Below, one piece after another: positions 1 through 35,677 of a stretch of 35,677 nucleotides of DNA. The notes beneath the pieces were generated by a model. That model did no database searches and was not told where the DNA came from. It saw nothing but the letters and a program-made list of their open reading frames with translations. Origin of the DNA: a virus; the IMG/VR virus record IMGVR_UViG_3300010885_005784, positions 1 to 35,677 of that record; one strand, written 5' to 3'. Each line of letters begins with the position of its first letter. The first letter of the stretch is position 1. A program made the translations under genes and the position numbers.

Positions 1-18
1 CTAGCCGTGCTTCAAACT

Positions 19-222
19 TTACACGAAAAACAAATCAGGACGCAAGTCTTTTCTTGTGACCAGACCTTGCGTTGCTTTTTCAATCTTAACCGCTAACGCG
101 GCAGACGCAGTTCTGCGCTCGTGGATCAACAGCGACATCCATGTCAGGCTAATGCCCAGATACTCTGCCATCTCACCTCTTGCACCCAACGGCTCCGTCG
201 AAAAATACTCAGATAACTTCAT
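19..222 (-). CDS. YdaS/Cro-like small HTH DNA-binding protein
   Basis: A 67-residue protein that probably acts as a phage transcriptional repressor or Cro-type switch protein. A helix-turn-helix fits residues about 13-36 (ARGEMAEYLGISLTW and following). The C-terminus, IEKATQGLVTRKDLRPDLF, matches the end typical of YdaS/Cro-family proteins (GxVTRxDLRPDxF). I chose ATG 222 because AAGGAAAA lies 6-7 bases upstream; an in-frame ATG at 252 has no such site. The gene is the only minus-strand gene left of the early operon and is divergent from it, which suits a regulator acting on the gap between them. YdaS was named as an antitoxin of a toxin-antitoxin pair, but no YdaT partner is visible here, so a repressor role is the better inference. 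Confidence 0.8.
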   Translation of the reverse strand: MKLSEYFSTEPLGARGEMAEYLGISLTWMSLLIHERRTASAALAVKIEKATQGLVTRKDLRPDLFFV

Positions 223-361
223 GATTGCTTTTCCTTGGCGACGAGTATACATTAACTTTTAATTAAAAGAAACCCCACGTTTCACTCGGGAATGTATTTC
301 TTTTCTTTTTAATATCGTGTTAAGATTCGTGCACGCCGATACGGCGGTTAAGGAGAATCAA
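223..361. promoter_or_regulatory. Divergent intergenic control region with AT-rich palindrome
   Basis: The 139-base gap lies between the leftward HTH gene and the rightward early operon. A perfect 14-base palindrome, CTTTTAATTAAAAG, occupies 256-269 and is a candidate operator. A leftward -10-like TATACT reads from 249 to 244, without a convincing -35. A rightward AT-rich stretch at about 305-316 (TTTTTAATATCG) could hold a -10 for the early operon. A short inverted repeat GCCG-ATA-CGGC (335-345) sits just before the ribosome site AAGGAG (350-355) of the first early gene. Promoter positions are inference; the palindrome is seen directly. Confidence 0.4.
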
Positions 362-583
362 ATGGAAAAACACCTACCCTTCACGACCAAGTCTGGTCTT
401 CGCATTGGCTGTATGTACAGCCCACCCCCAGAGAACCACATGAGCCATGACGCTGAACTTATTCAGATGGCTTTGCTTGGCATCGAGCCTGAATTCTCAG
501 AGCGCCGTGTCTTTGGTTTTGTTGCGTACATCATCTTCCTTGGTGTGCTGTTCACGACTTTGTTTGCATTGGATCTGCGATGA
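362..583 (+). CDS. Small membrane protein, first gene of early operon
   Basis: Unrecognised 73-residue protein. The first half is polar with a Pro-rich segment (YSPPPENH, residues 19-26). Residues about 50-70 (VFGFVAYIIFLGVLFTTLFAL, in part) form one clear transmembrane helix near the C-terminus, so it is probably a single-pass inner-membrane protein with the N-terminus as its soluble domain. I use ATG 362 rather than an earlier in-frame start at 317 because AAGGAG at 350-355 lies six bases upstream. Its stop overlaps the next start as ATGA, so the two are likely translationally coupled. As an early phage membrane protein it could act in host takeover or superinfection exclusion, but nothing in the sequence proves that. 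Confidence 0.7.
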   Translation: MEKHLPFTTKSGLRIGCMYSPPPENHMSHDAELIQMALLGIEPEFSERRVFGFVAYIIFLGVLFTTLFALDLR

Positions 584-678
584 CCGACAAAGAATTCAAC
601 GAACTGCGCACAAACGTAATCCTGTTTGCCATTGGCGCGGTGATCCTAGCCCTTGATTTATTTATTTGGAGACCATGA
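580..678 (+). CDS. 32-residue single-pass membrane microprotein
   Basis: A short reading frame starting with the ATG that overlaps the preceding stop (ATGA). The product begins MTDKEFNELRTN and continues into a hydrophobic helix, VILFAIGAVILALDLFIW (residues 13-30), ending Arg-Pro. It looks like a small membrane protein, polar end first. Its stop overlaps an ATG of the following gene. Function unknown. The unbroken overlap chain on both sides and the well-formed membrane helix are the support for it being real; its size is the main doubt. Confidence 0.55.
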   Translation: MTDKEFNELRTNVILFAIGAVILALDLFIWRP

Positions 679-866
679 TGACCCACAAAACTATGGCTGA
701 ACTTGAAGCCGAAAACGTAGAGGGATTTATCAACCCCAAGCGTACGCCCCAAGAGTGGAAAGAGTTTGAAGAGCGTGCAAAGACTGTACGTGAGCATGAC
801 CGCCTGCACACAGCTTTTGAGACTGAACCTGAAGAGCCAGAAGAATCAGAAGAGGAAGAGGAATGA
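678..866 (+). CDS. Small acidic hypothetical protein
   Basis: Unrecognised 62-residue hydrophilic protein. It begins MTHKTMAELEAENVEGF and ends in a strongly acidic tail of Glu/Pro/Ser (residues about 48-62, PEEPEESEEEEE). Two ATGs lie in a row at 675 and 678; I choose 678 because GGAG at 668-671 then sits at the usual six-base distance, but 675 would overlap the previous stop. The Glu-rich end is encoded by GAAGAGGAAGAGGAA, which also serves as the ribosome site for the next gene at 863. No domain seen. Such acidic early phage proteins sometimes mimic DNA or bind host proteins, but that is speculation here. Confidence 0.65.
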   Translation: MTHKTMAELEAENVEGFINPKRTPQEWKEFEERAKTVREHDRLHTAFETEPEEPEESEEEEE

Positions 867-1072
867 ATTTACAGGACGTAATCTGGCTAGAGACCAGCAA
901 GGGGAAGATTGGCATCTTGATGGTGCTTGACTGGCACACAGAGAAGCTTCACTACTACATGGGCATTGCCAGTGGTATGAACGACAACGTGGACATCAAT
1001 CACATCTACAGCGGAGGCGTAAGCCTTCCCGACTACGTTGGTATGGCGTTCTTCTTTGGAGACTCAGAATGA
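863..1072 (+). CDS. Hypothetical protein
   Basis: Unrecognised 69-residue protein with an alternating polar/hydrophobic pattern (DVIWLETSKGKIGILMVLDW, residues 5-24), suggesting a small beta-rich fold. The rest includes LHYYMGIASGM and a Gly-rich YSGGVSLPDYVGMAFFFG end. There is no transmembrane helix long enough to be convincing and no signal peptide. The start overlaps the upstream stop (ATGA at 863-866) and follows a GAGGAAGAGGAA ribosome site. Its stop overlaps the next start. A real gene is likely from this context; its role is unknown. Confidence 0.65.
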   Translation: MNLQDVIWLETSKGKIGILMVLDWHTEKLHYYMGIASGMNDNVDINHIYSGGVSLPDYVGMAFFFGDSE

Positions 1073-1224
1073 ACGAGTACGAGCAGTGGAAAGCAGACCC
1101 TGTTGCACAGCAGGAGTACGCACAATATTTACTTGAGGAAGAACAAAAAACAGAACCAACATTAGAAGAATTTATCAACCAATTTACAAACCAATTTAAT
1201 CAAATATTTAAGGAAAAATCATGA
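1069..1224 (+). CDS. Short charged hypothetical protein
   Basis: A 51-residue frame that links the genes on either side through ATGA overlaps at both ends (1069-1072 and 1221-1224). The product starts MNEYEQWKADPVAQQEYAQY and is rich in Glu, Gln and Asn, with a C-terminal helix of repeated Asn-Gln-Phe (INQFTNQFNQIFKEK). It is probably a small helical protein. The AAGGAAAAA near the end of the gene (1210-1218) supplies the ribosome site for the SSB-like gene, so translational coupling is likely. Function unknown. Confidence 0.55.
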   Translation: MNEYEQWKADPVAQQEYAQYLLEEEQKTEPTLEEFINQFTNQFNQIFKEKS

Positions 1225-1877
1225 GCTTTATTGTAGAAAACACATCCTCTGGCGGCGACTTCACACCCGTGCCGCCCGGCCTCCATCTTGCACGTTGCTA
1301 CCGCATCGTTGACCTCGGAACCCAGCAGTCTGAGTACATGAACGAGATCAAGCACCAGCGCAAGATCATGCTGGGCTGGGAGCTCCACGGCAAGGACGAC
1401 GAAGGCAACGAGCTGGTAACCAACAACGGCAACCCTCTGGCTATCTTTAAGAACTACACCCTGAGCTGGAACGACAAGGCTAACCTTCGTATCGACCTGC
1501 AAGGCTGGAGAAACAAGCCCTTCTCAGAGGAAGAGATGAAGCGCTTTGACATCTCCTCCGTGCTGGGTGCTTGGTGCATGTTGAACGTGGTGCAAAGACC
1601 CGGCAAGAACGGCAAGATGTTCTCCAACGTAGGTAGCATCGCCCCTGTCCCCTCTGTTGTTAAGCAAGCAGGTCTTCCCCAAGCGGTTAACGCCAATCAG
1701 CTCTTTCGCTTAGCCGAGCCTGACCTAGAACTCTTTGAGACGTTCGGTAAAGGCCTCAAGGAGAAGATTCAGCTCTCCCCTGAGTGGCAGGCCTTCCAGA
1801 ACAAGAAAGGCGCTCCTACGCCCGTTAAAGCCCCTTCTAGCGGCTTTGACGACATGGAAGACGACTTGCCCTTCTGA
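1221..1877 (+). CDS. Single-stranded DNA-binding-like protein (acidic tail)
   Basis: A 218-residue protein that probably coats single-stranded DNA in phage replication or recombination. The first 130 residues are beta-rich, with a start (FTPVPPGLHLARCYRIVDLG) like that of DUF669/phage SSB-type proteins. The C-terminus is a flexible Pro/Ala/Lys segment followed by an acidic tip, DDMEDDLPF, ending in Phe. This tip is the hallmark of bacterial SSB and T7 gp2.5-like proteins and is used to recruit partner enzymes. Length is close to that of gp2.5. It lies two genes before a PD-(D/E)XK exonuclease, a pairing seen in phage recombination modules. The OB fold itself is inferred, not shown. Confidence 0.75.
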   Translation: MSFIVENTSSGGDFTPVPPGLHLARCYRIVDLGTQQSEYMNEIKHQRKIMLGWELHGKDDEGNELVTNNGNPLAIFKNYTLSWNDKANLRIDLQGWRNKPFSEEEMKRFDISSVLGAWCMLNVVQRPGKNGKMFSNVGSIAPVPSVVKQAGLPQAVNANQLFRLAEPDLELFETFGKGLKEKIQLSPEWQAFQNKKGAPTPVKAPSSGFDDMEDDLPF

Positions 1878-1879
1878 TC

Positions 1880-2191
1880 ATGGACACACAAACACTTGAT
1901 CTGCTGGCTGGTGTACAGCTTCGGGATGTCGGAGTCCAGAAGGTGTACGACCACAACAAGGCGTGGGTTGATAAAGCTCGCAGTACTGCCAAGGCGCTTG
2001 CCGTCTTAAATGGTTCGGTATCAATTGACGATGTTCTGGCAATGTGCAAACGCCCAGAAACCGTTCATCCAAACGCAACAGGTGCAATATTTCGTGAAAA
2101 TATTTGGGAAAAGATTGGCTACAAGCAGTCCGCAAACCCATCCGCTCACGCAAGAGTTGTCGGCATTTATAAACTAAAGGGGATCACATGA
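1880..2191 (+). CDS. Conserved-looking hypothetical protein in recombination module
   Basis: A 103-residue protein of unknown function starting two bases after the SSB-like gene. Residues about 45-103 form a compact block with VSIDDVLAMCKRPETVHPN and AHARVVGIYKLKG. I associate this block with small phage proteins encoded near replication genes but cannot name a family. It has a single Cys and no metal-binding pattern, membrane helix or signal. Its stop overlaps the exonuclease start (ATGA at 2188-2191), so the pair is probably coupled and may work together. The ribosome site is weak. Confidence 0.65.
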   Translation: MDTQTLDLLAGVQLRDVGVQKVYDHNKAWVDKARSTAKALAVLNGSVSIDDVLAMCKRPETVHPNATGAIFRENIWEKIGYKQSANPSAHARVVGIYKLKGIT

Positions 2192-2949
2192 GCATTACCG
2201 TAAGAGCCAGCGAGAGTAGCCACTGGTACACCAGAGAGGGTGCACCAAAGTACACTGTGGAAGCCAAGAACGGCAATCTACGAAACACCACGTTGGCAGA
2301 CGCACGCAAGATGAACCTTGTCCCGTCCGTCACGACCATCATCGGATGCGCCGCCAAGCCCGGTCTCGAGGCGTGGAAGCTCAACCAGATGATGCTCGCC
2401 TCCATGACCCTCCCAAGGGCGCCTGAAGAGGCAGAAGACCTCTACGTCCAGCGAGTCATCAAAGACTCTCGTGAACACGCCCGTGCCGCCGCTCAGAGGG
2501 GTACAGAAGTTCACACAGCGCTTGAGAGCTGGTACGAAGGCGTCATGGTCGCTGACATGATCGACTACCAGATGGCCGTAGGAGAAGAGGTCAAGAAAGT
2601 CTTCGGGGATCTTAACTGGGTGTCCGAGAAGTCATTTGCAAATGAACTAGGTTTTGGTGGAAAGTTAGACCTGTACACCGAAGACGGTGACGGCGTTGTG
2701 ATTGACTTCAAGACAAAGGAGTTCACAGATCCAGCCAAGGTGGATACGTATGACGAGCACCTGATGCAACTTGCCGCCTATCGGTTGGGACTTGATCTCC
2801 CGCAGGCGAGGTGCGCAAACATCTTTGTGTCGGTCACGGAGCCCGGTCTCGTGGTCACCAAGGAGTGGTCTCAAGAAGAACTCGAACGCGGGGAGGAGAT
2901 GTTCTACCACCTCCTCAAGTACTGGCAAGCTAAAAACAAACACACGTGA
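2188..2949 (+). CDS. PD-(D/E)XK superfamily exonuclease (Cas4/RecB-like)
   Basis: A 253-residue nuclease, probably a DNA exonuclease used in phage recombination or DNA processing. The core motifs appear in order: RGTEVH with His109; GGKLDLY with Asp161; VIDFKTK with Asp173 and Lys175 (the D-x(n)-D-x-K metal and catalytic residues); and HLMQLAAYRL with Gln194, the QxxxY motif of RecB/Cas4-like nucleases. The N-terminal part (VPSVTTIIG, residues 45-53, and KPGLEAWK) is also typical of this family. No four-Cys iron-sulfur cluster is seen, unlike true Cas4. It starts inside the previous stop. With the SSB-like protein upstream it makes a small recombination pair, but no annealing protein is obvious. 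Confidence 0.85.
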   Translation: MSITVRASESSHWYTREGAPKYTVEAKNGNLRNTTLADARKMNLVPSVTTIIGCAAKPGLEAWKLNQMMLASMTLPRAPEEAEDLYVQRVIKDSREHARAAAQRGTEVHTALESWYEGVMVADMIDYQMAVGEEVKKVFGDLNWVSEKSFANELGFGGKLDLYTEDGDGVVIDFKTKEFTDPAKVDTYDEHLMQLAAYRLGLDLPQARCANIFVSVTEPGLVVTKEWSQEELERGEEMFYHLLKYWQAKNKHT

Positions 2950-2955
2950 GGATAT

Positions 2956-3123
2956 ATGGACGAACTTTTACCTGTAATTTTGGTCTGCTGGCTCTTTGCC
3001 TCATGGATCACACACATTGTGGTCTGTATCAAGACCATGTCTTGGGGGTTCCTCATCGCAGGAGCTATTGTTTTTCCAGTTGCTAATCTTCATGGCACTG
3101 GTATTTGGTTTGGATGGTGGTAA
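2956..3123 (+). CDS. Small two-helix membrane protein
   Basis: A 55-residue hydrophobic protein. Helix one spans about residues 5-25 (LPVILVCWLFASWITHIVV), helix two about 30-50 (WGFLIAGAIVFPVANL), and the end is GIWFGWW. GAGG at 2948-2951 is a short-spaced ribosome site. The protein is very rich in Trp and has few charges. It could be a membrane-active early protein or even a holin-like one, but it is far from the lysis block and is transcribed with early genes, so I give no function. Confidence 0.6.
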   Translation: MDELLPVILVCWLFASWITHIVVCIKTMSWGFLIAGAIVFPVANLHGTGIWFGWW

Positions 3124-3125
3124 TT

Positions 3126-3359
3126 ATGTTTATTTCAAATTTAGAAAAAAATCAGATGCGTGAAAGCATCACGTTTTTGCTTGCAGAAACTTCAAAACTC
3201 AAGACTGAAATCTTGTACCTGACAGCCAAGATCAAAGTGCTTAACGGAGCGCCTGTCAAGAAAAAGACAACCGCAGAGCAAAGAGCCAAACAAGCCGAGT
3301 ACATGAGAAAGTACACGGCACGTAAACGCGCAGAAAAACTAGCACAGGCAACAAAATGA
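3126..3359 (+). CDS. Coiled-coil basic hypothetical protein
   Basis: A 77-residue protein. Residues about 10-42 form a probable coiled coil (MRESITFLLAETSKLKTEIL and following). After a Pro-containing break the C-terminal half is highly basic and helical (EQRAKQAEYMRKYTARKRAE), as in small nucleic-acid-binding proteins. I chose ATG 3126, just after the previous stop. ATG 3156 (MRESITF) is possible and an upstream in-frame start at 3105 would overlap the previous gene. Its stop overlaps the next start (ATGA at 3356-3359). Confidence 0.6.
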   Translation: MFISNLEKNQMRESITFLLAETSKLKTEILYLTAKIKVLNGAPVKKKTTAEQRAKQAEYMRKYTARKRAEKLAQATK

Positions 3360-3583
3360 ACCCGTACCTAAACGCAGACGAAATCAAAGAAGCCTTCCGC
3401 AAGATCTACCTCGAGGAGAGCTACAACTTCCTTGAGGAAGACCTACAGAAGCTGGCTGACGGCTTTATCATGGCCGCTCTTCCCATGATCATCCGAACAG
3501 AGCGCGACATGTGCATCAAGTTTGTCAACACTCTAAACACCAACGTGGCCCGTGCCCTTGGTGAGTACAGAGAGAACCTATGA
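3356..3583 (+). CDS. Hypothetical alpha-helical protein
   Basis: A 75-residue protein, MNPYLNADEIKEAFRKIY at the start and GEYRENL at the end. It is almost entirely helix-forming, with acidic and hydrophobic residues alternating (ESYNFLEEDLQKLADGFIMA). It has one Cys and no motif that I recognise. It sits between overlapping neighbours (ATGA at both ends), which supports it as a real, co-translated gene of the early operon. Function unknown. Confidence 0.65.
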   Translation: MNPYLNADEIKEAFRKIYLEESYNFLEEDLQKLADGFIMAALPMIIRTERDMCIKFVNTLNTNVARALGEYRENL

Positions 3584-3816
3584 CACCCAAGCAGTTCGTC
3601 AATGAGCTGTTTGGCGAGGACTGGAAGCCCTCCCAGCTTGCTTCCTTTCTCGAAACCATCAAGGGGTGGTCAGAAGACTCTCAGAGGTACTACGCTGTAC
3701 GAGACTTTGCTAAAAAGTTAGAATTCAGTGTAAACCCTAGAGATCGCGTGGAGTGCCGAGAGTTTGACGACCTCGTGGACGCCAAGCGCTTTGAACATGA
3801 TCTTGATGAAAATTGA
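3580..3816 (+). CDS. Hypothetical protein
   Basis: A 78-residue acidic, helical protein starting MTPKQFVNELFGEDWKPSQL and ending FEHDLDEN. No domain recognised. Its start overlaps the stop of the upstream gene, and its final codons overlap the last early gene by about ten bases in another frame. The pattern (FVNELFGEDWKPSQLASFL, then GWSEDSQRYYAVRDFAKKL) suggests two or three short helices. It could be an interaction or regulatory protein, without evidence. Confidence 0.65.
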   Translation: MTPKQFVNELFGEDWKPSQLASFLETIKGWSEDSQRYYAVRDFAKKLEFSVNPRDRVECREFDDLVDAKRFEHDLDEN

Positions 3817-4021
3817 TGAAAAAGGCAAGCTAGAAGCTGACTGGGACACCATCGATCGGTTAGCCAAGTGCTTTGACAAGGGTTGTAAGTCTGAAGAGGC
3901 TTACAAAGCGAAGCTGTTCTCGTTAGTTCTTGAGCATGGGTATGACGTTGCCATGGATGACGTAGAGCAAGATCGCAAGCAGGTCTTGTTTATGCTCTGC
4001 ACCCCTGCTGGGAACGCATAA
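3806..4021 (+). CDS. Hypothetical protein, last gene of early operon
   Basis: A 71-residue protein beginning MKIDEKGKLEADWDTIDRL and ending LCTPAGNA. It contains three Cys residues (in KCFDKGCK and near the end) and is otherwise helical and mildly acidic. Start choice is open: ATG 3797 and ATG 3806 are both in frame, and neither has a clear ribosome site. I use 3806, which gives a small overlap with the preceding gene and a typical start. Its stop lies at the convergent end with the late operon. Function unknown. Confidence 0.6.
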   Translation: MKIDEKGKLEADWDTIDRLAKCFDKGCKSEEAYKAKLFSLVLEHGYDVAMDDVEQDRKQVLFMLCTPAGNA

Positions 4022-4046
4022 AAAAAGCCCCCGTCTGAGGGGGGCT
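4020..4046 (-). terminator. Intrinsic terminator ending the leftward late operon
   Basis: A seven-pair stem, AGCCCCC (4026-4032) with GGGGGCT (4040-4046) around a 7-base loop, is followed on the minus strand by seven U residues (the A run at 4020-4026, of which the last pairs in the stem). It is therefore oriented to end transcripts from the transglycosylase gene. It lacks a U run on the plus strand, so it is at best a weak terminator for the early operon that converges on it. Confidence 0.85.
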
Positions 4047-4087
4047 AATCAAGTGGCAACTGCTTAAAAGACACTTGAGAGGAGAAC

Positions 4088-5578
4088 CTACGGCATGGGG
4101 TTACCCATTGGGTCTGTGTCTGACAAAGACTTCATGATGGTGTCTCTGTACTCAGAAGGATTGCGCTCAATCTCTTGCTTTCTACGGCGCAGATCACGAA
4201 GCATCGGAGCACCCATAGACAAAGGAATGGCCAAAGGAGCAAGAGGCGGATAGAAAGATCCTGCCGTGCCAGCCATACCAAACCCAGTCAAGCCAATGTC
4301 AGTGTAGTCAGGCTGAGAGACTCTCAGGGCCTGCTCAAGCTCAGAAAACTCGGAGCCAATCTGCGCACCAGCCAAGGGGCCAGAGATGTATGGCAGTCTG
4401 CCCAAGGTGCGACTGGCACTGCCTGCCATGTCTTTGAACTCGCCCATGGTGGGAGCCATATTACCTGCGGACTTCATCATGTTGACGAACAGCTCTTTTG
4501 TCGCATCTAGCCCAGACATCTTCACGGGAACAGGCGCTGGAGGGCGAACACCACCGATCTCACCCTGTGGGCCACGGGGGCCAAGATAGCGGGGCAGATC
4601 AGATCTAGGCGCCAGCACACCGCTAGGGGTGGAGGTCATGCCCGGTTGCTGGGAAAAGAACTCAGGAGCGCCCTGTGGAACTTGGCCAGACTGACGCAAC
4701 ATGTTGGCAATCTTCTCAGCCTGCTCTTTAGCCACCGCCTGCTGAGAGGTCTCAACATTAAACCCAGTCATGCGTGCACGACCCGTGGTTCCTTGGTCGC
4801 CAGTGGTTCCTTGCAGGATCCTTGTGGCTTGATTGTTGCCCATGCCTTGGGGTGACATAGGCGGAGCTGGTTGACCGCCTGTAGGGGGCATTTGAGGGCT
4901 TTGCTGGGCTAGATTTTGAGCTAACTTAGTTAGACCTTGTTTAACCTCAACAGCAGACTTAGCCGTAGCCGCACCCAAGCCAGCGCCAGCACCCATTAAA
5001 GCGGCCAATGGCTTTTGTTCAGCGGCGGTTTCCCGGGAGCTGGCCATCTCTTCATCGAGCTTGATCTGCCTGAGCTGAGCCTCTGTCGGGTCATTGACCT
5101 GAACTTGAGGCTTGGGAGCTTCAGAAGTGGCGCCGGGGGTGTAGCCCTCAAACGTACCAAAACCCTTGAGAGCTTTGAGATAGCTGATTACACGGTCATC
5201 GGGGCTCTTGCCAGCAGATAGAGCTTGAAAAGCTCCGGGGCCACCGTTGTAGTAAGCCGCAGTCAGGCGCGGATCGTTGTCAGTAGCATCTAAGCCTTGT
5301 TTTAGATACTTGATGCCAGCGGCAATGTTTGTCTCTACATTACCCAAATCTTTCTCGGAAAAACCCATCTCCTTGCCTGTAGCAGGCATAACTTGCATTA
5401 AGCCAATCTCACCATCGGCGCCGTTCTTTACATTTGGGCGAAGTTCGCTCTCTTTGTAAGCAATAGAGATTGCAAGCGCAGGAGGAACGCCAGCCTCTTT
5501 GGCGGCACGTCCCACCATGGCGGCGTACTCAAGTTGCTCCTTATCGAGCTTTTCCAAAAATGAAAGTTTTGCCATCAT
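4088..5578 (-). CDS. Virion-associated soluble lytic transglycosylase (GH23)
   Basis: A 496-residue protein that probably cleaves the peptidoglycan glycan backbone during DNA entry. The N-terminal 120 residues are an SLT domain: catalytic Glu43 in AYKESELRP, then GEIGLMQVMPAT (57-68), NIAAGIKYL, and AAYYNGGPGA. Residues 130-340 are a disordered-looking Ala/Pro/Gln/Gly region, and the last 130 residues hold a moderately hydrophobic block (GFGMAGTAGSFYPPLAPLAI) before a basic end. No signal peptide is seen, so delivery as an ejected or internal virion protein is more likely than a role as endolysin; a GH24 lysozyme fills that role at 22666-23142. The start ATG overlaps the upstream stop (TGATG). 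It is the last gene before the terminator. Confidence 0.88.
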   Translation of the reverse strand: MMAKLSFLEKLDKEQLEYAAMVGRAAKEAGVPPALAISIAYKESELRPNVKNGADGEIGLMQVMPATGKEMGFSEKDLGNVETNIAAGIKYLKQGLDATDNDPRLTAAYYNGGPGAFQALSAGKSPDDRVISYLKALKGFGTFEGYTPGATSEAPKPQVQVNDPTEAQLRQIKLDEEMASSRETAAEQKPLAALMGAGAGLGAATAKSAVEVKQGLTKLAQNLAQQSPQMPPTGGQPAPPMSPQGMGNNQATRILQGTTGDQGTTGRARMTGFNVETSQQAVAKEQAEKIANMLRQSGQVPQGAPEFFSQQPGMTSTPSGVLAPRSDLPRYLGPRGPQGEIGGVRPPAPVPVKMSGLDATKELFVNMMKSAGNMAPTMGEFKDMAGSASRTLGRLPYISGPLAGAQIGSEFSELEQALRVSQPDYTDIGLTGFGMAGTAGSFYPPLAPLAIPLSMGAPMLRDLRRRKQEIERNPSEYRDTIMKSLSDTDPMGNPMP

Positions 5579-7302
5579 CAATCTTTCAAAAGACCGTCAA
5601 CTGTTTCGCGAGCTGTTCCAACGTTTGGAGCACCAGACTTTTGTTTTGTGCTTGTCTTACCAGCCATGTTGCGAACCCACTTGTCGTAAGTCTCGGCAGA
5701 CTTCTTGTACTGGGGCGTTCCTATGTAGTCCAAGTACGTACCGTCTTTATTACCAGAGATGTACTTGCGATAGTTGTCCAAACGCTCTTTGTCAAATTCT
5801 GCACGTTTGCCTACAAACTGAGCGCGAAGCTTTAGAGTTTCTGGATTCATAGAAACGTTACCAGCGCCAGCCTTACTTGCAATCATGCGCTCACCCTCAG
5901 TGATGGCGCCGTCTCCAGACAGGAACATCTTGGCGTAGTACAACTCAATGGTAGCTTGGTCAGCCGCGGCCAAACGTACAGCAACGATGTCAGACTCTTT
6001 AATCTTTGGATTGGCTTGTCGAATTGCATCTTCAAAGCCACCCATGTTGATAGAAGACGCATTAGCGCGAATGCCATCACGAACCAAAGTACCAATCGCA
6101 GGCAAGATTCCGGGCTTGTCAAACGTTCCAAAACCTTTAGGGTTCTTGTCCACAACCTCATACAAAGAGTAGGCAGAACGAGACAAATCAGAGGCGCGTT
6201 TTATGTCCTCTGGAAGAGCTTTACGGCGCTCAACTTCGGTTTGTGCCTCACCAGTGGCCAACGCTTTTTGTCTGGCCTCTTCAGCATCAATCTCACCTTT
6301 TGTTGGTTGCTTTGCTGGCGCGGCAGAAGGAGCTCCAACTTCGGGTTCTGGTGGACGACCAACTTTGGGGCCGTTGATAATGCGATCTTTGACAATGTTG
6401 TAGCGTGGATCTTCGGTCTGAGCGTAGTGGTTCAGACGCATCACATCACTAGCATTTGCTTTGTACACACCCTTCATGCCCGGGAACGTGACGTCCTCCA
6501 TCTTGCTTGTTGGGAACGGATAGATGGTGTTCGATGGTACGTGGATGCCGTAGTTCTCTTTGTAGACCATGTTGTCTTTGCGCATCTTGTCTATGTCTTT
6601 GAGAAGATCAGTGATTGGCTTTTTCTCATACATACCAGCGGCAACATACTTTTGCTCATCAGGTGCAAGATTTAACATCGACATTTGGTTACCAACAACA
6701 CCCAAAGGCAGGCCACCAGAAGGCGGCTCAGCAGAAGGCGCCGCTTGAACTACGGGAGTTACAGGCTTAGGAACGACAGCTTGAGGAGCGGGAGCGCCAG
6801 CAGGGGCGGGAGCTACCACAGGAGCGCCAGCAGGAGCGGCCATAGGAGCACCAGCAGGCAGTGTAGAGGCATCAACAGGAGCTGGAGCACCCATAGGAGG
6901 AGCGCCCATAGAAGGAGCGCCAGCGGGAGCACCAGCAGGGCCGCCCTTTTGCGGGAACAAGCCGGGGAACATTGTCTTGATGTTGCTGACCCTATCAACG
7001 TCCATCGACGTCTGCAAGCCTTGCTGGGCCATCTCAAGACGCATCTTGGCCATGTCCATAGAACGCTTGTCTTCAGCCTGCTGAACAGGAAGGACGGATG
7101 CGGCTACGTTACCAAGAGACTCACCAAAGCTACCTGTCTTTGTGGGCGCCAAGAATCCTTGTGCCATTGCCAACATAGTTGGATCAAACAAACGATTCTC
7201 GCGTTCGGCAAGAAGATCTTTGAATTTTTGTTGAGCGTCAAGATAGTCCTGATACGCAGGCGTACCCTCAGACAAAGCATAATTTGTTTGTTTTTCAGCC
7301 AT
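5578..7302 (-). CDS. Ala/Pro-rich probable internal virion protein
   Basis: A 574-residue protein of unknown function in the block of probable internal virion genes. Residues 1-115 are helical (LDAQQKFKDLLAERENRLF). Residues 120-200 are a low-complexity linker of repeated Gly-Ala-Pro (GAPAGAP, APAGAPAP). The remaining 370 residues form a globular helical domain with GFGTFDKPGILPAIG and a Lys/Tyr-rich end. Other copies of the GFGTF motif occur in the transglycosylase downstream (KGFGTFEGYTPG), a faint hint of relation or of a shared interaction site. GAGGTAA lies 5 bases before the ATG. Downstream the transglycosylase start overlaps its stop. Confidence 0.7.
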   Translation of the reverse strand: MAEKQTNYALSEGTPAYQDYLDAQQKFKDLLAERENRLFDPTMLAMAQGFLAPTKTGSFGESLGNVAASVLPVQQAEDKRSMDMAKMRLEMAQQGLQTSMDVDRVSNIKTMFPGLFPQKGGPAGAPAGAPSMGAPPMGAPAPVDASTLPAGAPMAAPAGAPVVAPAPAGAPAPQAVVPKPVTPVVQAAPSAEPPSGGLPLGVVGNQMSMLNLAPDEQKYVAAGMYEKKPITDLLKDIDKMRKDNMVYKENYGIHVPSNTIYPFPTSKMEDVTFPGMKGVYKANASDVMRLNHYAQTEDPRYNIVKDRIINGPKVGRPPEPEVGAPSAAPAKQPTKGEIDAEEARQKALATGEAQTEVERRKALPEDIKRASDLSRSAYSLYEVVDKNPKGFGTFDKPGILPAIGTLVRDGIRANASSINMGGFEDAIRQANPKIKESDIVAVRLAAADQATIELYYAKMFLSGDGAITEGERMIASKAGAGNVSMNPETLKLRAQFVGKRAEFDKERLDNYRKYISGNKDGTYLDYIGTPQYKKSAETYDKWVRNMAGKTSTKQKSGAPNVGTARETVDGLLKD

Positions 7303-7313
7303 GCTTTACCTCG

Positions 7314-8225
7314 TTAATCTACAGGGCCTGATAACTGTTCTGGGCTTCCACTAAAAATATCTTTTAATAATCCCCCCAACTGATTACCCCAACCGCTCTT
7401 TGTATTAAAGCCCGAACCAAGCAAAGTACCCAAGCCACCGATTTGAGCCAAAGGTGATGGGCCGTAGGCGGCGGCAGGGCCGCTGTACTTCTCTGTGGTG
7501 CTTGTAGGAATGGTGTAACCACGCATGAGCTGAGCAACGTTTCCTGCCTGCACCAGAGGTGAGTTGATGCGTGACTGCTCCAAAGCTTGCTGTTGAGCGC
7601 CTGCACCCATGATCGCCTGATTGCCAGCCAAACCAAGTTGCTGTTGCTGTGCGGCAAGCTGACCTTGAATCTGAGCGGCTTGGTTTTGAAGCTGAGCTTG
7701 CTGTTGAGCTGTATTCAATGCAGACGTATAGCCCTTGGACAACTCACCAGCTTGCTGACCAGTTAGGTTAGCTTGATTCTGAGCCAAGAACTGAGCCAAG
7801 GCGCCAGCATTACGCTGAGAGCCACCAGCACCCGTACCCACAAAGCCAGCCTTGAGGTTAGGCAGAAGGTTCTGAGTCAGATTCTGTTGATTCAGACGAC
7901 CCATCTCACCCACCACGTTCTGAGCGTAGGGGTTCATGTAGTTCTGGATGTTTTGTTGGGTAATACCCTGAGCGCCTAGACCAGCAGTAGCCTGAGCCGC
8001 TTGCATTTGAGGCATGTAGGACGTTGCGGCATTTTGGACGTTACCAAAGGCTTGCTGTTGCAAAGGGCTAAAACCCGCAACCAGCTCGGCAGGGGACTTG
8101 GCCAGAGCTTGCTGTCCAGCACCAGCCAGTCCGCTAAGATAGTCGGTGTAGAAGCCCGGCGCAGTGGTCGCCGTTGACTTGGTGGTGTCTACGTTTGGTG
8201 GCGCAGTTCCTTGAAACAAGCTCAT
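7314..8225 (-). CDS. Gln/Ala-rich probable virion or ejection protein
   Basis: A 303-residue protein with an N-terminal segment (TTAPGFYTDYLSGLAGAGQQ) that I associate with short-tailed phage internal or ejection-type proteins. Residues about 150-215 are a Gln/Ala-rich coiled coil (TAQQQAQLQNQAAQIQGQLA). The C-terminal 60 residues are Gly-rich (LAQIGGLGTLLGSGFN). It lacks a membrane helix, signal or enzyme motif. Its start overlaps the stop of the 1568-residue gene (ATGA at 8222-8225), so the two are likely coupled and made in a fixed ratio. A role in the internal core is inference from place and composition. Confidence 0.7.
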   Translation of the reverse strand: MSLFQGTAPPNVDTTKSTATTAPGFYTDYLSGLAGAGQQALAKSPAELVAGFSPLQQQAFGNVQNAATSYMPQMQAAQATAGLGAQGITQQNIQNYMNPYAQNVVGEMGRLNQQNLTQNLLPNLKAGFVGTGAGGSQRNAGALAQFLAQNQANLTGQQAGELSKGYTSALNTAQQQAQLQNQAAQIQGQLAAQQQQLGLAGNQAIMGAGAQQQALEQSRINSPLVQAGNVAQLMRGYTIPTSTTEKYSGPAAAYGPSPLAQIGGLGTLLGSGFNTKSGWGNQLGGLLKDIFSGSPEQLSGPVD

Positions 8226-11200
8226 TTTTTAGACCCTTTCTTTAGGTAGTCTAGGGGTGACTTCAGGGCTGGTGGAGGCAAGTCCTTTTTACCCGCAGAC
8301 CTAGCACGATCCCTGATGGCGTGCATCATTTCGTATAGTTTATCTGATCCTGCCTTAGTTGAGCCATTTCCTAGCGCAGAAACTACATCCGCAGGGAAAA
8401 CAAACTCACCATCAGCCAGCATCGCCTTGATGTCATCAGACTGCCCATCACCATCACCAGCAACGTGTGCCCCGTCGCGGAAGTCCATACGGCCATCAGT
8501 ACGAGGTAAAGCGCCTAAACCCCCAGCCTTGGCAAGCAGGGGAAGGGGCATGGCGCCACCAGAAGCCATCTGCAAGGGAGCCACAAAGCCGCCAGACTTG
8601 AACGCCTTCTCTGGGACGGGCTGAGTCTTGGGGCTTAGCATGGCATCGATGTTGTCTGGCTCTTGGCCAAAATTCCAAAGTGGAGGAGATTGCGGCTCCT
8701 CTGTCTCAGGTTGAGTTGGGTTGCGTTCAGCAAGAATGCTGGCCAAGTATGGGTCAATTTGTTGTTGCATCATTTTGTTGTCCGCTGGTTGCTCAGCTCC
8801 TTGCATTTCACGAAGTTTTTCTAAAGGATCCTTGAAGCTATCCTTGGTCATGTAAGTTTTCAGAAAGCTCTCTTTGATTGGGTCAATTACACCAGATCCA
8901 GCAAAAGTAAACCCACCCATTCCAGCCAAAGATTCTTCGGCACTTTGTTTAGGCTTTGATTTTTTTGTTGGTGTTGTTGGGGGCGTAACGGGTGGGGTAA
9001 CAGAAGCTGGAGTGATCAGTGTGTTGATCTCGTCAAGTACTGTCTTTTTCTCTTTCGTGTCGTTTGCTACTTTTGTAGCAATTGCAGTCACCGTTTGAAC
9101 GTTTACATTCAAGTTTGTCACAGCGCTAACAGCGGCATTCACGGCATCGGCAACACTGATATTGTTTGTCACGGCGGCATTTACCGCGGCAGTCACCGCA
9201 TCATTGACGGCTGTGTTGACGTTCACGTTATTCTTGACAGCAACAGTAACGGCTGAATTGACCGCTGAATTGACCGCTGTGTTAACGGTGTCCGTTGTCA
9301 TTGTGTTGTTGGCAACGCTTGTATTGATAGCGGCTGTCACAGCAGAATTAACCGCAGAAGTAACGGCGGCGTTAACGCTTACGTTGCTGGCCACAGCAGA
9401 GTTAATAGCGGCAGACACCGATGAATCAATCGCTGTGGCTGGGCTTGTGTTGTTGTTGACAGCAGAAGTGATCGCAGATGTAACAGCAGAGTCAATTGCC
9501 GAATCAGAGCTAACCTTGTTCCCGATTGCAGAACTAATCGACGTACTAACAGACAAATCAATTGCCGTTGTTATGCTAGTCCCAGAATCAACTGCTGACT
9601 GAATGCTAGTGGTGACTTGAGAATCAATATCCACAGGGCTTGCAATAGCGCCAACGCTACCAAGCGTCAAAGCCGCAGTCAATCCTAAACTAGCCACTTG
9701 ACTACGCAGATTGTCCAAAATAGATGTCTGGCCAGACTTATCTAGTTTGTTAAATTCAATCGCTTCGCTGGATATAGGGTTAACACCTTGGTTAGAGGTG
9801 TCACCAGCCTTGGCTCCAAACTCAGAGCCCTTGGTCAGCAAGGACATGTCTGGAGATACAGGAGTGCGATCAGCGTCAGAGATCTGAGATGTAGATCCAC
9901 TTGCCGAGCGTGTGGCAGTAGAGATGCCGCTAGATGTTCCCACAGCCGCAGTGGTGGCAATGATGGTGTCTTTCAAAGCCGTCTGGAAGTCTTCAAACGT
10001 TGCGTCCTTGGCCAAACCAAATGAGGCAAACTTGTCCACGCTGAACTGAGCAATAGTTGTCATCAGCTCTGAAGCCTGCTCATTAAGCATACCAGCGCCA
10101 GATCTCTTAATGGCTCCAACAATATCGGAAACAGATCCAGTAATTGGAATGCCTTTCATAATGTTTCTCATGCCGGGGATACCCAGCATCTCACCAGCCA
10201 CCTCAAGGGCGGTCATGGCGGCAGTGCGTTTGGCGTTGTCAATTACGCTTAAACCCTCTTTGGCGCCCTCAACCCATGTGTTGTTAGCCACCACACCAGC
10301 AACCGTGGCAACGCCTGCCATAGGGCCGCCTAGAGTCCATGCAACGGCTGATTCAATGCCCGAAGCAATACCGCCAGCAACAACCTTCTCGTTGCCAACC
10401 AACTTTGACATTGACTTGTCTTTGTCGTTGACCAACAAGTTCTGCACACCAGCAAAAGTATCGGTGTCCTGACCCATCAAGTCGCCCAAGAACTGAGCAC
10501 CACGAACACCCAAGCCTGCAATGTCAGCCGCGGCCATATTGCCAGCCGCCTTAGCAACATCAACAGCCGTAGAGATGGTGCTCTTGTCCCAAACTTTAAG
10601 TTCTTTTGTTCCAGCGGGAACAGGCTGATCACCAGCACCAGTGGGGTTGAGTGCGGCTGTCTGTTTCAGCATCGTATCGATGACTTTGAAGGTCATCTGA
10701 TCTGCGCCTTGAAGAAGCTGAGCTTTCTGTGCATCAGTTGCGTTAGCGTAAGTACTAACGAATTTTGCCATCTCGTCTTTGGTTAGGTCGGCAGGATTGA
10801 ACTCAGAGCTGGTAATGTTTTTGGCCAACTTGTCCGTCACATAGTTTGTGATGGTTGAGCTAGTAGCTGTTGTCTTACCAGATAACTCAGGGCGCTCTTC
10901 AGCGGTTGCTGTGCTGTATTGCTTACCGTTCCACTCAAAGGTCTGATTAGGGCCTAACAGCTTCCTAGCCGCGGCGTATGCGTCATTGAACTTAGGCATA
11001 CCCTTGATCTCTTCAAGGGGGTCAGCCTTCACAGTTGGTAACTCTAAAGGGGGTGCAGTAATCGTGTCAGTCGTTGTTGGCGCTGTAATGCTAGATGTGA
11101 TCTCTTTGGTAGCCAAGTTAGATGTCGCAGGAGCCTCACTGGTAACCTCGCTGGTGGTTCCGCTTGTAACTTCAGTGGTAGCTGGATTTTTTGCCGCGTC

Positions 11201-12928
11201 ATTGACAGCGTTATTTACAGTTTCTTCAGCTTTGATTGCCTCAGCGTTGACACCCTTCTTGGACTCATTCATCGCCGTTACGCCAGCATCAAGAGCGGCA
11301 TTAACAAGATTCTCAATAGATAAATTTCCACCGTTCTGGATAGTTGTTTTTACAGCGTTAGTAACAAATGTTTTTTCGCCCAAGCTGAGGTTTTGAAAAC
11401 CATCGATATTTTTGAGAACTTCGTTAGTTCCAACATCAAGCCCATTGCCAATAAGTGCTTGAGCAATATCAGCTTTACCGCCACTAGAGACAATCTGGCC
11501 AGCAGTTTTGGCCACAATATTAGCTGTGTTTTGGCCAACACTGCTTACAAGGGACTGAGAACCAGCAATGTTTTTAGCGACCTCTCCTCCAACGTATGTC
11601 AGAAGAGCTGACTTTGCAATTTCCTGAATATTTTTGCCTTGAGCGGCTTGAAGAGCGGCTACGCCTAGTGGGCCACCAAAAGTGGCGGCGGCAACATTTG
11701 CAATTGCCCCAAGTATTGGGTTGTCAGCAAATAGGTTGAACAAGTCATTAGACGAGGCGTATGTTGTGTAAAAGTATGGAGTCCCATCGTCGCCAAAGTG
11801 AACACGATAGCCAGTGTTCCCCTTACCCGCTCCCGTACCACCAAATAAACCTTCACCACCTTGGCGGCGATTATCTACAGTAATAGCTTGCCCAGTTTCT
11901 TTGTTACCAAACTCTTCCCCAGACTTGTACATGGGGACACCGTTTTTCATTACGAGTTGAGACGGGTCAATAGCTTCAAAAGCACTGGTATAAGTTTCAC
12001 CTTCAGGTGTAATAACCGTTTTTCCGTAAACACGAGTTATCTGGCTTGGATCTACATTTTGGCGAACGTTGTAGTTGTTTCCTTCTGAATCTACACCGCC
12101 GGGAACCATGATGTAATAATTACCATCTTCATCTTGCGTGGCTATTTTCCCTTGAAAACCTGCTTTAAAGTCCGCCGCCTCATAAACAGGAACTCTGCCA
12201 AACTGTTTAATATCAGTAATGCCAGCATCTGCCAAGTACTTTGCCATTAAACGAGCATTGGCTTCAGGAGATCCAGCGCCTTCACCCGTCCAATGAGCCG
12301 TTAATTTTTGATCAAGGATCTGATTAGTTAGTGCATCAATAGCTGAGTTTTTTGCTTGAAATGCTTTAATCGTAGCTTCAGGCAAAGGTGCAGGAATAGA
12401 AGCACCGTTAGCAAGTTCACCAGTCAATCTATTTTTCCAAGCACGGCCCCATCTATCCCAACCTGCATCTACTGTTGGTGTAATAGGTGTAGGCTCTAAA
12501 TATTTTGTACTTTCCAATGCACCGCCACCACCACCACTTCCGCCATAAAGCTTCGTATCTTCGTTGTAAACATTGGCAAACGTTGACGCATCTGAACCTT
12601 GCTGGGTCTCAACTTTTTCTTGTGGTGCAAGTGATTCATCAGCGGTAACTTCAGATAAAGAAGCAACCTTAAATGGCTCTACAAGGTCAGCGCCAACCTG
12701 AGAAAAACCAGTGGGCGTATTGTTGGTGAATTGACGAAATGGTTCAACAGGAGTTTGAGCAGTGCTCTCGCCCTTTATAACAGCATCAATGACATCAGGG
12801 TCACCAGATCTATAAGCTTCTGCAAGCCTTCTAGCTTCTTCATCGTTCAGACTTGAATCCAATGGATTAACAAATCCACTGTCTTCAAAGACGCTACGAA
12901 TCATTGGGTTTCTTTGCAGAATTGCCAT
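8222..12928 (-). CDS. Giant repeat-containing virion protein, paralogue of neighbour
   Basis: A 1568-residue protein, probably an internal virion or ejected protein. Residues about 105-395 form a module also present in the gene immediately upstream (ETQQGSDASTFANVYN, ADAGITDIKQFG, FGDDGTPYFYTT). Residues 400-450 and 850-885 are hydrophobic Ala/Gly-rich helices. Residues 645-675 carry a short motif, FNDAYAAARK...FEWNGKQYST, also found in the paralogue. Residues 1100-1285 are about seven degenerate Ser-Ala-Val/Asn repeats. Near the C-terminus, GQSDDIKAMLADGEFVFPAD (1495-1514) and SALGNGSTKAG form a block that I recognise as recurrent in phage virion proteins. The protein is too large for common single-domain families. 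The exact role is unknown; location among transglycosylase and Gln/Ala-rich genes supports the inference. Confidence 0.75.
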   Translation of the reverse strand: MAILQRNPMIRSVFEDSGFVNPLDSSLNDEEARRLAEAYRSGDPDVIDAVIKGESTAQTPVEPFRQFTNNTPTGFSQVGADLVEPFKVASLSEVTADESLAPQEKVETQQGSDASTFANVYNEDTKLYGGSGGGGGALESTKYLEPTPITPTVDAGWDRWGRAWKNRLTGELANGASIPAPLPEATIKAFQAKNSAIDALTNQILDQKLTAHWTGEGAGSPEANARLMAKYLADAGITDIKQFGRVPVYEAADFKAGFQGKIATQDEDGNYYIMVPGGVDSEGNNYNVRQNVDPSQITRVYGKTVITPEGETYTSAFEAIDPSQLVMKNGVPMYKSGEEFGNKETGQAITVDNRRQGGEGLFGGTGAGKGNTGYRVHFGDDGTPYFYTTYASSNDLFNLFADNPILGAIANVAAATFGGPLGVAALQAAQGKNIQEIAKSALLTYVGGEVAKNIAGSQSLVSSVGQNTANIVAKTAGQIVSSGGKADIAQALIGNGLDVGTNEVLKNIDGFQNLSLGEKTFVTNAVKTTIQNGGNLSIENLVNAALDAGVTAMNESKKGVNAEAIKAEETVNNAVNDAAKNPATTEVTSGTTSEVTSEAPATSNLATKEITSSITAPTTTDTITAPPLELPTVKADPLEEIKGMPKFNDAYAAARKLLGPNQTFEWNGKQYSTATAEERPELSGKTTATSSTITNYVTDKLAKNITSSEFNPADLTKDEMAKFVSTYANATDAQKAQLLQGADQMTFKVIDTMLKQTAALNPTGAGDQPVPAGTKELKVWDKSTISTAVDVAKAAGNMAAADIAGLGVRGAQFLGDLMGQDTDTFAGVQNLLVNDKDKSMSKLVGNEKVVAGGIASGIESAVAWTLGGPMAGVATVAGVVANNTWVEGAKEGLSVIDNAKRTAAMTALEVAGEMLGIPGMRNIMKGIPITGSVSDIVGAIKRSGAGMLNEQASELMTTIAQFSVDKFASFGLAKDATFEDFQTALKDTIIATTAAVGTSSGISTATRSASGSTSQISDADRTPVSPDMSLLTKGSEFGAKAGDTSNQGVNPISSEAIEFNKLDKSGQTSILDNLRSQVASLGLTAALTLGSVGAIASPVDIDSQVTTSIQSAVDSGTSITTAIDLSVSTSISSAIGNKVSSDSAIDSAVTSAITSAVNNNTSPATAIDSSVSAAINSAVASNVSVNAAVTSAVNSAVTAAINTSVANNTMTTDTVNTAVNSAVNSAVTVAVKNNVNVNTAVNDAVTAAVNAAVTNNISVADAVNAAVSAVTNLNVNVQTVTAIATKVANDTKEKKTVLDEINTLITPASVTPPVTPPTTPTKKSKPKQSAEESLAGMGGFTFAGSGVIDPIKESFLKTYMTKDSFKDPLEKLREMQGAEQPADNKMMQQQIDPYLASILAERNPTQPETEEPQSPPLWNFGQEPDNIDAMLSPKTQPVPEKAFKSGGFVAPLQMASGGAMPLPLLAKAGGLGALPRTDGRMDFRDGAHVAGDGDGQSDDIKAMLADGEFVFPADVVSALGNGSTKAGSDKLYEMMHAIRDRARSAGKKDLPPPALKSPLDYLKKGSKK
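9074..9631 (-). repeat. Degenerate 22-residue Ser/Ala/Val/Asn repeats in virion protein
   Basis: Codes for residues about 1100-1285 of the 1568-residue protein. Units of 22 or 26 residues alternate Asn-rich turns with runs of AVxSAVxxA, for example SAVNNNTSPATAIDSSVSAA and AAVTNNISVADAVNAAVSAV. About seven units can be counted by eye. The 26-residue units have one extra SAVN/SAVT tetrapeptide. The same composition produces long meaningless frames on the opposite strand. Confidence 0.7.
11744..12616 (-). repeat. Duplicated protein module, copy B
   Basis: Codes for residues about 105-395 of the 1568-residue protein and matches the module encoded at 14495-15292. Shared blocks in order are ETQQGSDASTFANVYN, a poly-Gly stretch, ADAGITDIKQFG, DPSQxVMKxGVPMYKxGExF, GNKxTGQAI, RQGGEGLF, and GTGAGKGNTGxRVxFGDDGT. 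This copy has its own insert at residues 155-200. Confidence 0.85.
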
Positions 12929-12931
12929 GAT

Positions 12932-15649
12932 TTATCGTTTGCCTCTAATCATGTTTTTAATTCTGAACTCGAGAGGAACTTGACCTTTAGGAAAGTCAGA
13001 TTCGGTGACTCTGCCCGGCGGTAGATCACGGGGATCCAAACGAGACATGCGGGGGATTGTCATTGTGTTATACATTGCCACAGCCTTTGGATCTTTGAAC
13101 AAAGTTTCCTTCAAAACAGGATCTTGCGTCAAATCTTTTCCAGTCTGCATCTCAATGGCGGCTAAATCAGTCAACTTTTCAAACAAAGGAGCTTTTGGAT
13201 TTCCCAAATAAGTTCCTGCGGTTGTGCCGTATGTTTTATTGATGTAATCAATCGAATCATTCAACGTTCTGTCAAAGTTTGTAATGTCAGACGGCTTGTT
13301 AAATCTATCACTAAAACTCATGCCAGCTTCATTGGCCATGCGCAAATATTGTTTTGAAATATCTTCGCCGGGCTTTGACGTTAAAACCTGACCAACGTGA
13401 GCCAATTCATGACTCAACACATCAGCAGTCGTTCCGGGGTACTTTGGCTCAAGTCCAGTTACGTACGGCGCCATGTTGATGTATGTCTGTTGATTGGACT
13501 TGTAGCCAGTCTCAGGCACGTTACCCAAAGCAGAAGTTGGGTCAGCCATGCGAACATCAACTTTGGGGAAGTATGTCGAAGGATCCCAACCCAAGTAAGG
13601 TGCGGCGGCTTTTATCAAATTAGGGTCAACCTTGCTTCCACCCCATCCTGCAAGTGCATCCGGGTTCATGCCTGCACCAGTGTTGATGGTTCTATTGCTG
13701 GCTGGCCCAGCATTCAAGGTAGGAGCCAAGTTGGTGTTGTAGACGTTACCGTTCCACAAGAATTCTTTGTCACCAGAAGCTCGGGCCTGAGCAAATGCTG
13801 ACTTAAAAGACTTGTCAGACAGATCTTTTTGTTGATCTACCGCTGGCGCTTGAGGCGATTCCATAGGATTGCTAACAACGCTTGGGATCTCGTATGGGTT
13901 AACTCCACCAATTGCTGAATCTATTGGCATTTCGACAGGAGCATTACTTGTAGGTTCTTCAATGCTAGGTAGCGCACCAGAAGAAGTGTCAGAAGGAATG
14001 TCAGAAGAAGCAACAGGAGAAGCGTTAGAGGAGCCGTCAGAAGCAACGTCGAAGTAGCCGCTTGGAACAAGTGAGTCTAATGGCGACGCTGGTCTTTGGT
14101 CGCCTTGGTTATTCATGTATCCACCTACCGTGGAAATGATGGCAGAAGGATCTCCGCTTTGAATAGCTTTAACGCCCTGATAAGCTTTGGCAATATCGTT
14201 GACGTTGTATCCGCCAATGTTGTTGAGATCACCAAGACCTGCTGAATTAGCAACGCCACTTAAATCAGTACCACCAAGATTGGCGCCAGAAGACAAGATA
14301 CCCAGTGGGTTGCCGCTCTTAACAGCACCAGCAAAATTTGCCGCATTGGCAACATCAGAGAATCCACCCAAACCTGCCGCGCCAGCAAGAGCGCCAAGAA
14401 CGTTGCCTTGACTAGCGGCAATAGCGGCATTGGCGGCCATGGCAAAGGGCTGGAGACCGGGAATGAACTGGGCAATCGCCAGCAACGGAGCTATCTTGTT
14501 AAGGTCAGAACTAGATCCAGCGGTTGTGTAAAAATACGGCGTTCCATCATCCCCAAACTGAACGCGGAAACCAGTGTTACCTTTACCAGCTCCAGTACCG
14601 CTAAATAAACCTTCACCGCCTTGGCGCTCCCATCTACCGCTTCCACGATTGATTGCTTGCCCGGTTACTTTATTGCCAAAAGTTTCCCCAGTTTTATACA
14701 TGGGGACGCCATCTTTCATTACAATTTGAGATGGGTCAGTAGGTTCAAAAAAAGTATTAACAAACTCCCCATCCTGTACGGTACTTGTTTTTCCGTACAA
14801 GGGTTCAAGTTTTGCACCTTTAGGAACCGTAACCGTGCGCATAACGGGTTCCGATGTCCCGCTGTCAAAGTTATATTGAGTTTCTCCTGTAGGCTCTTGG
14901 TAAATATACCTTCCATCCCCCATATCTTGAACTCGAGTTCCGTTATATGTATAGCCGCCAATTTCGGCTTTTTCGTATGTAGGAATTTTTCCAAACTGTT
15001 TGATGTCAGTAATACCAGCGTCGGCCATCAGTTTGGCCATATCGTTAGCCGCATCTTGAGCACCGTGGCCACCCCTCCAATTAGAGGTGAGGTTTTGACC
15101 TAAGATTTGATTTTTTAAAATTTGCTGGTAATCAGGTGGTGGTGGGCGAACATCTAAAGCGCCGCGTGTACCTTGGCCAAAGTCGCCATAGCCACCACCC
15201 CCGCCACCAGTATCACCATAAAGTTTAGTGGTGTCGTTGTAAACGTTAGCAAATGTTGATGCATCTGAGCCTTGCTGAGTTTCAAGGTTTTGTTCTGGTA
15301 AGAGTGCTTGATCAGCCACAAAACCTAAATCGTTGGGATTAAAGCTAGAAGGATCTGATCCGTACAGAGGATCACCAATAGAATTAAATCGTGGAGTTGT
15401 TTGTGAGAGTGGTGCAGGCGTGGTTGGGTAAATGTTGTCAAAAGACCCACCAAATTTAGGCTTGGGGACACTCTGATTTATAAGGGTAGGATCGTACAGA
15501 GCTTCTTTTACTTCATTTACTGGAGGAGATAAAACGCTCAAACCACTTTGGGGCTGTGTAGACAGTGGTGTACTTAACTCAGGGTTAAAACCAACGGGGC
15601 CATCGTCTTCCATCATCATTCGAGGATTCAAATTGTAATTAAATGCCAT
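12932..15649 (-). CDS. Large virion protein with HELAH zinc-metalloprotease motif
   Basis: A 905-residue protein, paralogous to the downstream 1568-residue protein over residues about 120-385 and again in a short motif at 613-640 (FKSAFAQARA...FLWNGNVYNT). Residues 385-450 are Ala/Gly-rich and hydrophobic. Residues 700-850 look like a zinc protease: YPGTTADVLSHELAHVGQ places HELAH at 747-751, the HExxH signature, and Glu774, 23 residues later in RMANEAG, is a possible third ligand as in gluzincins. The domain is near the C-terminus. It may process virion proteins or cut host envelope proteins during entry, both inference. The motif sits in a plausible helix (ADVLSHELAHVGQVL), arguing against chance, but no fold was tested. 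Confidence 0.75.
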   Translation of the reverse strand: MAFNYNLNPRMMMEDDGPVGFNPELSTPLSTQPQSGLSVLSPPVNEVKEALYDPTLINQSVPKPKFGGSFDNIYPTTPAPLSQTTPRFNSIGDPLYGSDPSSFNPNDLGFVADQALLPEQNLETQQGSDASTFANVYNDTTKLYGDTGGGGGGYGDFGQGTRGALDVRPPPPDYQQILKNQILGQNLTSNWRGGHGAQDAANDMAKLMADAGITDIKQFGKIPTYEKAEIGGYTYNGTRVQDMGDGRYIYQEPTGETQYNFDSGTSEPVMRTVTVPKGAKLEPLYGKTSTVQDGEFVNTFFEPTDPSQIVMKDGVPMYKTGETFGNKVTGQAINRGSGRWERQGGEGLFSGTGAGKGNTGFRVQFGDDGTPYFYTTAGSSSDLNKIAPLLAIAQFIPGLQPFAMAANAAIAASQGNVLGALAGAAGLGGFSDVANAANFAGAVKSGNPLGILSSGANLGGTDLSGVANSAGLGDLNNIGGYNVNDIAKAYQGVKAIQSGDPSAIISTVGGYMNNQGDQRPASPLDSLVPSGYFDVASDGSSNASPVASSDIPSDTSSGALPSIEEPTSNAPVEMPIDSAIGGVNPYEIPSVVSNPMESPQAPAVDQQKDLSDKSFKSAFAQARASGDKEFLWNGNVYNTNLAPTLNAGPASNRTINTGAGMNPDALAGWGGSKVDPNLIKAAAPYLGWDPSTYFPKVDVRMADPTSALGNVPETGYKSNQQTYINMAPYVTGLEPKYPGTTADVLSHELAHVGQVLTSKPGEDISKQYLRMANEAGMSFSDRFNKPSDITNFDRTLNDSIDYINKTYGTTAGTYLGNPKAPLFEKLTDLAAIEMQTGKDLTQDPVLKETLFKDPKAVAMYNTMTIPRMSRLDPRDLPPGRVTESDFPKGQVPLEFRIKNMIRGKR
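14495..15292 (-). repeat. Duplicated protein module, copy A
   Basis: Codes for residues about 120-385 of the 905-residue protein. It matches the module at 11744-12616 block for block. The DNA also stays alike in places (for example the stretches coding for QQGSDASTFANVYN and FGDDGTPYFYTT). It differs by a shorter N-terminal part and a different middle (GGYTYNGTRVQDMGDGRYIY). Confidence 0.85.
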
Positions 15650-15650
15650 A

Positions 15651-15914
15651 TCAATTCACCGATGGGTTAACAGCATTGACCACAGCTTGCGCCCAGTCCT
15701 GCCAGTCATCAAACACATAAGGGCCCGGAACCGCCTCGTTGTTAAACACATCGATAGCTTTCAATCCAGATGCCCATTCTCTCCAATCCGTCAAAACGTT
15801 TGGAATGGCAAGCTGTTGGGTTGCATACAGCTCACACATTAAAGATGCCCAAGACTCAAACGAATGATACCTTGGGTCATAAACTAACGCTACGTTTAGA
15901 GGATTATTATCCAC
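15651..15914 (-). CDS. Small Trp-rich conserved-looking phage protein
   Basis: An 87-residue protein, if started at GTG 15914 (then [18 protein letters not shown]). It contains several Trp residues ([37 protein letters not shown]) and three short helices. I associate such proteins with the gene after nozzle-type genes in freshwater phages. The frame extends up to ATG 15965, which would overlap the nozzle gene by 59 bases. I prefer GTG 15914 because GGGGAC lies at a good distance and the overlap is just a few bases, but this is not certain. Function unknown; it may be a small virion or assembly protein. Confidence 0.6.
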
Positions 15915-18900
15915 GAACGTCCCCAAAGTCAGCGTCCAGAAGGATCTTACCGAGCTGGTAGTCACCTCCCGCTACGTTGCTTCCAAAGCGAAGCCTCATC
16001 TCACGTCTTTGCTCACGAACGTCTACCTTGTTGGTATTAGGCTCAAACTCTCTCGGAGCGGATGTCTGGTCTTCAGATTGAGCAAATGAGCGACCCGTTA
16101 CCTCAAGGTACATGGTTCCGCTTTGGACAAAGTCAGGCTCAATACGGTCAAGGTGAATCCACTTGTTCTCACCTACAGGAGAGGGCTGTGAGGGGCCACC
16201 AGAGACCCAGCCCAAGTCATTGGTCTCAAAGTAAGACTCAATGGCCACAGCGTTGGTTCCTTGAACCGCGTCTGTTCCAACCTCGTGTTGCCACAAAGAC
16301 ACCTCGCTGTTAACCTGATCTACCGTCAACGAGAAGTTAATCCCAGCAGGGATTGCGGCAGAAAGTGTGTCACCAATTGCATAGTCTTGGCCAAAATTTT
16401 CAAGCGAGACGGAAGTTACAATGCCACCAGCCACCACGATAGTAGCTGTTGCACCAGTTCCTGTGCCACCTGTTAAGGCAATAAAACGATAGGTTCCATT
16501 TGTATAGCCAGAACCAGCGTTAGTAATAGACACTTGATTTATTGCACCCTCAAGGTTCATTTCCGTGCCAGCGGCAATAGGAAAGCGAAACACCTGAGAG
16601 AAGTAACCAGCAGAGCGACGAGCTCCCAAAGCTGTTCCAGCGTCGTACCAAGTGTTTTCCCTAGTATTGTAGATAATCGCGTCGTTGCACTCGTCTGAGT
16701 CACCACGGGGGTAGTACCACCACACCTCACCAAAACGAGGAACCTTGGTTGCCCAAACTTTCTGACGCTGAGAGTAGTTCAGGTTGTCAAAAAAGAAGTT
16801 CTGGTTCATGTTGTTGGGGACTTCTTTTACAACACCGTTGTAGAGCAAGAAACGATCAACACCGATCCAGTAGTAGATACCGTCGTACTCGATCACGCAC
16901 TGAGACGAAAGGATCGAAGACTGGCTAGAGATGATGTCATAGCGCCAGTACTGAGGAGGAGTTCCAACGCCACCGATGTAGGACATGCGAACTAGGCTAT
17001 CAATGCTCCAAAACAGCCCAGAAGGCGAGTTAGAGCCGCCCCTGACGGGTAGCCCCTTGACAATCTTGCCAGTCGCTACATTGACCTCGTTGGCATCCGC
17101 CGAGTTCCAGTCAGTAGGATCACCTGCTGAGCAGTTCTTTAAAAGCCCGTTGTTGCCGTAGACCACCACATACGGGTGCAGGGAAACAACCCCACCAGAG
17201 ACGTCAATGATGTCACCAGTAGGCAATACCCCACCTGTGTCTTTTAGAGGCTGAACAACAGTTTTTGTGATGTCGCCGTAGAGGACGGGGGTGTTGACGG
17301 TGCTGTCGATCTCGGAAAGGTTCTGCCCGGGGTGCGCCAACAGCAAGTTATTGCCGCCTTGGGTGTCGTACAGAGCATCAAACTGCCACAAGTTGTTGTT
17401 GTTGTAAATAAACTCAGGATCAACGCTTGAGACTCTCACCGTAAAGCCAGAGCTTGCGTAGACAGTCCCAACATCCACCAAGAAGCCAGAGCTCTGAGTG
17501 ACCGCTAGGACGCTGAACTGAAAGCCATTGCTTGACTTGACAAAGGTAACGGGGACAGAAAAGCCACCAGCGTTACCCAAACTGGCCACAGTAAACGCCA
17601 AACCTGCGCTTGCGTAGACGGTAGACACAGGAATAGAGAACCCTGAGCTCGTCACAACGGTAGAGATTGGAACCGAGAAGCCAGAGCTTGCGTAGATGGC
17701 TGAAATTGGAACCACAAAGCCTGCACCACTTCCGCCAATAGAGGTGGAGTTGGCTGACATGATGTTGCTGATAATGTATCCACGGCCACGGTCAGTCAAA
17801 GTAACAGAAGTCACAGCGCCAGAGGTTCCCACAACAATCGTTGCCTTAGCACCTGTGCCAGAGCCACCAGTTAGAGCTACGTTTGTGAACGTTGCCGCGC
17901 CAACTGTGGCCACATTAATCTTAAATCCTGAGCCAGTACCGCCTATGTCAAGAGGGTCAGCAGAGAGCTCGTCAGCAACCGTATAGCCTGAGCCAGTTTC
18001 GGTCAAAGTCACAGTGGTTACCGTGTTTCCAGCAACCACCACGGTAGCCGTAACGCCAGTACCCGTACCACCAGTCAAAAAGACGTTGGTGTAAGTTCCG
18101 TTGGTGTACAAAGTACCGCCGACAAGCGTGTTGAGCGTCAGAACGCCGTTAGCTGTATAAGCACCGCCGCCAGTAATGGCGCCTAAAGTCTGTATACCGC
18201 TACCGATGGATGTTGCACTGGCTGACAAAGTGTTGGCAACAACGTAATTGCTTCCCTTGGTTGTGATGGTCACCGAGGTCACAGCGTTACCAGAGACAAC
18301 AATCGTTGCTTTTGCACCCGTACCAGCTCCGCCAGTCAAAGAGACGTTGGTGAAGGTTCCGTTAGTGTAGTTAGAGCCAGCAGTTATGGCGCCTAAAGTG
18401 CCCACGCCGTTGGTGACACCACCAAGGTTAGATGCCGCGGCGCTTAGAGAATCAGCGGCGGTGTAGTTGATGCCTCGAGCAGTTAACGTCACAGACGTCA
18501 CGTCCCCACCAGCACCAACAACAATAGTTGCCTGAGCGTTAGATCCAGTACCACCAGTTAGGGGAACGCTTGTATAAGTTCCTGTGCCGTAGTTAGTACC
18601 ACCAGCCAAAGACCCAGAATTCAAAGCGTTGATGCCGTTACCCAAAAGAGCAGAGGATGCACTCATCGCATCAGCTACGGTGTAGTTAGATCCTGCGCTT
18701 GTGATGGTCACAGACGTTACGGTATTACCCGCAACCACCACAGTACCAACAGCACCAGCACCAGTACCGCCCGTTAGGGGAACCAGCGTGTAGGTTCCGT
18801 TGGTGTAATTAGATCCGCCAGTAACAGCAGAGATCGTTGCAATACCGTTTACGGAACCTGCAAACGTTGCACTGAGTGAGTCACCCACAGCGTAATTCAC

Positions 18901-20736
18901 ACCCGCGTTAACAATCTCAACGGAGTAAATACGGCTGTTTAAGATAATGATATTGGCCGTGGCGCCTGTTCCAGAACCACCAGTCAGGGGTGTATCACGG
19001 AAAACACCGATCGCTGTGATGCTGGTGCTTCCCACGGTCTGGCTGGCGCTCACGTTGTAAGTACCCACACCACCGCTACCTGTACCAAAGGACGTGATCG
19101 TGGTGTTAGCCGTTACGCCAGTTCCGTAGATGGTCTGGCCAACAACCAAAGCACCAGAAGCAACAGCGGTCACGTTCATTACCGTTCCAGATATAGACGC
19201 GGTCACAGAAGCTGTTGTTGAGTTGGTATAGTAGTTACCCGCAGTAACCCCACCCAAAGCACCAATCACACCGTTAACGCCACCAATATCTTCACTGGAG
19301 GCGGTTAAAACATCGTTGACAGAGTAGTTAGTTCCATCGTTTGTCAAAGTAACAGAACCCACAGAGCCTGTTGATACAGCAAAAACAGCGCACTGGAAAC
19401 CAGAGCTTGCCGCTACCGTAGAGGCTACGACAGCAAAGCTAGAGCCAGTTCCACCTAGGTTCGTATTGGCCGTTGTAAGGCTGTCAAGGGCCGTGTAACC
19501 GATTCCACCGTAAGTTAGCGCCACAGAGATCACAATGCCGCCAGCAACAGTTATGGTGGCTCTAGCGCCGCTTCCCGTGCCTCCTGTGAGGGTCACGTTA
19601 GGGTAGATGCCGTTGACGTATCCTGAGCCCCCTGTGATCGCTCCAAAGGCTGTTACGCCCTTACCAATGCTAGAAGCTGAGCAAGAAAGGATGTCGTTAG
19701 CGGCGTAGTTGTTGCCGCCGTACGTAATAACCACAGCAATAACGTTGCCGCCAGATGTTGTGACGGTTGCCAAGGCGCCAGTTCCAGCGCCGCCAGTCAA
19801 GGCTACGTTAGGAAAAGATCCGTTTGTGTAGTTACTTCCGCCAATGATGTTGTTGACAGCGGTGATTGAGTTTGTTGTGACGACAACAGTGCCTACGGCG
19901 CCTGAGCCTGTGCCGCCTGTAAAGTTTACACCAGTGTAGGTTCCTGCGGCGTACAAAGAGCCGCCCACGAGCTGACCGTAGGTGTCAATGATCCCAGAAA
20001 CACCACCAATAAAGGCAGAATTTGCCGTCAAAATGTCTGTGTCTTTGTAGCCAACGCCGCGGTCTTGAGCTGTAATTCCAGTCACCGCACCACCAGATAC
20101 AGTGATATTTGCGGTAGCTCCCGAGCCTACACCTACAGGCGTAGAAGTGGCATTGATCATGGGGACGTTTAAATAAGTCCCGTTGGTATACAAAGTACCA
20201 CCAGTGATGGTCGAGTAGGTGTTAACACCATTACCAATCGAAGCCGCCGCGGCAGAGAGAATATCGCCTACCAAGTAGCCGTTTCCGTCGTTGACAATTG
20301 TCACCGCTGACACAGCATTAGATGCCACAGTGATATTGGCTGTTGCACCTGCGCCGCTACCGCCAGTCAGAGGAATGCCTGTGTATGTACCGTTTGTGTA
20401 CTGAGAGCCGCCAGTGATCGTGCCCAAGGTATTCAAGGGTGAAGAGACCACAAAGTTAACAATGCCAGCGCCAATACCGCTGTTGTTGATCTCTAGGACT
20501 TGTATGCCATCGCGATAGCCGTTGAAGATCTTTGAGAAACCGTCCTCAGAGTCAACAAAGATACCGCGAGAGATACCAGCAAGGGCGTTGGTTATTTCAC
20601 GATAGCCACCAATCTTACGGGGGCGACCACGCTGAAACCTGACCCACCTTCCGTCGTTGTAGAAGTCTTTGTCGAAGACCGTGCCATCGCGCTGGATGCC
20701 CGGCTTCGTGTCAAGCGCAAAGACCTTCTTTGTCAT
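15907..20736 (-). CDS. Tail nozzle/hub-type protein with a giant repeat insert
   Basis: A 1609-residue protein. Residues 1-95 match the start of P22 gp10/SU10 nozzle-type proteins, with [20 protein letters not shown] (27-46). Residues about 1107-1395 continue that fold, a Trp/Tyr-rich beta-propeller-like region ([45 protein letters not shown]). Between them lie about ten Gly/Thr-rich repeats of roughly 70 residues (104-1005), then short SSGF repeats (1006-1105). One further 70-residue repeat lies at 1398-1465. The usual family members lack these inserts and are far shorter. The protein probably closes the tail and projects a repeat stalk. The start overlaps the upstream stop (ATGA), with AAGGGTGG upstream. 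Confidence 0.75.
17422..17721 (-). repeat. Short SSGF-type repeats, about 13 residues each
   Basis: Codes for residues about 1006-1105 of the nozzle-type protein. Seven or eight units follow the pattern S-S/A-G-F-x-V/I-P/x-V-S/x-T-V, for example [26 protein letters not shown] and [13 protein letters not shown]. The unit differs clearly from the longer repeats that precede it, and the earlier array also contains one copy near residue 443 ([15 protein letters not shown]). Confidence 0.75.
17722..20427 (-). repeat. Array of about ten 70-residue Gly/Thr-rich repeats
   Basis: Codes for residues about 104-1005 of the nozzle-type protein. The unit runs ITGGSxYTNGTYTxVxLTGG, then GxGxGAxATIxVxxGxVTSV, then TxxGxxYxVxDxLSAxxxxIG. 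Starts of units are seen near residues 106, 176, 256, 297, 366, 497, 638, 709, 782, 853 and 871. They diverge in sequence and two are cut short, so the array is old or under diversifying selection. The pattern suggests beta-sheet modules. Confidence 0.85.
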
Positions 20737-21992
20737 GAGAACGTTCCACCCTTAACGCCGCCTATAAAAGTACCAATACCAGTCGAGTCAATCGCACCAG
20801 TGACCTGAGCGCCAGTTGCATCAACGTCAACAATTTGGCTACCAAGAACAGTGATGCCAAAGCGTCCCGCGCCGGGGCGGTACAGACCCGTATTCGTCTC
20901 CGATGAGAAGTTCAGCGAAGGCACACCTGCCGTACCGTTGATCAGTGACAGAGACACACCACCAGCCAGCGCCGTGTTGGCGTTCAAGAAGTTTGTTCCA
21001 TCACAGATCAGCGTCGCCTGACCACCAGAGGGGATCGTAGCCGTCGCTCCACCAGAGACACCTGTTGTGATCGTCAACGTGAAAGCGCCAGCACTACACT
21101 GGTTACTTACAACGTAGAAGTTAACCACAGGAGGGTAGGTGACCGTGACGTTACCTGAGAGGGTTCCGATGTACGTCTGAATGGTGTTAGATGCCTCACT
21201 TGCGGTTAAGGTGTACGCGCCACTTGTGACGCTTTTTACCAACGCAGTAAATGCAAACTGGGTACTGGTTCCGTAACCGATCGTGACAAAAGCAGAACCT
21301 GTAGAGACAATAAAAGCCGACTCATTGGGAGCGAACGTCTTTGTCAGTGCCGTATCAATCAACTCAGAGCTAGTTGTTGCAACAGTAAGCGTTCCCGTAC
21401 CGTTGTTCTTCACTAACGTGAACCAGTTGTTTCCAACAGTAGCGCTATTAGGCAGAGTAACCGTAGTTGTGCCGCCTCCCCAAACATAAGTCTGGGCTCT
21501 GTCGGTTGTGGCAAATGTGTAACTCGATGTTAAAGACAGAACGGGGTGGCTTTGATTGAGGGTGGCGCCACTAGCAACCAGACCGTAACCAGCCAAAGTA
21601 GCCGCATCAGCAGAGGAGGTTCCTGTGCCAAAAGCGATAACGCCCCAAGTGCCTTGATCGGTTGCATTGGTGGTGATGTAGATGTACTTGGACTCACCAG
21701 CGGCAACAGAGACGATCGTGTTGGTTCCAGCAAAGTCTTTGACAGTAAAAGTATTTGCACCAATGTTGCGAATCAGCGCATCGTTACCAACAGAGGATTG
21801 GTTGGCAGGGGGCATGTACAGGCTCAGACCTGCTGTGCTTGCCGTGACCTGCATGATACGAGCGGCGTAGTCGTCTGTTGCACTACCGTTAATTGGCCAA
21901 GATAACTGCGTGTTGGCAGTCAGCGTGATGGCACGATAGGAGACGTCGGTCGGTTGAATGACCTGACCTGTAAATGGGCTGTTGTAACTCAT
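20733..21992 (-). CDS. Beta-rich tail fibre-like protein
   Basis: A 419-residue Ser/Thr/Gly-rich protein made of short beta strands with many TVTLPNS and GTGTLTV type segments, as in fibre shafts. The C-terminal part ([20 protein letters not shown], then [14 protein letters not shown]) is a pattern I know from phage tail fibres. It ends GGVKGGTFS. No enzyme motif was seen. The start overlaps the stop of the adaptor gene upstream (ATGA at 21989-21992), and its stop overlaps the nozzle start. Gene order (adaptor, fibre-like, nozzle) suggests it attaches to the tail near the nozzle. The specific receptor is unknown. Confidence 0.7.
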
Positions 21993-22624
21993 GAGTCTTG
22001 TGCCACTGCTTGACGATCTGCGATACGCAACTTGTCTTCAGCCATCAAGGTATCCATGATGAGCTTGTACTGGGCTTGCCATGAAGGAACTAGATCGTAG
22101 TTCTTCAAGAACGGCATAGCTTGCAACAAAGCACCATACAGGAGCGCTTGAGGAGCGTACTGCGTAAACCAGTTCGTCTGGTTGGAAGAATCAAGGGGTT
22201 GCACTCGCTCGTAGTACAAAACCTCGAAGGCGTAATTAGCATTGGGTGTGGGGGCAATCATCCAATGGGTGTAGTCGTAGTCGCAGTAAAACTTGGGGAC
22301 TTCTGTTGTTGTTGGGTTAGGCCAGTACTCACGAAGGTACTCGTACCTGCGGTTAAAGACTGGCTGGCGGCTTCCAGCGACTGTGACGTTCAATGAGACC
22401 GTCTTGTGCCAACGAGCAGGCTTGGCAATAATATTCTCGCCAGTCACCATGGTGCTGGTGTTCACAGTCATGTTGCCCAAGAACTTGATCTGAGAGGCAA
22501 TAACCTGCTCAGCCAGCATGATAAACAGAGGGATTTTTTCGATTGTGGCAGGGTCAGAACGCTCCAGATAGGACTGGATGTTTTCGACCAAACTGTCATA
22601 GGTCATAACACTTGCGGTCGTCAT
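21989..22624 (-). CDS. Head-tail adaptor (SU10/gp11-type)
   Basis: A 211-residue protein that probably joins the portal to the tail. It begins MTTASVMTYDSLVENIQSYL and continues as helical, then beta (ITVNTSTMVTGENIIAKPA-like segment) and a helical C-terminus (PSWQAQYKLIMDTLMAEDKL). The pattern YDSLxxxIQxYLERSD, WHKTVSLNV and FEVLYYERVQPLDSSNQTNW is typical of SU10/podovirus adaptor proteins. A GAGGTG ribosome site lies just upstream. It is a key sign of a short-tailed phage; exact family is from recall. Next to it, downstream, are the fibre-like and nozzle genes, which it would contact. Confidence 0.7.
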   Translation of the reverse strand: MTTASVMTYDSLVENIQSYLERSDPATIEKIPLFIMLAEQVIASQIKFLGNMTVNTSTMVTGENIIAKPARWHKTVSLNVTVAGSRQPVFNRRYEYLREYWPNPTTTEVPKFYCDYDYTHWMIAPTPNANYAFEVLYYERVQPLDSSNQTNWFTQYAPQALLYGALLQAMPFLKNYDLVPSWQAQYKLIMDTLMAEDKLRIADRQAVAQDS

Positions 22625-22665
22625 GCGTTCACCTCGTAGATTCGTTGGGACATTTTAGTATGCCT

Positions 22666-23142
22666 TTAAGATAAAAACAACGTCCGTTCGTCGATGCGAC
22701 GCTTTTGCAAGCCCTTGAGGATCTTCCCGCCAGCCATGCAGTATTTCAAAAGCTCATCAGACGCCCCAGCCATATCCCCGCGCAGTGCTTTCTGTCGAAG
22801 GGTTGAGCGCTGAAGCGTGCCTAGCCCAACGTTGAAAGAAAAGGATACCAACGCATCAAACTGTCCTTGAGTAAGAGGAACAGGACAATAAGTAGCCACT
22901 CCCTTCTCAAAGCGAGCAAGATCCGCCCTAAGTATTGCATCGACTTCCTCCATTGAGTGTTTGCGCATCGCCTCTGGTGGGGGCACAAAGGCGTCCCGCT
23001 GGTCTATCTTGAGCTTTCCCTGCTCGGGAAACATGACATGGCCAACTCCAATCGTCCAAAGGCGAGCCGGGCAACGATACGGGTTCTGCCTTACGCCTTC
23101 GTGATGGCGGATCATGTGAAGGCATTTTTCAGAGATTTTCAT
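22666..23142 (-). CDS. GH24 lysozyme endolysin
   Basis: A 158-residue T4-type lysozyme that hydrolyses peptidoglycan at lysis. The active-site block is HHEGVRQNPYRCPARLWTIG: Glu15, Cys24 and Thr30 stand in the positions of Glu11, Asp20 and Thr26 of T4 lysozyme. The family features FDALVSFSFNVGLGTL and an end of LLKYCMAGGKILKGLQKRR follow. The start at 23142 (MKISEKCLHMI) overlaps the holin stop (ATGA); an in-frame start at 23214 lies inside the holin gene and is not preferred. No signal-anchor sequence is seen, so it needs the upstream holin to reach the wall. Length is normal for the family. Confidence 0.92.
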   Translation of the reverse strand: MKISEKCLHMIRHHEGVRQNPYRCPARLWTIGVGHVMFPEQGKLKIDQRDAFVPPPEAMRKHSMEEVDAILRADLARFEKGVATYCPVPLTQGQFDALVSFSFNVGLGTLQRSTLRQKALRGDMAGASDELLKYCMAGGKILKGLQKRRIDERTLFLS

Positions 23143-23654
23143 TTGCCAAAGGCTCTGCCGCCAAAGTGGAAGGCAATGATCGATGCAAACAAGGCTTGGG
23201 TGTCTGAGTCCCACAGCATCTCTAGCAGGTCATTGAAAGGCACGCTCATATAGTAGCCATACCAGAAACCCCCAATATCCACAAAGACCAATAGAAAAAA
23301 GAAGCCGTATGTAATAACAGGACGGACACTTGCTCTTAGATTCTTCATCCATGGGCTTGTTCCTTCATTCAGGGCTGTGTCGTGGGCGTAGACAGCCTGC
23401 ATTTCAGCCTGCTGAGCCCCTATAAGAACCTGAGCGGTGTTAGCCGCACTCTCGGTAGCCAGTTGCTCTGATTTGATGTGCTCGACCCTCTCTTGGGCCT
23501 CAAAGCCTGCTTTACGAAGCTCCAGCTCACGGGTGATCTGCATCTGGGCTAGGTCTAGCTCGTGCTTTTTATCTGAGCGGTCTTGGAAGAACTCCAAAAG
23601 CTTGGGCAAACCGCCCATCAGAAAGGAGATCAGGGTAGACAAGAGGGTCAGCAT
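23139..23654 (-). CDS. 3TM-type holin
   Basis: A 171-residue membrane protein that probably makes the holes for lysozyme release. It has a hydrophobic N-terminus (LTLLSTLISFLMGGLPKLL), a long amphipathic coiled-coil (residues 25-95), and a C-terminal membrane region: SVRPVITYGFFFLLVFVD (109-126) and ALFASIIAFHFGGRAFGK (154-171). The RPVITY and FHFGGRAF ends match the 3TM holin family (GTA-type holins). It is placed directly before the lysozyme with overlapping stop and start codons, as lysis genes usually are. A separate small membrane protein upstream (23648-23923) may be a partner or antagonist. Confidence 0.82.
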   Translation of the reverse strand: MLTLLSTLISFLMGGLPKLLEFFQDRSDKKHELDLAQMQITRELELRKAGFEAQERVEHIKSEQLATESAANTAQVLIGAQQAEMQAVYAHDTALNEGTSPWMKNLRASVRPVITYGFFFLLVFVDIGGFWYGYYMSVPFNDLLEMLWDSDTQALFASIIAFHFGGRAFGK

Positions 23655-23923
23655 TTTGGATCCTTTGGTTTAGTGTCTTCATTCTGCATGAGTTTGATAC
23701 CAGAAAGGAACCCAATCATGCCGCCGATAAGAGTAGAAAAAGCGGGTGAAATCATCTTGAAGATCTCTGCGTTGTCCACTTCCTTGGCCCACAGTCCAAG
23801 CATAAAGCTGATTACCATAGCCAAGACGGAGATGCACAGGGTTGCACTTACCATGAGAGTCACCCACAGCGTCAACTTCTCTTTCACTTCTATTTGTGGT
23901 TTCGGTATTGGTTTCTTGGTCAT
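23648..23923 (-). CDS. Small two-TM protein of lysis block
   Basis: A 91-residue protein with two membrane helices, about 19-44 (LWVTLMVSATLCISVLAMVI and on) and 60-78 (AFSTLIGGMIGFLSGIKLM), and charged ends (MTKKPIPKPQIEVKEK; NEDTKPKDPKC). It overlaps the holin start by 7 bases. The size and place fit an antiholin or a second holin, but there is no family mark. It is read between the coiled-coil gene (overlap ATGA) and the holin. It lacks an enzymatic motif. Confidence 0.65.
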   Translation of the reverse strand: MTKKPIPKPQIEVKEKLTLWVTLMVSATLCISVLAMVISFMLGLWAKEVDNAEIFKMISPAFSTLIGGMIGFLSGIKLMQNEDTKPKDPKC

Positions 23924-24156
23924 ACATAAATGTCCAGCTTACGATTTGTGAATATCTCCATGCGGAGCCGCTCTTGAACAACTTTCCTGCAATAGATCTC
24001 AAACCCAATGTCCTGCAATTCGGTTTGCTTTTGCTTGGCCACCTCGAGCGTCTTGTTAACCTGTTGCTGTTTCTCTAACTTAACTTGAGCAAGGTCATGC
24101 TTGTCAGGGTAACCAGACGGTTGAACAGTCGGAAATAGTCTAATGGTCTCAATCAT
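23920..24156 (-). CDS. Coiled-coil hypothetical protein
   Basis: A 78-residue protein starting MIETIRLFPTVQPSGYPDKH. The middle (LAQVKLEKQQQVNKTLEVAK) is a coiled coil, and the end is basic. No signal peptide or membrane helix is seen. It is coupled to both neighbours by ATGA overlaps (24153-24156 and 23920-23923), so it belongs to the lysis block. Without a membrane anchor a spanin role is unlikely. It may be a cytoplasmic partner; function unknown. Confidence 0.6.
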   Translation of the reverse strand: MIETIRLFPTVQPSGYPDKHDLAQVKLEKQQQVNKTLEVAKQKQTELQDIGFEIYCRKVVQERLRMEIFTNRKLDIYV

Positions 24157-24437
24157 TTGCCTTCCCTTTCTCTAGCCCGTGCGTAAAAGTACAGAACTTT
24201 TGCTCTTAACTCCGCACTATCCGCTACCCCTGCCCACATGGACAGGTTGTTCCAAATGCCTACCAACTGATCTGAACTACAAGAATTTCCGTTTGTTGTC
24301 AGCCACCGAGATAACTCCATGTGGCGCAACGTTGGCTCGTTTATCCAGCTCAGCCCATAAAAATCAGAGACGATGCAGTGTTCTTTAGCAGTTGCTCCTG
24401 CCAATAACAGCAACAGTAATAGGACGACAAAACGCAT
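24153..24437 (-). CDS. Signal-peptide protein of lysis block
   Basis: A 94-residue protein with a strong secretion signal (MRFVVLLLLLLLAGATA, predicted cut after Ala17 or so). The mature part is about 77 residues and includes two Cys (HCIVSDF and SCSSDQL), which could form a disulfide. There is no lipobox, so it is a periplasmic rather than lipid-anchored protein. A conserved-looking core is WINEPTLRHMELSRWL and LVGIWNNLSMWAG. It does not match the proline-rich outer spanin Rz1. It could be a small periplasmic factor used at lysis or exclusion. Its stop overlaps the next start. Confidence 0.65.
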   Translation of the reverse strand: MRFVVLLLLLLLAGATAKEHCIVSDFYGLSWINEPTLRHMELSRWLTTNGNSCSSDQLVGIWNNLSMWAGVADSAELRAKVLYFYARAREREGK

Positions 24438-24444
24438 CCATTGC

Positions 24445-24639
24445 TCACAAACCCAAAATCTTTTTAATTAACTCGCCAGCCACTCCGGGGCCAAACAGAA
24501 CGCAGACAATCACCCCATACAAGAGGTACTCAATCTTCGTCATGCGCTTGTCCCCATCACGCAGGGATCGATCAATACTGCTGTATCTTTCAAAACAGAC
24601 GGCTTCATGTACAGCCAATTTTGTCTCAACCGATTCCAT
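24445..24639 (-). CDS. XhlA-like membrane-anchored coiled-coil protein
   Basis: A 64-residue protein with an N-terminal helix or coiled coil (MESVETKLAVHEAVCFERYS) and a C-terminal membrane helix (IEYLLYGVIVCVLFGPGVAG, residues 36-55). This layout recalls XhlA-type proteins that sit next to holins. I chose ATG 24639 because AAGGAA lies four bases upstream; an in-frame ATG at 24660 would start within the hairpin before it. It is preceded by a C(UUCG)G hairpin. A role in lysis is inferred from its place. Other possibility: a plain small membrane protein. Confidence 0.6.
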   Translation of the reverse strand: MESVETKLAVHEAVCFERYSSIDRSLRDGDKRMTKIEYLLYGVIVCVLFGPGVAGELIKKILGL

Positions 24640-24649
24640 AAAATTCCTT

Positions 24650-24672
24650 AAAGAAGCCACCCGAAGGTGGCT
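24650..24672 (-). terminator. UUCG hairpin before the XhlA-like gene
   Basis: On the minus strand AGCCACC-TTCG-GGTGGCT gives seven pairs closed by a C(UUCG)G tetraloop (24655-24672), followed by TCTTT (24650-24654) and directly by the AAGGAA ribosome site. A short U-rich tail allows a partial terminator or, as likely, an mRNA processing or stabilising hairpin. It separates the fibre-linked genes from the lysis block. Confidence 0.65.
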
Positions 24673-24676
24673 AGTT

Positions 24677-24913
24677 TTAGTTTACTGTTACGTCAGTAAC
24701 TGCCTCTTCAGGCTTTGCCTCTAACGCATCTTTCAGCATTCTAAAGAAGGCATCTCTGCCTACTTGCAACTGATCCACGTTGAACCTAGCTGAATCAAGC
24801 TTGCGATCCAAGTCAGCGACATGGTTGAGCAACATCTGCTGTTGCTGTGTCATGTCTTCAAACTTAAACTCAACGCCGTCGATTGTCACAGGGGTTTTTT
24901 CGTTTTTTCCCAT
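24677..24913 (-). CDS. Small coiled-coil protein (DUF6447-like)
   Basis: A 78-residue protein beginning MGKNEKTPVTIDGVEFKFED and running through a coiled coil (MLLNHVADLDRKLDSARFNV, then QVGRDAFFRMLKDAL). The pattern of a short beta start (VTIDGVEFKFED) and paired helices resembles DUF6447, a family that I recall as common in aquatic phages. A strong AAAGGAAA lies upstream. It sits between the tail fibre and lysis genes and might be a fibre assembly chaperone, but that is guesswork. The UUCG hairpin follows directly. Confidence 0.6.
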   Translation of the reverse strand: MGKNEKTPVTIDGVEFKFEDMTQQQQMLLNHVADLDRKLDSARFNVDQLQVGRDAFFRMLKDALEAKPEEAVTDVTVN

Positions 24914-24959
24914 GATGTTTCCTTTAGTGTGCCACCAAGATCGAGTGATGGCTTCTCGT

Positions 24960-25175
24960 TTAAGCGGATGCGGCTTGCAGAGGTGCTAAGTCCTCATTTG
25001 TCCAAAAATCTTTTGCAATCATCAAAACTAAATGTTCTTTGTTCCTAGACAGGCAGTCTGCCCAATCTTCAGCAGTCATGCCTTCTGGCTTACCGCCATT
25101 GATAAGGTTAACGCTGTCTAGGCAAGCGGAGTAGTGCTTGGCAATTTGTTCTGCGGTGATAGTTTCAGTAGTCAT
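24960..25175 (-). CDS. Small conserved-looking protein downstream of tail fibre
   Basis: A 71-residue protein, MTTETITAEQIAKHYSACLD at the start, with TAEDWADCLSRNKEHLVLM and KDFWTNEDLAPL further on. It is entirely helical and has two Cys. I recall similar small proteins after fibre genes in freshwater phages; no function is known to me. A strong AAGGAAAA ribosome site lies upstream. A role in fibre folding is possible from its place, no more. Confidence 0.65.
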   Translation of the reverse strand: MTTETITAEQIAKHYSACLDSVNLINGGKPEGMTAEDWADCLSRNKEHLVLMIAKDFWTNEDLAPLQAASA

Positions 25176-25184
25176 GGTTTTCCT

Positions 25185-27899
25185 TTAAAGGTTAGCGGCA
25201 TCCAAACGTGCCTTGAGTGATTCAATGATTGCTTGTTGTTCTTGGATAGCCGCAGTCAATAATGGAATCAAAGCAGACTTATCAACCATTTGGTATTTTG
25301 GTGTGTTGTCTTCATTGACAGCATCTTTTTCACCAGTTACGGCAGAAGGCACAACGTCTTGAAGTTCGTGAGCAACAAAGAAGTCAATATCTTCTGTTGC
25401 ATCATTCATGCGGCCTGTTGATGGCTTAAGTAAAGCAACCTTTGATAAAGCGTTTTGAACCGCACCACTTACCGTTTTTGCTCTGTAGTCAGAAGTAGTG
25501 TTGTAAACAACCAAACCACCTGCTCGGTTATATGTAATTGATCCACGAGCTGTATACGCTGTTTCAGTACCAAACTCAAAGAAAAAATTGTTTCCAGCAG
25601 TTGCCCCGTTCCATATAGAAACAGGTTGTTGACCAGCAGTTGAAGAATAAAAAGTACTTGCATTTCCTGCCGCTGTAGTAGTGCCAACTAACAATCTACC
25701 GCTTGAGTCTATACGGGCAACCTCAGAATCCGTAATGTAGAAAATATGCTCTCCTCGAGTCATTTTCATCATTTTTTGTTGAGTAGTTCCACTCCCTGCA
25801 CCGCCACCTAGAAATAAAAATCCCGCATTTCCGGCAATAGATGACATGGATACAGAAATACTGCTGAATTGTGTTGTTGCACCCGTGTAAGTAGCGTTAA
25901 TGAATGGGGTGTATGTTCCATCAACACCACTTGTGTTAAATGCACCAGCACCAGTAACACATAATTTGGATGAAGCATATTGGCTTGTAGTACCCACTAG
26001 CAAATTACCAGAGCTATCAAAGATACCCCGTGGATTCCCATCCCCATCAGACAGCACGATGTTGTTGCTTGCTGTGCGAATGTCTAGGCCACCTTGGTTG
26101 CCTGTGTAATTTCCAAGTATTACATTCTTAGATCCTGTGGTCATGTCATAACCAGAACCAGCTCCAGTTGAAGAAGAAACAGAACCTAAAAATACATTGT
26201 ATGAACCAGTTGTAACGCTATATCCAGCACCAAGACCAATAAATGTATTTTTCTGACCCGTTGTATTGCTATACCCAGCCTGATAACCAACAGCAGTGTT
26301 GTTAGATGCTGTGGTGTTGGAGTTAAGCGACAAACTTCCCACGGCGGTGTTATACGATCCAGAAGAATTTACAACTGTATTGGGGCCAGATTGATAACCA
26401 AGATAGGTGTTATCTGTTCCAGTTAACTGCCCATAACCAGCTTGCACTCCTAATGTGGTTAGCTTTGTACTTGTTGTATTGCTGTAAGCCGCCTGATAAC
26501 CTACAGCAGTGTTGTTGGATGCCGTGGTGTTTACGGCAAGTGATGCATAACCAACGGAGGTGTTGTTTGAACCTGTTGTGTTTGTGCTCAACGCCCCAGA
26601 ACCAAAAGCATTGTTGTAATTGCCTGTGGTGTTTGCTTTTAGAGCCGCATCAACGTTACCAGTATGAAATCCACCAAAGGCACTATTGGCAACGCCCGTA
26701 GTATTTGCGTAAAGGGCTTGGTGTCCAAATGCATTGTTTGCTGTAGCCGTAGTATTTGAGTAAGCCGCTTGATAACCTACAGCAGTATTGTTAGATGCTG
26801 TGGTGTTGGAGAAAAGGGCGCTGTCACCCATTGCGGTGTTAGAAGCGCCAGTTGTGTTTCCACCAAGTGAGTGTTTACCAACAGCAGTATTGTTTGCACC
26901 AGTTGTATTTGCATCTAAAGAGCGAGAGCCAATTGCAGTTATGTTTACACCAGTAGTATTAGATAAACCTGCTTGAAAGCCTGCAAATAAATTTTCATCC
27001 CCCGTAGTATTGCTATACCCCGCCTGATAACCTACGGCGGTGTTGTTAGATGCTGTGGTGTTAAAGCGAAGTGCCTGTTGACCAACGGCTACGTTATAGC
27101 TTCCTGTCGTATTTGCATACAAAGCCGCTGAACCAATGCCTGTAACACCATCGCCAGTTGTATTTCCCAAACCAGCTTGCGTTCCAATAAATGTTGCGTT
27201 TGTTCCAGTAGTCAGTGCATAACCAGCTTGATAACCAACAAGCGTTTGATTTTGACTTGTAGTATTGCTGTACCCTGCCTGATAGCCAACGGCAGTATTG
27301 TTAGATGCTGTGGTGTTTGACTGAAGTGCGTTTGCACCTAAAGCGGTATTATTTGAGCCAGTTGTGTTTCGTCCCAATGCACCAAAATCAACGCCATTTT
27401 GACCAGCGCCTATGGCAGTGTTGTAACCACCTGTTGTATTAAAATATAAAGAATATCCACCAACAGCGGTATTAGAAACGCCAGATGTGTTTGCATTTCC
27501 AGCGCCATATCCAACACCCGTTACCAATACGCCTGTATTAGCACCAGCCAAAGCAGTAGCACCCACCGCAGTATTGGTAGACACACCACCAGTACCACGG
27601 CCAATCGTCAAGCCATACAGCAGACCGTTGGTTGCAGAACTATCTTTGATCAGCTTACCAGTCGTACCGTCAAACAGAACAACACCGTTAGCTGTTGCGG
27701 AGGCTGGGCCAACCACATCACCAGCGGCGCCTGCGGCTGAAGCCAGCAACGTCACAGCACCAGAACTGTTCTCGTAATAAAGTTTGCCATCAACAGTATT
27801 GATTGCCAACTCTCCAGCCACAAGGTTTGCCGCAAGAGGTACAGCCGCCGCTGTGGTGCTGTAGTAAAGCTGAATTGGTGTAAAGCCTGCTTGTGCCAT
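25185..27899 (-). CDS. Trimeric tail fibre with YadA-like repeats and S74 chaperone
   Basis: A 904-residue tail fibre. The N-terminus (GFTPIQLYYSTT, GELAINTVDGKLYYE) is a common phage fibre base. Residues about 105-615 are left-handed-helix repeats like those of YadA heads (NTAVGYQAGYSNTTG, AFGSGALSTNTTG), each about 14 residues. A linker with two IDSSGRLLVGTT-like segments follows. Residues about 801-904 are an S74 intramolecular chaperone: TSDYRAK places Ser803 and Lys808 where the self-cleavage dyad of endosialidase-type chaperones lies, and the end ALIPLLTAAIQEQQAIIESL is the family's helical tail. The chaperone would be cut off after trimer folding. The receptor-binding part probably lies in 620-800. 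Confidence 0.9.
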   Translation of the reverse strand: MAQAGFTPIQLYYSTTAAAVPLAANLVAGELAINTVDGKLYYENSSGAVTLLASAAGAAGDVVGPASATANGVVLFDGTTGKLIKDSSATNGLLYGLTIGRGTGGVSTNTAVGATALAGANTGVLVTGVGYGAGNANTSGVSNTAVGGYSLYFNTTGGYNTAIGAGQNGVDFGALGRNTTGSNNTALGANALQSNTTASNNTAVGYQAGYSNTTSQNQTLVGYQAGYALTTGTNATFIGTQAGLGNTTGDGVTGIGSAALYANTTGSYNVAVGQQALRFNTTASNNTAVGYQAGYSNTTGDENLFAGFQAGLSNTTGVNITAIGSRSLDANTTGANNTAVGKHSLGGNTTGASNTAMGDSALFSNTTASNNTAVGYQAAYSNTTATANNAFGHQALYANTTGVANSAFGGFHTGNVDAALKANTTGNYNNAFGSGALSTNTTGSNNTSVGYASLAVNTTASNNTAVGYQAAYSNTTSTKLTTLGVQAGYGQLTGTDNTYLGYQSGPNTVVNSSGSYNTAVGSLSLNSNTTASNNTAVGYQAGYSNTTGQKNTFIGLGAGYSVTTGSYNVFLGSVSSSTGAGSGYDMTTGSKNVILGNYTGNQGGLDIRTASNNIVLSDGDGNPRGIFDSSGNLLVGTTSQYASSKLCVTGAGAFNTSGVDGTYTPFINATYTGATTQFSSISVSMSSIAGNAGFLFLGGGAGSGTTQQKMMKMTRGEHIFYITDSEVARIDSSGRLLVGTTTAAGNASTFYSSTAGQQPVSIWNGATAGNNFFFEFGTETAYTARGSITYNRAGGLVVYNTTSDYRAKTVSGAVQNALSKVALLKPSTGRMNDATEDIDFFVAHELQDVVPSAVTGEKDAVNEDNTPKYQMVDKSALIPLLTAAIQEQQAIIESLKARLDAANL
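26055..27587 (-). repeat. YadA-like repeats with five near-identical DNA units
   Basis: Codes for residues about 105-615 of the S74 fibre, some 35 short repeats of type NTxxGxxAxxxNTTGxxN. Within it the block for TTASNNTAVGYQAGYSNTT (or AAYSNTT) occurs five times, starting near 26280, 26492, 26770, 27023 and 27278 on the plus strand. These blocks of about 40 bases are almost identical at the DNA level, including synonymous positions, and lie 210-280 bases apart. Confidence 0.9.
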
Positions 27900-27910
27900 T
27901 ATCTATTTCC

Positions 27911-30346
27911 TTAGAATGTTCCGCCAGAGATGCCCGACCACACTGGTGCGCTGGCTCCTGCCGATGTTAATACTTGTCCAGCCGTTCCTGCCGCAGTGTA
28001 TGCATGAGCAGTTCCAGTTCCATAACCAGCTCCGCCAGCAGTCGCTGTAGCAGTTGAATTCGTACCACCATTTGCAATCGGTAGTGTACCTGTTACGCCC
28101 GTTGTTAGGGGCAAACCCGTAGCGTTTGTCAGCACGCCAGAAGAGGGTGTTCCAAGGGCTGGAGTGACCAAAGTTGGGCTAGTCGCAAAGACCAAAGCAC
28201 CAGAGCCAGTCTCATCCGTCACAGCCGACGCTAAGTTAGCTGACGTAGGTGTCGCCAAGAACGTTGCTACACCAGTTCCAAGACCACTGATACCAGTTGA
28301 AACAGGAAGACCTGTTGCATTTGTGAGGGTTCCGCTAGAAGGCGTGCCTAGCGCACCATTAAACGTTACAAAGGCGCCAGCAGAGCCTACGTTGACCGCC
28401 AAAGCAGTTGCAACTCCAGTTCCAAGACCAGTGATAGATCCCACCGCTGGGGTGACTGTTGTATTGGCCGCCAAAGTCAATTGACCTTGAGCATTTACAG
28501 TAAAAGTCCCAACTTGAGTTGCAGATCCGTAGGAGGCGGCTGTCACCGCTGTGTTGGTGATGCTGAACTGAGTACCTGTAAGGGTTAAACCTGTACCTGC
28601 TGTATATGTACCAGAACCTGAAAACTGAATCCATGTCACAGGGCTTGTGCCAACAACAGTTACTGGGTCGGTTTGAACCCATCCAGTGTTTGCGTACAAA
28701 GTACCGTTTGACACAAAGGTAAAGTCACCACTTGCCATTTCAGCCGCAGTGTCAAAGTCAGTTGCACGAGTCAGAACAGTACCGCCTGTTGCCCACGTGT
28801 AAATGCCGTTGTTGGCTTGCGTAGCTTCGTTCTTAATCAGTACACGGTCGGTATTAAGGAGCGTATAGCCGTCCAAAGTGGTCAAAGCCACTGACAATGT
28901 CAAAGTGGCGCCAACTCCCGCAGTGCCGTTGTTGTAAGTCACTGTGCCGCCAGTGATTGATGCAAGCGTTCCAGTGGTAGCCGCCGCGCAAGACGCATGA
29001 ACATGAAGTCCCTCAGCAACCGCATCCACATACTGTTTTGTCGCTAACTGAAGCGCAGATGTAGGGTCTTGCGTTACCGCAACAGATGTTAGACCACCTA
29101 GCGTCAAACTAGATGCGCCCAACGCAATAGCTGTAGTTCCAACAGTCACCGAAGAGTTGGTCAGGCTTGCATTTGCAATGTTTGTCAGGGTATTGCTGGC
29201 GCCACTGATTGTCTTGTTGGTCAGTGTCTGAGTGCCAGTCAACGTAGCAACAGTCGAGTCAATGGCAATCGTCACAGCGGCAGATCCGTTGTAGGACGTA
29301 CCTGACAGACCTGTACTAATGGTCAGAGCATTAGATGCTGTAGCTGTTACGGTGACTGATCCACCTAAACTTACGGAAGATCCGTTGATCGTGATCGCGC
29401 TGTTGGCAAGCTGACCGTTGGTCACCGTACCACTCAAAGCGGTGGTGGGAATAGTCGTACTAGCGGTCATGGCGCTTGTGCCATTACCGTACACATAACC
29501 AGTCAGAGTGCCAGCTCCAGTTCCACCGCTAGAAGCATTTAAAACGCCGCTTAAAACAACGTTGCCAGAAGTAGCTGTAGAAGGCGAGAACCCAGTAGAT
29601 CCTGCGCTAAAAGAGCTTACGCCGCCAGCAACAGAGAACTGTCTCCAAGATCCAGCAGAATAGCCATCAAAGGTCTGCGTGTCTGTATTAAACCTGAACT
29701 GACCATTTGCGCCTACGGGTTGCTGTGCAGTTGATCCCTTCGGGATAGTTACCCCACCAGTGCCGGGCAATATCGGATTCGCAGAGATGCTGAACGTAGG
29801 AGCACCAGAGGCGCCATTACCATTAACCACATCGATCTGATCTGCCGTGCCTGTTAAGTCGCGACCAGCCACAGTGGTTCCACCACCAGTCAGGGCCAAC
29901 ATGCCCGTGCCAGATAGGTTGGCCACAGAGGCGGCAACACCAGTCAGAGCAAACGTTGGGTTACCTGATACGCCGCTACCATCAGTAACGCTTAAACCAA
30001 CGCCAGAGGCTGTCAAAGTTCTAGCGACTACTGAGCCACCAGATTTGACAATAATCCCGTTAGACGCCGTTTCAAGGCTTCCTGAGACGCCATTTAAGGT
30101 GATCTGAAGCGTAGACTGAGCGCCGCCATCCACTAAACCAATACCAGTTGCGCCAGAAAGGGCTCGGCTATTAGGCAGGGACGGCTGTTGATTAACAGTC
30201 AAAAAGGTCTGAGTTTGACTTGGAGAGGCGGAAATAGCACCAGTCGTTGTCTGTACGGTCTGACCATTCTGAACGATAGGAACAGCTTCTGTGCCCGTAA
30301 TCGCGCCAGCTTGTGGTAGTTGGGTAATCGTTACTTGTGCGGACAT
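27911..30346 (-). CDS. Long tail fibre protein
   Basis: An 811-residue beta-rich tail fibre. Residues 1-50 are a probable attachment domain ([20 protein letters not shown]). Residues about 435-575 are a domain that I know from many phage fibres, [16 protein letters not shown] to [20 protein letters not shown] and WIQFSG. The last 190 residues repeat [16 protein letters not shown] and [11 protein letters not shown] twice each, and the protein ends SGISGGTF. There is no chaperone at its end, unlike the next fibre downstream. The ribosome site is weak, and the stop of the zinc-ribbon gene lies two bases away, so coupling is likely. It probably forms the base or shaft of the fibre. Confidence 0.82.
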
Positions 30347-30347
30347 A

Positions 30348-30695
30348 TTATGGGCTCAGTTGGTCAAGGTTGCCGTTATTCTCAGGATCCTGAGTATTCC
30401 CCTCTGTCGAGATGATAAAGCTACCACCAGTAATACCGTTTTGGGTCGTGACAATGTTATTGTCATTGGCGGCGACGCTCACGTCAGGACGTGGGAATCT
30501 GATCGTTATTCTCTCAGTTTTACGGGCAGGCAATCGGTACGGGTCTTTTTCATCATTGCATCCCCTGTTGCACACCATAAGCCCGGGAAAATTATTATCG
30601 GGACTAAGCTCGACGTGCGCCCTTTTCATCTTACACCTATCGCACACCGCGATAGAAAGGACAGCATTTCCACGTGTATCAAGAAAAATTGGCAC
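30348..30695 (-). CDS. Small zinc-ribbon protein
   Basis: A 115-residue protein with four cysteines in two pairs, Cys18/Cys21 (CDRC) and Cys42/Cys46 (CNRGC), a likely zinc knuckle. After it, [20 protein letters not shown] is a block that I recognise from phage proteins between structural genes. The C-terminal 45 residues are Asn/Gly-rich and probably loose. The start is GTG 30695 with AGAGGAAG six bases upstream; both lie inside the last codons of the homing endonuclease gene. Function unknown; zinc-binding and late position suggest a virion or assembly role. Confidence 0.75.
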
Positions 30696-31281
30696 GATAA
30701 GCTTCCTCTAACTTGAGCCAGTTGCCAGAATTAACCCAACGTCGAACCGTTGTTCTGTAATTATCGGTAGCTTTGGCAAATTCTGCAATGCTCTGAAATT
30801 CAGTTCCACACACAGCAATCGGGCGTGCAATTTCTTTTTTGGCATCAGCCATTCGTTGTTTTGTTTGCTCTGTTCTTTTTTTGCCAGTAGCGGAAGACCT
30901 GCGCTTCTCAATAAACACCGGGTCAATTGCCATAGATTTGCAACGATCAACAGACCCATTTGCCAATGACTTATCGCGCAATACTGTTTTGGTTTGATCG
31001 TTATGCTTTAAACCAGAAACGCCATCACCACCATCGGTAATGTTCGCGAGACTTGTTCCCATTTGACGAAATGTGTCAATCAAAAAGATTTCGTGATCAA
31101 GAGCTTCGCGTTCTGTGGGCCAAGAAGCCAATATCTCTACCGTTGGAGAGCCATGTTTTTTGACTATGTTTTTCCAAAAGTTTGTTCGATCATTGAAATT
31201 AAACGCACGCTTACGTGTTCCTTTACCAATATAAAAGATTGAGCCATCAGGCTTGTAGTGAGCGTATGTTAAGAACTGCAT
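30679..31281 (-). CDS. GIY-YIG homing endonuclease
   Basis: A 200-residue selfish DNA endonuclease. The GIY-YIG core spans residues 5-85: TYAHYKPDGSIFYIGKGTRK (5-24), catalytic-type Arg and Lys in GKGTRKRA, the metal-binding Glu64 in LDHEIFLI, and the LANITDGGDG end with Asn80. The second half is the DNA-binding part: a NUMOD3-like basic segment (RTEQTKQRMADAKK, 136-149) and a NUMOD1-like helix-turn-helix (FQSIAEFAKATDNYRTTVRR, 162-181). It sits between the adaptor-like gene and the zinc-ribbon gene and is free-standing, not in an intron. No intron or intein marks are seen nearby. It probably spreads by cutting phages that lack it. Confidence 0.92.
   Translation of the reverse strand: MQFLTYAHYKPDGSIFYIGKGTRKRAFNFNDRTNFWKNIVKKHGSPTVEILASWPTEREALDHEIFLIDTFRQMGTSLANITDGGDGVSGLKHNDQTKTVLRDKSLANGSVDRCKSMAIDPVFIEKRRSSATGKKRTEQTKQRMADAKKEIARPIAVCGTEFQSIAEFAKATDNYRTTVRRWVNSGNWLKLEEAYRANFS
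30702..30709 (-). promoter_or_regulatory. Ribosome site of zinc-ribbon gene inside endonuclease codons
   Basis: AGAGGAAG on the minus strand, six bases before GTG 30695, decides the start of the zinc-ribbon protein. It is also the Leu-Glu-Glu-Ala coding sequence near the endonuclease C-terminus. Confidence 0.75.
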
Positions 31282-31286
31282 ACTTT

Positions 31287-32357
31287 TTACCTAGTATACA
31301 CGCTGATATTAGGCGCCAGATATATTGGCGAGCGATCTCTCTCTTCCTGCTCAACTTCGTTCAGATACTTCTCCGCTTGGCCTTCAAGGTACTGGATGCG
31401 CGGTAGATCGACACCGGGCAACTCGAGCGCCATCCTGTGCGACAACATCATCAAAGTAGCCTCATACCAGCGCGTTGGGATGTACAGCTCGTCAGTTAAA
31501 GCACCAACGTCCATGATCTGCTTGCTGTACCACACGGTAATTTGCACAAACGGATCACTGGGAACTGGCCACAAATACAGCGTGGGCAAAGGAATTGTTC
31601 GGTCAAACCAGAACTGGAAGGGCTGATTAGCCGTAAAGTTCTTGTTTGGCAGGTTGGTGTAGTCGTCGCGGTTCAAGCGAGACATGGTGATCTCAGTTGA
31701 GTTGTTACCCACGAAAAACTCGCGCAAAGCCAGAGTCGTACCGTTGGATGCACGCACTCGGTAGTACTGGACGTCTTGACCGGGGTTTATATCTGTCCAA
31801 ATCCACTGGTTATCAGTTACAGCCACCGCTCCGAGGCTCTCTAGCGTCGTCCAAGTACTGTTATTGGTCGAATACTCAAGCGTTAGCGTCCATGTTGCGC
31901 TTCCACCACCTGCAATGTAGGGCAAGATACCAATGGAGCCAGCATAGATTGGGTTGTTCGTCCCAAAATTAGCTGAAATGTTGCCGTTTGCGCTGGTTTG
32001 CTGGCAGAACGTATCTACGTCATTGTCACCAACGTTAGCCACAGTACCACCAGCAGAGCTAGAGTAACTGCAAGAAGGGCGGCTCATAGTGCGATAGAGC
32101 ACGTTTAGAGCGTCGTTTGCACCTGCGGGTAGGCTGTACACGTAATTGTTGGCAGAAACGCCCAAAACGACCTTGTCGATGGCGAAATACTGTATTCCAA
32201 TGTTAATTAAGCGCTGGAGCAAGAATCCAAGCGACTGACGAGCGGAAACGAGTTGCTCAGAGGTCAACTCTTCAGCGAGTTTGCCAGCACGTCTCGCACC
32301 ATGATCAATCAGGGTTTGTACGTTAACTGTTTGACCGTATGTATCTGAGTACGCCAT
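31287..32357 (-). CDS. Adaptor-like virion protein with beta-sandwich insert
   Basis: A 356-residue protein. The start (VNVQTLIDHGARRAGKLAEE, 11-30) and the second half (FQFWFDRTIPLPTLYLWPVP, WYSKQIMDVGALTDELYIPT) match head-tail adaptor proteins of short-tailed phages. Between them, residues about 95-218 are a beta-rich, Asn/Thr-rich domain (TWTLTLEYSTNNSTWTTLES, YYRVRASNGTTLALREFFVG) that looks like an F5/8-type C (discoidin) carbohydrate-binding fold. The ends of the insert fit into one continuous protein, so this is a domain insertion. The start has AAGGAAA upstream. The other adaptor-type protein is at 21989-22624. They could form two rings of the neck, or one may be a decoration of the portal region. 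Function is inferred. Confidence 0.7.
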   Translation of the reverse strand: MAYSDTYGQTVNVQTLIDHGARRAGKLAEELTSEQLVSARQSLGFLLQRLINIGIQYFAIDKVVLGVSANNYVYSLPAGANDALNVLYRTMSRPSCSYSSSAGGTVANVGDNDVDTFCQQTSANGNISANFGTNNPIYAGSIGILPYIAGGGSATWTLTLEYSTNNSTWTTLESLGAVAVTDNQWIWTDINPGQDVQYYRVRASNGTTLALREFFVGNNSTEITMSRLNRDDYTNLPNKNFTANQPFQFWFDRTIPLPTLYLWPVPSDPFVQITVWYSKQIMDVGALTDELYIPTRWYEATLMMLSHRMALELPGVDLPRIQYLEGQAEKYLNEVEQEERDRSPIYLAPNISVYTR

Positions 32358-32366
32358 TGTGTTTCC

Positions 32367-32618
32367 TTACCAGCCGGGGCAGTTCCAACGTTGCATCGAT
32401 GCACGTGATCGACTGCCCTTATCGCTCTTTTCTGCTACAGGCCCCATTCTCGCGCAAAATGCATCTCTACGCGAGCCTCCTTGGGGTTGTGGAGCCTTTA
32501 AATTTGAACCAGTCTCGCGGTTGTACTTAGCTCGACCTTTGGCTGTAAGCCCTGCGCCCTTGTCAGCAGGGAGCTTCTCACCGCGACCAATTGCAAGACT
32601 TACGTTCTTTTTGCTCAT
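32367..32618 (-). CDS. Small basic phage protein (DUF6321-like)
   Basis: An 83-residue protein, MSKKNVSLAIGRGEKLPADK then GAGLTAKGRAKYNRETGSNL and DAFCARMGPVAEKSDKG. The GAGLTAKGRxKYNRxTGSNLKAPQP block is one I recall as DUF6321, common in aquatic phages. It is basic, with two Cys, and lacks a membrane helix. The start overlaps the stop of the upstream gene (ATGA at 32615-32618). Function unknown; position in the capsid-linked block points to a minor virion or packaging-related protein. Confidence 0.75.
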   Translation of the reverse strand: MSKKNVSLAIGRGEKLPADKGAGLTAKGRAKYNRETGSNLKAPQPQGGSRRDAFCARMGPVAEKSDKGSRSRASMQRWNCPGW

Positions 32619-32893
32619 TTTACTTTGGCTGTTCTGGCGGATTGCTTGAAGGCTTGAGCCGTTGGCGCACCTTTGCTACCCACTCGGCGCATCTTTTCCC
32701 CAGAGCCTTCAGCGATTCTTTCACGTTTTGCATTGATATTTTCATACAAGCCGCCTCCTTTAAATTTCTTACCCTCATCAGCCTTGGCAAACTCTTTGCC
32801 AACCTTTTGAGAGATACCAACCTTCTTGGCGAACGCAGGGTTATGTGCGACCGCCTGCATCAAATTATGCTGAGAAGATGATTTGCTTGGCAT
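32615..32893 (-). CDS. Small basic protein, probably two joined motifs
   Basis: A 92-residue Lys-rich protein. Residues 8-43 (QHNLMQAVAHNPAFAKKVGI, then VGKEFAKADEGKKF) form one block and 56-92 (KRERIAEGSGEKMRRVGSKG, PTAQAFKQSARTAK) another. I have met both blocks as parts of small phage proteins, sometimes as separate proteins, so this may be a fusion. It is highly basic and could bind DNA or the capsid. Its ribosome site is weak. Gene order with DUF6321-like downstream is usual in such phages. Confidence 0.7.
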   Translation of the reverse strand: MPSKSSSQHNLMQAVAHNPAFAKKVGISQKVGKEFAKADEGKKFKGGGLYENINAKRERIAEGSGEKMRRVGSKGAPTAQAFKQSARTAKVK

Positions 32894-32895
32894 GA

Positions 32896-33300
32896 TTAAC
32901 CGTAAAATTTAACCATCTCAAGGACGATGGTGTAGAAGTCACCAGCAGAAGCATCCGCAGTGCTGAACAAGACATCACCAGTTACTCCAGTGCCTGCGTT
33001 GTTAGTTAAACCGCCAAACTTTTCAAAATCCATTGTGTATTGAGAATTTTGTGGCACACACCAGCAAAATACATCTGTGGTTGCATCCCAATAAATCTGT
33101 ACTTCCAAGCCATGCGTTGCGCCATGGATCTTTGTAATCGTTACTCTGGTACAAGTTTTGCCAGAAGCACTTGGTGTTAGCGCAGAAACATCTACCTTCA
33201 AAACTTTGCTTTCACCAGTACCGTCAGAAAGGTTGGTGAATTTCATGATTGCCATTCGCTCACCATCTAAGAGCGTTTGACTTGCGACTGCATCAGCCAT
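32896..33300 (-). CDS. Beta-rich probable virion protein
   Basis: A 134-residue protein starting MADAVASQTLLDGERMAIMK. It consists of alternating short beta strands (KVLKVDVSALTP, TRVTITKIHGATHGLEVQIY, DFYTIVLEMVKFYG), as in a beta-sandwich. There are three Cys. AAGGAA lies upstream and a UUCG hairpin just before it. Position between the capsid block and small basic proteins suggests a minor virion or decoration protein, but no family is recognised. Confidence 0.65.
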   Translation of the reverse strand: MADAVASQTLLDGERMAIMKFTNLSDGTGESKVLKVDVSALTPSASGKTCTRVTITKIHGATHGLEVQIYWDATTDVFCWCVPQNSQYTMDFEKFGGLTNNAGTGVTGDVLFSTADASAGDFYTIVLEMVKFYG

Positions 33301-33316
33301 GATCTATTCCTTAAAT

Positions 33317-33342
33317 TAAAAGTGGGAGCCGAAGCCCCCACT
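33317..33342 (-). terminator. UUCG hairpin with short U run after KGG protein gene
   Basis: Minus strand: AGTGGGGGC-TTCG-GCTCCCACT, nine pairs including one G-U, closed by C(UUCG)G (33321-33342), then TTT-AATTT (33310-33320) and the AAGGAA of the next gene. It fits an intrinsic terminator or a partial one between late genes. Confidence 0.7.
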
Positions 33343-33347
33343 TAGGT

Positions 33348-34424
33348 TCAGCACTTTACTGATCCACCACGTTTCTTAGCAGGAGATACTGTCACGGACT
33401 TTTCAGTCTTAGTAACAGAACCGTTTGCCTTTTTAGCGGCTTCCCGCTCTTTATCGGTAACGGAACCCATGCCAGAGAACAAGCTCTTCGCACCCTCATA
33501 CAGCTTGCTGGGGATGCTACGGATGGTTTTAGCCATGTCCATATCATCATCCGATGGGCCGATTGATTTGTCGTAAGCGCCTTTGGACGCATCAGTGATG
33601 CTCCCGCCGTCTTTGTACTTCTCGTTGCTGTAAGCTTTCGCTTGCTTCATCGCAGTAGTATTTTCAGCTTTGAAGGCAGATTGCTCTTTCTTCTGGGCTG
33701 GTGTCACACTGCCACCCTTTTTAAAGGTTCCAGATTGACGATCATTGCTGACAGGAGCAGATTTCTTCTTTGCTGGATAGGCTACGGCATGACCGCTGTC
33801 GTTAACAGCTCCCCCCGTAGCGAAGCGCTTTTTTGTCGCACCACCTTTTTTGTATCCACCGCCGTTACCTAACTTGACATCGCCTGTGGGGGCGCTGTTG
33901 TGGTTAGGTTTAGCTGTGTGCATCTTGGTGTCGCGATATGCGCCGCCTTGGCCTTCGGTGTTGATGATGCCATCTTTAGCGATAGCGCCACCCTTTTTAT
34001 AACCACCTTGACCATTGACCACGCCGCCCGTCATGTAACCACCGGGCTTCGTAGACTTGGCGATACCACCAGTAGCTAGACCTTTATGGCCTTTGCTGGC
34101 AGGCTTGGACTCGTGAGACTTCAGCTCTTTTTCAAGACCCTTCATCTTTGACATCTCAGCCTTGTGTTCACCCTTGGACTCGCCGCCTTCTTTCATGCCG
34201 CCTTGCATACCCTTCATGCCCAGCATAGCCGCACGACGTGCCGCCATGGTAGGACGCTTAGGACGAGCAACGGGCATCATTCCACCACGAGCAGGCATAG
34301 AAGCATCCATAGGCATAGGCATACCGCCACCCATAGCTTTCTTCACAGCGCCGCCTTTTTTGAGTTTTAACTCAACTGTTGGCTCAGTGGTCATCATTTT
34401 GACCATTGGTTTAAATTGACCCAT
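33348..34424 (-). CDS. Lys/Gly/Met-rich basic protein with KKGG motifs
   Basis: A 358-residue low-complexity protein. About nine short motifs of type Lys/Thr-x-Gly-Gly-x-Val/Ile occur (KKGGAVKK, YKKGGAI, YKKGGAT, FKKGGSV, YKDGGSI, KRGGSV), spaced irregularly among Met-rich (GGGMPMPMDASMPARGGMMP) and Lys/Glu-rich stretches. The net charge is strongly positive. No globular domain is seen except perhaps a short helical end. Such proteins may be disordered and bind DNA inside the head. Made between two capsid-linked genes with AAGGAG 8 bases upstream. No family name can be given. Confidence 0.7.
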   Translation of the reverse strand: MGQFKPMVKMMTTEPTVELKLKKGGAVKKAMGGGMPMPMDASMPARGGMMPVARPKRPTMAARRAAMLGMKGMQGGMKEGGESKGEHKAEMSKMKGLEKELKSHESKPASKGHKGLATGGIAKSTKPGGYMTGGVVNGQGGYKKGGAIAKDGIINTEGQGGAYRDTKMHTAKPNHNSAPTGDVKLGNGGGYKKGGATKKRFATGGAVNDSGHAVAYPAKKKSAPVSNDRQSGTFKKGGSVTPAQKKEQSAFKAENTTAMKQAKAYSNEKYKDGGSITDASKGAYDKSIGPSDDDMDMAKTIRSIPSKLYEGAKSLFSGMGSVTDKEREAAKKANGSVTKTEKSVTVSPAKKRGGSVKC

Positions 34425-34426
34425 GA

Positions 34427-35119
34427 TTAACGCTCCTTCGCAACAAAGACGTAATCCACAGTCATTGTCTTTGCAACGGCTTCACCATTTTGAAGAGCAA
34501 TTGTCACAGTCATATCTTCGTCGTCAGGCAAGTTGGTGGTCACAGAAGTGCCTTTCACAACGCCGTTTACGGAGTATTGAATGCTTGATGCGCCATCGTA
34601 GTAAAAACCAAGACTAATAAATGTGTCGTTAGCCATAGTAGCCACGCTAGAGGTCGTAGTTGCTGTGCCGTTTTTCTCAACCAACAGGCTTACCGAAGTA
34701 GAGCCGTCTGCCTTGATAAAAAACACACCATCCGAAACGTCAAGTGGGGTTGTATCGGTAATTTGAAGACCAATAACTACATCAGATTGAGTTGCGTCGC
34801 TAACCTTGAGGCGAGCCTCAAAGAAAAGCTCTTTGCCTGAAGCAAAGCGATATGACTCGCCTACTTTTTGCAAAGCAACAAGATCATCATCTGCGGCAGT
34901 GTTGGTGATCAAAAGTAAACCACCATCACCGTCAGTCAAAGCCTGAGTAGCACCAGCTTGAGTCTCAGTTACAGTCCAATTTGCGGCTACATAGTAGTCA
35001 AAATCTTCATAGTAAGTGTGAAACTTTGTTGGTGCTGGCATTGTCAGATCAGCAAACGGTGAATCTTCCCCGACGTTTGTCACGCCATTTGGGAAACGGG
35101 TTACCAGTAAATTTGCCAT
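34427..35119 (-). CDS. Lectin-like probable capsid decoration protein
   Basis: A 230-residue beta-rich protein beginning MANLLVTRFPNGVTNVGEDS. Its body looks like a concanavalin/LamG-type jelly roll: ALQKVGESYRFASGKELFFE, SDVVIGLQITDTTPLDVSDG, then FISLGFYYDGASSIQYSVNG. I know this pattern from minor capsid or head-fibre proteins encoded beside the major capsid gene in aquatic phages. AAGGAG upstream. It may bind sugars on surfaces or stabilise the head. The upstream hairpin may set its level relative to the capsid protein. Confidence 0.72.
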   Translation of the reverse strand: MANLLVTRFPNGVTNVGEDSPFADLTMPAPTKFHTYYEDFDYYVAANWTVTETQAGATQALTDGDGGLLLITNTAADDDLVALQKVGESYRFASGKELFFEARLKVSDATQSDVVIGLQITDTTPLDVSDGVFFIKADGSTSVSLLVEKNGTATTTSSVATMANDTFISLGFYYDGASSIQYSVNGVVKGTSVTTNLPDDEDMTVTIALQNGEAVAKTMTVDYVFVAKER

Positions 35120-35140
35120 TGTCTTTTCTCCTTAAAGCGC

Positions 35141-35156
35141 GGGGGGCGAACCCCCC
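35141..35156 (-). terminator. UUCG hairpin between capsid and decoration genes
   Basis: Minus strand GGGGGG-TTCG-CCCCCC (loop TTCG at 35147-35150) lies 9 bases after the capsid stop and is followed by GCGCTTTAAGGAG, so there is no real U run. The TTCG here is closed by G-C, not the strong C-G. It is best read as an attenuator or an mRNA-stabilising hairpin rather than a full terminator. Confidence 0.5.
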
Positions 35157-35164
35157 ACTTGGGT

Positions 35165-35677
35165 TTAGACGCCAGCAGTGCCGTACATAGCACGAGGATC
35201 AGTGAAGCCAACGTCGTAACGCTCTGTCGCTTTGTAGCGCATAGAGTCAGTTTCAAAGTCGCCTTCCATGGTCTTCTCGAGCTTACGACGCATCATGAGC
35301 TTCATGCCTTCAGGAGCGTCGGTCTGTACCCACCATGCTGATGCGTTGGTCAAACGTGACAACACAGCCGCGCCTTCGTCCAGCAAACCGATGGACTTAA
35401 CAGGGTTGATGTCGTTGTTTGCGTTACCAGCACGCAGAACGGATTTCAGGAGAACTTCAGCTTGGAAGACGTTACCGGGAGCCACGACGAGTTGACGTGG
35501 AACCAAGCGAATCTTCTTACCGTTGTTGTCCACAGCTTGACGAATCTGGATCAACATCTGCTCAAGCGATGTCTGTGACAGATTGGCGGCTGTAGCCAAT
35601 TGGTTGCTGAATGTACCGCTGACGATAGGGTGAGATGTGCTGATCAAAGCAACGCCGTCGCCACCTGCTGTAGCACC
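35165..35677 (-). CDS. Major capsid protein, C-terminal part (truncated by window end)
   Basis: The 170 visible residues are open to the window edge, so the gene starts to the right of it. HPIVSGTFSNQLATAANLSQ, IRLVPRQLVVAPG, LLKSVLRAGNANNDINPVKS and TNASAWWVQTDAPEGMKLMM match the C-terminal half of HK97-fold major capsid proteins (Mu gpT-like class). The end is DPRAMYGTAGV. The first codons seen belong to the continuing frame; the codon at 35647 is TTG (Leu), not a start. It is the first late gene of this window on the minus strand; portal and terminase are expected beyond it. Confidence 0.82.
   Translation of the reverse strand, partial: GATAGGDGVALISTSHPIVSGTFSNQLATAANLSQTSLEQMLIQIRQAVDNNGKKIRLVPRQLVVAPGNVFQAEVLLKSVLRAGNANNDINPVKSIGLLDEGAAVLSRLTNASAWWVQTDAPEGMKLMMRRKLEKTMEGDFETDSMRYKATERYDVGFTDPRAMYGTAGV

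Follow-up and report, generated by a model that had tools for sequence, protein, structure and literature searches.

The product of the open reading frame at 15907 to 20736 on the minus strand of the window (the whole 35,677-nucleotide stretch of viral DNA analyzed) is a podovirus tail nozzle, matching those of Pa223, VP1, SU10, T7, and P22, and it very probably carries a nested arm of eleven beta modules in a loop of its propeller. The modules, each of about 80 residues and all of one family, would form this arm in the loop that holds Ig-like domains in SU10 and crAss001. New modules would have entered the loops of those already present, mostly before the last strand, with one hairpin insertion (M4 and M5 in M3) and one insertion in a YTNG^TY loop (M11 in M10) as exceptions. 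Most modules would start on the outbound path of the chain and be completed by a last strand on the return path, which is made up of seven SSGF repeats. Because the modules are nested and not in tandem, both ends of the arm would lie at its base, giving a stalk in which two chain segments link most neighbors through nine levels; the two ends would meet the nozzle, and M10 and M11 would be farthest from it (Table 1).

Table 1. Positions of the nozzle gene, the parts of its insert, and neighboring genes in the window (residues are those of the nozzle protein)
Feature	Residues	Position	Strand	Basis
Nozzle protein gene	1609 aa	15907..20736	-	Open frame, nozzle match by sequence, homologue fold
Nozzle scaffold, N-terminal part	1-97	20446..20736	-	Joined directly to 1107 in array-less homologues, e.g., L017, L022, L023
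Inserted array	98-1106 (1009 residues)	17419..20445	-	0, ~84-88, or 916-1102 aa here in relatives
M1 body, open; last strand 1095-1105	102-170	20227..20433	-	Profile, strand scan; AF2 model row 2vrs_C spans 114..1104
M2 body, open; last strand assigned 1082-1092	173-246	19999..20220	-	Profile, strand scan; pairing by nesting order
M3 first half	252-290	19867..19983	-	Profile positions 2-44 only
M4 body, inside M3	294-360	19657..19857	-	Profile
M5 with own last strand, inside M4	364-441	19414..19647	-	Profile positions 3-78
M4 last strand	444-454	19375..19407	-	Strand scan; weak with independent profile
M3 second half; last strand assigned 1069-1079	455-490	19267..19374	-	Profile positions 31-68
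M6 first strands	494-506	19219..19257	-	Read by eye; piece alone unscored by profile
X-type module, inside M6	507-575	19012..19218	-	Model fold match 8eci_1, Z 7.1; same type alone at site 155 in relatives
M6 remainder, open; last strand assigned 1056-1066	576-630	18847..19011	-	Profile positions 14-64
M7 body, open; last strand 1043-1053	634-702	18631..18837	-	Profile, strand scan; five model rows span 627-633..1052-1055
M8 body, open; last strand assigned 1030-1040	706-776	18409..18621	-	Profile, strand scan
M9 body, open; last strand 1017-1027	780-848	18193..18399	-	Profile, strand scan; model row 6mij spans 774..1028
M10 first strands	849-864	18145..18192	-	Profile positions 1-14, weak alone; M10 whole in relatives without M11
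M11, complete, inside M10	866-946	17899..18141	-	Profile positions 2-80; with its strand absent in L007-L011, L087
M10 remainder and last strand	947-1014	17695..17898	-	Profile positions 15-80
Seven postponed last strands (SSGF repeats), period 13	1017-1105	17422..17688	-	Repeat detection, strand profiles, model strands
Nozzle scaffold, C-terminal part	1107-1609	15910..17418	-	Sequence matches to nozzles, insertion-site comparison
Single closed module, second nozzle site	1401-1475	16312..16536	-	Profile, 91 bits
419-aa tail protein, between adaptor and nozzle		20733..21992	-	Weak PHROG tail fiber match
Adaptor protein, SU10_adaptor PF24175		21989..22624	-	83.5 bits

The frame runs uninterrupted for 1609 codons, with [16 protein letters not shown] at residues 30 to 45 of the protein, and an SU10-family adaptor gene lies two genes upstream. 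Residues 1107 to 1609 matched 9nwi_Y, the nozzle of phage Pa223, in a sequence search against solved structures (E value, 1.4e-11) and, again by sequence search, VP1 nozzle gp16 (E value, about 1e-9). A Pfam search of the nozzle protein gave no match to an E value of 0.1, and its PHROG matches, to baseplate and tail fiber families, come mostly from the repeat modules and not from the nozzle part. Among genome contigs there was one match, to a Limnohabitans MAG contig, which is too little for naming a host.

The last nozzle residue before the insert is 97 and the first after it is 1107, with LWQFD at 1116. The viral collection yielded 80 related loci in which residues 1 to 97 and 1107 to 1609 share a single frame, and residues 97 and 1107 are directly joined in L017, L022, L023, and many other relatives. 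The model of L025, a homologue with one module at each site, aligned from first to last residues with the nozzles of SU10 (Z, 15.0; 394 residues), VP1, Pa223, and P22 and with the muzzle protein gp44 of crAss001 (Z, 11.4), so that the platform and propeller fold spans the whole chain; this model is moderate (pLDDT, 68), with a poor middle and low confidence at residues 354 to 473. The straight run from 97 to 1107 in homologues and the end-to-end alignment bear out the proposal of an earlier note on this DNA that the flanks of the array belong to one nozzle. Neither of the outcomes that would have told against this proposal, flanks that are not one domain or homologues with the array as a separate gene or with a 5-prime part unrelated to nozzle proteins, was seen.

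Since hhalign of the nozzle alignment yielded no more than a short, weak match when SU10 gp17 was the sole target, the position was read from a multiple alignment that also contains Salmonella phage 7-11 and Pa223. In this alignment, which is of low identity and was read partly by eye, the SU10 Ig-like domains start after a strand ending near SU10 residue 107 and stop just before the W-strand, at the position of the array. The array thus appears from sequence to occupy the position of SU10's inserted nozzle domains, between propeller blades 2 and 3. In SU10, gp17 has four Ig-like nozzle domains there, which straighten on host contact, and the nozzle lengthens the tail by 277 Å (PMC9509320). 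In crAss001, muzzle protein gp44 has IG1 between blades 2 and 3, and its second Ig domain hosts a large insertion (PMC10172136). The view that nozzles normally run straight into the propeller does not hold for these two phages, which carry Ig-like domains at this point (PMC9509320, PMC10172136), and an inserted arm at this nozzle position is already known from both of them and is not the novelty that had been supposed. A periplasm-spanning role, suggested at the same time, gains no support here.

By comparison with SU10, six arms would lie around the tail tip or lengthen it and take part in host contact in the manner of SU10's nozzle domains; the position of the array and the analogy with SU10 suggest an arm at the tail tip that is used at host contact, whether extended or folded. 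Its length might be roughly 20 to 25 nm, by comparison with SI3 of cyanobacterial RNA polymerase. We infer the stalk geometry, the role, and the hexamer, with its six arms per tail, from such comparisons. A wider reading, which we put forward tentatively, is that recursive self-insertion of one module family grows long, double-linked tail arms, with the deepest nesting known (nine levels versus six) and a six-fold extendable stalk resembling that of SU10 and built from unrelated modules. Somewhat doubtful, but to be taken seriously, is a variant with the same architecture and a different role, in which the nested arm folds back along the nozzle exterior as a receptor-binding or fiber-docking decoration. 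The SU10 domains are folded in the virion before infection (PMC9509320), and small beta modules at two further nozzle sites in relatives suggest a general surface decoration; nothing speaks directly against this variant, although the size and double connection of the array would suit a stiff projecting arm.

Three insertion sites were found in the nozzle family, at residues 97, 155, and 372 in the numbering of the insert-free nozzle of Caulobacter phage GB2A (510 amino acids), a homologous scaffold with 45% identity that has none of the three module insertions. Among the sequences compared, site 97 is empty in 46, holds one module of 84 to 88 residues in six, and holds the long array in 18, counts that come from the best-scoring matches only and are not frequencies in nature; altogether about 20 relatives carry a long array at this site, with a length of 916 to 1102 amino acids. 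Site 155 is empty in the window; the insert there measures 0, about 63, about 151, or 327 residues in relatives, where X-type modules, different from the eleven of the array, are found alone and also with another module inside. At site 372, relatives have 0, about 70, or about 155 residues, and the window has one module, at residues 1401 to 1475, which is missing from GB2A and MW202545; the X-type module stands alone here in L062 and L071 and has a complete module inside it in L053, L067, L068, L072, L078, and L080. In the relatives with a single module at site 97, the closing strand GSGFSVPVATV immediately precedes the resumed nozzle, as does the seventh SSGF repeat in the window. Within the array, M11 and its last strand are jointly absent from L007 to L011 and L087, where M10 is unbroken. 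Together, the states of M11 and of sites 372, 155, and 97 show that in this nozzle family entire modules have entered other modules, the corresponding empty sites being seen as well. Site 97 itself occurs in empty, single-module, and array states, which speaks for insertion at this point of the nozzle.

The repeat array that had been reported inside the nozzle is real, but it comprises 11 modules and one of the X type where about ten had been counted and 1009 residues where 900 had been estimated; the insert spans 17419 to 20445, close to the 17422 to 20427 originally given. At the DNA level, Tandem Repeats Finder detected no array here, and the repeats are therefore old and diverged. Most close relatives lack the array, and modules come and go at several sites, as would be expected of a nearly neutral module expansion by repeated insertion with no dedicated role. 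A tree of the nozzle core does not unite the nozzles that have the array in a single supported clade (support, 0.41), a pattern compatible with one array gain plus losses or with exchange. Against a neutral expansion, which we consider unlikely, unit order and number are kept down to 57% identity: the order is the same in 17 further homologues of 57 to 89% identity, and 482 of the 634 differences between the array and that of L004 fall at third codon positions, with a similar share for the nozzle part (243 of 316). The conservation of unit order over this wide divergence and the predominance of third-position changes indicate that the array is under selection as a protein, and they exclude chance and artefact as its source.

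The modules were detected with a profile made from the single modules of relatives and the window's own copy at residues 1401 to 1475, which recognizes 11 module bodies in the array with scores of 25 to 94 bits. In a complete module, the first half reads [29 protein letters not shown], the second half VTSVTITxxGxxYxVGDxLSA, and the last strand GSGFxVPVxTV. M5, M10, and M11 bear the last strand themselves. M1, M2, M4, M7, M8, and M9 end without it at profile position 68 to 70, as does M6 at position 64. M3 is divided in two halves by M4 and M5, M6 is interrupted by the X-type module, and M10 is interrupted between profile positions 14 and 15 by the complete M11. After M10 closes at residue 1014, seven 13-residue copies of the SSGF repeat follow at 1017 to 1105. 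Read in order, M1, M2, M3, and M4 open, M5 opens and closes, M4 closes, and M3 continues; then M6, M7, M8, M9, and M10 open, M11 opens and closes, and M10 closes. The final seven closings can be assigned to M9, M8, M7, M6, M3, M2, and M1 with no remainder, and the deepest level, reached at M11, is nine.

The SSGF repeats supply the last strands that seven long modules postpone and are not a second repeat type; counts, order, strand profile, and model agree in this, and the earlier description of them as separate short repeats has to be given up. A broader profile, into which the homologous arrays were also taken, recovered all closing strands, and first halves, second halves, and last strands number 11, 11, and 11 in the window and several relatives and 10, 10, and 10 in L008 to L011 and L087, relatives without M11; a simple unit scan misses or adds units in diverged homologues. 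A closing-strand profile built solely from other phages had closing strands as nine of its ten top matches across the protein, five of them SSGF repeats with scores above 10 bits; the last strands of M10 and M11 likewise ranked at the top. The chance expectation with this profile was 0.003 to 0.04 for five of the seven repeats and 0.5 for one; the repeat at 1069 to 1079 went unrecognized, and the strands at 444 to 454 and 1043 to 1053 were weak. A test for codivergence between bodies and closing strands in 18 homologues did not single out the nesting order, 7.7% of orders scoring equally well (15% after correction).

An AF2 model of residues 84 to 1112, made with 25 homologues (model number plus 83 gives the protein residue number), has a mean pLDDT of 82.2, and all seven SSGF repeats are strands in it; its pTM of 0.40 is too low for the model to fix the arrangement of the modules or the shape of the arm. 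When small PDB domains were aligned with the model by VIA-align, one 80-residue row covered 774 to 1028 (M9 and repeat 1), five rows of 62 to 79 residues ran from 627-633 to 1052-1055 (M7 and repeat 3), and one 62-residue row covered 114 to 1104 (M1 and repeat 7). These rows have Z scores of 2.0 to 3.2, give first and last residues only, and come from one model, and they were used for spans and not for folds: at such low Z scores the named folds are meaningless, and the use of a row is that it places a body and a distant strand in one compact model domain. In this confidently modeled structure, M1, M7, and M9 are thus predicted to pair with the strands that the nesting order assigns to them, and for the remaining modules we infer the pairing from that order. 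Counts and order, the empty M11 site, and these three model pairings together mark the array as recursively nested.

The plain reading of the sequence would be a tandem chain of eleven independent domains, followed by SSGF repeats that are an unrelated short beta-solenoid or a linker closing the loop, and modules of the same family do occur single and closed elsewhere, for example in P-HM1 gp7. Such a chain is quite improbable, for it would leave seven modules without a last strand and the number of repeats equal to that of the missing strands by accident, while the SSGF repeats match the last strands of other phages' modules and the model joins M1, M7, and M9 with distant repeats. That the frame is a fusion of two genes or an assembly artefact has a negligible probability: although no record of the cultured-phage collection bears the array, and a tblastn search of cultured phages with the closing strands and one module gave no match (the low-complexity filter may hide some), the same unbroken frame recurs in many independent contigs, which refutes it.

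For the nested arm, the nearest relatives in architecture lie in several systems. Kuravirus SU10 gp17 likewise carries several beta domains, one after another, as an insert at this point of the propeller, and an SU10-family adaptor is encoded near the nozzle gene here; in SU10, however, there are four Ig-like domains, no nesting is described, and straightening has been shown, whereas the eleven modules found here belong to another family. The crAss001 muzzle is also a propeller protein with a domain between blades 2 and 3 and an insertion into an inserted domain, but that insertion forms a large crass fold, in contrast to the nine-level series of one module family. As to the fold of the modules, Foldseek of the array model against the PDB returned nothing better than an E value of 1, and there was no clear match to Ig-like or sandwich-barrel hybrid folds, the matches being weak and no chain of the latter fold standing among the listed rows.

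SI3 of cyanobacterial RNA polymerase is a long, thin arm (150 Å for seven motifs) in which, as here, one domain family is threaded into itself and several domains are completed from distant sequence; for this protein, with its similar threading, AlphaFold reproduced the crystal structure to 1.08 Å (PMC10802570). SI3 differs in protein, organism, and fold family and in its six levels as against nine. A survey of 2.7 million domains gives cyanobacterial RNA polymerase, with six nesting levels, as its example of complex nesting (PMC13114784). The module family and the depth of nesting appear to be the new part of the present array, whose nine levels, as read from the protein sequence, would exceed the six of the published survey. 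In the open-licence literature, which is less than a full search, no description of nested domain insertion in phages was found.

Matches of the array model in BFVD were mainly to cyanophage structural proteins, with poor superposition. For one of these phages, P-SSM3, a profile scan of the baseplate region (85000 to 134000 of NC_021559) found no module, and in P-HM1 residues 1402 to 1481 of gp7 match the module profile with 67 bits. The gp7 baseplate proteins of cyanomyoviruses thus contain the same module family by profile, but as scattered modules, and no run of closing strands was found there.

Nested insertion would allow a viral protein to add a long loop arm without breaking its own fold, since every added module enters one that is already present and the chain ends stay together at the base, and would be a second way of equipping the point of the propeller where SU10 and crAss001 have their inserted domains. 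It also poses a question of folding, as the first module would be completed about 1000 residues after its start. The rule that a postponed strand completes whichever module was opened last and is still open can be read from sequence alone and could reveal hidden nested arrays in phage tail proteins that are annotated as plain repeats.

At nozzle site 372 (sites are numbered on the 510-residue GB2A nozzle, which has no inserts), six of the homologous loci, L078, L080, L067, L068, L072, and L053, contain a complete module, here termed Y-type, nested within an X-type (GTGIPxxTT) module, whereas in L062 and L071 the X-type module stands on its own with nothing nested in it. The X-type modules with and without the inner Y-type module thus form a clear empty/filled pair. 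X-type modules hosting other modules are also found at site 155, in L021, L026, L030 to L035, L077, and L068, the last of which has the largest insert among these hosts (327 residues). The guest there is of the GQCSCTSTTGL type, except in L077, where it is Y-type instead.

The X-type module of the window lies in array module M6. Both it and its counterpart in the modelled homologue L025 (protein residues 245 to 314) match the fold of 8eci chain 1, from Arthrobacter phage Bridgette; for L025, the match has a Z of 9.5 and 1.6 Å over 68 residues. The X-type module is therefore common to the nozzle and another phage's structural protein. The arrays of L013, L014, L016, and L019 contain an extra module of ~85 residues within the X-type module of M6 (alignment A3, columns 480 to 563), which is one more level of nesting in this clade.

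The 904-residue protein gave five matched stretches to each of its three families and is therefore repetitive, like the nozzle protein.

Window features discussed in this part
Feature	Window position	Strand	Remarks
X-type module	~19003-19227		Nozzle protein residues 504-578
904-aa protein	25185-27899	(-)	Matches three families of virion structural and tail spike proteins: phrog_23837, phrog_6002, phrog_4636
Homing endonuclease match	30679-31281	(-)	phrog_314, E 3e-16; surrounded by virion genes

Among bacterial genomes, the sole nozzle match was L169, on a contig of a Limnohabitans MAG (CAMDXR010000008.1). This is a weak hint of the host, because phage contigs can end up binned with a bacterium. 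L082 (MW202545), labeled Siphoviridae at deposition, nevertheless encodes a podovirus-type nozzle of the present family, in which sites 97 and 155 each hold a single module.
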